Position numbers and translations under genes: made by a program. The notes below the pieces were generated by a model. That model was not told the DNA's origin, ran no database searches, and worked only from the letters and a program-made list of their open reading frames with translations. Of a stretch of 64,000 nt of DNA, positions 1 to 64,000 are shown one piece after another (positions within the stretch are counted from its first letter, which is position 1; every line of letters starts with the position of its first letter). Source of the stretch: Flavobacterium luminosum (GTDB lineage Bacteria; Bacteroidota; Bacteroidia; Flavobacteriales; Flavobacteriaceae); assembly GCF_023635005.1 (NCBI RefSeq), contig NZ_JAMLJM010000003.1, forward strand, positions 1 to 64,000. The letters are read 5' to 3'.

Positions 1-122
1 TGCATACGCGTTACGCACCCGTGCGCCGGTCTCAAGTTAGCAAGCTAACTCTACCCCTCGACTTGCATGTGTTAAGCCTGCCGCTAGCGTTCATCCTGAG
101 CCAGGATCAAACTCTTCATCGT
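1..122 (-). rRNA. rrs: 16S ribosomal RNA, 5' end only (partial)
   Basis: Read on the minus strand this contains the universal 16S start (GAAGAGTTTGATCCTGGCTC), then the conserved stretches leading to helix 6 and the ACGGGTGCGTAACGCGT block. The gene runs leftwards out of the window, so only about the first 120 nt are present. The exact mature 5' end is uncertain by a few bases. The variable loop is of the kind seen in Flavobacteriaceae. Confidence 0.97.
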
Positions 123-294
123 ATAATCTTAAATATTTTTAGACAAAGACGCTAGGTTATTCGAATCTATCGATTCTTCTTACTCTCATTTTTATTTGTT
201 TCAAATATCTCTATCTGAAACGGCTGTCAATCCAATATGTCTATGAACGTATTCTTCTTTTTTATTATCACCAACCTCTCTCGGTTAGCGGGTG

Positions 295-302
295 CAAAAG
301 TA
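295..302 (-). promoter_or_regulatory. rRNA promoter P1, -7 element TACTTTTG
   Basis: On the minus strand the sequence is TACTTTTGCACCCGC. This matches the Bacteroidota -7 consensus TAnnTTTG, and a TTTTG (minus strand of 322-326) lies 19 nt upstream as a plausible -33 element. It sits about 170 nt before the mature 16S start, leaving a leader at 123-287. The GCACCCGC following the -7 element recurs in P3 and nearly in P2. Confidence 0.8.
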
Positions 303-438
303 GAAAACTTTTTTAAACTCGCAAAACTTTTTGAAACTTTTTTTTGAGAAAATTTTCAGTCCGTTTTTTTTCAATATCTAATTAAGAACTCTTTTGCTTT
401 TTCCTGCAAACTCCCTTTCTTGGTTCGTTTGCGGGTGG

Positions 439-446
439 CAAAGGTA
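439..446 (-). promoter_or_regulatory. rRNA promoter P2, -7 element TACCTTTG
   Basis: The minus strand reads TACCTTTGCCACCCGC, a second TAnnTTTG element followed by almost the same start-site sequence as P1 and P3. TTG triplets lie at suitable distances upstream (minus strand of 463-465 or 468-470). It is about 144 bp upstream of P1 in an AT-rich, poly-T-rich stretch. Confidence 0.7.
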
Positions 447-551
447 AAACCTTTTTCCTTTACAATCCAAATCTTTTTTAAAGTTTTTTTTCAAAACCTT
501 ATCTCCGATTCTTTTACAATATTATAATGAACTTGTGCTTGATTGCGGGTG

Positions 552-559
552 CAAAAGTA
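552..559 (-). promoter_or_regulatory. rRNA promoter P3, -7 element TACTTTTG
   Basis: The minus strand reads TACTTTTGCACCCGC, identical over 15 nt to P1. No clear -33 TTG is visible upstream. It is about 113 bp upstream of P2. No gene is seen between 560 and 941. Confidence 0.65.
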
Positions 560-744
560 CCACTTCTTTTTACATTTCCTAACCTTTTTTTACTATTTTT
601 TTAACCTTTATCCTCTCTAACCTACTAATCAATCACTTACAAAAAAAAGTTTTTTTGAAATAGTATTTAGCGGTCATCAATCAGAGGCTATTCTTGATCC
701 GTGGTATACTTATTATATTATTGTGACTTTGAAAACGCTTCCTT

Positions 745-853
745 CAACTCTACCCTAAAGCCCGCGTGAGGGGGTGAAGCGGCATCCTTTTATGCAGCCC
801 GCGAAATAAAAGATACAGCGTAAAACCCGACCCGAAGGAACGAAGGGACACGC
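745..853. repeat. GC-rich structured intergenic element of a type I recall from many flavobacteria
   Basis: This GC-rich patch stands out from its AT-rich surroundings. It contains GGCATCCTTTTAT (781-793) and an imperfect inverted partner, ATAAAAGATACAGC (806-819), flanked by a CCCGCGTGAGGG-like segment and a CCCGACCCGAAGG-like segment. I recall elements with the same order (GCGGCATCCTTTT, a variable hairpin, AAAAGATATAGCGG, then AGCCCGACCC) dispersed in Flavobacteriaceae intergenic regions. Its function is unknown, and no ORF is visible in it. Confidence 0.5.
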
Positions 854-941
854 TATAGTCAATTTGATTATAACTATACGAAGTGTTAGTGGAACTTGAT
901 CGCTCTGACTTTCAAAAAATCATTCCGCTCCGTTAATTATT

Positions 942-972
942 ACACAAAAAAAACACCTATATATAAAGGTGT
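942..972 (-). terminator. Intrinsic terminator of the DUF4294 gene
   Basis: The inverted repeat ACACCT/AGGTGT (about 953-958 and 967-972) is followed, in the minus-strand direction, by a run of eight T. It begins just after the stop codon at 979. Confidence 0.7.
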
Positions 973-978
973 CCTTCG

Positions 979-1662
979 TTATTCTTTTTGTTCTTTTATT
1001 GCTTTTAGCTTTGCTCTCCAAACTTTGGCAAGCTCTGCATATTCCATAGGAACTTTGGCGGGCTGATTGGGTAACTTTTTTTCGGAAAAAGCTTTGTACA
1101 GTATTCCTTCTATCACGAAATCTTCAGATACATTATAAGGATCGTATGGTGTTTTTAGGTTGATATCGAATAATCGCGCAGTATTGTTGGACCAAAAAGC
1201 TTTCCAACCGCTCTTTAAATCCTTGATAAGATCATAAGTGGTCGATCCGGTTTGTCTGTGAATTAACTTGACCAATATTTGACCTTCTTTACGACTCATT
1301 TTTTTTAGTTTCTCCTCAAATTCGTTCGTAAGATAATGTTCTACTAATTTGAAATACTTTTTTTTGTCTCTTTCACTTTTCAATCCTTGCATTCCTTCAT
1401 TTAACATCACTAACTTATCCGCTGCTGTTTTTGCGTAGGGATATGTTTTTAAAACACGACGCTGCAACAATAAAAATCGTTTGCGCTCTTCTTCCGATTT
1501 AAAATTAGGTTTATTGGTTACATATACTTCTTCCAATTGAAAATGCAATTCTTCCAAGGTGTCTTGAATTTCACTATCTAGTTGTAAGGAATCTTTTTTT
1601 ATTTGCGCCTTAGAACCCGATGCCAATAATAAAAAAACAAGTATGATGTTAAGTAGTTTCAT
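979..1662 (-). CDS. DUF4294 domain exported protein
   Basis: This 227-aa protein has an N-terminal signal peptide (hydrophobic residues about 4-16, likely cleavage after SKA-Q). The rest is a charged alpha-helical domain with LLQRRVLKTYPYAK and KLIHRQTGSTTYDLI. I recognise this as DUF4294, a Bacteroidota family without a known function. The location is periplasmic or envelope. It is a single-gene unit with its own promoter (1680-1687) and terminator, divergent from the M42 peptidase gene. No catalytic motif is visible. Confidence 0.8.
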   Translation of the reverse strand: MKLLNIILVFLLLASGSKAQIKKDSLQLDSEIQDTLEELHFQLEEVYVTNKPNFKSEEERKRFLLLQRRVLKTYPYAKTAADKLVMLNEGMQGLKSERDKKKYFKLVEHYLTNEFEEKLKKMSRKEGQILVKLIHRQTGSTTYDLIKDLKSGWKAFWSNNTARLFDINLKTPYDPYNVSEDFVIEGILYKAFSEKKLPNQPAKVPMEYAELAKVWRAKLKAIKEQKE

Positions 1663-1679
1663 TCTTCAAATTTGTTTGT

Positions 1680-1687
1680 CAAAAATA
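1680..1687 (-). promoter_or_regulatory. Candidate promoter -7 element (TATTTTTG) of the DUF4294 gene
   Basis: The minus-strand TATTTTTG fits TAnnTTTG and lies 17 bp before the start codon at 1662, the usual spacing in flavobacteria. Confidence 0.55.
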
Positions 1688-1742
1688 TAAATTAATCAGC
1701 AAGTCTGATGCCAAATGATTAAATTAGCAAAAAATTATTTTT

Positions 1743-2831
1743 ATGTCAACAAAATCTATACTTACGAAGTCTTCAATGACTTTCTTAGAGCAATATTTAA
1801 ACAATGCTTCACCAACAGGATATGAAAGTGAAGGTCAGAAAATATGGATGGAGTATTTAAAACCTTATGTAGATACTTTTATAACCGACACTTATGGTAA
1901 TGCGGTGGGCGTTATTAATCCTGACGCGCCCTACAAGGTGCTGATAGAGGGACATAGCGATGAAATTTCATGGTATGTAAACTACATCACAGAAGACGGA
2001 TTGATTTATGTAATCAGAAACGGGGGATCCGATCATCAAATTGCTCCTTCTAAAAGAGTCAATATTCATACCAAAAAAGGGATTGTGAAAGGTGTTTTTG
2101 GCTGGCCTGCCATTCATACGCGCGGTCGCGGAAAAGAAGAGGCTGCTACTCAATTCAATATTTTTATCGATTGCGGTTGCAGTAACAAAGAAGAAGTCGA
2201 AAAACTTGGAATACACGTGGGTTGTGTGATTACATATCCCGATGAGTTTATGGTGTTGAACGAAAACAAATTGGTATGTCGTGCCATAGACAACCGAATG
2301 GGTGGTTTTATGATTGCCGAAGTAGCCCGTTTGTTAAAAGAACACAAGAAAAAATTGCCGTTTGGTTTGTACGTGGTAAATGCGGTGCAGGAAGAAATTG
2401 GTCTTCGTGGTGCCGAAATGATTACGCAAACAATTAAGCCGAATGTGGCGATTGTGACGGATGTTTGTCATGATACCACCACTCCTATGATTGATAAGAA
2501 AATTGAAGGCGATCTTAAAATTGGCCGTGGTCCCGTAATTGCTTATGCTCCTGCTGTACAAAACAAGCTTAGAGATCTAATTGTAGATACGGCAGAAGAA
2601 AAGAAAATTCCGTTTCAGCGCCATGCCACTTCGAGAGCTACCGGAACCGATACAGATGCCTATGCCTACAGCAATGGCGGTGTCGCTTCGGCCTTAATCT
2701 CACTTCCTTTACGATACATGCATACCACTGTAGAAATGGTTCACAAGGAAGATGTGGAAAATGTAATTCGATTGATTTACGAAACTTTATTGAAAATTGA
2801 AAACAATGAAGATTTCTCTTATTTCAAATAA
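1743..2831 (+). CDS. M42 family metallopeptidase (glutamyl/deblocking aminopeptidase type)
   Basis: This 362-aa cytoplasmic enzyme is expected to remove N-terminal residues from peptides with a two-metal centre. The M42 metal ligands and catalytic residues are visible: His71 and Asp73 in EGHSDE, bridging Asp183 in AIDNRMGG, the glutamate pair 217-218 in VQEEIGLRGAE, Asp240 in VTDVCHD and His327 in RYMHTTVE. Length is normal for the family (about 340-370 aa) and there is no signal peptide. The gene stands alone, with a strong hairpin terminator after it. Substrate preference cannot be read from the sequence. Confidence 0.9.
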   Translation: MSTKSILTKSSMTFLEQYLNNASPTGYESEGQKIWMEYLKPYVDTFITDTYGNAVGVINPDAPYKVLIEGHSDEISWYVNYITEDGLIYVIRNGGSDHQIAPSKRVNIHTKKGIVKGVFGWPAIHTRGRGKEEAATQFNIFIDCGCSNKEEVEKLGIHVGCVITYPDEFMVLNENKLVCRAIDNRMGGFMIAEVARLLKEHKKKLPFGLYVVNAVQEEIGLRGAEMITQTIKPNVAIVTDVCHDTTTPMIDKKIEGDLKIGRGPVIAYAPAVQNKLRDLIVDTAEEKKIPFQRHATSRATGTDTDAYAYSNGGVASALISLPLRYMHTTVEMVHKEDVENVIRLIYETLLKIENNEDFSYFK

Positions 2832-2892
2832 AAAAGGTAGAATGGTCTTTTAAACTAACATCATAAATTAGTCTACCTGCCATCTAAATGCT

Positions 2893-2926
2893 AAAAGGGG
2901 CTGTTTTTTTTTAACAGCCCCTTTTT
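2893..2926. terminator. Bidirectional terminator between M42 peptidase and purC
   Basis: The near-perfect 13-bp stem AAAAGGGGCTGTT/AACAGCCCCTTTT is followed by T-rich sequence on the plus strand and preceded by A-rich sequence. It serves the two convergent genes. Confidence 0.85.
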
Positions 2927-2929
2927 ATT

Positions 2930-3877
2930 TTATTGTTGTAAAAATGCGACCACATTTTTCTCTATTCTTTCATGGATATTGGAGATATCTGCTTTTACAA
3001 ATTTTTCTCCTATAATATTCTCATACAACTCAATGTATCGATCTGAAACAGTTGCAATGTATTCATCTGTCATTTCTGGAATTTGTTGTCCCGATTTTCC
3101 CTGAAAACCATTAGCGATTAACCATTGTCGAACAAATTCTTTAGACAATTGTTTTTGAGCTTCTCCTTTATCCTGACGCTCTTGGTATCCCTCTGCATAA
3201 AAATAACGAGAAGAATCCGGAGTATGTATCTCATCAATCAGTACAATTTTCCCCTCTTTTGTTTTACCAAACTCATATTTTGTATCCACTAGCATTAATC
3301 CTCTCGACGCCGCAATTTCAGTTCCTCTTTGAAACAACGCTCGAGTATATTTTTCTAATACTAGGTAATCTTCTTCGGAAACGATTCCCTGGGCTAAAAT
3401 TGCTTCTCTAGAAATATCTTCGTCATGAGTGCCTACAGCAGCTTTAGTGGTAGGAGTAATAATAGGAGTTGGAAATTTATCATTTTCTTTTAATCCTTCC
3501 GGTAATTCAACACCACATAACATTCGTTTACCCGCCGCGTATTCTCTAGCAGCATGTCCGGAAAGGCACCCACGGATTACCATTTCTACTTTAAAAGGTT
3601 GACATAAATGCCCAACGGCTACATTCGGATCTGGAGTAGCGATTAGCCAATTGGGTACGATATCTTGAGTTAATTGCATGAATTTAGTAGCAATCTGGTT
3701 TAAGATTTGTCCTTTGTAAGGAATTCCTTTTGGCATTACGACATCAAAGGCAGATAGCCTATCGGTGGCAATCATGACCAAAATTTCGTCGTTGATATTA
3801 TAAACTTCGCGAACTTTACCGTGATAAACGGATTTTTGACCCGGAAAGTTAAAATGGGTCGAGGTAATTGTATTCAT
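2930..3877 (-). CDS. purC: Phosphoribosylaminoimidazole-succinocarboxamide synthase
   Basis: This 315-aa SAICAR synthetase performs the ATP-dependent joining of aspartate to CAIR in de novo purine synthesis. The N-terminal nucleotide-binding segment GKVREVY (20-26) and [13 protein letters not shown] (38-50) are typical, as is the later [10 protein letters not shown] and [10 protein letters not shown] signature. The length matches the longer, yeast-like form common in Bacteroidota rather than the 237-aa E. coli type. No other pur genes are adjacent. A TACATTTG promoter lies 27 bp upstream. Confidence 0.96.
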
Positions 3878-3903
3878 TCGTGTTGTGTTGTTGTTTTGTT
3901 TGG

Positions 3904-3911
3904 CAAATGTA
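3904..3911 (-). promoter_or_regulatory. Candidate purC promoter -7 element (TACATTTG)
   Basis: The minus-strand TACATTTG fits TAnnTTTG and lies 26 bp before the purC start. No purine riboswitch fold was evident in the short leader. Confidence 0.55.
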
Positions 3912-3935
3912 AGTGATTTTAGATGAAAATAAAAT

Positions 3936-3962
3936 AAAAAGTCGTTCCTAAGAACGACTTTT
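3936..3962. terminator. Terminator downstream of the S9 peptidase gene
   Basis: The stem AAAAGTCGTTC/GAACGACTTTT has a 4-nt loop and A and T tracts on either side. It lies just beyond the stop codon of the S9 peptidase at 3992. Confidence 0.8.
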
Positions 3963-3991
3963 ACTAAGCTAAACTATAAGATTTACAACCA

Positions 3992-6334
3992 CTACTCTTT
4001 CAAATGAGTTTCAAAGAAATCTAGGATTCTCGAATACTCATCAACCCACGAATACGTTTCTTTAAAACCGTGTGCTTCTACCGGATAAGAAGCTAAAGTC
4101 CAATTTTTCTTTCCTAATTCGATAAATCGTTGTGATAATCGTACGATATCTTTATACTCCACATTATCATCTACCATTCCGTGCAACATTAATAAATGGC
4201 CTTCTAAATTTTCGGCAAAATAGATCGGCGAACTTTTTTGATACGCGATAGGATCCGTTTCAGGGAAATTTAAAATATTACCCGTATACCCATGATTGTA
4301 GTGTGCCCAATCCGTAACCGAACGTAACGCCGCTCCAGCCTTAAACTCTTTAGGTTGGTTAAGCATTGCCATTAATGTAATGAAACCACCGTAAGAACCA
4401 CCATAAATCCCTACTCTATCAGGATTTATGCCGTATTGGTCTACTAAAACCTTCTTACCGTCTAAATGATCCGACAAATCTTTTCCGCCCATAAATCGGT
4501 AAATTCCCGTTCTATGGTCTCTTCCATAACCATCACTAGCTCTATAATCGATATCCAAAACAGTATATCCTTTATCGATTAGTAAATTATGGAACATATA
4601 TTCTCTTAGATACGTACTCCAATAATTGTGCGCATTTTGTAAGTAACCTGCACCATGAACAAAAATAACAGCAGCATTGTTTTTCTTCTCTTTAGTAGGT
4701 TGGTAAATACGAGCAAAAACAGTATTCCCATCCTGAGCCTTAAAACTAATGACTTCCGGTGAATGCCAAGGATACTTTTTAAAAGCTTCCGACTGCGAAT
4801 CTGTAATCACCTGAAGTTTTGCTTTGGGCATATTAGATCCCACGTACAATTCCCAAGGTTTATTTTTATAGGAATAACGCGCTAGAATCGTTTTTTCATC
4901 TGGTGACAGTTTCACTTCGTAAGCTCCTTCGGCTGTCAAAATTGGAATCAATTTGCCATCAGTAGTTAAACTATAAAACTCTCTATTCCCCGGATGATTC
5001 TTATTGGCTGTAACATAAAAGGAATTTTTATTGGCTGCTAGAGTAACTCCTCTTACCTCCCATTGCCCAGAAGTAAGTTGTTTTTTGCTTTTGGTTCCTA
5101 AATGATAGGTATACAAATGAGAATAGCCTGTAGCTTCAGATTGAAAATACAATGTAGCATCATCTGCCAGAAAACCTAAAGTTCGGTTGGCATAAGAATA
5201 CGAAGGTATGCCAGGACCTCCAATCCATGCTTCATCATGCTGATGGTCTATTTCTGTAAATTGATTTTCTTCTAAATTCACCGCAAGGAGCCAACGGTCT
5301 TTGTTGTCTTGACTTCTGACATCTATAACCGAATAATTTCCTTTTTCGTTAAATAGCGTTGCATCAATATAAAGGTCTTTAGCTTTTGGCTCTTTATTTT
5401 TTAGTTTCTCGTATTCCTTATAATATTCAGGATACTGATTAATCCCTGATAATTTTGAAAAATCTAAATAGTATAGTGTGTCTTTCGCTACATTATAAAT
5501 TCCGTAACGCATTTTTACGAAATTTTGCACAGAAACTTTTGCCTTGGTCTTTTTCGATTGATTGTAACCATCATCGGTTATAAAAACTTCCATGTTCTCA
5601 CTCTTAACTTCCGGCTTGTTCACCTCAGAGAACGTCACAAATTTACCTTGCGGGTGCACCGATAAATTATCCAAATCGCTTTGATTAAAGTAATACGACT
5701 TTGGAAATGCTGAAAAAGTATTCTTTTGCTGGCTTGACATCCAAGCTTTACGCTCTTTCTGATCTCTTATAAATTGAAAAAGTTCGCTTTGTTGTTCATT
5801 AAGAAAACCCTCCGAAGATTTAGGCTTACTTTCTTGTCCCTTTTTAAAATTTGTAATTTTAACAACGCTTCCGTCATTTAAATTCATTTTAATGATGTTG
5901 TCTTTTTGCTCTAAAAAAAGAATTCCTTTATCGGAAGACAAACTTATTTTAGCAACCGATTCATCATTGTAATATAACTTTTTTACTGTTTTTGACTTTA
6001 CTTTGTATTGAAAAACAGCGCCTCGGTCCGTAAAAAAATAAGTATCCGAATCCCAACCTTTGAGGAATCTCATCTTGGAGAGATTTATTTCCTCCTGAGA
6101 AGTTACTTGTTTTGGAGCTTTCAAACCATTTTGCCAAAAATAAACACTAGCACTCGGTTCATTTTTAGGATTCCAATCGAAATAAACCTTTTGCCCATCC
6201 AATGACCAACGAGGATTTTCGGGTGAACTTCCCACAAAAGCCTCTCCTTTCATAATCTGCTCTAATTGTAATTGCTGTGCTTGTAAGGTAACGGTAAGTA
6301 AAACAAAAAAAGCGGTAATTTTATGCTGAATCAT
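3992..6334 (-). CDS. Exported S9 family peptidase (dipeptidyl peptidase IV / prolyl oligopeptidase type)
   Basis: This 780-aa protein starts at MIQHK, chosen because it begins a clean signal peptide (cleavage near LQAQ). An earlier in-frame ATG would overlap the phoH-like gene. The N-terminal two thirds form a WD/beta-propeller-like region. The C-terminal alpha/beta hydrolase domain has the S9 nucleophile motif GGSYGGF (Ser about 647), the acid in HGMVDDN (Asp about 723) and the histidine in EAHGF (His about 755). It probably trims peptides in the periplasm, and cleavage after proline is likely but unproven. Confidence 0.9.
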   Translation of the reverse strand: MIQHKITAFFVLLTVTLQAQQLQLEQIMKGEAFVGSSPENPRWSLDGQKVYFDWNPKNEPSASVYFWQNGLKAPKQVTSQEEINLSKMRFLKGWDSDTYFFTDRGAVFQYKVKSKTVKKLYYNDESVAKISLSSDKGILFLEQKDNIIKMNLNDGSVVKITNFKKGQESKPKSSEGFLNEQQSELFQFIRDQKERKAWMSSQQKNTFSAFPKSYYFNQSDLDNLSVHPQGKFVTFSEVNKPEVKSENMEVFITDDGYNQSKKTKAKVSVQNFVKMRYGIYNVAKDTLYYLDFSKLSGINQYPEYYKEYEKLKNKEPKAKDLYIDATLFNEKGNYSVIDVRSQDNKDRWLLAVNLEENQFTEIDHQHDEAWIGGPGIPSYSYANRTLGFLADDATLYFQSEATGYSHLYTYHLGTKSKKQLTSGQWEVRGVTLAANKNSFYVTANKNHPGNREFYSLTTDGKLIPILTAEGAYEVKLSPDEKTILARYSYKNKPWELYVGSNMPKAKLQVITDSQSEAFKKYPWHSPEVISFKAQDGNTVFARIYQPTKEKKNNAAVIFVHGAGYLQNAHNYWSTYLREYMFHNLLIDKGYTVLDIDYRASDGYGRDHRTGIYRFMGGKDLSDHLDGKKVLVDQYGINPDRVGIYGGSYGGFITLMAMLNQPKEFKAGAALRSVTDWAHYNHGYTGNILNFPETDPIAYQKSSPIYFAENLEGHLLMLHGMVDDNVEYKDIVRLSQRFIELGKKNWTLASYPVEAHGFKETYSWVDEYSRILDFFETHLKE

Positions 6335-6344
6335 ATTGTTCTTG

Positions 6345-7295
6345 TTAATCATTATTTTCAATGCTTTTGTAGGCATCTATAATTTTTTTCACCAATTTGT
6401 GACGTACAATATCCTTATCGTCTAAATAGATAATACCGATTCCGTCTACATCTTTTAGAACCAATAACGCTTCTTTAAGTCCAGAAATAGTTCTACGAGG
6501 TAAGTCTACCTGTCCAGGATCACCGGTGATAATAAACTTTGCATTTTTACCCATACGGGTCAAAAACATTTTCATTTGAGAATGTGTGGTGTTTTGTGCC
6601 TCATCTAAAATAACGAAAGCATTATCTAAAGTTCTTCCACGCATAAATGCCAAAGGTGCAATTTGAATAATTCCTTTTAAGATGTAATCTTCTAGTGTTT
6701 GAGGAGGAATCATATCGCGCAAAGCATCGTATAACGGTTGCATGTACGGATCTAGTTTTTCTTTCATATCACCCGGTAAAAAACCCAAGTTCTCTCCGGC
6801 TTCTACCGCGGGACGCGTCAATATAATTCTTTTGACTTGTTTTTCTTTAAGCGCCTTCACAGCTAGCGCAACTCCCGTATACGTTTTTCCCGTACCTGCA
6901 GGACCAACGGCAAACACCATATCATTTTTTCGAACAAAATCGACTAACTTTTGCTGATTAGGAGTCATTGCCTTGATGAGTTTTCCTCCGAGACCGTGTA
7001 CCAGAATTTCATCTTTAGAATCCATTACTCCCGTTTGTTGAGGACTTCCTTCGATTACTCGCATAATCACATTATCATCAATCATATTAAAACGAGTAAA
7101 ATGATTCATCAGTCGTCTGAATCGGACTTCAAATTCATCCAATACTTCCTCTTCTCCAAACGCTTTCAGGGTAGAACCCCTTGCTACAATTTTAAGTTTT
7201 GGATAATATTTTTTAATGGTTTCCAAATGTCGGTCATGGGTTCCCCAAAATTCTTTTGGAGCTATATTTTCTAGTTCGATAATTCTTTCGTTCAA
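6345..7295 (-). CDS. PhoH-like ATPase
   Basis: This 316-aa cytoplasmic P-loop NTPase has Walker A GPAGTGKT at 131-138, a Walker B segment ILDEAQNTT near 230, and the conserved TRMGKNAKFIITGDPGQVDLP block of PhoH/YbeZ proteins. YbeZ-type proteins are linked to RNA metabolism and ribosome maturation, often beside ybeY, which is not adjacent here. The stop lies 10 bp from the start of the downstream S9 peptidase, so the two may be co-transcribed. Confidence 0.92.
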   Translation of the reverse strand: MNERIIELENIAPKEFWGTHDRHLETIKKYYPKLKIVARGSTLKAFGEEEVLDEFEVRFRRLMNHFTRFNMIDDNVIMRVIEGSPQQTGVMDSKDEILVHGLGGKLIKAMTPNQQKLVDFVRKNDMVFAVGPAGTGKTYTGVALAVKALKEKQVKRIILTRPAVEAGENLGFLPGDMKEKLDPYMQPLYDALRDMIPPQTLEDYILKGIIQIAPLAFMRGRTLDNAFVILDEAQNTTHSQMKMFLTRMGKNAKFIITGDPGQVDLPRRTISGLKEALLVLKDVDGIGIIYLDDKDIVRHKLVKKIIDAYKSIENND

Positions 7296-7388
7296 AAGCT
7301 GAAAATTTAGTTAACAATTAATTCGTTTTGTTTCTTTCAAATCTAGTAAATTTACAAAATATTTCAGCAATAGTTTTTAAACAAAATA

Positions 7389-8216
7389 ATGTCAATAATA
7401 ACTCTAACTACCGATTTTGGCTTAAAGGATCACTTTGTGGGATCTATTAAAGGAAAAATTATTTCCGAAAGTCCCGGAGCTCAGATTATTGATATTTCAC
7501 ATGATATTGATGTGTTTAACATCTCTGAAGCCAGTTATGTGATTAATGCTACTTATAAAAACTTTCCAAAAGGTACCGTACACCTTATAGGGGTTGACTC
7601 TGAACGCAATGCAGAAACTCGACATATCGCTATGCAGTGGAATGATCATTTTTTTGTATGTGCAGACAATGGAATTTTGAGTATCCTAACCCAAAAAATA
7701 AAACCACAAAAAATTGTGGAAATCAATATTCATGACCGTTTGCCCACCTATTCGACAGATATCGACGCTTTTGTTACTGTTGCCAATCATTTGGCCAAAG
7801 GAGGTGCTTTAAGTGTAGTTGGAAAAGAAATAAACAGTATTAAAGAATTAAGCGAATTAAAGCCATCTGTAGCAGCCGATTTCAGTAGTATTAAAGGATA
7901 TGTAATATATATTGACCACTTTGGAAATTGTATCACGAACATACCGCAATCCTTATTCAAAGAAGTGGGTAAAAACCGAGAATTTGAAATTAAATGTGGT
8001 ACAAAATCTATTAAAAAAATTCACGCTACTTACTCGGATTTCACGGTTCGCGAAGGCTATACCCTAAGGGATTACGAAGGAGAAAAACTGGCATTATTTA
8101 ACGAAGCTGGTTTTTTGGAAATCGCCATCTACAAAAGTAATCCAAAAACTACCGGTACCGCTAAATCATTATTAGGTCTAAAATACCGTGACATGGTTAG
8201 CGTCTACTTTAAATAA
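7389..8216 (+). CDS. SAM hydroxide adenosyltransferase (DUF62 / SAM hydrolase family)
   Basis: This 275-aa protein opens with ITLTTDFGLKDHFVG, the hallmark of the fluorinase/chlorinase/DUF62 family, and has YIDHFGNCITNI at the start of the C-terminal domain. Most members hydrolyse S-adenosylmethionine to adenosine and methionine. The Asp-Arg-His triad reported for that reaction is plausibly Asp70, Arg78 and His134. There is no sign of a halogenase-specific insertion. It is 26 bp upstream of a small monooxygenase-like gene, which may share its transcript. Confidence 0.88.
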   Translation: MSIITLTTDFGLKDHFVGSIKGKIISESPGAQIIDISHDIDVFNISEASYVINATYKNFPKGTVHLIGVDSERNAETRHIAMQWNDHFFVCADNGILSILTQKIKPQKIVEINIHDRLPTYSTDIDAFVTVANHLAKGGALSVVGKEINSIKELSELKPSVAADFSSIKGYVIYIDHFGNCITNIPQSLFKEVGKNREFEIKCGTKSIKKIHATYSDFTVREGYTLRDYEGEKLALFNEAGFLEIAIYKSNPKTTGTAKSLLGLKYRDMVSVYFK

Positions 8217-8242
8217 TCAAGATAATTTTCTAAAAAAATAAA

Positions 8243-8539
8243 ATGTTCGTACGCATAGTTAAATTAAGTTTCCACGAAGAAAACATTCCGGCATTCTTGG
8301 AAAATTTCGAACTCATGAAAGAAAAAATTCGAAATGCTCCCGGTAACCGATTTTTGGAATTATACCAAGACAAAAACAATCCTTGTCTTTTCTTTACCTA
8401 CAGCTATTGGGAAACCGAAGAAGATTTAGAGAATTATCGTCATTCCGAACTATTTAATGAGGTTTGGACCTTTACCAAAAAACTCTTCAATGACAAGCCA
8501 GAAGCCTGGAGTGTTGATAAATTGGTCAGTCTAAAATAG
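8243..8539 (+). CDS. Antibiotic biosynthesis monooxygenase (ABM) domain protein
   Basis: This 98-aa protein fits the small ferredoxin-like ABM/YgiN fold: an N-terminal FVRIVKLSF strand, a central GNRFLELYQDKNNP segment and the characteristic SYWETEEDLENYRHSELF helix. Members act as heme- or quinol-related monooxygenases or as uncharacterised dimers. It probably shares a transcript with the upstream DUF62 gene. The reaction cannot be inferred. Confidence 0.8.
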   Translation: MFVRIVKLSFHEENIPAFLENFELMKEKIRNAPGNRFLELYQDKNNPCLFFTYSYWETEEDLENYRHSELFNEVWTFTKKLFNDKPEAWSVDKLVSLK

Positions 8540-8578
8540 TTTGATGAATTTTAACGTTGTTTAAAAACAACTTTCGAC

Positions 8579-8586
8579 TATTTTTG
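8579..8586 (+). promoter_or_regulatory. gldFG promoter -7 element (TATTTTTG)
   Basis: TATTTTTG fits TAnnTTTG. A TTG at 8557-8559 sits 19 bp upstream as the -33 element. The gldF start codon follows 34 bp downstream. Confidence 0.7.
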
Positions 8587-8620
8587 TGGCTCAAATAAAT
8601 TTTAACCTTTTAAACCGCAA

Positions 8621-9352
8621 ATGAAAGCCATATTATTAAAAGAATTCCGTTCCTTTTTTGGTTCGCCCATAGGCTATTTGGTTATTGCTGTTTTTCTTTT
8701 ACTCAACGGATTGTTCCTTTGGGTTTTTGAAGGCGAATACAACATCTTAAATTCGGGGTTTGCCGATATGACACCTTTTTTCACCATTGCGCCTTGGATT
8801 TTGTTATTTCTGATTCCTGCTGTTACCATGCGTAGTTTTTCTGATGAAAAAAAACAAGGTACTATGGAATTACTACTAACAAAACCCTTAAGCCTACTCG
8901 AAATTGCTGGCGGTAAATTTCTCGGCTCATTTGTATTACTGATTATTGCCATTCTTCCAACCTTAGTTTACGTTAAAGTTATTTATGATCTAGGTTTGCC
9001 TGAAGGTAATCTTGATTTCGGAAGTACTTTAGGTTCTTACTTCGGTTTATTATTCCTAATGGGAGCCTATACAGCCATTGGAATTTACACTTCGTCACTT
9101 TCAGACAATCAAATTGTATCGTTTCTTTTAGCCGTGTTACTTAGTTTTATCCTATATTTTGGCTTTCAGGGGATTGCTAACTTTACCGCTTTAGGAAGTT
9201 TTGCCTCAGTAATTGCTGGTTTGGGAATGGATTACCATTACAAAAGCATGAGCCGTGGCGTATTGGATACCCGGGATATGATTTATTTTATCAGTATCGT
9301 AATCCTATTTCTTTCATTAACCGTTTACAAACTAAAATCCTATAAATCATAA
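8621..9352 (+). CDS. gldF: Gliding motility-associated ABC transporter permease GldF
   Basis: This 243-aa integral membrane protein has about six hydrophobic segments. It carries the ABC-2 permease features MKAILLKEFRSFFGSPIGY at the N-terminus and KKQGTMELLLTKPLS after the second segment. With GldA (ATPase, not in this window) and GldG it forms an ABC transporter known in Flavobacterium johnsoniae to be tied to gliding motility, with an unsettled substrate. The stop overlaps the gldG start by one base (TAATG), indicating translational coupling. Confidence 0.95.
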   Translation: MKAILLKEFRSFFGSPIGYLVIAVFLLLNGLFLWVFEGEYNILNSGFADMTPFFTIAPWILLFLIPAVTMRSFSDEKKQGTMELLLTKPLSLLEIAGGKFLGSFVLLIIAILPTLVYVKVIYDLGLPEGNLDFGSTLGSYFGLLFLMGAYTAIGIYTSSLSDNQIVSFLLAVLLSFILYFGFQGIANFTALGSFASVIAGLGMDYHYKSMSRGVLDTRDMIYFISIVILFLSLTVYKLKSYKS

Positions 9353-11016
9353 TGAATAAATTAAAGACTTTAGTTTTAACCGTTGTCATTTTACTGGTGA
9401 TCAATAGTGTTGGAAATTTTATTTTTTATCGTTTTGATTTAACTGCGGACCAACGTTATACCCTTTCCGAAACGTCTTTAGACATCATCAAAAAAGCTCA
9501 GGAACCGGTATACATCGATGTTTTTTTGGAAGGCAATTTCCCTAACGAATTCAAACGTTTACAGACCGAGACCAGACAACTTTTGGACGAATTCAAAGCC
9601 TACAACTCCAATATTGTTTATCAATTTGTAAATCCATTAGAAGATCCGGACCAGGCCGATGCTATCATGAATTCTTTTCTGGAAAGAGGATTAACCCCCA
9701 TTAAAATTACGGTAGATGAAAAAGGAAAACAATCGGAAGAAGTCGTTTTCCCATGGGCTATTATCACCTACAAAGACAAGAGCACGAAAATTCCTTTATT
9801 AAAAAACCGTTTAGGAGCGACCACAGAAGAGAAAGTAGTGAGCTCTGTACAGCACCTAGAATATGCTTTTGCCGATGGATTTCATAAAGTAACCACCGAA
9901 AAGCAGAAAAAAATTGCAGTGATCAAAGGAAAAAAAGAATTACCTGACGCTTTCAAAGCCGATTTCCTTCAAACTGTTCGGGACAGTTATTTTATTGCTC
10001 CTTTTCCTTTAGACTCTGTTTCTAAAGATCCTGTGCTGTTTTCAAAAGCATTAAAAACATTCGATCTAGCCATTATTGCTAAGCCAAAAGCAACTTTTAC
10101 CGATGCGGAAAAACAAGTTTTGGATCAATTCATCGTCAACGGAGGTAAGGCGATTTGGTTAATTGATGCGGTAGACATCGACTTGGAAAGTCTCAATCAA
10201 TCAGGCGAAGGGCTTGCCTTTCCTATAGATTTAGGTCTCAACGACATGTTTTTTAAGTACGGATTTCGTATCAACCCCGTATTAATCAAAGACCTACAAA
10301 GCGCTCCTATCGCCCTGGCAACCGGACGAAAAGGAAGCGAAACACAATACCAGCAATATCCGTGGAATTATTCTCCTTATATTTTCCCTCAGACCAAGCA
10401 TCCTATTGTAAACAATATTGACGGAATCAAATTCGAATTTACCAACCCTATTGACACCCTTAAAAACGGAATAAAAAAGACCATTCTTTTGCAATCTTCC
10501 ATGTATTCCAAGAAAGTCGGAACGCCTGTAGAAGTAGAATTAGCCATGGTTAATGAAAAACCGGATCCGCGAGATTATACCGCCGGACCACTACCGGTAG
10601 GCCTTTTGTTGGAAGGTAAATTCCATTCTGTTTTTGAAAATCGTGTCCTGGCTTTTAAAGATCCAGGCTTTAAAGCCGTTAACAAACCATCTAAAATGAT
10701 CGTTATTTCTGATGGCGACATCATGAAAAACCAGTTGGACAACGAGGGAGAGCCGCTGGAATTAGGTTTTGACAAATGGACCAATCAGGTATATTCCAAC
10801 AAAGAACTCCTAATGAACGCGGTAAATTATTTATTGGATGACAACGGACTTATCAACATCAGAAGTAAAGAAGTTGATTTACCGCTACTCGACAAAGAAA
10901 AAGTATATGAAAACTATACTTATACGCAAATCCTAACGGTTGGGCTTCCATTACTCATACTGTTCATTTTTGGAATAGCGCTGAATTATTTAAGAAGAAG
11001 AAAATTTGCCCGATAA
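9352..11016 (+). CDS. gldG: Gliding motility-associated ABC transporter auxiliary protein GldG
   Basis: This 554-aa protein has an N-terminal transmembrane anchor (about 6-25) followed by the YRFDLTADQRYTLS motif typical of GldG and related ABC-type uncharacterised transporter domains. It has a large extracytoplasmic region and a second hydrophobic helix near the C-terminus (about 526-546) ahead of a short basic tail. It is translationally coupled to gldF. The gene order gldF-gldG and the length agree with other flavobacteria, so the organism probably glides. Confidence 0.95.
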   Translation: MNKLKTLVLTVVILLVINSVGNFIFYRFDLTADQRYTLSETSLDIIKKAQEPVYIDVFLEGNFPNEFKRLQTETRQLLDEFKAYNSNIVYQFVNPLEDPDQADAIMNSFLERGLTPIKITVDEKGKQSEEVVFPWAIITYKDKSTKIPLLKNRLGATTEEKVVSSVQHLEYAFADGFHKVTTEKQKKIAVIKGKKELPDAFKADFLQTVRDSYFIAPFPLDSVSKDPVLFSKALKTFDLAIIAKPKATFTDAEKQVLDQFIVNGGKAIWLIDAVDIDLESLNQSGEGLAFPIDLGLNDMFFKYGFRINPVLIKDLQSAPIALATGRKGSETQYQQYPWNYSPYIFPQTKHPIVNNIDGIKFEFTNPIDTLKNGIKKTILLQSSMYSKKVGTPVEVELAMVNEKPDPRDYTAGPLPVGLLLEGKFHSVFENRVLAFKDPGFKAVNKPSKMIVISDGDIMKNQLDNEGEPLELGFDKWTNQVYSNKELLMNAVNYLLDDNGLINIRSKEVDLPLLDKEKVYENYTYTQILTVGLPLLILFIFGIALNYLRRRKFAR

Positions 11017-11074
11017 TTGTTGAAAACCTCAATTCTTGTTAATAAAATTGTTTTCAATAGTTATTCCTTTGCGA

Positions 11075-11082
11075 TATATTTG
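11075..11082 (+). promoter_or_regulatory. dnaN promoter -7 element (TATATTTG)
   Basis: TATATTTG fits TAnnTTTG and lies about 54 bp before the dnaN start. A TTG at 11048-11050 is a possible but distant -33 element. Confidence 0.55.
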
Positions 11083-11135
11083 TAAATTATAAAAAGTCTT
11101 TTATACAAAGACAAGAACGTAGAAAAATCAAGATG

Positions 11136-12254
11136 ATGAAATTTATAGTATCAAGTTCTTATTTATTAAAACAACTACAAGTTTTAGGTAGCGTAATTAA
11201 CAGTAGTAATACCTTACCTATTTTAGATAACTTTTTGTTTGAATTAAAACAAAACCAATTGGTAGTTTCGGCTTCTGACTTAGAAACGACCATGTCTGCC
11301 ACGCTTTCTATAGACTCTACCAGTGAAGGAAGTGTAGCGGTTCCGGCAAAATTATTATTGGAAATTTTAAAAACATTCCCGGAACAACCTTTAACTTTTA
11401 CAGTAGAAGAAAACAATACTATAGAAATAAGTTCGCAATCTGGTAAATACGCTTTAGCGTATGCACCGGGAGAAGAATTCCCAAAATCGGTAAATCTGGA
11501 AGAACCATCAAAAACATTGGTTCCGGCAGAAGTGCTATCAACAGCCATCAGCAAAACCATTTTTGCCGCTGGTAATGATGATTTGCGTCCGGTAATGAGT
11601 GGTGTCTTTTTTCAGTTTTCTACCGAAGGTTTAATTTTTGTGGCAACAGACGCACACAAACTGGTGAAATATGCCCGTACAGACGTGAAAGCTTCTCAGG
11701 TAGCAGAATTTATCATGCCAAGAAAACCGTTAAATATTCTAAAAGGTATTTTAGCGACTTCTGATGCCGAAGTTACTATTGAATACAACGATGCTAATGC
11801 GACTTTCTCTTTTGACAATTATGTGTTGACCTGTCGTTTGATCGATGGCAAATACCCTAACTATGAGGCTGTAATTCCTAAAGAAAATCCAAATAAACTA
11901 ATGATCGACCGTACCCAATTTTTAAGTTCGGTACGTCGTGTGGCCATTTTCTCGAACAAAACAACGCACCAAATCCGTTTGAAAATTGCTGGAGCGGAAT
12001 TAAACATTTCTGCGGAAGATATTGATTACTCCAACAAAGCCGAAGAGCGTTTAACCTGTGATTATCAGGGAGACGATATGCAAATTGGATTTAACTCTCG
12101 TTTCCTGACAGAAATGTTAACCAATTTACAAAGCGACATGATCATGCTGGAAATGTCTATGCCTAACAGAGCTGGTATTTTAACACCAGTAGATGGTTTA
12201 GACGAAGGTGAAACCGTGACCATGTTAGTAATGCCTGTAATGTTGAATAACTAA
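11136..12254 (+). CDS. dnaN: DNA polymerase III beta subunit (sliding clamp)
   Basis: This 372-aa clamp protein dimerises around DNA and tethers polymerase III. Three topologically similar domains of about 120 aa can be traced. Characteristic segments include SSSYLLKQLQ, LPILDNFLFEL, DLRPVMSGVFFQF, ATDAHKLVKY, IDGKYPNYEAVIP and the C-terminal VTMLVMPVML. Two ATGs are adjacent (11133 and 11136). I chose the second because MKFIVSSS is the common N-terminus. dnaN here is not beside dnaA, as is usual in Bacteroidota. Confidence 0.97.
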   Translation: MKFIVSSSYLLKQLQVLGSVINSSNTLPILDNFLFELKQNQLVVSASDLETTMSATLSIDSTSEGSVAVPAKLLLEILKTFPEQPLTFTVEENNTIEISSQSGKYALAYAPGEEFPKSVNLEEPSKTLVPAEVLSTAISKTIFAAGNDDLRPVMSGVFFQFSTEGLIFVATDAHKLVKYARTDVKASQVAEFIMPRKPLNILKGILATSDAEVTIEYNDANATFSFDNYVLTCRLIDGKYPNYEAVIPKENPNKLMIDRTQFLSSVRRVAIFSNKTTHQIRLKIAGAELNISAEDIDYSNKAEERLTCDYQGDDMQIGFNSRFLTEMLTNLQSDMIMLEMSMPNRAGILTPVDGLDEGETVTMLVMPVMLNN

Positions 12255-12280
12255 TACCAACTAACCAATTATATTTCCTG

Positions 12281-12312
12281 AAACCATCAGTTTTTAGCTG
12301 ATGGTTTTTTTT
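12281..12312. terminator. dnaN terminator, possibly bidirectional
   Basis: The 10-bp stem AAACCATCAG/CTGATGGTTT is followed by T8 on the plus strand. It lies between the convergent dnaN gene and the leftward envelope operon, for which it may also serve. Confidence 0.85.
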
Positions 12313-12353
12313 AAATCAGTTACGTAAATAAATCCAAAAGATCACTACTCCTT

Positions 12354-13160
12354 TTAATTGGACATAAAATCAGAATAGGTACTTTTTATAATAATTTCTG
12401 AATTTACATAGGGGTTTTGCGCATTTGAAATCATGATTTTCGTTGGATTACCTTCCCCATCATATTCGTATTGATATAAGGTTGGTGCTTCGTTATCTTT
12501 TTGTTCTGAGATTACATTTCGTTTTTCGTCGTACTGATATATGACTTTACTTTTTAAATCGAAAGTTTGGTAATTTCCTTCCCTTAACAAACCCTCTTTA
12601 TAAATTTCGACGGACAAATTATCTTTCTTTTTCCCTTGATTGTAATAAGAGGTTTTGGTATAACTATCATCAGAAGTGTAATTAGTATATTCCGTAATTT
12701 CTGCAAAACCTGTTTCCTTTTCTTTACAAACCGATTTTATTAATCGATTTTGCTTGTCATACGAATATTTCGTTTCCGAAAACAATCTGCCTTGCACAAA
12801 ATCTTGTGATTTGGTTAATCGTAATTCTTTATCATAGAAAAACAACGTTTTGTCTTGGGTTTCACTTAATTTATAATCCGTGATTTTAGAAACTAGACAA
12901 TTATCAATATTAAATTTACATTTGGTAATTTCTTTTGCATCGCCCAAATCCACTATTACAGAATCTAAATATTGATTGTAAAAGGTATAAATTTCCGTTT
13001 TTGTCCATTCTTTTGCCTTGGTTTCTGGATTGAAATAAAAAATTTCTTTTTGAAGCGTTGCCGTTTTGGGCGACCAATTAAAATGTGAGGCTAGAAATTG
13101 CTCTTGCGCTTGCAAACCCAATCCGAGTAAAGCAATAATTGAAACCATTAAACTTTTCAT
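12354..13160 (-). CDS. Exported YD-repeat protein, short paralogue (operon gene 7)
   Basis: This 268-aa protein starts at MKSLMVSI, which gives a clean signal peptide (cleavage near LQAQ). The start lies 4 bp after the upstream stop, whereas longer starts would run deep into the upstream gene. It shares with the next three genes the N-terminal xxSHFNWS-type motif and tyrosine-rich YD repeats (YSYDKQNRLIK, YQYDEKRNVISE, YEYDGEGNPTK). It lacks their C-terminal domain. YD repeats also occur in RHS/teneurin proteins, but there is no RHS core or toxin tip. Function is unknown and the likely location is the envelope. Confidence 0.8.
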   Translation of the reverse strand: MKSLMVSIIALLGLGLQAQEQFLASHFNWSPKTATLQKEIFYFNPETKAKEWTKTEIYTFYNQYLDSVIVDLGDAKEITKCKFNIDNCLVSKITDYKLSETQDKTLFFYDKELRLTKSQDFVQGRLFSETKYSYDKQNRLIKSVCKEKETGFAEITEYTNYTSDDSYTKTSYYNQGKKKDNLSVEIYKEGLLREGNYQTFDLKSKVIYQYDEKRNVISEQKDNEAPTLYQYEYDGEGNPTKIMISNAQNPYVNSEIIIKSTYSDFMSN

Positions 13161-13164
13161 TTTT

Positions 13165-14487
13165 CTATTTTTTAAATAATGGATATAATCTTCCCGCTTC
13201 TGCAGCATCAACATTCTGGATTTGATAAATGGCTCCATCAACTGATTTTACCACCAAATGCTTCGGGTTTTCATCATCTTCAATGGAGTAATTGCTACTT
13301 TGTAAATACTTTCCGTCTTGATAAAATGAAATTTTATACTTATTATCTTTAACCCAAAATATTTTTGTTGGTGATTCCAATTTTATAGCATCATGCCATT
13401 CATGTTTTGCAAAATCATCTAAATAAAAATCTTTTACAAAATGTACCGATTGATCTACTTCATTAAAAATTACCAAACTGGAATGCTCTGGTGTATCAAC
13501 TAATTGCACTACTTTTTCAAAATTATTATCATAAGAATCTTGAATTTCAATTCTATCATCTTCGCCTTTTAAAACTGTTAAATAATTTGTTCTTGAATAA
13601 GCAACTTTTTGATACTGTTGCAATAACGAATCTTTCGCTCTAAATAACTTATCGTTCTTTTTAATGAAATTTAAATCTAATTCCGTGCTCCCAGAAGTTG
13701 TTCCATCTGCGTAGGTGATTTTCGCAAATGCAAACGAATTATCATCGGGCAATGCTGGAATCACTTTTGCGATTTTTATCCGATTGTTCTTTGCATCAAA
13801 TTCGTAATTAAAATCTATTCGGGAGCTATCGTCATACACTTGAGAGACCACATTTCTAAAATGGTCATAAGAATATTTCGTAGTCGAATTAAAATCCACT
13901 GAAACCATGTTTTTTTCGATGAGCAACCCATCTTTATAAATTTCTTTGGTAAAATCACTTCCTGAACCATCGTTGTTTTTCTTGATTTTGGTATAACTGT
14001 TTTTATCAATATAGTCTTTGTAAAAAATGGTTTCCGAAGGTTCATCATCTGCATTTAATTCCACTTCTTTAATCAGATTTCCTTTTTTATCGTATTCGTA
14101 AGTAGTAGACGACATGTGTTCTACATTTACTTTCTTCAACTTTCCTTTTTCGTACTGAAATAAAAATCTGATTGGATGACCAAAATCACCTATAATGGGT
14201 TTATAATTGATTTCTTTCAGTGTTGAGTCGGAATTATAGACATATGAATATTCCCCTGAAATTTTTTCTTCTTGATAAATATTCTCTAAAATTTGCCTTT
14301 GAACATAGGTGTTTTTAATCTCTGTGATGTAGTAGTTCTCTTTAACAAATTTGCTTTGATTTTTATCAAACTTATAGAGCGATTCTTCCACTTTTACCAC
14401 ATCATCAGAATAACCAAAATCGGAAGTTCTAAATTGTTGTTGGGCAAAACTCCACACCGAAAAAAAGAGTAGAATTATATTTTTCAT
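13165..14487 (-). CDS. Exported YD-repeat protein, paralogue (operon gene 6)
   Basis: This 440-aa protein has a signal peptide (about 1-15, WSFAQ) followed by TSDFGYSDDVVKVEE, a motif shared with the two upstream paralogues. YD-type repeats occupy about 70-240 (YEYDKKGNLIKE, YSYDHFRNVVSQ, YEFDAKNNRIK). Next is the shared linker FAFAKITYADGTTSGST. A C-terminal domain of about 170 aa ends in HEWHDAIKLESPTKIFW and a YPL-like terminus, as in the neighbours. The ATG overlaps the preceding stop by one base. No catalytic motif is visible; a structural, binding or signalling role is only a guess. Confidence 0.82.
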   Translation of the reverse strand: MKNIILLFFSVWSFAQQQFRTSDFGYSDDVVKVEESLYKFDKNQSKFVKENYYITEIKNTYVQRQILENIYQEEKISGEYSYVYNSDSTLKEINYKPIIGDFGHPIRFLFQYEKGKLKKVNVEHMSSTTYEYDKKGNLIKEVELNADDEPSETIFYKDYIDKNSYTKIKKNNDGSGSDFTKEIYKDGLLIEKNMVSVDFNSTTKYSYDHFRNVVSQVYDDSSRIDFNYEFDAKNNRIKIAKVIPALPDDNSFAFAKITYADGTTSGSTELDLNFIKKNDKLFRAKDSLLQQYQKVAYSRTNYLTVLKGEDDRIEIQDSYDNNFEKVVQLVDTPEHSSLVIFNEVDQSVHFVKDFYLDDFAKHEWHDAIKLESPTKIFWVKDNKYKISFYQDGKYLQSSNYSIEDDENPKHLVVKSVDGAIYQIQNVDAAEAGRLYPLFKK

Positions 14488-15794
14488 TATTTCGATATTA
14501 ATTCTAATGGATAAATTACTAAAGCTTGCATTTGATCTAAATGTGGAACAAAATATTTTTCTTTGCCATTTTCTGCTATCACTAAGGTATTTCCATCGAT
14601 ACCTTTGTGAAGTTTGTATGGAGACGATTCTACAACATTTCCTTTTTCAAGAATAAAGAAATTCCAATCGGTATTTACTACAATGTATTTCCCTGTTGGT
14701 GAATTATAGGTAACCGTTTCATACCATTCATTTGATTTGTAAGCATCGGTAAATAATCCAAACAAGACCACTGTTTCATTGGTTTTGGCATCGTAAAAAA
14801 ACATATCTTTTTGTTCAAAAATCAAACTTTCCTTCGGATTGATGGGAACAATTTCACCCTTACTATTTTTTACTTCATAATGCGTTGGGCTAGTTTTCAT
14901 TACCTTATATTTCTCTTTTGGATTTTTATTCATTGCCATTAAAAGAATAGGTTGCTGTATTCCTTTAGTAAAATAAGGCGCAAAAGTTGTACTCCCTGAA
15001 GTAGTTCCGTCTTTAAACGTTACTTTTGAAAATTTCGAATATAAATCGGCTGCATCATTGCTTCGCTCTTTGATTATATTTCCTTTTTCATCATAAGCAT
15101 ATACCGTTTCATACAGATAATTAGCATTACTTGTGGATTTTAGCAGATTTCCATAAACATCATATTCTAATTTATAAATCGTTTCTTTATTGTCTTTAGC
15201 GCTAATATGTTTGTAAGCAATTTTATTCCCATTTTTGTATTCACCTTCTTCTGAAAACAACAATTCATTTTTTTGAGATTGATAATACTTTAAATGATAT
15301 TTATAACTCTTCGGATGAGTATAATTGAAAAATGTTCTTTCCTCATCTATGGTATTACCGGTCTTCTTAACCCATTTTATTAAATTTCCTTTTGTATCAT
15401 AAGTAAACTCCTCTGATATGGAAGCTTCAGTATTTCTATCCATAAAAATTTTGACTAGCTTTCCGTTTTTATCATAGAAAAATTGTTTTGGATATCTTCC
15501 TTCGGCTTCAATTTTCAATAATTGCCCTTTTGGATCGTAAGTGAATTTTTCAACTTTATTCATAACGCCACCAAAAATCCCTGTTTCTTGATGGGTTCTC
15601 TGAACCAATTTACCTTCTTTAAATTCTAAAATTTCAGTTTTTGAAACTTCAAAGTTTTTAATTGCAGAATTGTATTTATATTCTACCGATTCATATTTCA
15701 CAACATCTTTCGAAAGATGAAAATCGGAAGTTAGATGCTTCTCTTGAGCCAATCCAAAGGCAAAAATCAGACTAAAAAAAACTCCTAATCGCAT
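14487..15794 (-). CDS. Exported YD-repeat protein, paralogue (operon gene 5)
   Basis: This 435-aa protein has a signal peptide (about 1-16), then LTSDFHLSKDVVKYES, YD repeats (FTYDPKGQLLKIE, FFYDKNGKLVKIF, FTYDTKGNLIKW, LEYDVYGNLLKS, YAYDEKGNIIKE), the linker FSKVTFKDGTTSGST, and a C-terminal domain including NEWYETVTYNSPTGKYIV and a YPLE terminus. It is clearly paralogous to the genes on both sides, consistent with local duplication. Spacing of 2 bp to the upstream gene implies a single transcript. Confidence 0.82.
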   Translation of the reverse strand: MRLGVFFSLIFAFGLAQEKHLTSDFHLSKDVVKYESVEYKYNSAIKNFEVSKTEILEFKEGKLVQRTHQETGIFGGVMNKVEKFTYDPKGQLLKIEAEGRYPKQFFYDKNGKLVKIFMDRNTEASISEEFTYDTKGNLIKWVKKTGNTIDEERTFFNYTHPKSYKYHLKYYQSQKNELLFSEEGEYKNGNKIAYKHISAKDNKETIYKLEYDVYGNLLKSTSNANYLYETVYAYDEKGNIIKERSNDAADLYSKFSKVTFKDGTTSGSTTFAPYFTKGIQQPILLMAMNKNPKEKYKVMKTSPTHYEVKNSKGEIVPINPKESLIFEQKDMFFYDAKTNETVVLFGLFTDAYKSNEWYETVTYNSPTGKYIVVNTDWNFFILEKGNVVESSPYKLHKGIDGNTLVIAENGKEKYFVPHLDQMQALVIYPLELISK

Positions 15795-15796
15795 AA

Positions 15797-17155
15797 CTAA
15801 TTATTTAAAAATTCTAATGGATAAAAGGTTTCAAAACCTTTCGAATTCAAATCGCGAATGATGTATTTGTCAATTCCCGCTTCTTGTACGATAAAATCAT
15901 CTTCTTTTTGTGTTTTTACTAATTTGTACAAGGACATATCGGCTAAAACGCCATTTTGAATCACATAAAACTCAGGTGCTTCAGAAAAAATCCAGTATAA
16001 ACCGGTTGGAGATGGCAACTCTATCATAGTATACCATTCCCCTACTTTTACCTCATCATTGTAGAAGTTTTTCAACAATACCGACTTTTTGAACAAGATA
16101 TCATACACCAAAATATCATTTTTGCTTTTTACCGCTTCCACATCATTCGTAATTTCCTCACCGTTAGCATCTTTAATGGTAAACGTGTTTCCTTCATTTT
16201 TTTTGATTTTGTAGGTTGAAGTCGTTAAAGCTTTTAAGTCGTCAAGTGCATTATTCAATTCTTCTCCTGAAACTTCATTAAACGTAAAGCTCACTTCATA
16301 GGAAGCCGATTTAGGTTCATATTTTTTAACGTAATTAACATCAAAATCTAAGCTGCCTTCTGTTTTCCCATTAGCGTAAGTTACTTTGGCGAAAGTGAAA
16401 TAATTGGTATCGGGCATCCCATCAAAACCTTGTTGAATGACTCTTGATTTAAGCACATTTCCTTTAGTATCATAACTATAATTATTTGTCCAACTTTTCC
16501 CATCAGAGGTTTGAGTAACTTCATTACCCAATTTATCATAAGTATAAGAGGTTTCGCCCTGATAATATTTGCTGATTAATTTTTCTCTGATCATAAAACC
16601 ATTTTTAAACCATTGTTCATGAGTTCCTTGTTCGGTTTCGTTATAACAATTATTTGCTTTTTTATAATACGTACCGGGAGCAGTGTAATTACTATAAATA
16701 ATTCTTCTTACCAAAGCACCATCTTCATGAACCATTTCTTTGTTTAAATTCCCTTTTGCATCGTATTCGTAGGTACTTTTTGAATTGGAATCGCCGTCTT
16801 TGAGTCGTTCTACAATTTTTCCGTTTTTATAAATAAACTTTTCTGTTGATAACGAATTTGAACTCAATGTCTCAATACTTTCCAATTGACCGTTTTTATA
16901 GTTGAATGTATTTACACTTTGTGCATAAATGAAGTAATTCATTACGTTTTCAATTTTCGCAACCAACCCTTTGTTCAAATAGATTGTTTTTTTACTACTC
17001 ATTTGATATTTGTTCTGACCTGCATCAAAATAAAATTCTTGTGTTTCATATTTCGTGACATCTGAACTCAACTGAAAATCAGACGCCTTATATTTTGCTA
17101 TTTGCGCATTAGTAAAACTGGCTGCTAACAATGCTATAATCAAAAAATTTTTCAT
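15797..17155 (-). CDS. Exported YD-repeat protein, longest paralogue (operon gene 4)
   Basis: This 452-aa protein has a signal peptide (about 1-17, FTNAQ), then KASDFQLSSDVTKYET, YD repeats (YEYDAKGNLNKE, YTYDKLGNEVTQ, YSYDTKGNVLKS), the linker FAKVTYANGKTEGS and a C-terminal domain with GEWYTMIELPSPTGLYW and a YPLEF end. It shares this layout with the two genes downstream. The 31-bp gap to the upstream MORN/zinc-finger gene is the longest in the operon but shows no terminator. Function is unknown. Confidence 0.82.
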   Translation of the reverse strand: MKNFLIIALLAASFTNAQIAKYKASDFQLSSDVTKYETQEFYFDAGQNKYQMSSKKTIYLNKGLVAKIENVMNYFIYAQSVNTFNYKNGQLESIETLSSNSLSTEKFIYKNGKIVERLKDGDSNSKSTYEYDAKGNLNKEMVHEDGALVRRIIYSNYTAPGTYYKKANNCYNETEQGTHEQWFKNGFMIREKLISKYYQGETSYTYDKLGNEVTQTSDGKSWTNNYSYDTKGNVLKSRVIQQGFDGMPDTNYFTFAKVTYANGKTEGSLDFDVNYVKKYEPKSASYEVSFTFNEVSGEELNNALDDLKALTTSTYKIKKNEGNTFTIKDANGEEITNDVEAVKSKNDILVYDILFKKSVLLKNFYNDEVKVGEWYTMIELPSPTGLYWIFSEAPEFYVIQNGVLADMSLYKLVKTQKEDDFIVQEAGIDKYIIRDLNSKGFETFYPLEFLNN

Positions 17156-17186
17156 ATTTATTTTCTTTAGAATTAATTAAACCGTA

Positions 17187-18791
17187 TCAATCCTGATACA
17201 CTTCTCCTGTGCCGTGACAGGTGCCGCAAGACGCAACAGGATACCTGCCGGAGCCTTTACAATAGACACATTTGTCGGTTCCTCCTTGTCTGTAAACTAA
17301 AGTAGCTTTAGAATTGTATCCTGCTCCACCGCAACCAGGACAAACCATAAAAGAATTTCCGCTACCAGTACAAGTAGGACATTTGTAAAAACGTCGATTA
17401 CTTTCGGCTTTTTTAGGTTGCACTGTTGGTTCAAATGAAATTGTAATATGCCGTTCTTCTAGTTTTTTATTGGTTACATCAAAGCTGTAAATTCCCACTT
17501 GTTTCTTATTGTTTTTGTACAAATCAGCAAGTACAGCTTTGCCATTACTCCATAGTTTATCGTCAATATAATCAACATCATTAAAATAATAAATCCCTCT
17601 TTTTTCTGGAAGGAAATGTTTATTAACAGTTCCTTCATAGCGATGTCCATTCGCAAATTTTAAGTTTCCAATATAGGCCTCGTTTTCGTCTAAAGGGTTA
17701 AATGTTGTGTAAACATCTCCATTTTTAAATTGATATTTTGCTTCAATAATATTTCCATTTTTATACACAAATTGGCAAGGTTCTGTAAAATGAAAATGAT
17801 TTAAATACTGAAAATCACAAATTCCATCAATGAGATTGTTCTTGTTTAAATTTGCTTTTAGTGCATACTGCTTCATTAAATAGAAATCGTCATAAAAAAT
17901 GAAATCTACAGGGTTTTGAATTTTTCCACTAAGAAAATTTACTTCAGCAACTCCTCTTTGATTTTCTTTGTTAATTAAAAGTTTGGCAGCTCCGTTGTGA
18001 CAGTTCCCGTCAAAGCAAAATGTAAATTCATTCAGTTTAGTAGCTTTGTATGCAATACCATTATATATTACATTCCATTCATTATTTAAATAAGTGGTAC
18101 CTATACAATTATTTTGAACGGAGTAATTCAAGTAAGTCAAAGTTCCATCATTAATTATTTTCCAAAAACCTCCTGGTTCATTTCTACTTAGGTATTTACC
18201 TTGAACATAAGAACCATTACTTCCTTTGTATTCTATCGGTCCTGCATAGCCATTTGCGTTAGAATAAGACAAATCCAGAGTACTCCCGTCTTGATAATAA
18301 TAAGTCCCCAATTCATAAAAAGAATTCCCTTCTTGTTTACTTCTGTTTACCACGAGAGAATCTCCGTTTTTAAATTGGTATTTTAACGTATTAAAAGGTT
18401 CTCCATTTTCAAAAAAATGAATCTTTTCTCCCGTCTTCTTGGTGTAAACCCCATCACTAAATCTTCTTCTCCAATTAAAAAATAAAGTACCTTTATAACT
18501 ATCTCCGTTTTTAAATTTGACTTCCCCAACCAAGCCAGAATATGTCTTATTACCAATAAGAATATCTGTATATCGCCCTTCAAATTTAGCTTCGGTTATT
18601 TTAAATTTCAATTGAAACGTTTTACTCTCAGTTTTCTTGGGAAAATCTATACTTTTTTCATCTTCGTAAATGGTTGTATAATGAGGTAATGTCTCAGGTT
18701 TTGGAATAGGGATATGTTTCAACCACGACTCTTGTGCTGTGACAATTTGAAAAGCGAGCAGCAGAAAACCAAACAAATAGTACTTTTTCAT
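17187..18791 (-). CDS. Exported MORN-repeat protein with C-terminal DnaJ-type cysteine-rich domain (operon gene 3)
   Basis: This 534-aa protein has a signal peptide (about 1-19, IVTAQ). MORN-like units recur through the middle (NGDSYKGTLFF, FKNGDSLVV, YQDGSTLDL, FANGHRYEGTV). The last 66 residues (469-534) contain four CxxCxGxG motifs: CPTCTGSG, CPGCGGAG, CVYCKGSG and CGTCHGTG. That is the full complement of the zinc-binding region of DnaJ, but there is no J domain. If exported as predicted, a DnaJ-like zinc domain would sit outside the cytoplasm. The function is unknown. Confidence 0.82.
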   Translation of the reverse strand: MKKYYLFGFLLLAFQIVTAQESWLKHIPIPKPETLPHYTTIYEDEKSIDFPKKTESKTFQLKFKITEAKFEGRYTDILIGNKTYSGLVGEVKFKNGDSYKGTLFFNWRRRFSDGVYTKKTGEKIHFFENGEPFNTLKYQFKNGDSLVVNRSKQEGNSFYELGTYYYQDGSTLDLSYSNANGYAGPIEYKGSNGSYVQGKYLSRNEPGGFWKIINDGTLTYLNYSVQNNCIGTTYLNNEWNVIYNGIAYKATKLNEFTFCFDGNCHNGAAKLLINKENQRGVAEVNFLSGKIQNPVDFIFYDDFYLMKQYALKANLNKNNLIDGICDFQYLNHFHFTEPCQFVYKNGNIIEAKYQFKNGDVYTTFNPLDENEAYIGNLKFANGHRYEGTVNKHFLPEKRGIYYFNDVDYIDDKLWSNGKAVLADLYKNNKKQVGIYSFDVTNKKLEERHITISFEPTVQPKKAESNRRFYKCPTCTGSGNSFMVCPGCGGAGYNSKATLVYRQGGTDKCVYCKGSGRYPVASCGTCHGTGEVYQD

Positions 18792-18795
18792 AATG

Positions 18796-20025
18796 TTAGT
18801 TGTTAGGAATTAGAATTACATCTGACACATCTTTAGGTTGTGGTGTCGAATTGATATATTTATGAATAGCCACCAAAAGTCCACTAGTTGTGGGTTCTAT
18901 TGCGGTTACAGCTTCGCTCCCTATGGCAGAGAAATTAGTCGCTATTAAAGAACTCCCGGAAACTTTATATAGTTTTTCATCGTTACATAGAATATAAATC
19001 ACATCATTGACAATTGCTATATCTTTAAAACCTGGTGTAACGGTTATATTTGAAACAACACTTGTAATCGCACTTCCGGTAAACTTGAAAATATCGTATG
19101 TTGCTGTTCCGTAGCGTTTCATCACAATAAAAGGCTGATTTGGCGTAGCGCTGTTTTCGGTTAAAAAAACCGTGTTTTTTCTATCGATACCCGACAAACC
19201 TACAGTGCCAATACCTGTTAAAGTAGTCACTGAACTAAAATTCGTCCCGTCAAAAGAAATAATATTCATTTTTCCATTGTCTAAAGAAGTATCATAATTA
19301 ATCCAACTCCAATACACCGTATTTCCCACTTTTAAAATATGGCTCGTACAATAATTGTTATTGGTATCCAAAACAAATCCCGGAACCAATTGTGAACTCC
19401 ATGTAGAGGTCGTATTATTCCGAGTATATAAACTGGGTGCCCCACTATTTGAATTCAAACCGGCACTCAGCATGTAAAAAGTATTTCCCAAATAGAACAT
19501 ATAGCCGCTGGCCAAAGGGGAATAAGGTCCATTATTGGTATTCAGAGAATGATTAATAAACTTGGCTGTTCCTTCTCCAATAGCACCCATCCCATAAGGG
19601 TTTTCATAAGAAATCGATGTTAACTGATTTGCTTCGTTTACATAAAAATCTCCTTTTAAATCCAATACCAAACCCGAACTGGAAGCCGTAGCCGGAGTGG
19701 CAATTTCCCCTTGTACATTAGTCATAAAATTGTAACTCTGCAGAGAAATCGCATACACCGAATTATGGGCTAAGAATGCTATTTTAGAATCCTCTTCTAT
19801 CAGCTGAAAGATGGTAGATCCGTGATTATTGTTATTATCATCCAACCTACAATACGATCGGAATTTGAATTGAACTCCTTTCGAATGATAAAACTGTTTA
19901 GCCTGCTGTGTTTCTTGTACAGAAGTGCTATTAGAATTTCCTTCTCCTCCCTCAATCTCCGAACCCGCCTCTGGAGAACAAGACAAAAGAACCAAAAGAC
20001 CCGCAAAATAAAATCCTTTTTTCAT
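18796..20025 (-). CDS. Putative lipoprotein, beta-propeller-like (operon gene 2)
   Basis: This 409-aa protein has a lipoprotein signal peptide with lipobox LLSC (Cys about 16), followed by an acidic and Ser/Gly-rich linker (SPEAGSEIEGGEGNSNS). Negatively charged residues after the cysteine would suit export to the cell surface in Bacteroidota. The remainder has repeated short beta-strand patterns (KVGNTVYWSW, IVNDVIYILCNDEKLYK) suggestive of a propeller. It sits 5 bp after the barrel-like gene and 4 bp before the MORN gene. No enzyme motif was found. Confidence 0.75.
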   Translation of the reverse strand: MKKGFYFAGLLVLLSCSPEAGSEIEGGEGNSNSTSVQETQQAKQFYHSKGVQFKFRSYCRLDDNNNNHGSTIFQLIEEDSKIAFLAHNSVYAISLQSYNFMTNVQGEIATPATASSSGLVLDLKGDFYVNEANQLTSISYENPYGMGAIGEGTAKFINHSLNTNNGPYSPLASGYMFYLGNTFYMLSAGLNSNSGAPSLYTRNNTTSTWSSQLVPGFVLDTNNNYCTSHILKVGNTVYWSWINYDTSLDNGKMNIISFDGTNFSSVTTLTGIGTVGLSGIDRKNTVFLTENSATPNQPFIVMKRYGTATYDIFKFTGSAITSVVSNITVTPGFKDIAIVNDVIYILCNDEKLYKVSGSSLIATNFSAIGSEAVTAIEPTTSGLLVAIHKYINSTPQPKDVSDVILIPNN

Positions 20026-20030
20026 GATTG

Positions 20031-20738
20031 TTAGTTTAAAAAGTGATACTGAACACCAAATCCTACGTGGTTGCTTTTAAAAGAAGACGTCCCTCCATTG
20101 GCGTTAGTCCAGGAGTATTTCCCAAAATCAAAAACGGCATTACAAGACCATTTTTCTGATTCTGATTGATAAATTACCGGTTGTAATCCCCAACCCACAT
20201 ATTTCATTGTTCTTTTTACCGTTTCATCTTGAAAACCGATGCCGATATAATCTGTCTCAAGAATTTTACCGCTTCCTATTCCGTAGTCAAAATGTAAACT
20301 GTTAATACTCGAATAAATACCAATCCAAACCGGGATTTCAATAAGAAAAGGTAAACCTTCCGGTGCTATTTTTTCAAAAGCCTCTTCCACATTTCCGTGA
20401 TACGCCAAAGGATAAACTCTTAATCTTGCGTTAGGAACAGATACTTTTAATTCGGTACTTCTATCAGCGGCTAAAAAATTAGCCCAATCCTGTCCCAATA
20501 CCACTGCCCCTTTAAAACCAAACTGGGTGTTTTGGGTATAATTCACATGATACGAACCTTCTAAACTCGTAAACAACTGCATCGCTTTTCCTTTAACTGC
20601 AACTTCGCCTAAATCGTCTCCAGGTTTTGAGAACGACATTCCCGTATTAAATTTTATGGCTAATTTGTCTAATTGAGCCGTTGCATTTTGAAAAGCAAAA
20701 GCCAAAATAAGTATTGAAAATAAGGATAGTTTTTTCAT
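20031..20738 (-). CDS. Putative outer-membrane beta-barrel protein (operon gene 1)
   Basis: This 235-aa protein has a signal peptide (about 1-21, ATAQ), alternating hydrophobic and polar strands, glycine/aromatic patterns (FGFKGAVVLGQDW, YVGWGLQPVIYQ, VGFGVQYHFLN) and a C-terminal aromatic residue close to the end (FLN). This resembles small porin-like proteins of Bacteroidota. It is the first gene of the seven-gene operon, and the ATACG-N8-CGTAT palindrome lies 77 bp upstream of its start. It may anchor or export the other envelope products, which is inference. Confidence 0.65.
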   Translation of the reverse strand: MKKLSLFSILILAFAFQNATAQLDKLAIKFNTGMSFSKPGDDLGEVAVKGKAMQLFTSLEGSYHVNYTQNTQFGFKGAVVLGQDWANFLAADRSTELKVSVPNARLRVYPLAYHGNVEEAFEKIAPEGLPFLIEIPVWIGIYSSINSLHFDYGIGSGKILETDYIGIGFQDETVKRTMKYVGWGLQPVIYQSESEKWSCNAVFDFGKYSWTNANGGTSSFKSNHVGFGVQYHFLN

Positions 20739-20814
20739 AATAATCTTCAGAATTAGTAAAACATTTTTTGTCTTAATTATGAAGTAAAATTATGAGGAAG
20801 AAGTACGTAAAGAA

Positions 20815-20832
20815 ATACGCAAAAATGCGTAT
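20815..20832. promoter_or_regulatory. Palindromic operator candidate, ATACG-N8-CGTAT (site 1)
   Basis: The 18-bp sequence ATACGCAAAAATGCGTAT lies between the response-regulator stop and the first gene of the seven-gene envelope operon. It matches site 2 (23773-23790) at 16 of 18 positions, with the same arm spacing and the same AAAAAT core. A LuxR/NarL-type dimer commonly binds such inverted repeats, so the adjacent response regulator is the natural candidate binder. Confidence 0.65.
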
Positions 20833-20837
20833 ATTGA

Positions 20838-21485
20838 TTAAATCAACTTATTATTTTTTGCCTTTTGAATGGCTTCTAATTTATTGTGTACCTGAAGTTT
20901 GGTATAAATATTTTCTACGTGTTTGCGTATGGTCCCGGGCGACAAAAATAGATTTTCAGCAATGGCATTGTATTTTAAGCCTTTGCTTAGCTGCTCTAAA
21001 ACTTCAATTTCTCTTGAAGTCAAACTGATTTCTTCTTTGGCGATCGAATCATCAAAAATCAAAGGCTCTCTTAACAACTTCAACGTTTTCATCGCAATGG
21101 AAGGAGTCATTGCGGCACCTCCTGACAGCGTTTCTTGAATTCCGTTATACAATTCCTGAGGATTGACCTCTTTGAGAAAATAACCATCCGCGCCGGCTTT
21201 AATGGCCTTGAAAATGTTCTCATCATTATCAAATACCGTTAGCATAATGATTTTGATTTGTGGAAACTTCGCTTTAATAATCGCGGTAGCCTCTATCCCA
21301 TTCATTTTCGGCATCTCAATATCCATCAAGATCAAATCGAGATGGTGATTTTTTTCTAATTTTTCAATAATATCCTGACCATGAATCGCTTTGATGCGGA
21401 CTTCAACATCAGCAAAAAAACTCAATTTATCTTGAACTGTTTTTTGTAAAAATGTATTATCGTCGACTATGGCAATGCGAATCAT
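20838..21485 (-). CDS. LuxR/NarL-family response regulator
   Basis: This 215-aa protein has an N-terminal receiver domain (acidic Asp8/Asp9, phosphoacceptor Asp55 in LILMDIEMPKMNG, conserved Thr and Lys in MLTVFD and GYFLKE). The C-terminal LuxR-type helix-turn-helix (about 150-210) contains LTSREIEVLEQLSKG and SPGTIRKHVENIYTKL. Its ATG overlaps the kinase stop by 4 bp, so the two form a coupled pair. It is placed between its kinase and the seven-gene envelope operon, with matching palindromes ahead of both operons, which suggests that it regulates both. Confidence 0.92.
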   Translation of the reverse strand: MIRIAIVDDNTFLQKTVQDKLSFFADVEVRIKAIHGQDIIEKLEKNHHLDLILMDIEMPKMNGIEATAIIKAKFPQIKIIMLTVFDNDENIFKAIKAGADGYFLKEVNPQELYNGIQETLSGGAAMTPSIAMKTLKLLREPLIFDDSIAKEEISLTSREIEVLEQLSKGLKYNAIAENLFLSPGTIRKHVENIYTKLQVHNKLEAIQKAKNNKLI

Positions 21486-23407
21486 GATTCTTTATTTAAT
21501 GTAATAGCAACTCGAGTTCCTTTCGTAAGTTCGGATTGAATTTTGAAAATCCCTCCTATTTCTTCAATGCGTTTTTGCATGTTCACGATGCCATTCCCTA
21601 CCTCAATGGCATGTACCTCAAAACCTTTTCCATTATCGGTAATTATAATTGAAATACCGTTTCTACTGGGTTCTACCTGAACAGAAATTTCAGTGGCATC
21701 CGCATATTTTATGGCATTATTCACGGCTTCTTGAATGGTTCGATACAAATTAACTCCTTCTAAAGATGAAAATTGGTAATTTTTCAAACGATCATCCACC
21801 GTAAATTTAAACGTGGTATTTTCTTTGGCCGATTGCGCTTTTTCAATGAAATTATAAATTCTGGAACTTAAATCGTCAAATGTAAATTCATTCGCATTCA
21901 TTGCCCAAATCGTGTCACGAAGTTCTACAATGGTGGTTTTAGTAAAATCGCTAATTTTAGTCAAATGATTTTTTACTGAAGTTTCCATTGCTGGAAAACC
22001 AAACTTCAAATTTTCAACCGAAGAAATAATAAAAGTCAACTGTGCTCCAATATTATCGTGTAAATCTCTTGAAATTGCCAAACGTTGCTCTTGTAATTTG
22101 TTTTGATTTTCAATTTGAACAATAGCCGATTGTAATTCAAATTCTTGTTTTTGTTGTACATTTTTAAGACGTTGTTGACGGTAAATTAAAAACCCTACAA
22201 TTGCAAGGAAAAAAATCAACAATGATAAAATAATAATTGTGGTAGTTTTCTTTTTTGTTTCAGCTTCTTTTTGCAACAGTTGTTTTTCCTTTTCAGCAGT
22301 TTGATATTTAGTTTCCAACTCTGCTGTTTGTTCCAATACCGAAGCTTTTAATTTTTCATCTTTTAAATTTGTATATTTATTAAAATAATAAGCACTACTA
22401 TCTTTCATTTCCTGATACAAACAAACTAACGTTAATTTTTTGTAGGTTTCTAACAAATATCTATCGGAGTCATATTCTTTGTGAATCTTTTTAACTTTCA
22501 ATAACATCTCGTAAGCTTCACGATATTTTTTTTGTTGAATGAAATCTTCCGATTTTGATAACATTACATTCGTTTGCTCAATTTCAGAATTTAATTCTTT
22601 TAAAAGTTTCTCTGAAATTTGATAATACTTTTTCGCATTTTCTGATTTTCCTTTTGCGGAATGTACTGCACCTATTCGCTGATTTAGAGTTGAAATCCCA
22701 AGATTGTCTTTGCATGATTTACAATTTTCGAGACTTATTTGGTATGAATTCAGAGCTTTCAAAGTGTCTTTTTTATCCAAATACACATCACCAAGAGAAA
22801 GATACGTGTGACACAAACCTTGTTGCATGTTATTCTTTTTCAAAAAATCGGTTGATTCTTCTAAATATTTAATGGCTTTCGGAAAGTTCTTCATTTCGAA
22901 GAAAATCAAACCTAGATTCCCTTTGGTCAAACTTACGATGGTATCATTTTTACCTTCAAAATATTGAATTGCCTCAATAAAATATTTAGTCGCTGGCACA
23001 TAATCTTGCTTACTTGCCAATACATTTCCTATATTGATTTTGACTTTGGCTACTCCTTCAAAATCTTTATTTAAGGTTCTGATTTGAATTGCTTTTTTAT
23101 AATTTTCTTCCGATTTTATGAAGTTTTCTTTACGTAAATAAACACCTCCTAAATTAGAATAGCATTGAGAAATAAGTTGGTGTTTCTTGGTTTTATGAGC
23201 TAATGCTAACGCTTTTTCTCCATAAACTATGGCTGAATCAAGCGAAACATCCATGTAATCCCAGGTTAAATCAGAATAAATTTGGGTAGTTCTTTCTACG
23301 TTAGGCTTTGATTTTAATTCTTTTTTTAACGCTGCGATATGTTGTTGCAAATCTTGCGCAAAACTAACACCGCTAATTAAAATCAATAGAAAAGCAAATT
23401 TTTTCAT
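21482..23407 (-). CDS. TPR-containing sensor histidine kinase (HisKA_3 family)
   Basis: This 641-aa protein starts at MKKFAFLL, which gives a proper signal peptide (cleavage near FAQ); an upstream in-frame ATG adds a non-signal extension. The periplasmic part (about 25-370) carries TPR-like helical pairs. A transmembrane helix at about 387-407 is followed by a coiled segment, the phosphoacceptor His450 in SRDLHDNIGAQL, and the ATPase domain with NNAIKYA (about 563) and DNGKGF (about 591). It should phosphorylate the overlapping LuxR-type regulator. The signal sensed is unknown. Confidence 0.92.
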   Translation of the reverse strand: MKKFAFLLILISGVSFAQDLQQHIAALKKELKSKPNVERTTQIYSDLTWDYMDVSLDSAIVYGEKALALAHKTKKHQLISQCYSNLGGVYLRKENFIKSEENYKKAIQIRTLNKDFEGVAKVKINIGNVLASKQDYVPATKYFIEAIQYFEGKNDTIVSLTKGNLGLIFFEMKNFPKAIKYLEESTDFLKKNNMQQGLCHTYLSLGDVYLDKKDTLKALNSYQISLENCKSCKDNLGISTLNQRIGAVHSAKGKSENAKKYYQISEKLLKELNSEIEQTNVMLSKSEDFIQQKKYREAYEMLLKVKKIHKEYDSDRYLLETYKKLTLVCLYQEMKDSSAYYFNKYTNLKDEKLKASVLEQTAELETKYQTAEKEKQLLQKEAETKKKTTTIIILSLLIFFLAIVGFLIYRQQRLKNVQQKQEFELQSAIVQIENQNKLQEQRLAISRDLHDNIGAQLTFIISSVENLKFGFPAMETSVKNHLTKISDFTKTTIVELRDTIWAMNANEFTFDDLSSRIYNFIEKAQSAKENTTFKFTVDDRLKNYQFSSLEGVNLYRTIQEAVNNAIKYADATEISVQVEPSRNGISIIITDNGKGFEVHAIEVGNGIVNMQKRIEEIGGIFKIQSELTKGTRVAITLNKES

Positions 23408-23446
23408 ACAAATACCGGATTCAATCATTATGACTAAAGTAATGAA

Positions 23447-23719
23447 TTATCTTTTTAAAAGTATTTCTAATAGTATTTTCTGAAACAGAAAGATTTCATC
23501 ACTAATTTTTTTCACAAAAGGATTGTAATTTACTTGAAAATCATTCCAAATAGATACCTTCTGTTGTAAGATTTCATGCTTCTTTGATAATTTTTTAAAA
23601 ACCTCCCTCAACTGTTCCATTTGCAGATGATGTTGTTGTTTTAAAATTACATTCATCCCTATGAGGTGCACTCCCAAAACGAAGAGCAAAAAAAGTAAAA
23701 GCAATATCATGGTATTCAT
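23447..23719 (-). CDS. Small membrane-anchored coiled-coil protein, first gene of the two-component operon
   Basis: This 90-aa protein has one strongly hydrophobic helix (about 4-25, rich in Leu) followed by a charged heptad-like segment (QLREVFKKLSKKHEILQQKV). It is not a family I recognise. It lies 39 bp upstream of the histidine-kinase start in the same direction, and the second palindrome lies 54 bp before its ATG. A role as accessory to the kinase is possible but unproven. Its small size keeps confidence moderate. Confidence 0.55.
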   Translation of the reverse strand: MNTMILLLLFLLFVLGVHLIGMNVILKQQHHLQMEQLREVFKKLSKKHEILQQKVSIWNDFQVNYNPFVKKISDEIFLFQKILLEILLKR

Positions 23720-23772
23720 AATCTAAAGTCTTAAACCAATTACAAATTTGCCCTAAGACCTTTAGTTTCTCA

Positions 23773-23790
23773 ATACGAAAAAATACGTAT
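23773..23790. promoter_or_regulatory. Palindromic operator candidate, ATACG-N8-CGTAT (site 2)
   Basis: ATACGAAAAAATACGTAT has the same 5-8-5 architecture and AAAAAT core as site 1 at 20815-20832. It lies upstream of the small-protein/kinase/regulator operon, which would make this an autoregulatory site. Confidence 0.65.
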
Positions 23791-23892
23791 TTAGTATTCG
23801 TGGTGAAATATCAATTAAAACAAAATCATACTTTCTAACTGACAATAATCGCTTTAAAGCTTCCAAGCCTTCTTCGCTAAACCTTTACATAT

Positions 23893-23955
23893 GTCATACT
23901 AAACTTGTTTCAGCATCACCTCCCTTATGTCATTCCGAGCTCTTTTTTGGAATCT
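23893..23955. repeat. Two-unit GTCATTCCGAA-type repeat, left copy
   Basis: Two degenerate units, GTCATACTAAACTTGTTT and GTCATTCCGAGCTC...GGAATCT, are separated by a CACCTCCC-like spacer. The same arrangement recurs at 24580-24638 on the other side of the lipocalin gene. The intact unit is a short inverted repeat (ATTCCGAA/TTCGGAAT) resembling dispersed repeats I recall from Bacteroidota genomes. Confidence 0.6.
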
Positions 23956-23971
23956 TAACCCCATCTATTCT

Positions 23972-24511
23972 TTATTTCCTTTGGTCATGTTTCACCCATA
24001 AAAGGTCTGCGGTAGTAAATCCAATCGAATCGGCTATTTTAAGATAGTGTTCTTTAATCGCTTCAGGAAGATGAGGCTTACGAGATAAAATCCACAAATA
24101 CTTAAGATTTTTCCCCGCCACCAAAGCGTATTGGTAGTTTTCATCGATGGCAATGACATTATATCCCGAATAAAAGGGTCCAAAAAAAGATACTTTAAGC
24201 ATCCCCACATGTTCCGCTCCAACAAACTTCGCCTTGCCTATGGCTTGCGTCCATGTTTCCTTTTTGGTATGATACCCCTTATTATCGACTTTTATTGTAC
24301 CATCTTCATTCAAAGAATAGAATGCGGTAGTGTTACTCAAATCTCGTTCGTATTTAAAATCCAATCGCGCCATCTCATACCACTTCCCTAGATAGCGTTC
24401 TTTATCAAAAGACTGAACCGCCACAGCTCCATTCGGTATAGTACTACAAGAGTAGAATCCTGTCATCAGAGTAACCATCAGGAATAAAAGAAGTAAGGTT
24501 TTGATTTTCAT
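23972..24511 (-). CDS. blc: Outer-membrane lipoprotein lipocalin (Blc type)
   Basis: This 179-aa protein has a lipoprotein signal peptide with cysteine at about 22 (GFYSC). The lipocalin signature GKWYEMARLDFKYERDLSN follows, then YSLNEDGTIKVDNKG, YNVIAIDENYQYALVAG and WILSRKP. Together these make a complete Blc-type eight-stranded barrel. Bacterial Blc binds lysophospholipids and fatty acids at the membrane. The gene stands alone between two copies of a short two-unit repeat. Length is normal. Confidence 0.93.
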   Translation of the reverse strand: MKIKTLLLLFLMVTLMTGFYSCSTIPNGAVAVQSFDKERYLGKWYEMARLDFKYERDLSNTTAFYSLNEDGTIKVDNKGYHTKKETWTQAIGKAKFVGAEHVGMLKVSFFGPFYSGYNVIAIDENYQYALVAGKNLKYLWILSRKPHLPEAIKEHYLKIADSIGFTTADLLWVKHDQRK

Positions 24512-24579
24512 TGTTTTTGATTTTTTATTTTACCTATTTAAGAAGTTTAATACTTTTTAATTAAAGTATTGTATTTTTT

Positions 24580-24638
24580 GTCATTCTGAACTTGTTTGGA
24601 ATCTCCTCCCCTGTCATTCCGAACTCGTTTCGGAATCT
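24580..24638. repeat. Two-unit GTCATTCCGAA-type repeat, right copy
   Basis: The units GTCATTCTGAACTTGTTT (24580-24597) and GTCATTCCGAACTCG...CGGAATCT (24613-24638) are joined by a CTCCTCCCCT spacer, the same order as at 23893-23955. The second unit forms an ATTCCGAA/TTCGGAAT hairpin. The rest of 24512-25022 is AT-rich and holds no gene that I can support. Confidence 0.65.
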
Positions 24639-24900
24639 CTTCAACATCACTCACAATTCCTCGTGAATCATTACACTGATAATTAATATAATTCTTACCA
24701 TAGTCGTACGATACATAATTAGTACTTCATCCCAGTTAGATTCTTATTTTATTATTAGTTGTGGTACTACTTATTATTTCAAATTTAAGTTATTTCTTCT
24801 CAAAAAACACCAAACTCATAGAAAATACAAACTAAACTAAAACCATATTAAAATAAGGAAAACAAAATCAATAAAGGTTAGTTCCAGTATGGATGCTTAA

Positions 24901-24922
24901 TAGATACGGTATAGATACGGTT
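24901..24922. repeat. Tandem 11-bp repeat (TAGATACGGTA/T)
   Basis: Two consecutive near-identical 11-mers, TAGATACGGTA and TAGATACGGTT, lie in non-coding AT-rich DNA. No function can be assigned. Confidence 0.5.
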
Positions 24923-25022
24923 AGGTTGTGGTACCCCTGTAAAAAGAAATACAATCAACATTCGAAGAAAATCTGAAACCATGAAACAAAATTTAAACCG
25001 TATAAGGCTCATAAGTAAATAT

Positions 25023-25132
25023 AAGTTTTACGTTACGTTAAGGTAAGTTCATAAAAGAATTCATGCCCATGCGCATTAAATAATACTTCAAAACTGAATA
25101 CTGACAGCTGAAATCTGAACACTAATAACTGA
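25023..25132 (+). repeat. Left direct repeat bordering the glycosyltransferase island
   Basis: This imperfect copy of the sequence at 29853-29939 shares AAGTTTTACG, TAAGGTA, GCGCATTA, the 20-bp core TAATACTTCAAAACTGAAT plus its flanks, and ACTGATAACTGA-like ends. Indels differ between the copies. It lies just before the glycosyltransferase cluster. Confidence 0.7.
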
Positions 25133-25152
25133 GCTCAGTTTATTTAATTTTC

Positions 25153-25160
25153 TATCTTTG
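25153..25160 (+). promoter_or_regulatory. Candidate promoter -7 element (TATCTTTG) of the first glycosyltransferase
   Basis: TATCTTTG fits TAnnTTTG but lies about 240 bp before the start at 25403, implying a long leader. No stable hairpin or gene was recognised between 25161 and 25402. Confidence 0.4.
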
Positions 25161-25402
25161 ACTACAATAAACGAGATTATTTTTTTAGTCCATTAGACTT
25201 TCAAATACCTAATCTTTAAAAAACTAAATTTTTCAATCTTTCTTTTTGCTAATTCGGGTAAAACGTATAGCATCTGTTGCTCATTGCCTATTATGCTTTT
25301 ACTGTAGATCCATGTAACATTTTTAGCGAATTTGCGTTTTAAGTTTTGATTGATTTTGTAAATAATAAAACACATTTTATTTAAATTACCGTACTAAAAC
25401 AA

Positions 25403-26299
25403 ATGGATTTATCAATAATAATCATTAACTATAACACAAGTAAATATACCTTAAATTGCATTGAAAGTATTGTTAACACCATTTCTGACACCATAGATTA
25501 TGAAATAATTATAGTGGATAATTGTTCTGAGATTACAGATATCAAAATTTTAGAAGAGCAACTAAAGAAATATACTCATTTAAAGTTAATCAAAAATCCA
25601 ATAAACAGTGGTTTTGCAGGTGGAAATACAATTGGATTATCGGAAGCAAAAGGGCGCTTTTTAGCTTTTATTAATAACGATACCATTCTTCTTAACGACT
25701 GTTTTTCAATTATACTAAATGCATTTGAAAACAATCCTTCGTATGGAGTTTGTGGTCCACAATCATTTAAGGAAAATGGTGTTTTTTTACCTACTCTTGA
25801 TCATTTCACCTCACCAAGTAAGGAGCTTTTCGGAAGAGCCTTTCTAGAATTTATAAACCCAAAAAGATATCCAAAAAGAAAAAAAGTATACTCTAAACCT
25901 CAAAGGGGACAATTTGTTAGTGGGAGTTTCATGGTATTTAAAAATGAAGATTTTAATAAAATTGGTGGATTTGACACAAATATTTTTCTATACCAAGAGG
26001 AAACAGATATTTGCAAACGATTATTAAAAATCAACAAATATGCCTATTTAATTCCGGAGGCACAATTTATTCATTTTCAAGGCGCTAGTACAGAAAAATC
26101 GATTGCTATAAAAACGGAGTTAAAACTTTCCACTCTATATGTCATTAAAAAACATTACGGTTGGTTAGCTCATAAACTTATTTTAGGATTCTTAATCCTA
26201 AAATATTTCATTAGGAGCTTTTTTAAACCAGAATATTGGGAGATTTTCAAAGTGCTATTGAAAGGTGGCAAATTGAACCATTCTCTTTTACAGAAATAA
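25403..26299 (+). CDS. Glycosyltransferase family 2 (rhamnosyltransferase-like)
   Basis: This 298-aa inverting GT-A glycosyltransferase has DLSIIIINYNTSKYT at the N-terminus, then VDNCSE, NSGFAGGNTIG, the DXD-like FINNDT, and GSFMVFKNEDFNKIGGFD with FLYQEETDIC as the acceptor-side motif. A hydrophobic or basic tail suggests membrane association. It probably adds a sugar to a cell-surface polysaccharide or glycolipid. It is the first gene of an AT-rich island of four transferases bracketed by direct repeats. Donor and acceptor cannot be told. Confidence 0.9.
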   Translation: MDLSIIIINYNTSKYTLNCIESIVNTISDTIDYEIIIVDNCSEITDIKILEEQLKKYTHLKLIKNPINSGFAGGNTIGLSEAKGRFLAFINNDTILLNDCFSIILNAFENNPSYGVCGPQSFKENGVFLPTLDHFTSPSKELFGRAFLEFINPKRYPKRKKVYSKPQRGQFVSGSFMVFKNEDFNKIGGFDTNIFLYQEETDICKRLLKINKYAYLIPEAQFIHFQGASTEKSIAIKTELKLSTLYVIKKHYGWLAHKLILGFLILKYFIRSFFKPEYWEIFKVLLKGGKLNHSLLQK

Positions 26300-26311
26300 T
26301 TAAAAGGTAAG

Positions 26312-27400
26312 ATGAAAAAAAGTATTGTTTTTGTTAGTAACAGTCTTCCAACATACGATAAAGATTCTGGCGCTAATCGATTAAAAGAGATTATTGAAGA
26401 GTTTCATAACTGTGATTTTCAATGTTATTTTCTAACTAAAGAAAAGAATTCTAATAGTAAATATTGGCATTTTTTCTCAGAAATGGGAGTTGTAATAGTA
26501 AACTTTTTAGAAATTGAAAAAATTCAATCTTTAAAAAATGTAGATTACGTTTGGTTTAATGGTCCAATTTCATTTAAAAAAAATCTAAATTTTGTAACAC
26601 AGCATTTATCTGAATCAAAAATTATTTATGATATGGTAGATGTTCATTTTTTACGATATAAAAGATCCTTACAAATAAATCCTTTTAAAATTTCGGATTA
26701 TAAAAGGTATTTCAAATACAAAAAAATTGAAACCAAATTAATTCGAAAAGCCGCTATTGTCATAGCCATTTCACAGAAAGAAAAAGAGTTCATTAGTAAA
26801 TATGTATCTTCAGAAAAAGTAATAACGATTTCAAATATTCATTATACAAAAGTGAATAAAAAAGACATTCCTGCTTTTAACCAGAGAGAGCATATTTTAT
26901 TTATAGGTTCAAAACATACACCAAATATTGATGCGATTCACTTTCTTTACCATAAAGTTATGCCGAAAGTTTGGAAAATCAATAAGGATATAAAAGTGCA
27001 AATTATTGGAGATGTTGTAGAAGAAATCAAAGGAATTGCAAACCCCATGTTTGAATTTTTAGGTTATGTTCCTAAAGTCGAATCTTACTTTTTAAACAGC
27101 AAATTCATGGTTGCTCCATTGCGATATGGTGCTGGCGTTAAAGGTAAAATTGGTCAAGCATTTGAATACTATTTACCTGTGATTACAACCGATATTGGTG
27201 CTGAAGGAATGAATTTAACCAATAACCATCAAGCAATAATAACAAATGATTCCAATGAATTTGCAACTAAAATTATAGAACTTTACGAAAACGAAGTACT
27301 TTGGCAAAAATTAAGTAATGCCAGTGAAGATAGCTTAAAACCTTTTTCAAAAGAACATTTACGAGATGTAATACTCTATTTAAAAACTTTATCTAACTGA
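26312..27400 (+). CDS. Glycosyltransferase family 4-type (GT-B)
   Basis: This 362-aa protein has two Rossmann-like halves. The N-terminal half begins SIVFVSNSLPTYDKDSG, and the C-terminal half has HILFIGSKHTPNIDAI, FEFLGYVPKVESYF, APLRYGAGVKGKIGQAFEY and PVITTDIGAEGM, the GT4 donor-binding region. It follows the first transferase by 12 bp. Its last 25 bp overlap the 3' end of the oppositely oriented third transferase. It probably builds a surface polysaccharide. Confidence 0.88.
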   Translation: MKKSIVFVSNSLPTYDKDSGANRLKEIIEEFHNCDFQCYFLTKEKNSNSKYWHFFSEMGVVIVNFLEIEKIQSLKNVDYVWFNGPISFKKNLNFVTQHLSESKIIYDMVDVHFLRYKRSLQINPFKISDYKRYFKYKKIETKLIRKAAIVIAISQKEKEFISKYVSSEKVITISNIHYTKVNKKDIPAFNQREHILFIGSKHTPNIDAIHFLYHKVMPKVWKINKDIKVQIIGDVVEEIKGIANPMFEFLGYVPKVESYFLNSKFMVAPLRYGAGVKGKIGQAFEYYLPVITTDIGAEGMNLTNNHQAIITNDSNEFATKIIELYENEVLWQKLSNASEDSLKPFSKEHLRDVILYLKTLSN

Positions 27401-28512
27401 GAATAAATCGATTCAACGGATAAATTTTTTAAAAAGAAATTGGCTGATAACGTTTGCTGTTGCTGATAAAAATTGTCATCAATCATCAGTTGTTCAATAT
27501 AGTTTGAAAAGGTTGTGGCATCTTCGGCAACTAAACAGCCATTATCGGTTTTATTTGTTAAGCCATCAATTCCTTTTGGACTACACACTATTGGCAAACC
27601 AAAAGAAAGGGCTTCAACGACTTTAATTTTAAGTCCAGTTCCAGATAGCATCGGGCAAATGGCTACTTTTGATTCACTGTAAATTTGATTTAAATCTTCA
27701 ACAAAATGCATTTTAGTAACATTGGGAAGTTCGGGGATATGTTTGTTAATTTTTCCAACAACGCAAATGGACAAATTAGGGTTTAATTTGGGATAAACCT
27801 CCTCAAAAAACCATTTTGCTGATTTCACATTATGCTCATTACTGCTGGCAACATAAACCAAATCATATTTTTTCTCAATGCTATTCAATTGAAATTTAGC
27901 TTCCAAAAAATGAGGAATTGTAATTATTTCACTTGTAACAAATTGCGAAAAAAGATAATTTTCATCTGAAGAAATTACAATAACTTTTGGGAAGAAATTC
28001 AGTATTTCAATTTCTTTCTTAAAATACTTCCCTAAGTTAAATCGCTTTCGATTCTGAAACTGAGAAGTCAAAAAATCATGAGTGTCAATAATTAATTTAG
28101 CTTCTTTTAAATACTTATTTTTTCTTACTAATTCAGCCCAATAGGCATACGAAATAATGATGTAATCGTATTGGTTGTCTTTCAAAATTTTTGAAAACTG
28201 TTTTTTATGACCAAATCTTGTTCTATCAAAATCTCTAATCCTTCCTTTTAGTTTGTTTGGAATTGCATAAGAAAACAAATACCCTAAAATTTTAGAAATG
28301 CATTCATCTCTTCTCAAAAGAAAACCATTTTCTATCAAATTAGCTTTTTTCATTGATTCTAAATCAACCTCAGAAAATATTTCTGAAGCAACTCCAACAT
28401 AATCAACTTTATAAATCTTACTTTTAAAATATCGAAGTAATGCTAATGCTCTAGCATTATTCCCTTGATTTAACTCAAACGGATTTTCGGGATAGAAATA
28501 AAGTATTTTCAT
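27376..28512 (-). CDS. Glycosyltransferase family 4-type (GT-B), opposite orientation
   Basis: This 378-aa protein has an N-terminal KILYFYPENPFELNQGNNAR and a C-terminal donor site with YVASSNEHNVKSAKWF, MHFVEDLNQIYS, CPMLSGTGLKIKVVEALSFG and PIVCSPKGIDGL. It converges on, and overlaps by 25 bp, the preceding GT4 gene. It is the only gene of the island on the minus strand, suggesting that the island was assembled or rearranged. The substrate is unknown. Confidence 0.88.
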   Translation of the reverse strand: MKILYFYPENPFELNQGNNARALALLRYFKSKIYKVDYVGVASEIFSEVDLESMKKANLIENGFLLRRDECISKILGYLFSYAIPNKLKGRIRDFDRTRFGHKKQFSKILKDNQYDYIIISYAYWAELVRKNKYLKEAKLIIDTHDFLTSQFQNRKRFNLGKYFKKEIEILNFFPKVIVISSDENYLFSQFVTSEIITIPHFLEAKFQLNSIEKKYDLVYVASSNEHNVKSAKWFFEEVYPKLNPNLSICVVGKINKHIPELPNVTKMHFVEDLNQIYSESKVAICPMLSGTGLKIKVVEALSFGLPIVCSPKGIDGLTNKTDNGCLVAEDATTFSNYIEQLMIDDNFYQQQQTLSANFFLKNLSVESIYSQLDKVFK

Positions 28513-28604
28513 TATAAGTTAAATTATTTTCAAGGTAAAAGTAATGCAATAAGTATTAATCTCAGAACTCAACACAACAATTTAAGATCTAAAAAAATTA
28601 TACT

Positions 28605-28612
28605 TATGTTTG
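28605..28612 (+). promoter_or_regulatory. Candidate promoter -7 element (TATGTTTG) of the fourth glycosyltransferase
   Basis: TATGTTTG fits TAnnTTTG and lies 18 bp before the chosen start at 28631. That supports the internal ATG over the one at 28610, which would fall inside this element. Confidence 0.5.
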
Positions 28613-28630
28613 ATTAAAAAAAGAATAAAT

Positions 28631-29728
28631 ATGAAACCTTCTATTTCAATTATAGTCCCTTGTTTCAATGGAGAATCATTCATAAAAAACACATTAAATT
28701 CAATAAAATCTCAAACTTTTAGCGAATGGGAATGTATAATAATTGATGATGGAAGCACAGATAAGAGTAAAAAAATCATTACTGATGAAATACATGGTGA
28801 TACTAGGTTTCATCTTATAGCTCAAGAAAACAAAGGAGTATCTTACGCAAGAAATCACGGAATCAAATTGGCAAAAGCGAATTACATCTTCTTTTTAGAT
28901 GCAGACGATAGTATCCCTAACAATGCTTTATCTGATTTGTTTAATATCATTCAATCAAATAAAAATATCGATATTGTTATTGGTCAAACTTTATGCACAA
29001 ATGGTCAAGAATTTAAACCTGTAACTTTTCTTCTGAATGAATGGCCAAAAAATGAAATACTTCATAACATTGATGACTATTTCATTCAATTTATGGTTGA
29101 AAAAGGCACAACTTGTATAGCACAAAATCGTTTGTATCGTTTGGATTTTTTAAAAAATCATAATTTAGAATTCTACACTGGAATACTACATGAAGACATG
29201 TTATGGTATTTCGAAACTATGTTTTTTGCAAATACTGTTTTTTGTTCCGATAAAACAACTTATTATTATAACGTTCATAATGAAAATTCAATAACAAAAA
29301 ACATTAGAGAAAAGAATATTTTCGACTACCTAATTATAATAGAACAAGTTTATGAAAAATACTATCTAAAATGTAACAATTCAAAAACAAAAGATTTAAT
29401 TGGAATCTACATCCTCTTTTTAAAAATGTACATGTTAGAATTATTTAATAGTGGTATTAATCTTGACAAAAAAGAAACTTTTAAAAAAATTAAAACATGT
29501 TTTGATACAACAATCGTCGAAAGAAATGTTGTTAAACTGAATAAGAAAATTGAAAAAAAGATTTTCATATTAAATTACATCTTAGACAAGAAAAATGAAA
29601 AATCAATTTTAATATTAAATTTTTACGGCAATAGAAATTTTTTTTTAAAGCTACTTTTTAAAGTCTATAAATTTATTTATCAAAAATCCTTCAATAAAAT
29701 AAATAAGACTTACTATAAAATAATGTAA
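28631..29728 (+). CDS. Glycosyltransferase family 2
   Basis: This 365-aa GT-A transferase starts at MKPSISIIVPCFNGE. Motifs are IIDDGSTDKS, ENKGVSYARNHGI, the DXD-containing FFLDADDSIP, and LHEDMLWYFETMF near 190. The C-terminal third is Lys/Asn/Ile-rich and AT-rich in codon use. It closes the glycosyltransferase island, with the right border repeat about 125 bp downstream. It probably takes part in surface glycan assembly. Confidence 0.88.
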   Translation: MKPSISIIVPCFNGESFIKNTLNSIKSQTFSEWECIIIDDGSTDKSKKIITDEIHGDTRFHLIAQENKGVSYARNHGIKLAKANYIFFLDADDSIPNNALSDLFNIIQSNKNIDIVIGQTLCTNGQEFKPVTFLLNEWPKNEILHNIDDYFIQFMVEKGTTCIAQNRLYRLDFLKNHNLEFYTGILHEDMLWYFETMFFANTVFCSDKTTYYYNVHNENSITKNIREKNIFDYLIIIEQVYEKYYLKCNNSKTKDLIGIYILFLKMYMLELFNSGINLDKKETFKKIKTCFDTTIVERNVVKLNKKIEKKIFILNYILDKKNEKSILILNFYGNRNFFLKLLFKVYKFIYQKSFNKINKTYYKIM

Positions 29729-29852
29729 TCAACTCTTTTCAACATTTTAATTAAAAACTAAAATTCAATACTTTAAAAACAAAACAAGCTTTTTTACTTA
29801 TAAATTAAAAACACTATTTTTCACTATAAATTTGAAATCAAACTTCTTAAAA

Positions 29853-29939
29853 AAGTTTTACGTAAAGGTAGGTTTATGTGCTTGGCGCATTAGTTAATAC
29901 TTCAAAACTGAATCCTGATAGCTGAACACTGATAACTGA
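29853..29939 (+). repeat. Right direct repeat bordering the glycosyltransferase island
   Basis: This second, shorter copy of the sequence at 25023-25132 has AAGTTTTACG, TAAAGGTA, GCGCATTA, TAATACTTCAAAACTGAAT and GATAACTGA in the same order. The stretch 29729-30014 otherwise holds only AT-rich DNA without a gene. Confidence 0.7.
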
Positions 29940-30014
29940 ACCCTAAAACCCTATTACTTTCCATTATTTTTAATCAAGTAAGGTATATAATAGACAATTC
30001 TAAATTTTAAACTC

Positions 30015-30022
30015 TACCTTTG
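30015..30022 (+). promoter_or_regulatory. Promoter -7 element (TACCTTTG) of the DEAD-box helicase
   Basis: TACCTTTG fits TAnnTTTG and lies 18 bp before the ATG at 30041. This argues against the in-frame TTG at 30020, which lies inside the promoter element. Confidence 0.65.
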
Positions 30023-30040
30023 CAAAAAATTGAAACCATA

Positions 30041-31387
30041 ATGGCAACGTTCGAGCAATTCAATCTTCCTAAATCCTTACAAAAGGCATTAGACGATTTA
30101 CAGTTAACCACCCCTACCCCTATTCAGGAAAAATCGTTCTCGGTAATCATGTCGGGTCGAGATATGATGGGTATTGCCCAAACGGGTACAGGGAAAACCT
30201 TTGCCTATCTTTTGCCTTTACTAAAACAATACAAGTTTGTAAACACCTATAATCCCAGAATCATGATTTTGGTCCCTACCCGCGAATTGGTCGTACAGGT
30301 AGTGGAAGAAGTCGAAAAACTAACCCAATACATGTCCGTAAGAACCTTAGGGATTTACGGTGGAGTGAATATCAATACCCAAAAAAATCAAGTCTATCAG
30401 GGTATCGATGTTTTGGTGGGAACCCCGGGAAGAGTCATGGATTTGGCCTTAGACGGTGTCTTAACCTTACAGGAAGTGACCAAGTTGGTCATTGATGAAT
30501 TTGATGAAATGCTCAATTTAGGTTTTCGTCCGCAATTGACGTCTATATTGGCAATGCTCAAAAACAAACGTCAAAATATTTTGTTCTCTGCTACGATGAC
30601 CGATGAAGTAGACGAAATCTTAAACGATTATTTCGATTTTCCGGAGGAAGTCTCTTTAGCACCTTCGGGAACACCGTTGGAAAAAATACAACAGCTTTCG
30701 TATCATGTTCCCAACTTCAATACCAAAGTCAACTTATTGAAGCATTTACTAAAGACTGACAAAACCTTGGAAAAGATATTGGTCTTTGTGAACAATAAGA
30801 AGATTGCCGATATGCTTTTCGATAAAATAGACGCGGATTTTCCAGGACAATTTGGTGTTATTCACTCCAATAAGTCTCAAAATTACCGTTTGCTCACCAT
30901 GCAGGATTTTCAAAACGGAACCCTTCGCGGCTTAATTACTACCGATGTCATGGCGCGTGGATTGGATATTTCGAACATTTCGCACGTGATTAATTTTGAA
31001 ATGGCCGAAATTCCGGAGCAATACATTCACCGTATTGGTCGTACCGGTCGTGCCGATGCCAGTGGTATTGCTATTAGTTTTATAGCCCCTCGCGAAGAAG
31101 ACATTAAAATTGATGCGGAGCTGCTCATGGAGTTGGAAATTCCTATCCTAGATCTTCCTGGCGAAGTAGAAATCTCTACCCAATTGATTGGTCCAGAAAA
31201 AGAAAAACAGAAAGTCAAATTTTTACTGAAGAAACCGAAACTCAGTGAAAATGGTGCCTTTCATGAAAAATCAGAAAAGAATAAAAAAGTGAATCTTGGA
31301 GGTCCCGGGAAACGAACGCCACGAAAAACGGCCCCTCGAAACAGAGCGGTAGAGCGCCAAAGAGCACAAAAAAAGAAAAAGAAATAA
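30041..31387 (+). CDS. DEAD/DEAH-box ATP-dependent RNA helicase (motif II is DEFD)
   Basis: This 448-aa protein has the superfamily 2 helicase motifs in order: Q motif FEQFNLP, motif I AQTGTGKT (46-53), Ia PTRELVVQ, TPGR (128-131), motif II DEFD (152-155), motif III SAT (183-185), and motif VI HRIGRTGR in the second RecA domain. Motif II has Phe in place of the canonical Ala. The C-terminal tail is lysine/arginine-rich (PGKRTPRKTAPRNR), typical of RNA binding. A role in ribosome assembly or RNA remodelling is likely. Confidence 0.93.
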   Translation: MATFEQFNLPKSLQKALDDLQLTTPTPIQEKSFSVIMSGRDMMGIAQTGTGKTFAYLLPLLKQYKFVNTYNPRIMILVPTRELVVQVVEEVEKLTQYMSVRTLGIYGGVNINTQKNQVYQGIDVLVGTPGRVMDLALDGVLTLQEVTKLVIDEFDEMLNLGFRPQLTSILAMLKNKRQNILFSATMTDEVDEILNDYFDFPEEVSLAPSGTPLEKIQQLSYHVPNFNTKVNLLKHLLKTDKTLEKILVFVNNKKIADMLFDKIDADFPGQFGVIHSNKSQNYRLLTMQDFQNGTLRGLITTDVMARGLDISNISHVINFEMAEIPEQYIHRIGRTGRADASGIAISFIAPREEDIKIDAELLMELEIPILDLPGEVEISTQLIGPEKEKQKVKFLLKKPKLSENGAFHEKSEKNKKVNLGGPGKRTPRKTAPRNRAVERQRAQKKKKK

Positions 31388-31395
31388 CCAAAAAA

Positions 31396-31427
31396 AATCC
31401 TCAATCGTAAGATTGGGGATTCTTTTT
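31396..31427 (+). terminator. Terminator of the DEAD-box helicase gene
   Basis: The stem AATCCTCAATC/GATTGGGGATT has a GTAA loop and is followed by CTTTTTG on the plus strand. Confidence 0.75.
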
Positions 31428-31457
31428 GTATTTTTATCGTTAAAACATAGCATCATA

Positions 31458-32000
31458 ATGTATCAAACAGCCGCTAAAATCGCCCGTAAGTTTATAAAAG
31501 AAGCTACTTTGTTCAAATTAGGTTTCAACCTCTCTCCCATGTACCGTCGCAGTACGGCACGAATTACCCACGTGTCGGAGGATTTAAAAACGATTCACAT
31601 CAAAATCCCGTTAAGCTACAAAAACAGAAATTACGTAGGCTCTATCTTTGGTGGAAGTCTCTTTGCTGCGGTCGATCCTATTCCGATGATTCAATTGATG
31701 TCTATTTTCAAAGAAGAATATATTGTTTGGGACAAAGCAGCTCACATTCGATTCAAACGTCCTGCCCGCGAAAATATGTATGCTACTTTTGAATTTTCGG
31801 AAGAAGAAATCAACGAAATTCTGCAAAAAGTAAAACAAGACAAAGAAGTCGAACATCATAAAACGACTTACATTACCAACAAATCGGGTGATGTGGTTTT
31901 TTGTGAAGTCACCAAAACGATTTATATTGCCGACAAAGACTATTACAAGGAAAAGAGAAAAAATAAGTCTTCCGACAAAACACTTAAAACCCAAGAGTAA
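31458..32000 (+). CDS. DUF4442 domain protein (hotdog-fold thioesterase-like)
   Basis: This 180-aa protein starts at MYQTAAKI, because the upstream in-frame extension lies inside the preceding terminator. It contains the DUF4442 hallmarks FNLSPMYRRSTARI and YVGSIFGGSLFAAVDPIPMIQLM. This is the hotdog helix with a conserved glycine cluster, related to acyl-CoA thioesterases such as YiiD. The function is presumably hydrolysis or binding of an acyl thioester, not demonstrated. The C-terminal tail is lysine-rich. Confidence 0.85.
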   Translation: MYQTAAKIARKFIKEATLFKLGFNLSPMYRRSTARITHVSEDLKTIHIKIPLSYKNRNYVGSIFGGSLFAAVDPIPMIQLMSIFKEEYIVWDKAAHIRFKRPARENMYATFEFSEEEINEILQKVKQDKEVEHHKTTYITNKSGDVVFCEVTKTIYIADKDYYKEKRKNKSSDKTLKTQE

Positions 32001-32037
32001 AAACGAATAACTTTTTACGATTTACCCTAATTTTATT

Positions 32038-32045
32038 TATCTTTG
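32038..32045 (+). promoter_or_regulatory. Promoter -7 element (TATCTTTG) of the vWA/dihydroorotase-like operon
   Basis: TATCTTTG fits TAnnTTTG and lies 16 bp before the ATG at 32062. It heads four tightly spaced genes. Confidence 0.65.
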
Positions 32046-32061
32046 ACAAACCTTTCAGAAA

Positions 32062-33990
32062 ATGCAATTCAAACACCCTGAAATTCTTTATTTCCTTTTC
32101 TTGCTGGTGATACCGGTTTTGGTGCATTTATTTCAATTACGAAGATTTAAAAAAGAATATTTTACCAACGTAAAACTCCTGAAAGAACTGTCCATTCAGA
32201 GTCGCAAAAGTGCTTCGATAAAAAAATACTTGCTTTTGGCTACCCGCCTACTGCTGCTTACGGCATTGATTATAGCATTTGCTCAGCCGTTCTTTGAAGC
32301 CAAAGACAGTCAGTCAAAAAACAATGAGTTATTCATTATAGTAGACAATTCGTTCAGCATGCAGGCCAAAGGTCAAAAGGGCGAATTACTCAAAAGAGCG
32401 GTTCAGGATCTTTTAGCGCATACGCCCGAAGCATTACCCATCTCAGTAGTGACCAATAGTGATGATTTTTGGAATACTAATATTACCGCTATCGAAAAAG
32501 ACCTGCAAAAACTATCCTACAGTCCCATTCCGTTTTCTTTGGAAAATGCCTTACTTAAAGTAAAATCACACAATAGTAATCAAGGAAAAGATATTCTGAT
32601 TATTACCGATGGGATTGGTCTAGACACCAAGTCTTTGGAGCAATTGCCTGAAAATACTAAAACGTATTTTGTGGTTCCCAAAGCCGAAAATAGAGAGAAC
32701 ATCACTATCGACAGTGTGTTTTTGGCACAAACTTTAGATAATTTTTACGAAGTAGGCGTTCAGGTTTCTTCTAATTTTCAAGCGGAGAAATCGATTCCGG
32801 TAGCGATGTACAATCAGGATAAATTAATTGCCAAGGCCATCATGAAGCTCAACCAAAGTAAACAGGTGTTGACTTTTACGATTCCTAAAAACGATTTTAA
32901 CGGCTATATTTCCCTCAATGACAATAGTTTACTATTCGACAATACGTTTTACTTCCAATTATCAAAACCTGAAGTAATCCCTGTGTTGAGTATTGGAGCG
33001 CCGGAAAAAGCCAATTTCCTATCGCGCCTTTACACCCAACCCGAATTCAAATACATAAATACAACACTACAGTCACTAAACTACAGCGATTTGGCAAAGC
33101 AGCAGACCATCATTCTGAATGAATTGGAATCGATTCCGCTGGCCATGCACACCAATTTAAAACAATTTGTCGACAAAGGAGGCAATTTGATTGTAATCCC
33201 TTCCGAAAAAAATGATCTCAGCAACCTAAATAGTTTCCTTAACAATTTTGGAAAAATTCAGTTGACTGCCGTTCAAAGTCAGGAGAAAAAAATCACCAAA
33301 ATCAACTTCTCCAATCCATTGTTTGCTAACGTTTTTGAAAAGAAAATTTCTAATTTTCAATATCCCACTACCCAACAACAATTTGGTTGGCAAACAGCGG
33401 CTCCGCAAGCCATAAGCTATGAAGACCAAACGGCTTTTCTGGCTACGGTCTATAAAAACTCGGGAGCTTTGTACTTGTTTTCGGCGCCAATCAACAAACA
33501 AAACAGTAACTTTCAAAATTCACCGCTCATTGTTCCTACGTTTTACAAAATGGGAATCAATAAAAACAAAAACGGAGTGCAATATGAAACCATTGGTAGT
33601 GGCGAGTCGGTTTTTGTAACCACCAAAGCTTCCAAGGACGAAGTCATTTCGATACAATCTGCCGAGGAAGATTTTATCCCCATGCAACAAATCATGGACG
33701 ACAAAGTAAAAATCACTTCGGGAGATTATCCGCATAAAGCAGGAAATTATACTTTAATCCAAAACAAAAAAGCCATTGGTTCTTTAAGTTTCAATTTTGA
33801 CCGAAAAGAAAGTCAACTCACTGAAACCGATCTTGAAATTCCTAAAACCGCCAGTACTGTAGACAGTGTGGAAAACTTTTATAACACATTACAAGTAGAA
33901 CGTACCGATACACAAATCTGGAAATGGTTTTTGATACTCACTCTGATTTTTATCATCGCAGAAATCTTCATTCAAAAATTTATAAAATGA
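32062..33990 (+). CDS. BatA/vWA domain membrane protein
   Basis: This 642-aa protein has an N-terminal BatA-type double hydrophobic region (PEILYFLFLLVIPVLVHLF, then LATRLLLLTALIIAFAQPFF). A von Willebrand A-like domain follows with a MIDAS motif DNSFS in IIVDNSFSMQAKG. There is a long periplasmic portion and a C-terminal transmembrane helix (about 620-638). Relatives in Bacteroidota lie in or near aerotolerance (bat) clusters, but no batB-E genes are adjacent here. Its stop overlaps the next start by 4 bp (ATGA), so the operon is translationally coupled. Confidence 0.85.
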   Translation: MQFKHPEILYFLFLLVIPVLVHLFQLRRFKKEYFTNVKLLKELSIQSRKSASIKKYLLLATRLLLLTALIIAFAQPFFEAKDSQSKNNELFIIVDNSFSMQAKGQKGELLKRAVQDLLAHTPEALPISVVTNSDDFWNTNITAIEKDLQKLSYSPIPFSLENALLKVKSHNSNQGKDILIITDGIGLDTKSLEQLPENTKTYFVVPKAENRENITIDSVFLAQTLDNFYEVGVQVSSNFQAEKSIPVAMYNQDKLIAKAIMKLNQSKQVLTFTIPKNDFNGYISLNDNSLLFDNTFYFQLSKPEVIPVLSIGAPEKANFLSRLYTQPEFKYINTTLQSLNYSDLAKQQTIILNELESIPLAMHTNLKQFVDKGGNLIVIPSEKNDLSNLNSFLNNFGKIQLTAVQSQEKKITKINFSNPLFANVFEKKISNFQYPTTQQQFGWQTAAPQAISYEDQTAFLATVYKNSGALYLFSAPINKQNSNFQNSPLIVPTFYKMGINKNKNGVQYETIGSGESVFVTTKASKDEVISIQSAEEDFIPMQQIMDDKVKITSGDYPHKAGNYTLIQNKKAIGSLSFNFDRKESQLTETDLEIPKTASTVDSVENFYNTLQVERTDTQIWKWFLILTLIFIIAEIFIQKFIK

Positions 33991-35240
33991 ACGTAATTAT
34001 CAAAAATGCCCGAATCATTGAAGCTGGAAACCCATGGAACCATCAAACTGTCGACCTCAAAATCGGTAACGGCACTATTGAAAAAATTGGTACTGCTCTA
34101 CCCAATGAAGAAGGTTTTACGATAGTTGAATTAGAAAACCTACACGTTTCTACGGGTTGGTTTGATACCAGTGTTTCTTTAGGAGAACCCGGTTTTGAAG
34201 AAAGAGAAACCATTAGTCATGGCTTGCAAGTTGCCGCAAAATCAGGTTTTACAGGCATTGCCTTACAACCTAATACGTTGCCGGTGCTAGATAACCAATC
34301 TCAAATTGCTTTTGTTAAACTAAAAGCGCAAAACCAAAGTACGGCGCTCTACCCTATTGGTGCGCTGACTCAAAACAGTGAAGGGGTAGCATTGGCAGAA
34401 CTTTTTGATATGAAAAATGCCGGAGCCATAGCCTTTGGTGATTACAACAAAAATCTCGACAATGCCAATTTATTAAAAATTGCGTTGCAGTATACTCAAG
34501 ATTTCGACGGGAAAGTCATTGCCTTCTCGCAGGACAGCACCATCAAAGGAAAAGGTATTGTCAACGAAGGGGTAAACGCTACACAATTAGGCCTTAAAGG
34601 CATTCCAGCCCTAGCAGAAGAATTAATCGTGGCTAGAAATTTGTTCCTTTTGGAATATACTGGAGGGCAATTGCACCTTCCTACTATTTCGAGTGCCCAA
34701 TCGGTTGCCTTAATCCGTGAAGCCAAAGCCAAAGGTCTAAAAGTGACTTGTAGCACTACGGTACATCATTTGGTCTTTAACGACAGTGTGTTGCACGGTT
34801 TTGATACCAATTACAAATTATGTCCACCGCTGCGAACCGAAGAAGATCGAAAAGCGCTGCTAGAAGGCGTTTCCGATGGAACGATAGACTGTATTACCTC
34901 AGACCATAATCCGATAGATATTGAATTCAAAAAATTAGAATTCGATAGAGCCAAAGACGGAACATTGGGATTAGAAAGTGCTTTTGGTGCCTTACAGACC
35001 GTTTTACCAACGGATTTAATCATAGAAAAATTAACGGCTGGAAGAAAAGTCTTCGGTATAGAAACACCATCGATTGCAGAAGGACAAACCGCCAACATCA
35101 CTTTATTTAATCCCGAAGGAGATTGGACATTTGGCTCTGAAAACATCCTTTCCAAATCGAAAAACTCAGCTTTTTTAGGCTGTCCTATGAAAGGAAAAGC
35201 CTACGGAATTTATAATCAAGGAAAATTAGAATTACAATAA
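33987..35240 (+). CDS. Dihydroorotase-like amidohydrolase lacking the metal-binding HxH
   Basis: This 417-aa protein starts at MNVIIKN, with its ATG overlapping the upstream stop. It has the dihydroorotase layout, with TSVSLGEPGFEERETI where catalytic enzymes have DxHxHxREPG. Here the sequence is Asp60-Thr-Ser-Val-Ser-Leu-Gly. Downstream HH (TTVHHLVFND) and PPLR motifs are kept, but the late motif is SDHNPI instead of the usual TDHAPH. The zinc site looks incomplete, so it may be a non-catalytic pDHO that assists aspartate transcarbamoylase. Databases will probably call it pyrC. Confidence 0.85.
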   Translation: MNVIIKNARIIEAGNPWNHQTVDLKIGNGTIEKIGTALPNEEGFTIVELENLHVSTGWFDTSVSLGEPGFEERETISHGLQVAAKSGFTGIALQPNTLPVLDNQSQIAFVKLKAQNQSTALYPIGALTQNSEGVALAELFDMKNAGAIAFGDYNKNLDNANLLKIALQYTQDFDGKVIAFSQDSTIKGKGIVNEGVNATQLGLKGIPALAEELIVARNLFLLEYTGGQLHLPTISSAQSVALIREAKAKGLKVTCSTTVHHLVFNDSVLHGFDTNYKLCPPLRTEEDRKALLEGVSDGTIDCITSDHNPIDIEFKKLEFDRAKDGTLGLESAFGALQTVLPTDLIIEKLTAGRKVFGIETPSIAEGQTANITLFNPEGDWTFGSENILSKSKNSAFLGCPMKGKAYGIYNQGKLELQ

Positions 35241-35563
35241 TGGAAGAAAACATTCAAGGAAAAACACCCGCAATTATCAGTTATATTTTATTAGTCGGTC
35301 CACTAATCGCTTTATCGATGAATAGCGGTCAGGACAAAACAGCCTTCGCCTCTTTTCACATCCGTCAAGGTTTAGGACTCACAATTACCTTTATTGCCTT
35401 AGGGTTACTTTTATCCAATTTCTATATCCCCATGGCAGTAATGTCGATGTGGATTGGTATATCGGTATTGGCCATGTACGGAATGTTTACCGCTGTTAAA
35501 GGGGAAACAAAAACGATTCCGCTTTTAGGCAACTTATTTCAAAAATTCTTCAAAAACATTTAA
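35240..35563 (+). CDS. Small membrane protein, DUF4870/Tic20-like
   Basis: This 107-aa protein has three or four hydrophobic segments (AIISYILLVGPLIAL, LGLTITFIALGLLL, MAVMSMWIGISVLAMYG). The HIRQGLGL motif is typical of DUF4870-type proteins, which have HQKQA/HIRQG after the first helix. Its start shares one base with the preceding stop (TAATG). It is an inner-membrane protein of unknown function that is co-transcribed with its neighbours. Confidence 0.7.
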   Translation: MEENIQGKTPAIISYILLVGPLIALSMNSGQDKTAFASFHIRQGLGLTITFIALGLLLSNFYIPMAVMSMWIGISVLAMYGMFTAVKGETKTIPLLGNLFQKFFKNI

Positions 35564-35564
35564 A

Positions 35565-36215
35565 ATGAGCTTTTCATTATATCATTTGGTCAGAGAACCT
35601 AAAGTAAAATTAGATAAAAATCCGCTGTTGCTGTTACTACACGGTTATGGAAGTAACGAAGAAGATTTGTTTTCGTTTGCCTCAGAATTACCCGAGGAAT
35701 ATTATGTTATTTCGGCAAGAGCCCCATACGAACTGATGCCGAAAGCATTTGCTTGGTATGCCATTAATTTTGATGCCGATGAAAAGAAATTCTCAGATTT
35801 AGATCAAGCCCGTACTTCCCGTGATTTGATTGTTACTTTTATTGATGAGTTGGTTGCTCATTATCCTATCGATGCCCATCAAGTGACTTTAATCGGATTC
35901 AGTCAGGGATGTATTTTGAGTTATGCCATAGCCTTATCCTACCCTGAAAAAGTACAACGTATGGTTGGAATGAGCGGCTATTTTAATGAAGAAATTGCGG
36001 TAGAACATTTTGTCGCTAACGACTTTGGAAATTTGAAAGTATTTGCCTCTCATGGTACCGTAGACCAAGTAGTTCCGGTGACTTGGGCACGCAAAGCCAA
36101 ACCCGTTTTAGATGAATTAGGCATTGAAAACATCTACTTGGAATACCCCGTTGGTCATGGAGTGGCTCCACAAAATTTCTATGATTTCAGAAATTGGTTG
36201 GAAAAAACAAAATAA
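35565..36215 (+). CDS. Alpha/beta-hydrolase (carboxylesterase / phospholipase family)
   Basis: This 216-aa serine hydrolase of the YpfH/carboxylesterase 2 type has oxyanion-hole HGYGSNEEDL, nucleophile GFSQG (Ser in LIGFSQGCIL), acid in HGTVDQVVP and histidine in VGHGV, giving a complete triad. There is no signal peptide, so it should be cytoplasmic. It starts 1 bp after the membrane-protein stop and ends the four-gene operon with a strong terminator. The natural ester substrate is unknown. Confidence 0.9.
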   Translation: MSFSLYHLVREPKVKLDKNPLLLLLHGYGSNEEDLFSFASELPEEYYVISARAPYELMPKAFAWYAINFDADEKKFSDLDQARTSRDLIVTFIDELVAHYPIDAHQVTLIGFSQGCILSYAIALSYPEKVQRMVGMSGYFNEEIAVEHFVANDFGNLKVFASHGTVDQVVPVTWARKAKPVLDELGIENIYLEYPVGHGVAPQNFYDFRNWLEKTK

Positions 36216-36246
36216 AAAAAAGCTGTCGTAATAGACAGCTTTTTTT
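36214..36246. terminator. Bidirectional terminator after the esterase gene
   Basis: The stem AAAAAAAGCTGTC/GACAGCTTTTTTT with a short loop lies between two convergent transcription units. Confidence 0.85.
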
Positions 36247-36253
36247 GTATGTA

Positions 36254-36721
36254 TTAGTTTTGAGGATACAATACTGTTTCTGCAGGTTCGAAAGTCGCTT
36301 TTCCGCTATCTTCAATAAAGTATTTGATAATCACTTCCCCCCACCCAGATGTTCCCGTAAAATCGGCAATAATCCAACGATGGTTTAAAAAGCGAACTTT
36401 ATTAATTACCATTCCATCGTAAGAGATTAAAGGATTCCCTTTAGGATTGTTATTCAATTCTAAGAGTTGTTCTTTTATTTTTGGCATCATTTGATTCACG
36501 TCGATACCCTCATAATAATTCAGAGCGTTATCGTTGTGCGCCAATGAAAAATAATCTCCTTCTTCTTTCTCAGCCATAATTTTGGCTATCGTATCTTTCA
36601 TCTTTGTTTTATATTTTTCGTGCCCTTCCGCTTCATAACCCGCACGCTTAGTGGCATACATGTATTGGAAGATGTTCACTAACACTGAAAAAATAAATCC
36701 ATACAAAAGTAACTTTCTCAT
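36254..36721 (-). CDS. Conserved single-pass membrane/exported protein of unknown function
   Basis: This 155-aa protein has an N-terminal hydrophobic helix (LLLYGFIFSVLVNIFQYMYA, signal anchor). A globular domain contains YFSLAHNDNALNYYEG, NPLISYDGMVINKVRF and HRWIIADFTGTSGWGEV. I do not recognise a named family. The extracytoplasmic domain looks compact and conserved. It starts 3 bp after the MBL-fold gene, so the two are co-transcribed. Confidence 0.75.
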   Translation of the reverse strand: MRKLLLYGFIFSVLVNIFQYMYATKRAGYEAEGHEKYKTKMKDTIAKIMAEKEEGDYFSLAHNDNALNYYEGIDVNQMMPKIKEQLLELNNNPKGNPLISYDGMVINKVRFLNHRWIIADFTGTSGWGEVIIKYFIEDSGKATFEPAETVLYPQN

Positions 36722-36724
36722 AAA

Positions 36725-37489
36725 CTATAAATTGATTTCTAAATTATCATACGCTAAAAAAACGTTTTCAGGTAATCGTTGTTGTATTGCTTCATGGAAC
36801 CCAAAAATATGACTGATATGGGTCAAATAAGCCTTCTTCGGTTTTACCAAAGCGATAAAATCTAAAGCCTCTTCCAAATTAAAATGCGTATCATGAGGCT
36901 CATCCCGCAGGGCATTAACCACCAAAACCTCTAAATTTTGAAGTTTCTTTACCTCTTCTGCAGTAATCGTTTTTACATCTGTTAAATACGCCACACGATC
37001 GAAACGATAGCCAAACACCTGCAAATTACCATGCATGGCATTAATGGGCACTATGGTTTTTTCTCCAATCGTTATGTTTTGGTTATTCACCACTTCAAAA
37101 GCTTCAACGCCTGGCGCTCCGGGATATTTATTTTCGGTTTCAAAAATATATTCAAAACGTCGTTCCAGATTTTTCAATACCCTCTGATGCGCATAAATAG
37201 GGATTTCTCCTTGCTTGAAGAAAAAAGGCCGAATATCGTCTAATCCAGCCGTATGGTCGGCATGCTCGTGTGTAAATAAAATGGCATCAATTTTGTGGCA
37301 TTTAGAAGTGAGCATTTGTTGACGAAAATCGGGACCACAATCAATCACAAACGAATAATCGTCCCACTCAATCCAAACAGATACACGTAAACGTTTATCT
37401 TTTGGATCGTCACTCAAACATACGGAATGATGACTTCCTATTACAGGAATTCCTTGTGAAGTACCAGTACCTAAAAAATAAATTTTCAA
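36725..37489 (-). CDS. MBL-fold metallo-hydrolase (PhnP/RNase Z-like)
   Basis: This 254-aa protein has YFLGTGTSQGIP at the N-terminus, VIDCGPDF, the zinc motif HEHADH (74-79) and the later histidines in THISHIFGFHE. These are characteristic of phosphodiesterase-like MBL-fold hydrolases (PhnP family). It acts in the cytoplasm and probably cleaves a cyclic or linear phosphodiester. No phn genes are nearby, so phosphonate metabolism is not implied. Its promoter (37508-37515) is 19 bp upstream. Confidence 0.88.
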   Translation of the reverse strand: MKIYFLGTGTSQGIPVIGSHHSVCLSDDPKDKRLRVSVWIEWDDYSFVIDCGPDFRQQMLTSKCHKIDAILFTHEHADHTAGLDDIRPFFFKQGEIPIYAHQRVLKNLERRFEYIFETENKYPGAPGVEAFEVVNNQNITIGEKTIVPINAMHGNLQVFGYRFDRVAYLTDVKTITAEEVKKLQNLEVLVVNALRDEPHDTHFNLEEALDFIALVKPKKAYLTHISHIFGFHEAIQQRLPENVFLAYDNLEINL

Positions 37490-37507
37490 TTGGGTAATGC
37501 TTTTTTA

Positions 37508-37515
37508 CAAAAGTA
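37508..37515 (-). promoter_or_regulatory. Promoter -7 element (TACTTTTG) of the MBL-fold gene
   Basis: The minus-strand TACTTTTG fits TAnnTTTG, 18 bp before the start codon at 37489. Confidence 0.6.
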
Positions 37516-37546
37516 AATAATATTTGATAAAAAATAACGCTTTCAC

Positions 37547-37554
37547 TACCTTTG
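37547..37554 (+). promoter_or_regulatory. Promoter -7 element (TACCTTTG) of the 492-aa conserved gene
   Basis: TACCTTTG fits TAnnTTTG, with TTTG at 37523-37526 about 20 bp upstream as the -33 element. The ATG at 37570 follows after 15 bp. Confidence 0.7.
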
Positions 37555-37569
37555 TACGGTATTTAGTTA

Positions 37570-39048
37570 ATGAAGATGAAAAACCCCGAAAACGAAATAA
37601 AACTGAAAGGTGACAAAGATATTGCCACCATTCCTTCCATCAGTGATAAAGCTCTAAGAATCAATCTAAACGAAAACATTTACGGTACTTTCGCCGAAAT
37701 TGGTGCAGGTCAGGAAACAGTTCGTCATTTCTTTAGAGCCGGTGGTTCTTCCGGTACTATAGCCAAAGCAATGTCTGCTTACGATAAAGACTTTAGTGAC
37801 GCTATCTACGGAACTGAAGACGATGGACGCTATGTAACAGAACCTCGCTTACGAAAAATGCTTCATCATGAAATTAAATTGGTGGAACAACGTCTGAATA
37901 GAGAAAAACATCCCACCAAATTATTTTTCAGTTACGCCAATACGGTGGCGACCATCGATTTTGCGAAACAATATAAAGGACACGGTTGGGTAGGAATCGT
38001 GTTTCAGGTAGAACCAGACGAGGCATACAACGAAATTATATTACACATCCGTTTTAAAGAAACCGATGCGCGTTTGCAACAAGAAACGCTAGGAAAACTT
38101 GGGGTAAACTTAATTTACGGTGCCTTCTACAAACATAACGATCCTAAACGCTTGTTGCGTTATTTGTACGACCATATCGATAAAGACCAACTAGAAATTG
38201 ATACAATCAACTTTGCAGGACCTCGTTTTGCTGATGTAGACAACAGATTGATGAGTTTACAGTTGGTTAAAAACGGAATGACTGATGCCGTAATGTTTGA
38301 TCCTAACGGAAAAAATATTTTACCGGCAGCTGTTTTATACAAGAAAAACATTTTGGCCCTGCGCGGAAGTTTTCGTCCGGTGACCAAGGTAAATATGGAC
38401 ATGTATGAGAAATCACTTCAGATGTTCATTGATGAAAATAAAGTAAAAAAAGAAAACACCTTAGTCGTTTTTGAAATCACCCTTTCGAATCTTCGCAGCG
38501 ACGGAGAAATTGACGAAAGAGACTTTATGGACAGAGCTGAATTGTTATGTTCATTAGGGCAAACGGTAATGATTTCAAACTTTCAGGAATATTACAAAGT
38601 AGTAGAATATTTTTCGAACTACTCTAAAGAAAGAATGGGTCTTGCGTTAGGTGTAAATAACTTAGTAGATATTTTTGACGAGAAGTACTACCGTCATTTG
38701 AGTGGTGGTATTTTGGAAGCTTTTGGTAAACTTTTCTACCGAGACCTCAAAGTATATTTGTACCCAATGGAAGATGAAGACGGAACCATCTTAACTTCTC
38801 AGAACCTTAAAGTACATCCACGCATGAAAGAATTGTATAAGTTCTTTGCATACAATGGAAAAGTAATCGACATTACGGATTTTGACAAATCGCACTTGAA
38901 AATCTTCTCAAGAGAGGTATTAAAAATGATTTGTACCGGTCAAAGCGGATGGGAAGACATGCTTCCGGAAGGGGTTGCAGAACTGATTAAACGTGACCAT
39001 TTATTTGGTTACAAAGAACGTAATTCTGTTGCTACAGAAACTACATAA
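37570..39048 (+). CDS. Conserved cytoplasmic protein of about 490 aa, function unknown
   Basis: This 492-aa protein is conserved in Bacteroidota in my recollection. Its strongest segments are LNENIYGTFAEIGAGQETVRHFF, GGSSGTIAKAMSAYDKDFSD, NFAGPRFADVDNRLMSLQLV, ISNFQEYYKVVEYFS and a C-terminal MLPEGVAELIKRDHLFGY. It has no signal peptide or transmembrane helix. Automatic annotation of this family is inconsistent, and a TonB-receptor call would be incompatible with this sequence. The ATG at 37570 or 37576 could be used. No reaction can be assigned. Confidence 0.8.
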   Translation: MKMKNPENEIKLKGDKDIATIPSISDKALRINLNENIYGTFAEIGAGQETVRHFFRAGGSSGTIAKAMSAYDKDFSDAIYGTEDDGRYVTEPRLRKMLHHEIKLVEQRLNREKHPTKLFFSYANTVATIDFAKQYKGHGWVGIVFQVEPDEAYNEIILHIRFKETDARLQQETLGKLGVNLIYGAFYKHNDPKRLLRYLYDHIDKDQLEIDTINFAGPRFADVDNRLMSLQLVKNGMTDAVMFDPNGKNILPAAVLYKKNILALRGSFRPVTKVNMDMYEKSLQMFIDENKVKKENTLVVFEITLSNLRSDGEIDERDFMDRAELLCSLGQTVMISNFQEYYKVVEYFSNYSKERMGLALGVNNLVDIFDEKYYRHLSGGILEAFGKLFYRDLKVYLYPMEDEDGTILTSQNLKVHPRMKELYKFFAYNGKVIDITDFDKSHLKIFSREVLKMICTGQSGWEDMLPEGVAELIKRDHLFGYKERNSVATETT

Positions 39049-39050
39049 CA

Positions 39051-39083
39051 AAAAAGCAGGTTTTTTAAAACCTGCTTTTTTTT
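39051..39083. terminator. Bidirectional terminator between the 492-aa gene and bcp
   Basis: The 14-bp stem AAAAAGCAGGTTTT/AAAACCTGCTTTTT lies between convergent genes and has T and A tracts on both flanks. Confidence 0.85.
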
Positions 39084-39534
39084 ATTTTAGAATCTGATCG
39101 GTATGTGTTTTCGTTTTCACATCGGTAATTACTTCTTCAATAATTCCGTTTTCGTCTATGATAAAAGTGGTACGGTGAATCCCATCGTATTCTTTACCCA
39201 TAAATTTCTTAGGACCCCAAACTCCAAAAGCGTTGATCACCTCTTTGTTTTCATCGGCCAATAAAGGAAAAGGAAAATTATATTTAGCTTTAAATTTAGC
39301 TTGTGCCGTAGCAGAATCAGCACTTACTCCTAACAAAGCATAATTGTTCGCTTCAAAACGCTCGTAATTATCGCTTAAATTACATGCTTCAGCGGTACAA
39401 CCTGGCGTATTTGCTTTAGGATAAAAGAAAACGACTAATTTTTTCCCTTTATAATCGGATAAAGAATGGGATTTACCCTCTTGATCTAATGCTGAAAAAT
39501 TTGGTGCAGAATCACCTTTCTTAAGTGTTGTCAT
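39082..39534 (-). CDS. bcp: Thioredoxin-dependent thiol peroxidase (BCP-type peroxiredoxin)
   Basis: This 150-aa peroxiredoxin reduces hydroperoxides with electrons from thioredoxin. The peroxidatic Cys46 lies in NTPGCTAEAC, with Cys51 five residues later as the resolving cysteine, the same arrangement as E. coli Bcp. GDSAPNFSALDQEG at the N-terminus and GVWGPKKFMGKEYDGIHRTTFIID near the C-terminus complete the family. It is cytoplasmic and divergent from nth, so oxidative-damage defence and repair genes are neighbours. Confidence 0.95.
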   Translation of the reverse strand: MTTLKKGDSAPNFSALDQEGKSHSLSDYKGKKLVVFFYPKANTPGCTAEACNLSDNYERFEANNYALLGVSADSATAQAKFKAKYNFPFPLLADENKEVINAFGVWGPKKFMGKEYDGIHRTTFIIDENGIIEEVITDVKTKTHTDQILK

Positions 39535-39566
39535 AACTGTATATTTGTTATCCTAAAAGTACTAAA

Positions 39567-40226
39567 ATGACCAAAGCAGAGAAAGTATCATTTGTTATAA
39601 ATACGTTAAAAGAATTATACCCTAGTATTCCGGTTCCGCTGGATCATAAAGACCCGTATACCTTGCTCATCGCCGTATTATTATCTGCGCAATGTACTGA
39701 TGTAAGAGTCAATCAAATTACTCCTCTTTTGTTTGCCAAAGCTGATAATCCGTTTGATATGGTAAAACTGTCGGTGGAAGAAATTAAGGAAATCATTAAA
39801 CCTTGTGGACTTTCTCCTATGAAATCGAAAGGAATTCATGGTTTATCGCAAATTTTAATTGAAAAACATAACGGAGAGGTTCCGCAAAGTTTTCAAGACT
39901 TGGAAGCTTTGCCGGCAGTAGGACATAAAACGGCTAGTGTAGTAATGAGCCAAGCCTTTGGGGTTCCAGCTTTCCCTGTAGACACCCATATTCATCGTTT
40001 AATGTACCGTTGGAACTTGTCCAATGGAAAAAATGTACAACAAACAGAGGCCGATGCCAAACGATTGTTTCCAAAGGAATGCTGGAATGATTTGCATTTA
40101 CAGATCATTTGGTACGGACGAGAATATTCTCCAGCCAGAGGTTGGGATTTAGAAAAAGATATCATTACTAAAACGATAGGAAGACAAGAAGTCCTGAAAG
40201 CCTATTATAAAAAAAACGTCCGATAA
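39567..40226 (+). CDS. nth: Endonuclease III-type DNA glycosylase without the Fe-S cluster cysteines
   Basis: This 219-aa helix-hairpin-helix glycosylase has the catalytic Lys121 in LPAVGHKTASVV and Asp139 in FPVDTHIHR, as in Nth, which removes oxidised pyrimidines and nicks abasic sites. The C-terminal four-cysteine [4Fe-4S] loop found in E. coli Nth is absent. The protein has only Cys43, Cys80 and Cys172, and none follows in YGREYSPARGWDLEKD. Length is close to normal, so the loop has been replaced, not cut off. Confidence 0.92.
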   Translation: MTKAEKVSFVINTLKELYPSIPVPLDHKDPYTLLIAVLLSAQCTDVRVNQITPLLFAKADNPFDMVKLSVEEIKEIIKPCGLSPMKSKGIHGLSQILIEKHNGEVPQSFQDLEALPAVGHKTASVVMSQAFGVPAFPVDTHIHRLMYRWNLSNGKNVQQTEADAKRLFPKECWNDLHLQIIWYGREYSPARGWDLEKDIITKTIGRQEVLKAYYKKNVR

Positions 40227-40238
40227 GGACGTTTTTTC
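40211..40238 (+). terminator. nth terminator, overlapping the end of the gene
   Basis: The stem AAAAAACGTCC/GGACGTTTTTT encloses the stop codon of nth, with a T tract in the 3' arm and downstream. Confidence 0.7.
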
Positions 40239-40255
40239 ATTGATTGTTAGTGTTC

Positions 40256-40399
40256 TTAGTTGGAATGTAATTCCATTTTTTCAGTTCCTACCTGTACAAT
40301 TTTCAAAGCTTTTGAATAGCTTAAAATAAAATCAATAGTTTCTTTTTTTGGATACATGTCGGTAGTAACATTTTTTTCTTCAGTGTAAAGTTTCGCCAT
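40256..40399 (-). CDS. Small 47-aa conserved-looking protein downstream of the ECF sigma gene
   Basis: The minus strand encodes an uninterrupted 47-aa protein starting MAKLYTEEKNVTTDMYPKK and ending QVGTEKMELHSN, with a central amphipathic helix (ETIDFILSYSKALKIVQ). It is too short for usual ORF cut-offs. The reading frame has good codon usage and starts 50 bp after the sigma-factor stop, in the same direction, so it is probably co-transcribed. I recall similar short proteins next to this sigma gene in flavobacteria, but cannot verify that. Function unknown. Confidence 0.7.
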   Translation of the reverse strand: MAKLYTEEKNVTTDMYPKKETIDFILSYSKALKIVQVGTEKMELHSN

Positions 40400-40449
40400 A
40401 CTTTGTTATTAAATTTTATATAATAACGTACAGTAGAACGCTTTATTGT

Positions 40450-41034
40450 TTAATTGGTTAAAATTATTTGATTTTTTTCTATAATTCTTCTCAAGTTAAG
40501 CAAAGCATAACGCATTCTACCTAAAGCAGTATTAATACTCACTCCGGTCAGGTCTGCAATTTCTTTAAAACTCATATCTTGATAGATACGCATTTCCAAT
40601 ACTTCTCTTTGATCGGCCGGTAATTCGTCGATAAGTTTTAGCAAGTCATTCTCTACTTGTTCTAAAATAATCTGATTTTCAATATTAGGGCTGTTATCCG
40701 TCATCACAGAAAAAATAGAAAACTCTTCTGTCTCACGAAAAAAAGGCATTTTTCTATCTTTTCTAAAAGTATCGATGATTAGATTGTGAGCAATACGCAT
40801 CACCCAAGGCAAGAACTTTCCTTCTTCATTATAGGAATTCCCTTTGAGGGTTTTAATTACCTTAATGAAGGTATCTTGAAAGATATCATTGGCCAGATCT
40901 TTATCCGAAACTTTAGAATAAATAAATCCGTAAATCTTAGATTGATGTCTATTAATTAAAATTGCCAATGCTTCTTCATTGCCGTCAATGTAACTCTTAA
41001 CTAATAAAGCGTCAGGAAGTTGAGTAATAGCCAT
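40450..41034 (-). CDS. ECF-type RNA polymerase sigma factor
   Basis: This 194-aa sigma-70-family extracytoplasmic-function factor has region 2 (about 22-90: AILINRHQSKIYGFIYSKV, DLANDIFQDTFIKVIK, FLPWVMRIAHNLIIDTFRKDRK). Region 4 (about 132-183) has LPADQREVLEMRIYQDMSFKEIA and ALGRMRYALLNLR as the -35-recognising helix-turn-helix. No anti-sigma gene is adjacent; the next gene downstream encodes the 47-aa protein. The start codon directly abuts a long inverted repeat that could control its translation or transcription. Confidence 0.93.
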   Translation of the reverse strand: MAITQLPDALLVKSYIDGNEEALAILINRHQSKIYGFIYSKVSDKDLANDIFQDTFIKVIKTLKGNSYNEEGKFLPWVMRIAHNLIIDTFRKDRKMPFFRETEEFSIFSVMTDNSPNIENQIILEQVENDLLKLIDELPADQREVLEMRIYQDMSFKEIADLTGVSINTALGRMRYALLNLRRIIEKNQIILTN

Positions 41035-41100
41035 AACAATACTTTTTAAATTTTGGTGTTAATCTTTAGCGAGAATATTTCGCTTTAAAAAAGTATTGTT
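41035..41100 (-). promoter_or_regulatory. Long inverted repeat abutting the ECF sigma start codon (possible RNA switch or operator)
   Basis: The arms AACAATACTTTTTAAA (41035-41050) and TTTAAAAAAGTATTGTT (41084-41100) are complementary over 16 bp apart from one extra base. An inner hairpin AGCGA/TCGCT (41068-41072 and 41080-41084) lies between them. In the sigma mRNA the outer stem ends on the base before AUG, so the ribosome-binding region would be sequestered. No known riboswitch class was recognised. Confidence 0.6.
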
Positions 41101-41134
41101 GTTCTATAAGCGTATCGTTTTGGTATTAGAAATT

Positions 41135-41142
41135 CAAATTTA
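41135..41142 (-). promoter_or_regulatory. Candidate ECF sigma promoter -7 element (TAAATTTG)
   Basis: The minus-strand TAAATTTG fits TAnnTTTG and lies 100 bp before the sigma start. A transcript from here would carry the inverted repeat in its leader. Confidence 0.5.
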
Positions 41143-41251
41143 CTATTATTTTTTTTACAAAAACAACAAAAATTTGATTTTTTAAACATTTCTTAAAATT
41201 TATTAAAATTAAAAATGGGCTTCTTTACTCGTAAAAAAGTGGATTAATGAC

Positions 41252-41259
41252 TAACTTTG
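41252..41259 (+). promoter_or_regulatory. uvrA promoter -7 element (TAACTTTG)
   Basis: TAACTTTG fits TAnnTTTG and lies 19 bp before the uvrA ATG at 41279. A nearer ATG at 41271 stops after three codons. Confidence 0.65.
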
Positions 41260-41278
41260 TCAAAATTGCTATGAGTAT

Positions 41279-44068
41279 ATGATTACTGATATTACGACTC
41301 TTGATCCTAAGAAAAACATACTGATTAAAGGCGCTCAAATCCACAATTTAAAAAATCTAGATGTTGCCATTCCAAGAAACCAATTGGTTGTCATAACGGG
41401 TTTATCCGGTTCCGGAAAATCGAGTTTGGCATTTGATACCCTATATGCAGAAGGACAACGCCGGTATGTGGAAAGTTTATCGAGTTACGCTCGTCAGTTT
41501 TTAGGAAGATTCGACAAACCTAAAGTAGAATACATTAAAGGCATAGCACCGGCAGTAGCTATAGAGCAAAAGGTAAATACCACCAACGCCCGTTCTACTG
41601 TGGGTACTTCTACTGAGATTTATGATTATTTGAAATTACTTTACGCCCGCATTGGAAAAACTTTTTCTCCTATTTCCGGTAAAGAAGTAAAAAAAGATAC
41701 CGTTACCGACGTTATTAACGATGTAAAAAACTTTGAACCCAACAGCAAATGGTTGCTCCTCTCTCCTATTCATTTGGAAGAAGGCAGAGCCTTAGAAGAT
41801 AAACTGAAAGTTTTACTGCAACAAGGATTCATCAGAATTTTGAGGAACAATGAAACCTTGCGTTTGGATGAAATAGAACAACATTCGCTTGACCACAAAG
41901 ATATTTTACTGATTGTTGACCGTATCGTGGTTAAAGATGAAGAAGATTTCTACAACCGATTGGCCGATGCTGTTCAGACCGCTTTTTATGAAGGCAAAGG
42001 TACTTGTTACCTACAAGAAGTAAATTCTTCTGAAAGGATTACTTACAGTAGTAATTTTGAATTGGACGGACTTACCTTCTTAGAACCTAATATTCACTTA
42101 TTTAGTTTTAACAATCCTTACGGAGCCTGTCCTCAATGTGAAGGCTATGGAAATATTATAGGAATAGATCACGATTTGGTTGTTCCCAACACTGCACTTT
42201 CCGTTTACGAAAATGCCATTTTCCCATGGCGAGGAGAGACTATGAGTTGGTATAGAGACCAATTGGTGAACAACAGTCATAAATTTGATTTCCCGATACA
42301 CAAACCCTATTATGAACTTACCGAAGCACAACAACAGTTGATTTGGGAAGGCAATCAGTACTTTCAAGGGTTGAATAGTTTTTTTAAAGAATTAGAAGAA
42401 AAAAACTATAAAATACAAAATCGAGTATTATTGTCACGCTATCGTGGCAAAACCAAATGTCCCGCTTGTAAAGGAAAACGATTACGACCAGAAGTAAACT
42501 ACATCAAAATAGGCGGCAAAACACTACCGGAATTAGTCGATTTACCAATACGCAAATTGATTCCGTTTTTTAAGGAATTACAACTTTCTGAATTCGAAGA
42601 AAAAGTAGCCAAGCGTCTTTTAATCGAAATCAATAATCGATTGGCTTTTCTAGATGATGTAGGATTAAACTATTTAACGTTAAACCGAAATTCGGCCTCA
42701 TTATCTGGAGGGGAATCACAACGCATCAATCTAGCCACTTCTCTGGGGAGTAGTTTAGTGGGTTCGATGTATATTTTAGATGAACCTAGTATTGGATTAC
42801 ATCCAAAAGATACCGAAAAACTTATAAAAGTATTACTTTCTTTAAAAGATTTAGGTAATACCGTAATCGTCGTAGAACACGATGAAGACATCATGAAAGC
42901 GGCAGATATGATTATAGACATAGGACCGGAAGCCGGAACCTATGGAGGAGAATTAATCGCTCAAGGAACATACGATGAAATTTTACAGTCCAATTCGTTA
43001 ACCTCTCAATATTTGAATGGTAAACTGGAAATTGCAGTTCCAGCCAAACGACGTAAGTTTAAAAATTGTGTTGCCGTTATCGGAGCTCGAGAAAACAATC
43101 TACAGAACATAGATGTTACTTTCCCTTTGGATGTCTTAACGGTAATAACGGGTGTTTCGGGTTCCGGTAAAAGTACCTTGGTTAAAAAAATATTATATCC
43201 GGCTTTACAAAAACAATTGGAAGGCGTAGGAGAAAAAGCCGGTCAGTTTACCGAGTTACAAGGAAGTTATTCGCATATCAAACACATCGAATTTGTAGAC
43301 CAAAATCCAATCGGTCGAAGTTCCCGTTCTAATCCGGTAACCTACATAAAAGCGTATGACGATATCCGAGATTTGTTTTCGAAAGAGAAATTATCTAAAA
43401 ATAGAGGGTATCAAGCGAAACATTTTTCATTTAATGTCGATGGTGGTCGCTGTGAAACCTGTAAGGGTGAAGGAAGCACTACGGTAGAAATGGTTTTCAT
43501 GGCCGACGTGTCTTTACCTTGTGAAACTTGTAACGGCAAACGATTCAAAAAAGAGATTCTCGAAGTACAATTCGAAGGTAAAAACATCGATGATATTTTG
43601 ACGATGACTATCGATGAAGCCGTTGCGTTCTTTAAAGAAAAGAACCAGACTAAAATCATACAGAAACTACAACCTTTGCAAGATGTAGGTCTAGGATATG
43701 TCCAACTAGGACAATCTTCTTCTACCCTTTCTGGTGGTGAAGCGCAACGAATTAAACTGGCTTCTTTCTTAGTAAAAGGAACAACCAAAGACAAGGCTTT
43801 GTTTATTTTTGATGAACCCACTACCGGATTACACTTTCACGACATTAAAAAACTATTAGCCTCTTTTGAGGCCTTACTCGAAAAAGGCCATTCGATTATT
43901 GTGATTGAACATAATCTAGATTTAATTAAATGTGCTGATTATATTATCGATTTAGGACCGGAAGGAGGAGAAAACGGAGGGCAATTACTCGCTTTTGGTA
44001 GTCCAGAGGAAATTTGTAAAAATAAAAATTCCGTTACCGGTAAATATTTAAAAGAAAAGCTGATTTAA
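41279..44068 (+). CDS. uvrA: Excinuclease ABC subunit A
   Basis: This 929-aa damage-recognition ATPase of nucleotide excision repair contains two ABC modules. Module 1 has Walker A GLSGSGKSS near residue 41, signature LSGGESQRINLA and DEPSIGLHP. Module 2 has GVSGSGKST near 625, LSGGEAQRIKLA and DEPTTGLH. Zinc-binding cysteines are seen in CPACKGKRL and in the CETCKGEGS and CETCNGKRF pair. Length and order are normal. It is divergent from the ECF sigma gene, with a promoter region of its own. Confidence 0.97.
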   Translation: MITDITTLDPKKNILIKGAQIHNLKNLDVAIPRNQLVVITGLSGSGKSSLAFDTLYAEGQRRYVESLSSYARQFLGRFDKPKVEYIKGIAPAVAIEQKVNTTNARSTVGTSTEIYDYLKLLYARIGKTFSPISGKEVKKDTVTDVINDVKNFEPNSKWLLLSPIHLEEGRALEDKLKVLLQQGFIRILRNNETLRLDEIEQHSLDHKDILLIVDRIVVKDEEDFYNRLADAVQTAFYEGKGTCYLQEVNSSERITYSSNFELDGLTFLEPNIHLFSFNNPYGACPQCEGYGNIIGIDHDLVVPNTALSVYENAIFPWRGETMSWYRDQLVNNSHKFDFPIHKPYYELTEAQQQLIWEGNQYFQGLNSFFKELEEKNYKIQNRVLLSRYRGKTKCPACKGKRLRPEVNYIKIGGKTLPELVDLPIRKLIPFFKELQLSEFEEKVAKRLLIEINNRLAFLDDVGLNYLTLNRNSASLSGGESQRINLATSLGSSLVGSMYILDEPSIGLHPKDTEKLIKVLLSLKDLGNTVIVVEHDEDIMKAADMIIDIGPEAGTYGGELIAQGTYDEILQSNSLTSQYLNGKLEIAVPAKRRKFKNCVAVIGARENNLQNIDVTFPLDVLTVITGVSGSGKSTLVKKILYPALQKQLEGVGEKAGQFTELQGSYSHIKHIEFVDQNPIGRSSRSNPVTYIKAYDDIRDLFSKEKLSKNRGYQAKHFSFNVDGGRCETCKGEGSTTVEMVFMADVSLPCETCNGKRFKKEILEVQFEGKNIDDILTMTIDEAVAFFKEKNQTKIIQKLQPLQDVGLGYVQLGQSSSTLSGGEAQRIKLASFLVKGTTKDKALFIFDEPTTGLHFHDIKKLLASFEALLEKGHSIIVIEHNLDLIKCADYIIDLGPEGGENGGQLLAFGSPEEICKNKNSVTGKYLKEKLI

Positions 44069-44076
44069 CCCATTTG

Positions 44077-44091
44077 TGGCACAGAATTTGA
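44077..44091 (+). promoter_or_regulatory. Sigma-54-like promoter motif, TGGCAC-N5-TTGA
   Basis: TGGCACAGAATTTGA has the GG at -24 and G at -12 spaced as in sigma-54 promoters; the last -12 base is A instead of C. It lies 8 bp after the uvrA stop. A transcript from it would begin near 44103 and end at the terminator at 44164-44193. Confidence 0.4.
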
Positions 44092-44102
44092 AGTACTATT
44101 AT

Positions 44103-44193
44103 GAAATTTCAACACATAATGGATCGTCCATTATAATAGAAATTGGTTAGGTTGGTTTGGTATAAACTCCGTTCAATGAACGGAGTTTTTTTT
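44103..44193 (+). ncRNA. Candidate small RNA, about 90 nt
   Basis: The region is bounded by a sigma-54-like promoter on the left and an intrinsic terminator on the right. Inside is a perfect hairpin, ATAATGGA-TCG-TCCATTAT (44116-44134). Its only ORF, of 11 codons from 44101, is not convincing. The terminator could instead simply end the uvrA transcript, so the RNA is a hypothesis. Confidence 0.35.
44164..44193 (+). terminator. Strong terminator between uvrA and the secreted-protein gene
   Basis: The 11-bp stem AAACTCCGTTC/GAACGGAGTTT has a 3-nt loop and is followed by T8 on the plus strand. It ends uvrA and/or the candidate small RNA. Confidence 0.85.
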
Positions 44194-44280
44194 GATTAGA
44201 CCCAACTATTTTTATTTCTTCAAAAAATAATCCTCTAAAAATCAACAATTTAAAAAATAAAAAAGGAACCAAACTTTTTT

Positions 44281-44296
44281 TGGCACATAAATTGGA
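44281..44296 (+). promoter_or_regulatory. Sigma-54-like promoter motif, TGGCAC-N5-TTGG
   Basis: TGGCACATAAATTGGA is preceded by a T run. The GG pair at -24 and the GG at -12 have exactly 10 nt between them, the sigma-54 spacing, although the -12 box is TTGG instead of TTGC. It lies about 82 bp before the secreted-protein start at 44378, and no good TAnnTTTG promoter is seen there. Confidence 0.45.
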
Positions 44297-44377
44297 TAAC
44301 ACTACATAACAAGTTATTGAACTTGGACGAGCAAGCCGAAAATCGATTAGAGTAGGCAACCTTTAATTATGAATGTT

Positions 44378-45070
44378 ATGAAAAAGATCACATTGGTAGT
44401 GGCCAGCATCTTCCTGGCGGGAAGTATGGCCCAAGCGGCAGAAAACCCTGTTTTTTCTGACAACAACGGAAGAGCTATCGGAAAACACAAAGTAGATTAC
44501 CGCGATGCTGAACCGATAAAATTTATGGAAAGAGGTATTGAATTTTATGTTTTCCCGAATGGAGATTTCGATTTCAATACTAGACCACAAGACACTCGCG
44601 ATGATAGCTTTTATTTTAGAGCAGCGGGTCGAAGAGGTACCGTAATCATAGAGAAAAATAGACCTGTAAATTATGGGGTAAAGATAGAGAGAGATGCTTT
44701 TGGACGTGTACGCCGAGTGGGTAACACCTTTATCAACTATGATGCTTTTGATCGTGTGAACAGAATTGGAAGCGTATACATGAAATATAACCGCTTTGCA
44801 GCGACTCAAATTGGAGGTCTACGCATCGTTTACGACAAAAAAGGACGTATCATCGATATCTATGGACAAGTAAAAGGCGGACGTTATTACGGAGACTATG
44901 ACTCTCCTAGAGATTATCATTACCACGAAAACGACTATCCTAGAAGTGGTGGTTATGAAAATGATGACGACAGCTACTATTACTACAAAATGGATGGCTC
45001 TAAAGCTAAAATAGAAGACGCTACTCCAAGAAAAGAAGAAGAGCAACAACCTGTAAGAGGTAGAAGATAA
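44378..45070 (+). CDS. Secreted tyrosine/aspartate/arginine-rich protein of unknown function
   Basis: This 230-aa protein starts at MKKITLVV, giving a signal peptide cleaved near AQAAE. An ATG three codons earlier is an alternative. The middle has repeated short motifs (DAFGRVRRVGNTFINYD, DAFDRVNRIGSVYMKY, GGLRIVYDKKGRIIDIYG). The C-terminal quarter is low-complexity, rich in Tyr, Asp, His and Gly (YYGDYDSPRDYHYHEND), ending in an acidic then basic tail. It may be driven by a sigma-54-like promoter. No family function is known to me. Confidence 0.75.
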   Translation: MKKITLVVASIFLAGSMAQAAENPVFSDNNGRAIGKHKVDYRDAEPIKFMERGIEFYVFPNGDFDFNTRPQDTRDDSFYFRAAGRRGTVIIEKNRPVNYGVKIERDAFGRVRRVGNTFINYDAFDRVNRIGSVYMKYNRFAATQIGGLRIVYDKKGRIIDIYGQVKGGRYYGDYDSPRDYHYHENDYPRSGGYENDDDSYYYYKMDGSKAKIEDATPRKEEEQQPVRGRR

Positions 45071-45120
45071 TATTACGCAAATTTGATCTCGTAATAAGGA
45101 TAGTTAGATTAGTTTATATA

Positions 45121-45150
45121 AAACCCCGGAGATTTTAATTTCCGGGGTTT
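45121..45150. terminator. Bidirectional terminator
   Basis: The 10-bp stem AAACCCCGGA/TCCGGGGTTT lies between the secreted-protein gene and the convergent glycosyltransferase gene. Confidence 0.85.
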
Positions 45151-45152
45151 CT

Positions 45153-46430
45153 TTATGTAATGATTTTGACTAACTTTTCGGTAAGATTTTTTCTGGAATA
45201 CTGTTGCAAACCTATGGGATATACTTTCAAATTGTTTTGCTGGTACTTCTCAAAATGAGAGAGCAAGTCCGCTTTTAATCGGTCTTTCTCGTTGTAAGTG
45301 TAAAAAGTACCTGTATTGGTTGATGTAATCAATTCAGCAAAATCAGAATCCTTTGGTCCTATGGCGACAATCGGACGCTCGGAAACCATATATTCAAACA
45401 CTTTGCCAGGTATGATACTTTTAGTTTCTTCAGAATCTATTTCTACCAGTAAAAGTGCTTGTGACTTTCTTTGGTGTTGTACCGCTTCTAAATGCGATAC
45501 ATAGCCCAAATTACGCACATGATGCTGCAATCCGAATTGTGCAATGGTATCTAAGATTTCCTGACTGACTTTCCCAATCAATTTTAATTCAAAACATTCG
45601 GCAAAAGAGGCATTTTCAGCCACCAATTCACTCAAAGATTCCCATAGAATTTTTGGATTTCTATCAGATAAAAAAGAACCTATATGCGCTAAGGTAAATT
45701 TTTCATCCAAAGGTTCTTTGATGATTTTTTCAACATCGTATCCGTTGGTAATTACTTCTATAGGTTTTGAGGTAAGACGCTCAAATTCAGCCTTAGTCGT
45801 TTTGCTGGTTACAATAATCGTATCGGCACTATTTAATACCTCACGCTCTAGTGCTTTGTGCTTTTTATCGGCATAATTTGAAAGTTTCAATGCCGAATGA
45901 TAGCCTATAGTAGTCCACGGGTCGCGGAAATCGGCCAACCATTTTACATTCAACTCTTTTTTTAATTGTAGTCCAATTAAATGCAAACTATGCGGCGGAC
46001 CGGAAGTAATAATGGTATCGATTCCTTCCTGCTGAAGGTACTGTTTTAGGTATTTCACAGAAGGTTTTACCCATAATACTCGAGCATCGGGTATGAAGAG
46101 ATTCCCTCTGATCCAAAGCATTGCTTTTTGCAAAAACGTCTGTTTCTTCTGATTTGGAATGATTCCCGAACTAATCCCTTTGGTATTTTTTTTGGAAAAT
46201 ACCGAAGCCATAGCGTAAGGTTCCAAAATCTTATGTTTTAGAACAATAGCCTTTTCGGATACTTCGCTTTCTAAATCGGCATCCACAATCGGATAAGTTG
46301 GGTTTTCGGGTACATAAACCACAGGTTGTATGCCAAAATCGGGTAAATATTTGACAAATTTTAACCAGCGTTGCACACCGGGACCTCCTGCCGGTGGCCA
46401 ATAATATGTGATGATAAGTACCTTCTTCAT
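45153..46430 (-). CDS. Glycosyltransferase family 4-type protein
   Basis: This 425-aa GT-B protein has an N-terminal VLIITYYWPPAGGPGVQRW, an acceptor-side DADLESE region, and ITSGPPHSLHLIGLQLKK followed by WLADFRDPWT, a pattern typical of Bacteroidota GT4 enzymes. The donor half contains LAHIGSFLSDRNPKILW and PGKVFEYMVSERPIVAIGP. Its ATG overlaps the crcB stop (TAATG), so it ends a YfhO-crcB-glycosyltransferase operon. A role in cell-surface glycan synthesis is likely. Confidence 0.88.
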   Translation of the reverse strand: MKKVLIITYYWPPAGGPGVQRWLKFVKYLPDFGIQPVVYVPENPTYPIVDADLESEVSEKAIVLKHKILEPYAMASVFSKKNTKGISSGIIPNQKKQTFLQKAMLWIRGNLFIPDARVLWVKPSVKYLKQYLQQEGIDTIITSGPPHSLHLIGLQLKKELNVKWLADFRDPWTTIGYHSALKLSNYADKKHKALEREVLNSADTIIVTSKTTKAEFERLTSKPIEVITNGYDVEKIIKEPLDEKFTLAHIGSFLSDRNPKILWESLSELVAENASFAECFELKLIGKVSQEILDTIAQFGLQHHVRNLGYVSHLEAVQHQRKSQALLLVEIDSEETKSIIPGKVFEYMVSERPIVAIGPKDSDFAELITSTNTGTFYTYNEKDRLKADLLSHFEKYQQNNLKVYPIGLQQYSRKNLTEKLVKIIT

Positions 46431-46798
46431 TAAAACCTAGTTGCTATTAACAATCCAATCCAAGTGGCTAAAAAACCAATCATAATACTCAAAGCGGTGT
46501 ATAAAAATGCCATTCCCATTTGGTTATTTTGAAGCAGTTGTACATTTTCGTATGAAAAAGACGAAAAGGTAGTGTACCCACCACACAATCCGGTAATCAA
46601 AAAGAATTTGAGTTCTTTGGATAACAGAGTATTCTTTTCAAAAAAGCCAAAAAACAAACCAATTGCTAAACATCCCAATATATTTGCCAAAAAAGTTCCG
46701 TAAGGAAACGTAGACCACTTACCCACAACAATTGATGTTAAATAACGTAAGACGCTTCCTATGGCTCCTCCTATGGCTATGTAGATAATGGTTTTCAA
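46430..46798 (-). CDS. crcB: Fluoride efflux channel CrcB/Fluc
   Basis: This 122-aa protein has four transmembrane helices. It has the family signatures GGAIGSVLRYL near the N-terminus, the YGTFLANILG segment (the Asn of the channel) and GGYTTFSSFSYE, which lines the fluoride pathway. Fluc works as a dual-topology dimer. It starts 3 bp after the YfhO-type gene stop and overlaps the glycosyltransferase start. No fluoride riboswitch is visible, which is expected since it is internal to an operon. Confidence 0.94.
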   Translation of the reverse strand: MKTIIYIAIGGAIGSVLRYLTSIVVGKWSTFPYGTFLANILGCLAIGLFFGFFEKNTLLSKELKFFLITGLCGGYTTFSSFSYENVQLLQNNQMGMAFLYTALSIMIGFLATWIGLLIATRF

Positions 46799-46801
46799 CG
46801 A

Positions 46802-49225
46802 TTATTCCTTAACGGCTGTTTTTCTATTCCAATACATTCCACCCGCAATTAATACTAGCATAAGTACAAAACTGATTAATGCAATAGTACTACCTGTTTT
46901 TACCACTTGCGGTTCAAATTTGAATACGATGGTATGTTTTCCAGCCGGAATAGGCAACCCTCGTAAAGCGTAATCTACGCGGTAATGTTCCGTTAATTTA
47001 CCATCGATGTATGCATTCCATCCGTTTTTATAGTACATTTCAGAGAATACGGCAAATCCGTTATTTGGATTTGTTGCTACATATTGCAATTCATTAGGTT
47101 TGTACGAAGTCAATTCAATTTTTGCAGAAGCCGCTTTTTTAGGAATTGCGAGAGCTAATGGTTTTTCATTAGGCTCAAGCGTTCTAACCGCTACATTCTT
47201 TGTATCTAGATTCGATAACGCTTGCATTTCGGCATCCGCATTCGGTACTACTTTAATTTCATTTACAAACCAAGCATTACCATTGGCTTCTGTATTTTGA
47301 ACAGGAAGTTGCTCTCCTTTTTCATTTCGGTGTATTAAATATTTTACATTCAACATATTTAAAACCTCCTGATTATTCTTTACGATTTGATAATCGAATA
47401 ATTCCTGCATGCGTCTTGGTTTTGCCGCATGATAACCTCCAATAGACTTATGGAAATAAGAAGCCCTCGGATCACTTAGGGCATTACCCGAAACTTCGAA
47501 TACTCTGTAGTGTGATGCATCTTGAAGGATAGCCGTATCGAAAGGAGCTTCGATGAAAGGTTCGTCTACTTCTTGTTTTGAAACAAAATCATCGGCAGCA
47601 AGATAGTTTTTACCAATCAAAAATAAATCAGCCACCATAAAGAAACCAACTAATATAGTCGCAGCTTGTTGCGAGATGGTCTTTTTTATGGATAACCATA
47701 AAATACCAAAAGTTAATGCGATGAAAATAATCGAACGGAAAATATCACTAGTGTACATTGAGGCTCTGTCTGCCTTTAATGCTTCAACAAATTCAGGTCC
47801 GTAAGACTCTCTCAAGTACGCATCGCTACCTCCAGCGAAGCTAAATAAACTCTTTGCAAACAATAAAACTATCAGTATTCCTCCGGTTACTGCTGCAGAT
47901 TTCCATAAACCATCCCAACGTTGTTTTTCCTCAGTATTAAAAAAGCTTTGCAAGCCCATTAAAGCCAATGCAGGCATACAAATTTCTAAAACTACCTGAA
48001 TAGAAGAAACCGCTCTGAATTTATTATACAAAGGCACATAATTAATGAAGAAATCGGTTAACAATGGGAAATTTTTACCCCATGACAACAACAAAGAAGC
48101 TATGGCTCCCGCTAGAAAAGCATATTTTAATTTACGATTATCGATGAACAATGCCAATACAGCTAAAAAGAACACAATCACACCTATATAAGCCGGTGCT
48201 GCTACAATAGGCTGATCTCCCCAATAGGTAGGCAATCCTTTTACAATTTCTTTGGCCTGATCTTCTGGAACATTCTGAGACACTACAAACTGATACATTT
48301 CGGAGTCCGTTCCTAAATCTTCACTATTTGAACCCCCAAAAATTCGAGGAGCAATTAAGTTGAAACTTTCGGCAATACCATAACTATACTCTGTAATATA
48401 ATCGTACGTCATAGAAGTACCCTCTGTTTTTTTGGTACCATCAGGATTCTTCGATAATTCGCTTTTGCCTCTTGTACTTTCTTTGGCGTATTCCGACGTA
48501 GCCAAAATATTGGTAGCATTAGCACCCACGGCCAACAATCCGGCCACTACAAATACTCCAAAACTATAAACCAACGATTTTAACTCTTTACTCTGTACCG
48601 CTTTATAACTGTAGTAAGCCGTTAGAATTAACAAAAACAACAATAAATAATACGTCATTTGGAAGTGGTTTGCATTTAGCTCTAAAGCCGCTGCCACCAT
48701 TGTTAATAACCCTCCTACTATCCAGCGTTTCTGAAAAACCAGCAATACACCCGCAACTACCATAGGCATATAGGCGATGGCATGCGCTTTGGCATTATGT
48801 CCTACCCCTAAAATCACTATTAAATACGTAGAGAAACCAAACGCTAAAGCTCCGAAAACGGCTTTAAGCGGTTTGATTTTTAAGGTTAATAGCAAAACAT
48901 AAAAACCAATAAAATATAGGAACATATAATCTGCCGGACGGGGTAAGAAACGCAATAATCCGTCCACTTTTTTAATGTAATTGTGAGGATAATTGGCTCC
49001 TAACTGATACGTAGGCATTCCTCCGAAAGCACTATTTGTCCAATATGGTTCCTCTTGGTATGTATCTCTAAAATCGTTTTGTTCTTTGGCCATGGCCGTG
49101 TATTGCACAATATCCGATTGTAGTATTTTTTTTCCTTGTAGAACGGGATAAAAATAAATAATAGAAACCAACACAAAGCTTAAAATAGCCAATGCGTGTG
49201 GATAAAAACGTTTCAGTTTGTCCAT
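46802..49225 (-). CDS. YfhO-family polytopic membrane protein
   Basis: This 807-aa protein has about a dozen hydrophobic segments from an N-terminal helix (HALAILSFVLVSIIYFYPVL) to a C-terminal one, and a large extracytoplasmic portion near the end. The segments DIVQYTAMAKEQNDFRDTY, FGGMPTYQLGANYPHNYIKK and VFSEMYYKNGWNAYIDGK are diagnostic of the YfhO (GT-C-like) family. In Gram-positives relatives attach sugars to cell-envelope polymers. It heads the operon with crcB and a glycosyltransferase, consistent with lipid-linked glycan modification. Confidence 0.9.
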   Translation of the reverse strand: MDKLKRFYPHALAILSFVLVSIIYFYPVLQGKKILQSDIVQYTAMAKEQNDFRDTYQEEPYWTNSAFGGMPTYQLGANYPHNYIKKVDGLLRFLPRPADYMFLYFIGFYVLLLTLKIKPLKAVFGALAFGFSTYLIVILGVGHNAKAHAIAYMPMVVAGVLLVFQKRWIVGGLLTMVAAALELNANHFQMTYYLLLFLLILTAYYSYKAVQSKELKSLVYSFGVFVVAGLLAVGANATNILATSEYAKESTRGKSELSKNPDGTKKTEGTSMTYDYITEYSYGIAESFNLIAPRIFGGSNSEDLGTDSEMYQFVVSQNVPEDQAKEIVKGLPTYWGDQPIVAAPAYIGVIVFFLAVLALFIDNRKLKYAFLAGAIASLLLSWGKNFPLLTDFFINYVPLYNKFRAVSSIQVVLEICMPALALMGLQSFFNTEEKQRWDGLWKSAAVTGGILIVLLFAKSLFSFAGGSDAYLRESYGPEFVEALKADRASMYTSDIFRSIIFIALTFGILWLSIKKTISQQAATILVGFFMVADLFLIGKNYLAADDFVSKQEVDEPFIEAPFDTAILQDASHYRVFEVSGNALSDPRASYFHKSIGGYHAAKPRRMQELFDYQIVKNNQEVLNMLNVKYLIHRNEKGEQLPVQNTEANGNAWFVNEIKVVPNADAEMQALSNLDTKNVAVRTLEPNEKPLALAIPKKAASAKIELTSYKPNELQYVATNPNNGFAVFSEMYYKNGWNAYIDGKLTEHYRVDYALRGLPIPAGKHTIVFKFEPQVVKTGSTIALISFVLMLVLIAGGMYWNRKTAVKE

Positions 49226-49328
49226 AAAAATTAGATTGATACAAATAAGGCGTGAAGATACGCTAAATTTTAGATTTTAAAACTCTACTCTAAATTTTTG
49301 AAAGCGTTAGAAAATGACAATCCTTTGA

Positions 49329-49595
49329 TTAGTCTATCTCTTCATAATCGATATACTCCCCTACTTGTTTTTTGGATTTTGGGTTTCCTTCTTTTTTGGG
49401 TGTAGTATGATCCTGAGTAGTTCCTTGGTTGAACCCTCTTTGTTCGTATTGTCTGTTAAAATTTTGCTGTGCCTTTTGCATCATGTTTTTCATGATGAAC
49501 GGCATAAAAATTCGGGCTAAAATTTTAACGAAATAATAAAACCCGATGATATAAATAATGGTTTTAAAAAAACCTTGTAGAGATGCTTCCTGCAT
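49329..49595 (-). CDS. DUF4834 family small membrane protein
   Basis: This 88-aa protein has one N-terminal transmembrane helix (FFKTIIYIIGFYYFVKILA). A conserved basic stretch follows, then a polar C-terminus ending in KKQVGEYIDYEEID, which I associate with DUF4834 of flavobacteria. The function is unknown. A TATTTTTG promoter lies just upstream, and the stop is about 100 bp from the YfhO-type gene, so it may be read together with that operon. Confidence 0.8.
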   Translation of the reverse strand: MQEASLQGFFKTIIYIIGFYYFVKILARIFMPFIMKNMMQKAQQNFNRQYEQRGFNQGTTQDHTTPKKEGNPKSKKQVGEYIDYEEID

Positions 49596-49608
49596 GGTAA
49601 TTTTTTTT

Positions 49609-49616
49609 CAAAAATA
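49609..49616 (-). promoter_or_regulatory. Promoter -7 element (TATTTTTG) of the DUF4834 gene
   Basis: The minus-strand TATTTTTG fits TAnnTTTG, 13 bp before the start codon at 49595. Confidence 0.55.
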
Positions 49617-49660
49617 CGGATTATTACGAATCTCATTCTTAAAATAAAGATAAAAAATAC

Positions 49661-49668
49661 TACATTTG
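49661..49668 (+). promoter_or_regulatory. Promoter -7 element (TACATTTG) of the transporter-like gene
   Basis: TACATTTG fits TAnnTTTG and lies 21 bp before the ATG at 49690. The in-frame TTG at 49666 is within this element, so it is not the start. Confidence 0.6.
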
Positions 49669-49689
49669 GTTTTCTCAAATGGCAATACC

Positions 49690-50751
49690 ATGAAATTATT
49701 TAAATCTTTAGCTTTAGGAGCTGTTTTATTTGCTTCATCTTCAATATACTCGCAATTTACAGATCAAATTAACTCGAATCGTCCCGGAAAATCTGCTGGC
49801 GCTTTCGCCGTAGGTAAAAAAGTGTTTCAACTAGAATCCGGCGTTTATTATATTAATGAATCGCATAGTGTTTTAGATTATGATGCAAATGGTTTTGGAA
49901 TGGATCTTACCGCACGATACGGTTTACTGAAAGAACAATTGGAATTGACTTTAGATGCACAGTTTCAGATGGACAAATACAAAAGTAATTTCCTAGAAGC
50001 CAATCGCAGCGGGTTTAAAAACACTACTTTAGGAGCTAAATATTTGTTTTACGATCCGTACAAAAAAGGAGAAGAAAAACCCAACATCTATAGTTGGAGA
50101 GCCAATAACAAATTCAAATGGAAATCGTTAATTCCTGCCATTTCTGGTTATGTTGGGGTTAACTATGCCATGAAAAATGATTATAGTATTCCTAACGAAG
50201 CGACTGTAAGTCCCAAGATAATGTTGATTACCCAGAATCACTTTAAAAACAAATGGGTTTTTGTAACCAATTTAATCGCCGATAAAATTACGTCTGAAGC
50301 CAAAAATTTTGGTTATGTCCTAACCGTAACTTACGGTATCAACGAAAAATGGTCGGCCTTATTTGAAAATAAAGGCATCAAAGGTGATTATTATTCTGAT
50401 GGTATCTTCACGTTGGGAGCGACACATTTGTTAATGGACCAGCTACAAATAGATGCTTCAATCAGTAAAAACATTAAATCAACTCCCGATTTAATATACG
50501 GAGGTATAGGTTTTTCTTGGCGCTTTGACAAAAAACACAAAGGCGTCGAAATTAAAGATGGTAAAGAAGTAAAAGAAGAGAAAAGACCAAAATCTAAAAC
50601 GGGTATTTTATCAGAGGAAGACCTGAAAAAAGCTGAGGATAAAGCGGAGAAAAAGAAACGAAAAAACAAAAACGAAGACCTTCCAGAAAAATCTGTAAAA
50701 GAAGAAGAGAATCAAAAAAGTAAACGTTTAGAAGACGAAATAGAAGAATAA
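49690..50751 (+). CDS. Outer-membrane transporter-like protein (phenol MetA/meta-pathway barrel family)
   Basis: This 353-aa protein starts at MKLFKSLALG with a signal peptide (cleavage near SIYSQ). It contains INSNRPGKSAGAFAVGKKVFQLESGVYY, alternating beta strands, and a family-typical GGIGFSWRFDKKHKG near the end of the barrel. A lysine/glutamate-rich tail of about 70 aa follows. Such barrels are annotated as transporters, but the cargo is unknown. It lies 5 bp before the GNAT gene, so the two share a transcript. Confidence 0.75.
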   Translation: MKLFKSLALGAVLFASSSIYSQFTDQINSNRPGKSAGAFAVGKKVFQLESGVYYINESHSVLDYDANGFGMDLTARYGLLKEQLELTLDAQFQMDKYKSNFLEANRSGFKNTTLGAKYLFYDPYKKGEEKPNIYSWRANNKFKWKSLIPAISGYVGVNYAMKNDYSIPNEATVSPKIMLITQNHFKNKWVFVTNLIADKITSEAKNFGYVLTVTYGINEKWSALFENKGIKGDYYSDGIFTLGATHLLMDQLQIDASISKNIKSTPDLIYGGIGFSWRFDKKHKGVEIKDGKEVKEEKRPKSKTGILSEEDLKKAEDKAEKKKRKNKNEDLPEKSVKEEENQKSKRLEDEIEE

Positions 50752-50756
50752 ACACC

Positions 50757-51875
50757 ATGATACAAATTATAGAAGCAAACACCAAGCAACTCATTAAAGA
50801 ATTTGTAAAATTCCCTTTTACATTATACAAAGACAATCCGTATTGGGTTCCTCCTTTACTACAAGACGAGATTGATTCTTTCAATAAAGAGAAAAACCCA
50901 ATTTTTGATAGTGCAGAGGCTTATTTTTACTTGGCCTACAAGGATAATAAAATTGTAGGAAGAGTAGCGGCCATTATCAATTGGGATGAAGTGAAACAAC
51001 TGAACAAAAAGAAAACCCGTTTTGGTTGGTTTGATGTCATAGATGATGTTGAAGTCAGCAGAGCCTTATTGAAAAAAGTCTACGAATTGGGCAAAAAAAA
51101 CAATATGGACCATGTGGAAGGCCCGATGGGATTTTCTAATTTAGACAAAGTAGGATGTTTGACGGAAGGATACGATCAGTTAAGTACCGCTATTGGTTGG
51201 TATAACTATCCTTATTATGTAGAACACTTTAAACAGTTAGGTTTCGAGGTAGAAAAAAAATATATCGAAAGTGAATTTTCCTTTGATAATGTTGCTTACG
51301 AACCGATAAAAAAAGCTGCCGATTTGGTGAAAGCTCGCTATGGCTACAAATCGATTGTTTTTAAATCTACCCAAGAGATTTTGCCTTACGTAGATAGTAT
51401 GTTTCAATTGTTTAACGAAACCTATTCAAAACTACAATCGTTTGTCGCTATCAATCAAAAACAAATCGAATTCTTCAAGAAGAAATATATCCCTTTTGTA
51501 AATCCGGAATACATCAAATTCATTGAAGACAACCAAGGTAACATCATTGCTTTTGCCATTGTGATGCCTAATTATGCCCAAGCGCAAAAAGCAATTAACG
51601 GTAAATTATTTCCTTTTGGTTTTTTAAAAATGCTAAAAGCAAAAAAACATAGTAAAGAAGCTGTTTTCTACTTGATAGGAATTTCTCCGGAATATCAGAG
51701 CAAGGGAGTAACGGCTGTGATTTTTGAAGAGTATTACAAAACGATGAAAGACAAAGGAATTACTAAATGTATCCGTACACCAGAATTGGAAGACAATACC
51801 GCCATACAAAATCTTTGGAAAAACTTCAATCCTGTGATAACCAAAAGAAGATGTACGTTTATAAAAAACCTATAA
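50757..51875 (+). CDS. GNAT-type acetyltransferase domain protein (YghO-like)
   Basis: This 372-aa protein has the N-terminal IIEANTKQLIKEFVKFPFTLYKDNPYWVPPL and FFKKKYIPFVNPEYIKF segments of the long GNAT/YghO family. The GNAT acetyl-CoA motif appears as FYLIGISPEYQSKGVTAVIFEEY near residue 300. The protein is cytoplasmic. The length is typical for this family, in which an N-acyltransferase-like double domain is suspected. It follows the transporter-like gene by 5 bp. The acceptor is unknown. Confidence 0.82.
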   Translation: MIQIIEANTKQLIKEFVKFPFTLYKDNPYWVPPLLQDEIDSFNKEKNPIFDSAEAYFYLAYKDNKIVGRVAAIINWDEVKQLNKKKTRFGWFDVIDDVEVSRALLKKVYELGKKNNMDHVEGPMGFSNLDKVGCLTEGYDQLSTAIGWYNYPYYVEHFKQLGFEVEKKYIESEFSFDNVAYEPIKKAADLVKARYGYKSIVFKSTQEILPYVDSMFQLFNETYSKLQSFVAINQKQIEFFKKKYIPFVNPEYIKFIEDNQGNIIAFAIVMPNYAQAQKAINGKLFPFGFLKMLKAKKHSKEAVFYLIGISPEYQSKGVTAVIFEEYYKTMKDKGITKCIRTPELEDNTAIQNLWKNFNPVITKRRCTFIKNL

Positions 51876-51902
51876 TCTTCAAGATTTATCAAATAATATA
51901 AA

Positions 51903-51931
51903 AAAATCCCTCTAGTGTTTAGAGGGATTTT
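51903..51931. terminator. Bidirectional terminator
   Basis: The 11-bp stem AAATCCCTCTA/TAGAGGGATTT with a short loop lies between the convergent GNAT and PLP-enzyme genes. Confidence 0.85.
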
Positions 51932-51955
51932 CCATTATTCTGAAAAAAACTTTTA

Positions 51956-53158
51956 CTACATAATCGCTAGTTCTTTCATGCATTGTTTCATCATTTGATA
52001 TGTTCTTTCAATATCATTATCCAAACCAATAGAGAAACGAATCAATCCATCTGTTAATCCCATTTGCACTTGTTCATCCAAAGGAATTTCTGAAGAGGTA
52101 GAGGTTCCCGGCGCACTAAATAAGGTTTTATAGAACCCTAAACTAACCGCCAAATACCCTATGTTTCGTTCCTGCATCAATTCCATTAGTGCATTTGCTT
52201 TGTCCAAGGTTCCAACATCCATAGTCATCATTCCACCAAAACCATATTCAGGATTAATCATTGTCTTATAAATTTCATGACTTGGATGACTTTTTAAACC
52301 CGGATATACGATTTTAATTCCATCAGCTTCAAATTTTTCAGCCAAATATTGCGCGTTATGACTGTGCTGCTTCATACGAATATGCAAAGTGCGTAGATTT
52401 TTCATAATACTAGCACTGCGTAAACTATCCATAGTTGCTCCTAACAACATACTTGCACCATCGTTAACATTTTTCAACGCATCTATAAATTCCTGAGTAC
52501 CACAAATAACACCTCCTAGCGTATCACTGCTTCCATTAATAAATTTAGTCAAACTGTGAATCACCACATCTGCTCCTAATTTTGCCGGAGCTACGGATAA
52601 GGGAGAAAAAGTATTATCTACTACTAGCTTAAGATTGTATTTCTTGGCCAGTTTTGCTAACGATTCTATATCCGCTACTTCCAGCAACGGGTTACTCACC
52701 GTTTCACAATAAATGATTTTCGTTGCCGGAGTGATGGCCGCTTCCACCAAGTCTAATTTTGTGATGTCGACAAAAGTCGTAGATACCCCTAAACGTGGCG
52801 CAAAATTCTTTAAAAACGCATACGTCCCTCCGTAGATTGTTCTGCTCGAAACCACATGCTCACCATTGCCACACAACTGCAACAATACCGGAGTAATAGC
52901 TCCCATACCCGATGCCGAAACGTTTGCCGCTTCTGTACCTTCCATAGCTGCTAAAGCTTTAGCCAAATACAAATTCGAAGGAGAAGAGTGACGAGAATAC
53001 AAATAGCACCCTTCGGCATTTCCTTCAAAAGTATCAAACATAGTCTTTGCAGAGAGAAATGTGTAGGTGGAACTGTCTGAAATAGAAGGATTAACTCCTC
53101 CAAATTCACCAAAATATTGTAAGTCCTGAATATTGTCTGCTGGGTTGAAATTATTCAT
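51956..53158 (-). CDS. Cys/Met metabolism PLP-dependent enzyme (methionine gamma-lyase-like)
   Basis: This 400-aa fold-type I PLP enzyme has the N-terminal YSRHSSPSN site (Tyr/Arg phosphate anchor from the neighbouring subunit), SASGMGAI, VDNTFSPLSV, and the Schiff-base Lys in VIHSLTKFINGSSDTLGG. The start at 53158 or 53164 cannot be resolved. It could be methionine gamma-lyase or a related C-S lyase. The divergently transcribed Lrp-type regulator supports an amino-acid catabolic role, as in pseudomonad methionine gamma-lyase loci. Confidence 0.87.
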   Translation of the reverse strand: MNNFNPADNIQDLQYFGEFGGVNPSISDSSTYTFLSAKTMFDTFEGNAEGCYLYSRHSSPSNLYLAKALAAMEGTEAANVSASGMGAITPVLLQLCGNGEHVVSSRTIYGGTYAFLKNFAPRLGVSTTFVDITKLDLVEAAITPATKIIYCETVSNPLLEVADIESLAKLAKKYNLKLVVDNTFSPLSVAPAKLGADVVIHSLTKFINGSSDTLGGVICGTQEFIDALKNVNDGASMLLGATMDSLRSASIMKNLRTLHIRMKQHSHNAQYLAEKFEADGIKIVYPGLKSHPSHEIYKTMINPEYGFGGMMTMDVGTLDKANALMELMQERNIGYLAVSLGFYKTLFSAPGTSTSSEIPLDEQVQMGLTDGLIRFSIGLDNDIERTYQMMKQCMKELAIM

Positions 53159-53242
53159 AATCATTAGGTTTTATAATTACCAAATTTGATTATAAATAAA
53201 ATATTTTTCAATACAAACGAATAAATTTAGAAAAAAAATCTA

Positions 53243-53250
53243 TACTTTTG
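53243..53250 (+). promoter_or_regulatory. Candidate promoter -7 element (TACTTTTG) of the Lrp-type gene
   Basis: TACTTTTG fits TAnnTTTG in the divergent promoter region, 75 bp before the regulator start. No clear -7 element was seen for the opposing PLP-enzyme gene. Confidence 0.5.
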
Positions 53251-53325
53251 CTTTTTAGTGGATTTTTTTCTTTTTAAATAAAAAAATCTATCGATCTACT
53301 AAATAATTTTAAACTTTGAGGATTT

Positions 53326-53781
53326 ATGGATGCAATTGATAAGAAATTATTAAAGCTATTACAAACGGACAGCAAAAGTACGACAAAAGAGTTATCTACA
53401 AAACTGAATTTATCGGTGACAGCTGTTTATGAGCGTATCAAAAAACTAGAGAAAGATGGTACAATTAAAAAATATGTAGCTTTAGTTGATCGAAATAAAA
53501 TACAGAAGAGTTATGTGGTATTTTGTCATATAAAATTAATTCAGCATACCAGAGACTTTATTGCGGAGTTTGAAAATGCTATTTTAAAATTAGACGAAGT
53601 CCTAGAATGTTTTCACGTGAGTGGAGATTATGACTACATTCTTAAAATTTGTGTTCGAGACATGGAAGAATACCGTGAATTTATGGTTACCAAACTCACC
53701 TCAATAAAACACATTGGTAGCACCCATTCTTCCTTTATGATTGGAGAAGTGAAAAACACTACCGTTTTTAATATTTCATAA
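53326..53781 (+). CDS. Lrp/AsnC-family transcriptional regulator
   Basis: This 151-aa protein has an N-terminal helix-turn-helix (about 4-60: DAIDKKLLKLLQTDSKSTTKELSTKLNLSVTAVYERIKKLEKDG) and a C-terminal RAM ligand-binding domain with HVSGDYDYILKICVRDMEEY. Lrp regulators bind amino acids as oligomers. It is transcribed away from the PLP enzyme across 167 bp, so it is the likely regulator of that gene. Confidence 0.93.
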   Translation: MDAIDKKLLKLLQTDSKSTTKELSTKLNLSVTAVYERIKKLEKDGTIKKYVALVDRNKIQKSYVVFCHIKLIQHTRDFIAEFENAILKLDEVLECFHVSGDYDYILKICVRDMEEYREFMVTKLTSIKHIGSTHSSFMIGEVKNTTVFNIS

Positions 53782-53824
53782 ATAATTAACGCTAAAAACA
53801 AGTAAGTTAATTAACAAAAAATAG

Positions 53825-53832
53825 TAATTTTG
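53825..53832 (+). promoter_or_regulatory. lpdA promoter -7 element (TAATTTTG)
   Basis: TAATTTTG fits TAnnTTTG and lies 36 bp before the lpdA start. Confidence 0.6.
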
Positions 53833-53868
53833 CCATAACTTTTTTAAAAACAACATAAAATACATACT

Positions 53869-55272
53869 ATGAGTTCATTTGACGTAGTTATTATAGGTTC
53901 AGGTCCTGGCGGATATGTTTCGGCTATTCGTTGTGCACAATTAGGATTGAAAACAGCTATTATCGAAAAATATCCCACACTTGGAGGTACTTGCTTAAAT
54001 GTAGGTTGTATCCCTTCTAAAGCAATGTTGGCCTCTTCTCACCATTACGAAGAATTACAACATTTTGCCGATCACGGAATTGAAGTTTCAGGTGAAGTAA
54101 AAGTGAATTTGGCCAAAATGGTAGAGCGCAAACAAGCAGTGGTAGACCAAACTTCTGGCGGTGTTAAGTACCTAATGGACAAAAACAATGTTACCGTTTA
54201 TGAAGGTGTAGGATCTTTCGAAAATGCAACTACGGTTAATGTAACCAAAAAAGACGGTACTGTAGAACAATTACAAGGTAAAAACATTATCATTGCTACA
54301 GGTTCTAAACCTTCAACGCTGCCTTTTATCAAAATAGACAAAGAAAGAATTATCACTTCTACTGAAGCTTTAAAATTAACCGAAGTACCTAAACACCTTG
54401 TGATTATTGGTGGTGGTGTAATTGGATTAGAATTAGGTCAAGTGTATTTACGTCTAGGAGCAAAAGTTTCTGTTGTAGAATTCATGGACCGAATCATTCC
54501 TGGAATGGACGGAGCTTTATCGAAAGAATTAACAAAAGTTCTTAAAAAACAAGGCATGAAGTTCTACACTTCTCACAAAGTAAAAGAAGTAACTAGAAAC
54601 GGAAATGCGGTAACTGTAAAAGCTGATGACGCTAAAGGTAACGAAGTAGTTTTAGAAGGAGATTACGCTTTAGTATCAGTAGGTCGTCGTCCTTACACAG
54701 ACGGTTTAAATGCTGACAAAGCCGGAGTAAAATTAACCGAAAGAGGTCAGGTAGAAGTAAACGATCATTTACAAACTTCTGTTCCTACTATTTATGCCAT
54801 TGGAGATGTGGTTCGCGGAGCGATGTTAGCACACAAAGCAGAAGAAGAAGGTGTAATGGTTGCCGAATATTTAGCGGGTCAAAAACCACATATCGATTAT
54901 AACTTAATTCCTGGTGTAGTATATACTTGGCCAGAAGTAGCTGCTGTTGGAAAAACAGAAGAGCAGTTAAAAGAGGCCGGAGTGGCTTACAAAGTTGGAA
55001 ATTTCCCTTTCAAAGCATTAGGTCGTGCTCGTGCTAGTGCCGATACGGATGGTTTTGTTAAAATTTTAGCCGATGCTAAAACTGATGAAGTATTAGGTAT
55101 TCACATGATTGGTGCCCGTTCTGCCGATTTAATTGCAGAAGCAGTTACTGCTATGGAATTTAGAGCTTCTGCGGAAGATATTTCAAGAATGTCACACGCG
55201 CATCCAACGTTTGCAGAAGCGATCAAAGAAGCAGCGTTAGCAGCTACTGAGAATAGAGCTTTACACGTTTAA
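53869..55272 (+). CDS. lpdA: Dihydrolipoyl dehydrogenase (E3)
   Basis: This 467-aa FAD-dependent disulfide oxidoreductase is the E3 subunit of 2-oxoacid dehydrogenase complexes and the glycine cleavage system. It has FAD motif VVIIGSGPGGYVSAI (7-21), redox-active disulfide Cys42/Cys47 in GGTCLNVGCIPSK, NAD motif VIIGGGVIGLELG, FAD-binding TIYAIGDV and the catalytic dyad HAHPTFAEAIKEA near the C-terminus. Length is standard. E1/E2 genes are not adjacent. Confidence 0.97.
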   Translation: MSSFDVVIIGSGPGGYVSAIRCAQLGLKTAIIEKYPTLGGTCLNVGCIPSKAMLASSHHYEELQHFADHGIEVSGEVKVNLAKMVERKQAVVDQTSGGVKYLMDKNNVTVYEGVGSFENATTVNVTKKDGTVEQLQGKNIIIATGSKPSTLPFIKIDKERIITSTEALKLTEVPKHLVIIGGGVIGLELGQVYLRLGAKVSVVEFMDRIIPGMDGALSKELTKVLKKQGMKFYTSHKVKEVTRNGNAVTVKADDAKGNEVVLEGDYALVSVGRRPYTDGLNADKAGVKLTERGQVEVNDHLQTSVPTIYAIGDVVRGAMLAHKAEEEGVMVAEYLAGQKPHIDYNLIPGVVYTWPEVAAVGKTEEQLKEAGVAYKVGNFPFKALGRARASADTDGFVKILADAKTDEVLGIHMIGARSADLIAEAVTAMEFRASAEDISRMSHAHPTFAEAIKEAALAATENRALHV

Positions 55273-55290
55273 AATATTTCATATCATTTG

Positions 55291-55317
55291 AAACCCGCTT
55301 TTTTAGCGGGTTTTTTT
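55291..55317 (+). terminator. lpdA terminator
   Basis: The 9-bp stem AAACCCGCT/AGCGGGTTT is followed by T7. The remaining intergenic DNA to 55443 shows no gene. Confidence 0.85.
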
Positions 55318-55443
55318 ATGCTCAACCCTCAGTGATGGTCTTCTGTTAATCTCTCATCGTTTTCTTTAGTGCCCATCTCCATTTAACATTCACAAATAAC
55401 TGAAGAGACAAGAAAAACAGCACCAATAAAAATGAAATTATTG

Positions 55444-55451
55444 TATTTTTG
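55444..55451 (+). promoter_or_regulatory. Promoter -7 element (TATTTTTG) of the pabB-like gene
   Basis: TATTTTTG fits TAnnTTTG and lies 17 bp before the TTG start at 55469, supporting that start. Confidence 0.6.
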
Positions 55452-55468
55452 CTCAATATATCAGAGCC

Positions 55469-56761
55469 TTGAGAACTTCTATAGTCAAAACTATCACAGA
55501 TTCAGATCAATTTAAACATCAACTGCTTACATGGGCACAACAGTTTCGTGAAGTGGTGTATTTGGATAGCAACCATTATCCCCAAAAATACAGTAGCTAC
55601 GATTGCGTATTGGCGGTTGATGCTTTTACACTGATTCAAACGGATTACCATAATGCTTTTGAAGATTTAAAACAGTACCAACAACAAACCAAAGATTGGC
55701 TTTTTGGGTATCTGTCCTATGATTTAAAAAATGATATTGAAAAACTCACTTCGAATAATTTTGACGGCCTGCATTTTCCAGATCTTTTCTTCTTTCAACC
55801 TAAAAAACTATTTTTCCTAAAAGGAAACCAATTGGAAATTTGTTATTTGAATTTTTGTGATGATGAAATAACAGACGATTGGAATGAAATTACTTCACTT
55901 GATACCAATTTATCACAAACTACGAGTGACATTAATATCAGACAGCGTATTACTAAGAAAGAGTATATAGAAAAAGTAACCCAAATGTTGGGTCACATTC
56001 ATCGTGGGGATATTTATGAGGCGAATTTTTGTATGGAATTTTATGCTGAAAATACCACTATTGCCCCTTTAGGCATTTTCTCTAAACTCAACGCTATTTC
56101 AGAACCTCCTTTTGCTGTTTTTTTTAGAAACCATACCCAATATCTCCTTAGCGCATCTCCTGAACGATATATTAGAAAAGAAGGAAACAAAATCATCTCT
56201 CAACCCATTAAAGGGACCGCTAAACGCTTTGAAGACCCTTTACAAGACGAAAAATCAAAACAAGAATTAGCACAAAGCGCTAAGGAACGTTCCGAGAACA
56301 TTATGATTGTCGATTTGGTGCGCAATGATTTAGCCCATACTAGTACGAAAGGTTCTGTAAAAGTTGAAGAGTTATGCGAAATTTATACTTTTCGTCAGGT
56401 GCATCAGATGATTTCAACTGTTGTATCGGAAGTAGAACCTACTACTCAGGCGGTAACCATCCTTAAAACCACTTTCCCTATGGGTAGCATGACTGGAGCT
56501 CCAAAAATATCGGCCATGCAAATAATAGAAAGTTTGGAAGAAACCAAACGAGGTCTTTACAGTGGTGCGGTGGGTTATTTTACTCCCAACGGAGATTTTG
56601 ACTTTAATGTGATTATTCGCAGTATTTTATACAACTCTCATGAGCAATATCTCTCCTTTTCTGTAGGCAGCGCCATCACGGCTGAAGCAACACCCGAAAA
56701 AGAATATGAAGAATGCCTACTAAAAGCCAACGCAATGTTAAATGTATTGAAAATCAAATAA
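55469..56761 (+). CDS. pabB: Anthranilate/aminodeoxychorismate synthase component I-like (PabB type), TTG start
   Basis: This 430-aa chorismate-binding enzyme has the C-terminal synthase core with RITKKEYIEKV, RGDIYEANFCMEF, SASPERYIRK, QPIKGTAKR, ENIMIVDLVRNDLAH, FPMGSMTGAPKI and GLYSGAVGYFTPNGDFDFN. The MTGAPK motif and overall shortness fit PabB, which makes aminodeoxychorismate for folate, better than TrpE. The only reasonable start is TTG at 55469: no in-frame ATG lies near it, and MRTSIVKTI follows. A pabA gene is not adjacent. Confidence 0.88.
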   Translation: MRTSIVKTITDSDQFKHQLLTWAQQFREVVYLDSNHYPQKYSSYDCVLAVDAFTLIQTDYHNAFEDLKQYQQQTKDWLFGYLSYDLKNDIEKLTSNNFDGLHFPDLFFFQPKKLFFLKGNQLEICYLNFCDDEITDDWNEITSLDTNLSQTTSDINIRQRITKKEYIEKVTQMLGHIHRGDIYEANFCMEFYAENTTIAPLGIFSKLNAISEPPFAVFFRNHTQYLLSASPERYIRKEGNKIISQPIKGTAKRFEDPLQDEKSKQELAQSAKERSENIMIVDLVRNDLAHTSTKGSVKVEELCEIYTFRQVHQMISTVVSEVEPTTQAVTILKTTFPMGSMTGAPKISAMQIIESLEETKRGLYSGAVGYFTPNGDFDFNVIIRSILYNSHEQYLSFSVGSAITAEATPEKEYEECLLKANAMLNVLKIK

Positions 56762-56817
56762 TTAATCACTTACTTTATATCATAATACGTTTAATTTTCA
56801 AACTAAAAAACACGATT

Positions 56818-57021
56818 ATGAAAAAAGTAATTTTAGTAGTCACATTACTATTTGGACTGGTCTTAACTGGAGTGGCTCAGGACAAACAAACAAAGAAAGA
56901 CAAAAAAATGAAACATGAATGCACAGAAATGTGTAAGGACAAAAAACATGTTTACAAGCATGGCGAGAGGAAACACAAATGTTCCAAAGAATGTCATGCA
57001 ATGATGAAAGAAAATCAATAA
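56818..57021 (+). CDS. Small secreted His/Cys-rich protein
   Basis: This 67-aa protein starts at MKKVILVV and has a signal peptide of about 20 aa (cleavage near GVAQ). The mature 47 residues are dominated by Lys and metal-ligand residues (KHECTEMCKDKK and HKCSKECHAMM), giving four cysteines and several histidines. Such a mature peptide could bind metal ions or form disulfides. It lies between the pabB-like gene and tilS and is followed by a terminator. Confidence 0.7.
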   Translation: MKKVILVVTLLFGLVLTGVAQDKQTKKDKKMKHECTEMCKDKKHVYKHGERKHKCSKECHAMMKENQ

Positions 57022-57032
57022 TTATAACATCA

Positions 57033-57058
57033 GCAACCTTTAAAGGTTGCTTTTTTTT
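57033..57058 (+). terminator. Terminator after the His/Cys-rich peptide gene
   Basis: The perfect palindrome GCAACCTTTAAAGGTTGC is followed by T8 on the plus strand. Confidence 0.8.
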
Positions 57059-57085
57059 AGTAATTTAGCAAAGAATATATCTGTC

Positions 57086-58390
57086 ATGCTCCAACAATTT
57101 CAACATTATATCACTACTACCTTTTCGTTTCTGAAAGGAAAAAAAATAGTATTGGCAGTAAGTGGCGGAATTGATAGTATGGTTTTAATGCACCTTTTGA
57201 TGCGTTCCGGCTATACTTTTTCGGTAGCACATTGCAATTTTCAGCTCAGAGACCAAGAAAGTGACCAAGACGAAGAATTTGTTAAGATGACCTGCCAAGA
57301 GCACTATATTCCGTATTTCATCAATCGATTTGAAACCCAAAAATATGCTGATTTGCACAAAAAATCTATTCAGATTGCAGCCAGAGAATTGCGTTATAAT
57401 TGGTTTGACGAACTGATGCATACTAATGGTTATGATTTTTTGCTCACTGCACATCACATAGACGATTCGGCCGAAACGTTTTTAATTAATTTTACTCGAG
57501 GAACTGGTCTCGAGGGTTTAATGGGTATTCCACAACAAAACAAAAATATCCTCCGTCCCCTACTCCCTTTTTCTAGAGAAGAAATCGAGCGTTATGCGCA
57601 GGAAAATTCAGTAAGTTGGAGAGAAGATTCTAGCAATGCTTCCGACAAATACTTTCGAAATAAAATTCGTCATCACATCCTACCGATTTTGAAAGAGCTC
57701 AATCCGAATTTTTTGAATTCTTTTCAACAAACTTTAATTCATTTACAAGAAGCGCAATGTCTTGTTGAAGAAGCTTCTTCGATGGTTTATGAGGATGTGG
57801 TTGAGGAAACAAATGATGAAAAAAGGTTTGATCTCAATAAATTACAAAAACTTCCACACAAAACAACATATCTGTATCAATGGTTAAAACCGTATGGATT
57901 TACTGCTTGGAACGACATTTTCGACCTAACAGAAGCCCAATCCGGAAAACAAATTTTTTCAGAGGATTACCGACTCTTGAAAGATCGAGATTTTTTAATA
58001 CTTTCTAAAAAAACCGAGCCACAAAACGAATCTTACGAAATTCAGGAGCAACTCAAACAAATTGATTTTCCTATAAACTTACGATTGAGTGACCAAAGTC
58101 ACATCATAAGTCATTCTAAAGGCACTATTTTTGTTGATAAACTTTCGTTAAAGTTTCCGTTGATATTACGAAAATGGCAAGAAGGTGACTATTTTTACCC
58201 TTCAGGAATGCAAGGGAAGAAAAAAGTAAGCAAGTACTTTAAAGACGAGAAATTTTCGCTGATCGATAAAGAAAAAACATGGTTACTTTGCTCGGAAAAC
58301 GAAATTATTTGGATTGTAAATCACCGGGCAGACCAACGCTTTTTAGCCAACGAAAAAACGCAACATATTTTAAAAATAGAAGTATTATAA
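57086..58390 (+). CDS. tilS: tRNA(Ile)-lysidine synthetase
   Basis: This 434-aa enzyme modifies the wobble cytidine of tRNA-Ile(CAU) to lysidine, using ATP. The start at MLQQFQHY avoids an extension through the upstream terminator. The N-terminal PP-loop ATPase has AVSGGIDSMVL, followed by VAHCNFQLR and the TAHHIDDSAETFLINFTRGTGLEGLMGI block. C-terminal TilS-type domains include KKKVSKYFKDEK. Its stop overlaps the dsbD-like start by one base (TAATG). Confidence 0.95.
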   Translation: MLQQFQHYITTTFSFLKGKKIVLAVSGGIDSMVLMHLLMRSGYTFSVAHCNFQLRDQESDQDEEFVKMTCQEHYIPYFINRFETQKYADLHKKSIQIAARELRYNWFDELMHTNGYDFLLTAHHIDDSAETFLINFTRGTGLEGLMGIPQQNKNILRPLLPFSREEIERYAQENSVSWREDSSNASDKYFRNKIRHHILPILKELNPNFLNSFQQTLIHLQEAQCLVEEASSMVYEDVVEETNDEKRFDLNKLQKLPHKTTYLYQWLKPYGFTAWNDIFDLTEAQSGKQIFSEDYRLLKDRDFLILSKKTEPQNESYEIQEQLKQIDFPINLRLSDQSHIISHSKGTIFVDKLSLKFPLILRKWQEGDYFYPSGMQGKKKVSKYFKDEKFSLIDKEKTWLLCSENEIIWIVNHRADQRFLANEKTQHILKIEVL

Positions 58391-60402
58391 TGAATAAGTT
58401 TTTAGCCACAATCGCTTTATTTTTTACCTTTTGGGGAGCGCAATCACAAATTTTAGATCCTGTTTCATGGAAAACTTCCGTGGAAAAAAAATCTGATACC
58501 GAATTTGTTTTGGTTTTCGATGCCATCATAGAACCGGAATGGCATATGTTCTCGCAATTTACCCCAGATGGAGGATCATTGCCTACTGTTTTTCAATTTA
58601 AAAATGCGAAAGGCAATTATGAATTAGTTAGTAAAACCAAAGAAAGTCCTTATAAAAAAGTATATAGTGAGGTTTTTGAGGTGGATGAATATATGTTTGA
58701 AAAGAAAGCACAATTTCGTCAGACTATAAAAGTAACCAATCCTAAAACGAATGTTGCTAAAGTCTACGTAGAATATCAGGTTTGTAAAGAAGCTTGTATT
58801 CAACAAGACAAAACATTTGAAATTAAACTTCCGGTTACAACGACAACAAAAGTTGAAGAAGCTACTACCGCTGAAACAAATTCGGATACTGTAACTACTG
58901 CAGACAATACTACTGATTCAGTATCGTCAATTGTGGAAAATTCACCAGAAAAAGTTCCAGCAAAAGAAATCTCTAAAAAACCAGAACAGAAAAAAGGTTT
59001 ATTCACGATTTTCTTTATTGCGTTCTTTTCCGGATTTGCTGCTTTATTGACTCCTTGTGTTTTTCCGATGATTCCAATGACAGTAAGTTTTTTCACCAAA
59101 CAAAGTAAAAACAAAGCAAAAGGAGTTCGAAATGCTATCTTCTACGGAATTTCTATTATTTTAATCTATGTGATTTTAGGTACGCTGGTGACGGCTATAT
59201 TTGGTGCCGATGCTTTGAACGCTCTATCTACTAACGTTTGGTTTAACATCATATTCTTCTTATTATTAGTATTTTTTGCCGCTTCTTTCTTAGGGGCTTT
59301 CGAAATTATGCTACCAAACTCTTGGGCTAATAAAGTAGACCGACAAGCAGATCGAGGAGGTATGATCGGAATTTTGTTTATGGCATTAGCTTTAGCCATT
59401 GTTTCCTTTTCATGTACAGGACCTATTGTAGGGACATTGTTAGTTGAAGCCGCTTCTAAAGGAGGAATAGCACCTATTGTAGGTATGTTAGGTTTTTCCT
59501 TAGCTTTAGCCTTACCTTTTATGCTTTTTGCCATGTTCCCGGGATGGTTACATTCATTACCAAAATCAGGCGGATGGTTAAATACCGTAAAAGTAGTATT
59601 AGGATTTTTAGAATTGGCTTTGGCTTTTAAATTTTTATCCAATGCCGACTTAGTATTACAAGCACATTTACTAGAAAGAGAAGTCTTTCTAGCGATTTGG
59701 ATTGCTATATTTGGAGCTTTAGCCTTATATCTTTTTGGAAAAATTACTTTACCACACGATAGCCCGATTCCATCGATTTCTGTTGGAAGATTACTTCTTG
59801 GACTTTTAGTGTTATCATTTACGGTTTATTTAATTCCAGGACTTTGGGGAGCTCCATTAAAACTAGTTTCAGGATTCCCTCCTCCACTAACTTACAGTGA
59901 AACACCAAACGGTATTGGAAGCACCAATGTGAGTGCTACCGGAATTTTACCGGATGGCGCTAAAAGTGGACCTCATGGGATTATCGCTTTTACCGATTAT
60001 GACAAAGGAATGGCGTATGCCAAAGCACAAAATAAACCAATATTATTAGACTTTACAGGATTTGCTTGTGTAAATTGTAGAAAAATGGAAGATTATGTTT
60101 GGTCTAAACCCGAAATTCTTTCATTAATCAAAGGGGATTTAGTACTGATTTCTCTTTATGTTGATGATAAAAAAGAGTTACCTGCTCATGAACAATACGT
60201 TTCTAAAGAAACAGGTAAAGAAATTAGAACGATTGGTAACAAATGGAGTGATTTTCAGATTACGCATTATAAAGCCAATGCACAACCTTATTATATTATT
60301 TTAGATACCAAAGAAAACCGATTAACAGAACCGGTAGGCTATACACCCGATTCAGAAGAATATAAAAATTGGTTATTATCCGGAATCAAAAAGTTTAAAT
60401 AA
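58390..60402 (+). CDS. dsbD: DsbD-like thiol:disulfide interchange protein
   Basis: This 670-aa protein starts at MNKFLATIAL with a signal peptide. The nDsbD-like domain has a cysteine pair (CKEACIQQ, about residue 133). A Thr/Ser/Glu-rich linker follows, then about eight transmembrane helices with GFAALLTPCVFPM and SFSCTGPIVG (the two membrane cysteines). The C-terminal thioredoxin-like domain has CVNC in FTGFACVNCRKMEDYV. DsbD moves electrons from cytoplasmic thioredoxin to periplasmic disulfide-reducing partners. It is coupled to tilS by a one-base overlap. Confidence 0.93.
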   Translation: MNKFLATIALFFTFWGAQSQILDPVSWKTSVEKKSDTEFVLVFDAIIEPEWHMFSQFTPDGGSLPTVFQFKNAKGNYELVSKTKESPYKKVYSEVFEVDEYMFEKKAQFRQTIKVTNPKTNVAKVYVEYQVCKEACIQQDKTFEIKLPVTTTTKVEEATTAETNSDTVTTADNTTDSVSSIVENSPEKVPAKEISKKPEQKKGLFTIFFIAFFSGFAALLTPCVFPMIPMTVSFFTKQSKNKAKGVRNAIFYGISIILIYVILGTLVTAIFGADALNALSTNVWFNIIFFLLLVFFAASFLGAFEIMLPNSWANKVDRQADRGGMIGILFMALALAIVSFSCTGPIVGTLLVEAASKGGIAPIVGMLGFSLALALPFMLFAMFPGWLHSLPKSGGWLNTVKVVLGFLELALAFKFLSNADLVLQAHLLEREVFLAIWIAIFGALALYLFGKITLPHDSPIPSISVGRLLLGLLVLSFTVYLIPGLWGAPLKLVSGFPPPLTYSETPNGIGSTNVSATGILPDGAKSGPHGIIAFTDYDKGMAYAKAQNKPILLDFTGFACVNCRKMEDYVWSKPEILSLIKGDLVLISLYVDDKKELPAHEQYVSKETGKEIRTIGNKWSDFQITHYKANAQPYYIILDTKENRLTEPVGYTPDSEEYKNWLLSGIKKFK

Positions 60403-60404
60403 AA

Positions 60405-60432
60405 AAATAGTCCTCTTTCGAGGACTATTTTT
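60405..60432. terminator. Bidirectional terminator between dsbD and the amidohydrolase-family genes
   Basis: The 9-bp stem ATAGTCCTC/GAGGACTAT has a 4-nt loop and is flanked by A and T tracts. Confidence 0.85.
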
Positions 60433-60435
60433 TTT

Positions 60436-61737
60436 TTACTGATTGTATCGTTCTTTATACTTTTTATACAAATTAGTCTGATGTGATTCGAGTGAAACGT
60501 TACGTCCTTGAATAAAGGCCTGAATGAGTTTATTGGTTCTCATGTCTAGGGCATCACCTTCAGAGATAAAAAGCGTAGCTTGTTTCCCTACTTCTAAACT
60601 TCCGAATTGGCTATCGATTCCTAAAATTTTTGCGGTATTTAAAGTAATCAACTGTAACGCCTGCTCTTTGGTTAATCCATAACCTGCACACGTTCCTGCT
60701 TGGAAAGGCAAATTACGTGTATTCATACGTTCCATATCACCACTATTTTCCAAGCCAACGATTACTCCTGCTTTTGTTAATAACGTGGCTAATTTATAAG
60801 GCAAATCTACGTCATTTTCATCTAACATTGGTAAACTATGGGTACGCTGTAATAAAACCGGTATGTTATTCTTTTTCAATAAATCTGTTACTTTGTTAGC
60901 CTGATACCCTCCAACGATGACTACTTTTTTAATTCCCAAAGCTTTGGTAAACTCCACTGCATCGATAATTTGTTTTTCTTCATTAGCAGTTACAAAAAGT
61001 GTTTGAGACCCTTCGAAAAGACCTTTAGTTGCCTCGTAAGTCAGATTTTTTTGACTGGAACTTTCTGATACATAAGCTTTTGCTAAGGCGAAAAAAGTCT
61101 TAATTTCTTCAACCTGCTTTGTATACTCTTTATTTGCTTCAATTGTTCCTGGTTCTGCCCACCATCCCGATCTTCTGAAAGTTGATGGAAAATTTAAGTG
61201 AATGCCATCGTCAGCCTTCACAATAGCATCTTCCCATGTCCATGCATCAAGCTGAACGATAGAAGAAGTTCCGGGAATTCTCCCTCCGCGAGGTGTAATT
61301 TGTGCTAATAAAACGCCATTCATTCGAACGGTTTCATTGATTCTTGATTCGGAATTATAAGCAATAATACTTCGAACATGAGGCGTAAAAGTTCCTATTT
61401 CATTTTCATCATCTGAAGCTTTAACCGCATCAATTTCTACCAAACCTAGTGTAGCGTTAGGAGCAATAAAACCTGGATAAACGTGTTTCCCTTCGGCTTG
61501 TATCACTTGATCATAAGCCGAAACATCGAAACGAACCACACGAGCATCAGCTACTAAAGTTAATTTCCCGTCTTTAAAGCCAATGACACTATTTTCTATC
61601 ACTTCCCCATTACCTAAATGCGCAGTGGCATTCATGATTAAAATGGATTTCGATTGTTTAGGCGCAGGTATTTGCTGTGCTTCCATTCCTAAGAAAGGTA
61701 ACAACAAAAAGGCTATTTTATATAAGTTTTTCTTCAT
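60436..61737 (-). CDS. Exported amidohydrolase-family protein with degenerate metal site
   Basis: This 433-aa protein has a signal peptide (cleavage near GMEAQ). The beta-sandwich and TIM-barrel outline of amidohydrolases is present (NATAHLGNGEVIENSVIGFKDGK, GKHVYPGFIAPNATLG, ALQLITLNTAKILGIDSQFGSLEVGK). The usual HxH after PGFID is replaced by PNATLG, so the metal-binding histidines are missing. It starts 4 bp after the next amidohydrolase-family gene and is co-transcribed with it. It may be a non-catalytic partner. Confidence 0.82.
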   Translation of the reverse strand: MKKNLYKIAFLLLPFLGMEAQQIPAPKQSKSILIMNATAHLGNGEVIENSVIGFKDGKLTLVADARVVRFDVSAYDQVIQAEGKHVYPGFIAPNATLGLVEIDAVKASDDENEIGTFTPHVRSIIAYNSESRINETVRMNGVLLAQITPRGGRIPGTSSIVQLDAWTWEDAIVKADDGIHLNFPSTFRRSGWWAEPGTIEANKEYTKQVEEIKTFFALAKAYVSESSSQKNLTYEATKGLFEGSQTLFVTANEEKQIIDAVEFTKALGIKKVVIVGGYQANKVTDLLKKNNIPVLLQRTHSLPMLDENDVDLPYKLATLLTKAGVIVGLENSGDMERMNTRNLPFQAGTCAGYGLTKEQALQLITLNTAKILGIDSQFGSLEVGKQATLFISEGDALDMRTNKLIQAFIQGRNVSLESHQTNLYKKYKERYNQ

Positions 61738-61741
61738 AATC

Positions 61742-64000
61742 TTAATGTTCTAATGTGTCACAGTGGTATTCAATTTTTTCTTTCTTTTTAGGCTCCTGCG
61801 TAATCATTCCCTTATTTTTCTCTTGTAATTGTTGCATGATTAGCTCGCTTTTTTCTTTTGCAAGATTAGCCCTTTGTATTTCATCGGTTTCAATATCAAA
61901 ATATACCACACCTTCAATCATTGTTTTTTCCGCTTTTGCATAAACAGACAATGGGTTATCGTTCCATAAAACCAAATCGGCATCTTTTCCTACTTTAATA
62001 CTTCCTACTTTATCATCTATATGCAAAAGTTTTGCAGGGTTCAAGGTCACAAATTTCCATGCCTCTTCTTCTGAAACATTTCCGTATTTTACAGCTTTAG
62101 CAGCCTCTTGATTTAAACGTCTTGACATTTCAGCATCATCAGAATTGTACGCTACAGTTACTCCTTGATTGTGCAATAAAGCGCCATTATATGGGATAGC
62201 ATCGTTTACTTCGTACTTATAAGCCCACCAATCTGAAAACGTAGAAGCTCCTACACCATGTTCTTTCATTTCGTTGGCCACTTTATATCCTTCTAGAATA
62301 TGTGTATAAGTATTTACTCTGAAACCAAATTTTTCGGCAACACGCATTAACATTAAAATTTCAGATTGTACGTAAGAGTGGCAAGTAATAAAACGTTTTT
62401 TGTTGATAATTTCAGCTAAAGTTTGTAACTCTAGATCTACTCTAGGTGCTTTTACTTTACCTTTTTTTCCTTGAGCATTAAATGCTTTCCAAGCCTCATC
62501 ATACTCTTTAGCTCGATTAAAATAATCCATGAACACTTGTTCAACACCCATTCTGGTTTGAGGGAAACGTGTTGGATTATTGATTCCCCAATTAGCTTGT
62601 TTTACATTTTCACCCAAAGCAAATTTGATGAATTGTGGGGAATTTTTATAAATCATTTCATCTGGAGACAATCCCCATTTCCATTTCACAATAGCCGATC
62701 TTCCGCCGATTGGATTAGCAGAACCGTGTAATAACTGAGATGTGGTAACTCCACCGGCTAAATTTCTGTAAATATTAATATCATCACTATTAACAACATC
62801 TTCGATAGTTACCTCAGCTGTAGCATTATGTCCTGATTCGTTTACCCCTCTTGAAATAGCGATATGAGAATGTTCATCGATAATTCCGTTCGTTAAATGT
62901 TTTCCTTTCCCATCTATGACTTTAGCAGAAGGATCTGAAAGATTCGTTCCTATTGCTGCAATTTTTCCGTTTTTGATTAAAACGTCAGTTTCTTTTAAAA
63001 TTCCTTCTTTCTCATTCGTCCAAACGGTTACATTTTTAAACAAAAGGGTTTCTTGTTTCGGTTTTTGTAAATTACCAAAAGGCAAGTTTGGAAAAGTCAC
63101 TGGAAAAACTTTGTTTATTTCAAGTTTTGCCGTTTCCTCCGCTTTCTTCTCTGTTACTGAAGTTTTCTTAGCGGACCAGTAACTTTCTGTTCCATTAGCC
63201 ATAGTCGCTTTTCCTGAAAACTGATTGGTATCAGTCACCAAAGCCATTAATCGGTGAAATTCAACTTTAGTTGAATCATCCGATTTTAGTAGTAAATTGA
63301 ACCAATTGTTAGCCATCGATAGTTTTGCATTCACTTTTTTATCCTCTGAAGTTTTCACTTCTGCTTTAGGTGAAGACAACTCTCCTTCTATTTTTAATTG
63401 GTACGTTTTATTATCGAAAGTCAATTCGTAATTGCCACGAACATCTTTACTATTCATGTCGTTTACAACATATTTATTTCCTAAAACCCAGTTTTCATAC
63501 AAAATAGTTTTCTCATCAAAGAAATCTCCTGAAGTAACGATAAAATTAGCATACGCTCCATTTTTTAGATTTCCTAATTCCGCTGGTTTTCCTAATAAAG
63601 AAGCAGGAACTGTTGTTAAAGCTTCTAACGCCTTGGTCTTGTCAAAACCATATTTAATCGCTTTTAATAATTTCGATTTGAAATCTTCTAGTTTTTTAAG
63701 TTTATCGGTAGTAATTGCAAAAACAACACCGTTTTCTGTTAACACTTTTAAGTTCGTAGGAGCTTGATTCCAAAAACGCATGTCTGCTAATTCCATTTGA
63801 TTGGCCTGATACGGATCGCTAACATCGTAAGCATCGGGAAAATTTACGGGAACAATAAATTTAGCATTCGTCTTTTTTATATCATCTATTCGTTCGAACT
63901 CGTTTCCTGATCCTTTTAGGATATAATTAATTCCGAATTCTTTTCCAATTTTTGCCACGCGGAGTGCATTTAATTTATCTTCTGCCGCAAAAATCTGAAC
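61742..64000 (-). CDS. Exported-type amidohydrolase-family protein, N-terminus beyond window (partial)
   Basis: The reading frame stays open to the window edge, with no stop, so the true start lies beyond 64000; 752 codons are visible. The C-terminal half is a full amidohydrolase domain with metal-ligand HxH in GIIDEHSHIAIS (near 63-kb), CHSYVQSE, NSDDAEMSRRLNQEAAK and the closing KVGSIKVGKDADLVLWNDNPL. The N-terminal visible part resembles a second, poorly conserved amidohydrolase repeat. Its partner gene follows after 4 bp. Substrate unknown. Confidence 0.85.
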   Translation of the reverse strand, partial: VQIFAAEDKLNALRVAKIGKEFGINYILKGSGNEFERIDDIKKTNAKFIVPVNFPDAYDVSDPYQANQMELADMRFWNQAPTNLKVLTENGVVFAITTDKLKKLEDFKSKLLKAIKYGFDKTKALEALTTVPASLLGKPAELGNLKNGAYANFIVTSGDFFDEKTILYENWVLGNKYVVNDMNSKDVRGNYELTFDNKTYQLKIEGELSSPKAEVKTSEDKKVNAKLSMANNWFNLLLKSDDSTKVEFHRLMALVTDTNQFSGKATMANGTESYWSAKKTSVTEKKAEETAKLEINKVFPVTFPNLPFGNLQKPKQETLLFKNVTVWTNEKEGILKETDVLIKNGKIAAIGTNLSDPSAKVIDGKGKHLTNGIIDEHSHIAISRGVNESGHNATAEVTIEDVVNSDDINIYRNLAGGVTTSQLLHGSANPIGGRSAIVKWKWGLSPDEMIYKNSPQFIKFALGENVKQANWGINNPTRFPQTRMGVEQVFMDYFNRAKEYDEAWKAFNAQGKKGKVKAPRVDLELQTLAEIINKKRFITCHSYVQSEILMLMRVAEKFGFRVNTYTHILEGYKVANEMKEHGVGASTFSDWWAYKYEVNDAIPYNGALLHNQGVTVAYNSDDAEMSRRLNQEAAKAVKYGNVSEEEAWKFVTLNPAKLLHIDDKVGSIKVGKDADLVLWNDNPLSVYAKAEKTMIEGVVYFDIETDEIQRANLAKEKSELIMQQLQEKNKGMITQEPKKKEKIEYHCDTLEH

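Follow-up and report, generated by a model that had tools for sequence, protein, structure and literature searches.

Two palindromic sites of the form ATACG-N8-CGTAT in Flavobacterium luminosum very probably serve as on-switches by which a sensor kinase and its response regulator activate both their own genes and a neighbouring envelope operon. Both sites lie in region 12354-23790 of the window, i. e. the whole stretch of 64,000 nucleotides that we analysed (assembly GCF_023635005.1, contig NZ_JAMLJM010000003.1, positions 1 to 64,000 of the forward strand). The sites themselves, the fixed gap between their arms, their fixed spacing to the promoter, their co-occurrence with the regulator and their conserved place ahead of the target genes are direct observations. 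The identity of the binding protein (this regulator), its mode of action (activation rather than repression), the part played by phosphorylation and the nature of the signal are what we infer from the sequence.

Two sites, two operons

The initial annotation had described two 18-bp sites that agree at 16 of 18 positions and have no other exact copy in the window. All of this holds: both are exact matches to ATACG-N8-CGTAT located as claimed, they differ only at positions 6 and 13, and they are the sole such matches in the window. The gene order also agrees with the proposed placement, one site preceding the genes for the small protein, the kinase and the regulator and the other the seven-gene envelope operon (Table 1); the claimed module of 11 genes, however, had to be corrected to ten (seven plus three).

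Table 1. Genes, candidate operators and promoter elements of the module
Feature	Position	Strand	Remarks
RHS/YD-repeat-like protein, 295 aa as listed	12354..13241	-	listed TTG start may precede true start
RHS/YD-repeat-like protein, 440 aa	13165..14487	-	
RHS/YD-repeat-like protein, 435 aa	14487..15794	-	
RHS/YD-repeat-like protein, 452 aa	15797..17155	-	
Putative secreted protein, 534 aa	17187..18791	-	C-terminal DnaJ-type CXXCXGXG stretch, under Pfam's cut-off
Putative lipoprotein, 409 aa	18796..20025	-	no family match; lipoprotein call by eye
Outer-membrane beta-barrel protein, 235 aa	20031..20738	-	predicted barrel, OmpA/OmpX-like fold class
-7 box TAATTTTA	20785..20792	-	22 bases after operator 1; predicted transcription start ~20780
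Operator 1, ATACG-N8-CGTAT	20815..20832	-	perfect 7-4-7 inverted repeat; 5 bases past regulator stop; predicted to span -52 to -35 of envelope operon promoter
LuxR/NarL-type response regulator, 215 aa	20838..21485	-	Response_reg + GerE
Sensor histidine kinase, 648 aa	21482..23428	-	TPR repeats, HisKA_3, HATPase_c
Small membrane protein, 90 aa	23447..23719	-	N-terminal hydrophobic stretch + charged tail
Covarying inverted repeat	23725..23762	-	15 column pairs tested; -7 box TTTG within loop
-7 box CAAATTTG	23743..23750	-	1 mismatch to TAnnTTTG; TTTG 26 bases after operator 2; predicted transcription start ~23738
Operator 2, ATACG-N8-CGTAT	23773..23790	-	precedes sensor operon and is predicted to span -52 to -35; matches palindrome + TTTG at 26 with 0 mismatches

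The kinase is a TPR-type HisKA_3 sensor kinase, with all three of its domains above the Pfam cut-offs (PF13424, 103.8 bits; PF07730, 35.1 bits; PF02518, 45.3 bits). The regulator combines an N-terminal receiver (PF00072, 85.7 bits, cut-off 30.2) with a C-terminal GerE helix-turn-helix (PF00196, 65 bits, cut-off 23.5). Among 120 regulators, D55 and K105, which we take to be the phospho-acceptor aspartate and the switch lysine, are at least 98% conserved; the same applies to R187 and K188 of the recognition region, and these two residues are different in three paralogues encoded in the same genome.

A repeated arm is by itself unremarkable, since 17 of the 91 different arms found in the 119 perfect 5-8-5 palindromes of the window are used more than once; it is the genome-wide and comparative results that make the repeated ATACG arm remarkable. 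First-order shuffles of the window contained a mean of 0.027 exact matches and never two (0 of 300), and at up to two mismatches there were 26 matches in the window vs 18.26 expected. Many unrelated copies did not turn up elsewhere: in the whole genome (2.65 Mb, 25 contigs) the exact motif occurs three times, i. e. twice in the window and once at C19:244835, directly behind the stop codon of an opposite-strand gene and with no TTTG at the fixed distance described below. A search for palindrome and spaced -7 box combined matches the two sites of the window and nothing else at zero and one mismatch (operator 1 has TTTA replacing TTTG at 26); seven other matches all have two mismatches, and the reversed control gave 11.

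A fixed distance to the promoter

The wider comparison used 79 named loci chosen as the best matches to the regulator; they are related to each other and overlap the genus genomes discussed below, so that their counts are not independent. These loci contain 194 motifs with an inner gap of 8 bases, as compared to 0 to 5 for each other gap between 0 and 20, and the gap-8 motif was found twice in shuffled and not at all in reversed sequence. The site is present in 77 of the 79 loci, the exact motif being absent from two, and 177 of the 194 sites lie between two genes oriented like the regulator. Nine sites fall within reading frames according to a crude ORF caller, and we have counted these against the proposed mechanism.

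The flavobacterial -7 box has been described as TAnnTTTG at -12 to -5 (PMC9723704). TTTG or TTTA, the end of this box, starts exactly 26 bases past the site in 170 of the 186 distinct sequences found downstream of sites, and both copies of the window agree with this; TTTG alone is found at 26 in 139 and TAnnTTT[G/A] at 22 in 66 of these sequences. This fixed distance puts the palindrome at about -52 to -35, the position of a class II activator, with a predicted centre at about -43.5 and the end of the site 22 bases ahead of the -7 box. Class II activators use sites that adjoin the core promoter at a fixed distance, around -41 to -45, and such a fixed distance is what the 170 sequences display. 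The place of the -33 element overlaps the 3' edge of the palindrome: the three bases that begin with the last one of the site are TTT or TTG at 173 of the 194 sites. A site over the -33 place and 22 bases ahead of the -7 box suggests that the regulator acts as a class II activator. The box type of TAATTTTA is also found in 14 of 14 relatives. A scan for sigma-70-type promoters, which is not apt for this phylum, yielded 19 vs 16.1 expected, and a search of Rfam over 19000-25000 gave no match.

Taken together, we propose the following mechanism: The TPR-domain sensor kinase would phosphorylate the LuxR/NarL-type response regulator, a dimer of which would bind the 18-bp palindrome AAATACG-N8-CGTATTT. 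The palindrome may occupy the place of the -33 element, and the bound regulator would stand in for this element as a class II activator. From operator 2 it would turn on the sensor's own operon, comprising the small membrane protein, the kinase and the regulator, in a positive feedback; from operator 1 it would turn on the neighbouring operon for the small outer-membrane barrel, the putative lipoprotein, the CXXCXGXG protein and the four RHS/YD-like proteins.

Distribution of the sites and competing explanations

Among 121 genomes of the genus, 26 were positive and 95 negative for the regulator; scoring covered the first 25 candidates of each genome, so that some of the negative genomes may still encode a regulator. 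The combination of palindrome and TTTG at 26 occurs in 22 of the 26 positive genomes (68 sites) vs 11 of the 95 negative ones (12 sites), with a single match for the reversed control in all 121, and 48 of the 68 sites are no more than 30 kb away from the best match to the regulator on the same contig. It is missing from four of the 26 positive genomes, and the exact motif is missing from five of 29 stretches around the genus matches, one of which (L062) is a short contig. Thirteen site-bearing stretches were retrieved from 11 negative genomes: in three of them the window regulator has a match (L287, L289 and L290, in the last case an incomplete one at a distance of about 4.5 kb), and ten have none.

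In 40 loci of Flavobacteriaceae outside the genus, 51 gap-8 sites were detected; 32 loci have a site and eight lack the exact motif. TTTG at 26 accompanies 31 and TTTA eight of the 51 sites, and 13 of the 20 sites without TTTG lie at most 700 bases ahead of a regulator gene. The pairing of regulator and site reaches into other Flavobacteriaceae. A gap of one base was also found nine times in these 40 loci, and this was counted as adverse.

The gene content around the sites differs strongly between species. In the 79 loci, which were picked by the regulator, 14 of 14 barrel-protein genes of this type carry the site, with TAnTTTTA following at an offset of 22, and the four genomes with the barrel gene among the 121 of the genus all have the regulator adjoining it. 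Relatives with the operon but with neither the sites nor the two-component pair were not encountered, the barrel gene being accompanied by site and regulator in 14 of 14 cases. The comparison strongly supports the proposed control of the regulator over itself and the adjacent envelope operon via the palindrome. The small membrane protein had no match in Pfam and NCBIfam, and an open reading frame of 70-130 aa is present at its place in 60 of the 79 loci.

It is very unlikely that the palindromes are intrinsic terminators, i. e. RNA hairpins, rather than operators. Of the two operators, operator 1 alone does score as a weak terminator-like stem with a T-rich tail, one of three such hairpins in the region (1.9 expected), many sites follow closely behind a stop codon (median 7 bases, n=177), and the third copy in the genome resembles a 3'-end hairpin. 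Moreover, among 146 distinct sites the inner positions are complementary more often than in shuffled controls (positions 6/13 in 53 vs 39.8, positions 7/12 in 84 vs 54.0). Yet a gap of exactly 8 bases between fixed arms and a constant distance to the -7 box are not properties of terminators, and a terminator-only reading was rejected on these grounds; in addition, operator 2 is about 180 bases away from the preceding gene, and the sites track the presence of the regulator genome-wide. The changing gene content around the sites might also bring to mind a cassette-carrying element, either a dispersed repeat or a site of recombination. We regard this as exceedingly improbable and have rejected a mobile repeat, since there are few copies per genome and the sites are constrained both in their orientation and in how far they are from the next start; conservation outside the site is found mainly at the -7 box.

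The sites might further be operators of another regulator, such as a distant paralogue, or the regulator might repress via them; this, too, seems improbable, if somewhat less so than the terminators. The same motif class, with ATACGTATWWATACGTAT-like cores, is located near regulators with identities of 26 and 29% in genomes G037 and G016, which have no close regulator, and beside two distant regulator genes (25 and 29%) in G061. Thus, across the genus the code does not belong exclusively to this regulator, and we have rejected this stricter version of our reading. F. luminosum itself, however, encodes no other close regulator, the next match having 31% identity over residues 2-131, and across the genus genomes the presence of the site tracks this very regulator. 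As to repression, a centre at -43.5 over the -33 place speaks for activation. Activation by the adjacent regulator is the reading that we retain.

Relation to known systems and implications

The module belongs to a known kind, the LuxR/NarL two-component regulon. The window regulator has the receiver and GerE helix-turn-helix of NarL/VraR/DesR-type response regulators, and VraR (5hev), DesR (4ldz) and NarL (1a04) are among its 11 closest solved sequences; none of the best 25 of 110 NCBIfam matches, including NarL, MctR, MadR, NarP and UhpA, reached its cut-off. FimS/FimR of Porphyromonas gingivalis is likewise a kinase-regulator pair of the Bacteroidota that acts on surface genes. FimS is a TPR kinase, and it is in the TPR part of the window kinase (residues 22-185) that the best match to the NCBIfam FimS model lies; the score, however, is 78.4 bits at a cut-off of 600, and the targets differ. 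At the mfa1 promoter region, to which it binds, FimR is reported to be an activator (PMC1974823); this paper does not contain the words palindrom, inverted repeat, binding site or luxr. PorX/PorY-SigP exemplifies two-component control of envelope functions, i. e. type IX secretion, in the Bacteroidota (PMC4800418). The window regulator scores 47.9 bits with the PorX model (cut-off 300), restricted to the receiver part, and unlike PorX it has a GerE DNA-binding domain of its own. No published description of the regulator, the motif or the locus was found with narrow search terms, which is weak evidence of novelty.

On balance, we favour the idea that the small membrane protein, the TPR kinase and the LuxR regulator form a Flavobacteriaceae-wide, apparently undescribed three-part surface-sensing system that marks its targets by one conserved operator-promoter code: code and sensor would be kept while the marked cell-surface genes swap between lineages, and paralogous regulator groups would use variants of the code. 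The operator with its spaced -7 box provides a testable DNA code for a two-component regulator that, at the threshold applied, is present in at least 75 out of 299 genomes of Flavobacteriaceae (up to 10 candidates scored per genome). This code lets target genes be read from the sequence and the regulator be assayed, and it allows tracing how sets of surface genes are re-wired to one sensor between species. Finally, it suggests how activators may work on the unusual flavobacterial promoter: by a palindrome that replaces the -33 element.

A shared palindrome and its distribution

The initial annotation held that the envelope operon and the adjacent sensor operon are both preceded by the palindrome ATACG-N8-CGTAT, and our analysis bears this out: Both copies are exact, they differ at 2 of 18 positions, and the window has no other mismatch-free copy. 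By chance, 0.027 exact matches per window are expected, and two matches occurred in 0 of 300 first-order shuffles. The genome-wide search (2.65 Mb, 25 contigs) added one exact copy at C19:244835. It forms part of an A-run/T-run hairpin 3' of the stop codon of an opposite-strand gene, and TTTG does not occur 26 bases past it. When the palindrome was combined with the spaced -7 box (up to 2 mismatches), the window pair were the sole matches at 0 and 1 mismatch in this genome; 7 further matches had 2 mismatches, and the reversed control gave 11 matches. The module, counted before as eleven genes, has ten: the seven envelope genes and those for the small protein, the kinase and the regulator.

Candidate regulatory elements and proteins of the module
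Feature	Position (strand)	Description
Operator 1	20815-20832 (-)	before the envelope operon
-7 box, envelope operon		TAATTTTA, 22 bases from operator 1; fits the relatives' pattern
Operator 2	23773-23790 (-)	before the sensor operon
-7 box, sensor operon		CAAATTTG, 22 bases from operator 2; fits the relatives' pattern
Inverted repeat	23725-23762 (-)	contains the sensor-operon promoter
Small protein (90 aa)	23447-23719	
Sensor kinase (648 aa)		TPR repeats, HisKA_3, HATPase_c
Response regulator (215 aa)		receiver, GerE helix-turn-helix
534-aa protein		DnaJ-type CXXCXGXG stretch, under the Pfam cut-off
Four distal envelope proteins		RHS repeat match

The motif was followed in 79 named loci from a regulator scan with 521 confirmed stretches, the best 80 of which were retained. 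Most are from Flavobacterium; Cloacibacterium, Winogradskyella and Aequorivita contributed a single locus apiece, and some metagenome bins carry names at family rank or above only. In these loci (1.44 Mb), all of which are related and were selected for similarity to the regulator, a gap of 8 bases between the half-sites occurs 194 times, and no other gap between 0 and 20 bases is seen more than five times; the shuffled and reversed controls gave 2 and 0 matches. The sites, with an extended consensus of about AAATACG-N8-CGTATTT, are found in 77 of the 79 loci, and 177 of them are flanked on both sides by genes that share the regulator's strand (of the rest, 9 fall inside reading frames of a crude ORF caller and 8 elsewhere). 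The exact motif is absent from 2 of the 79 named loci, from 5 of the 29 stretches within the genus and from 8 of the 40 loci of the wider family.

Across 121 genus genomes, which overlap in part with the named loci, the regulator was detected in 26 (E <= 1e-60; at most 25 candidates scored per genome). The palindrome with one extra base on each side has a mean of 3.6 copies per regulator-positive genome versus 0.73 per negative one, and the palindrome with TTTG at 26 bases is present in 22 of the 26 positive genomes (68 sites) versus 11 of the 95 negative ones (12 sites); it is absent from four positive genomes, and its reversed control matched once across all 121. Of the 68 sites, 48 share a contig with the best regulator match at a distance of at most 30 kb, and eight of the remaining 20 belong to a single genome, G061. 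Genomes G037 and G016, which have no close regulator at this threshold, encode distant regulators (25-29% identity to that of the window) near palindromes that match ATACGTATWWATACGTAT fully or almost fully, as do two off-locus places in G061. Thus, the motif class is probably common to at least two regulator groups. In G061 (L300-L306), ten palindromes with TTTG at 26, mostly ATACGTATWWATACGTAT, are spread across the genome, and distant kinase and regulator matches occur at 2 of the 7 fetched places; the loci in the other two genomes are L287 (G037) and L289 (G016). Genome G080, where the regulator was not found at E <= 1e-60, has palindrome runs at 43-base steps on three contigs: C5 and C15, both with AATACGTTAGRCAACGTATT, and C6, with other forms.

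Promoter geometry

Among the 186 distinct downstream sequences of the 79 loci, 139 have TTTG exactly 26 bases past the site, 170 have TTTG or TTTA there, and 66 have TAnnTTT[G/A] at 22. A study on Flavobacterium psychrophilum (PMC9723704) places a TAnnTTTG -7 box at -12 to -5. With TTTG or TTTA fixed at 26, the palindrome would therefore extend from about -52 to -35, centred on -43.5, where it would adjoin and partly overlap the place of the -33 element. From this geometry, we infer that the regulator probably acts by class II activation at the palindrome. Of the two operators, only operator 1 resembles a weak terminator as well, and it might have a double role.

The sensor-operon promoter is within a covarying inverted repeat that holds the TTTG of the -7 box in its loop and is found at the same place in 18 relatives (the set comprises 18 of the 26 promoters in small-protein cluster 11, after removal of near-identical copies, and omits 17 other small-protein promoters). 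Here, 17 cells are altered on both sides, versus 3.9 +/- 1.8 in shuffles and at most 7 when the repeat is slid; counted in pairs (6), the result is equalled by a slide of -2. Unlike the window copy, 14 of the 18 relatives carry six or more consecutive T directly before the start codon, as a terminator for the preceding gene would.

The regulator and the proteins of the module

D55, K105, R187, K188 and H189 are conserved at >=98% in 120 aligned regulators. Three other regulators encoded in this genome could be aligned across the C-terminal part: R187 is replaced in them by E or S and K188 by T, and H189 is retained in two; the next-best regulator match of this genome has 31% identity over residues 2-131. 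This residue pattern is compatible with a shared operator, and a contact with DNA is hypothetical. NarL-type autoregulated systems are an already known kind. The nearest Bacteroidota pair that can be named is FimS/FimR, and the window kinase stays under the cut-off of the NCBIfam FimS model (78.4 versus 600 bits). No description of the locus or the motif was found in the literature searched with narrow terms, a weak test of novelty.

The 409-aa, 235-aa and 90-aa proteins have no family match in Pfam or NCBIfam, and neither names the small protein. The model of the 235-aa protein (alignment of 11 sequences) is a beta-barrel with a mean pLDDT of 84.2 and a pTM of 0.78. The structures it resembles most are those of OmpA, OmpX and Ail, and since the TM-scores of the top eight are only 0.33-0.47 by query length, the predicted likeness is one of fold class and not of a close relative. 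At E <= 1e-15, 4 of the 121 genus genomes encode the barrel protein; all four have the regulator, and by match coordinates the two genes adjoin in each. All 14 barrel genes in the 79 loci, including that of Cloacibacterium (L132), have the palindrome, which ends 52 to 78 positions ahead of the called start, and TAnTTTTA at offset 22. Sites in Flavobacterium loci also precede genes for FGE-sulfatase-like, OmpA/PD40 and secretion-system-tail proteins.

The small protein ahead of the kinase, of about 80-100 aa with a hydrophobic N-terminus and a charged tail, has a counterpart in 60 of the 79 named loci and, by a looser rule (an ORF of 75-125 aa within 9 kb before the regulator), in 28 of the 40 family loci, a count that includes at least one seemingly unrelated ORF (L262).

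The sensor and its code in the Flavobacteriaceae

At E <= 1e-70, the regulator is present in at least 75 genomes and 61 genera of the Flavobacteriaceae, out of 299 and 236, respectively. In 40 family loci (L241-L280), chosen from the listed matches as high-ranking ones on long contigs together with a few of lower rank, gap 8 occurs 51 times and the other gaps from 0 to 16 up to twice each, except gap 1: ATACG-N1-CGTAT, with nine occurrences, is second only to gap 8. At least one site is present in 32 of these loci, 27 of them with TTTG at 26. TTTG is found at this position in 31 of the 51 sites and TTTA in 8 more; of the 20 that lack TTTG, 13 are within 700 bases ahead of the regulator gene. 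The first gene past the 31 TTTG sites most often belongs to a cluster of small putative lipoproteins (19) or of proteins of about 625 aa (5). A common arrangement begins with two conserved genes, presumably alaS- and GSCFA-like, followed by the site, the small lipoprotein, the protein of about 625 aa, a small ORF, the kinase and the regulator. The sensor and its code thus seem to be ancient and the marked genes to vary, in line with the further kinds of gene that follow the sites in Flavobacterium loci.
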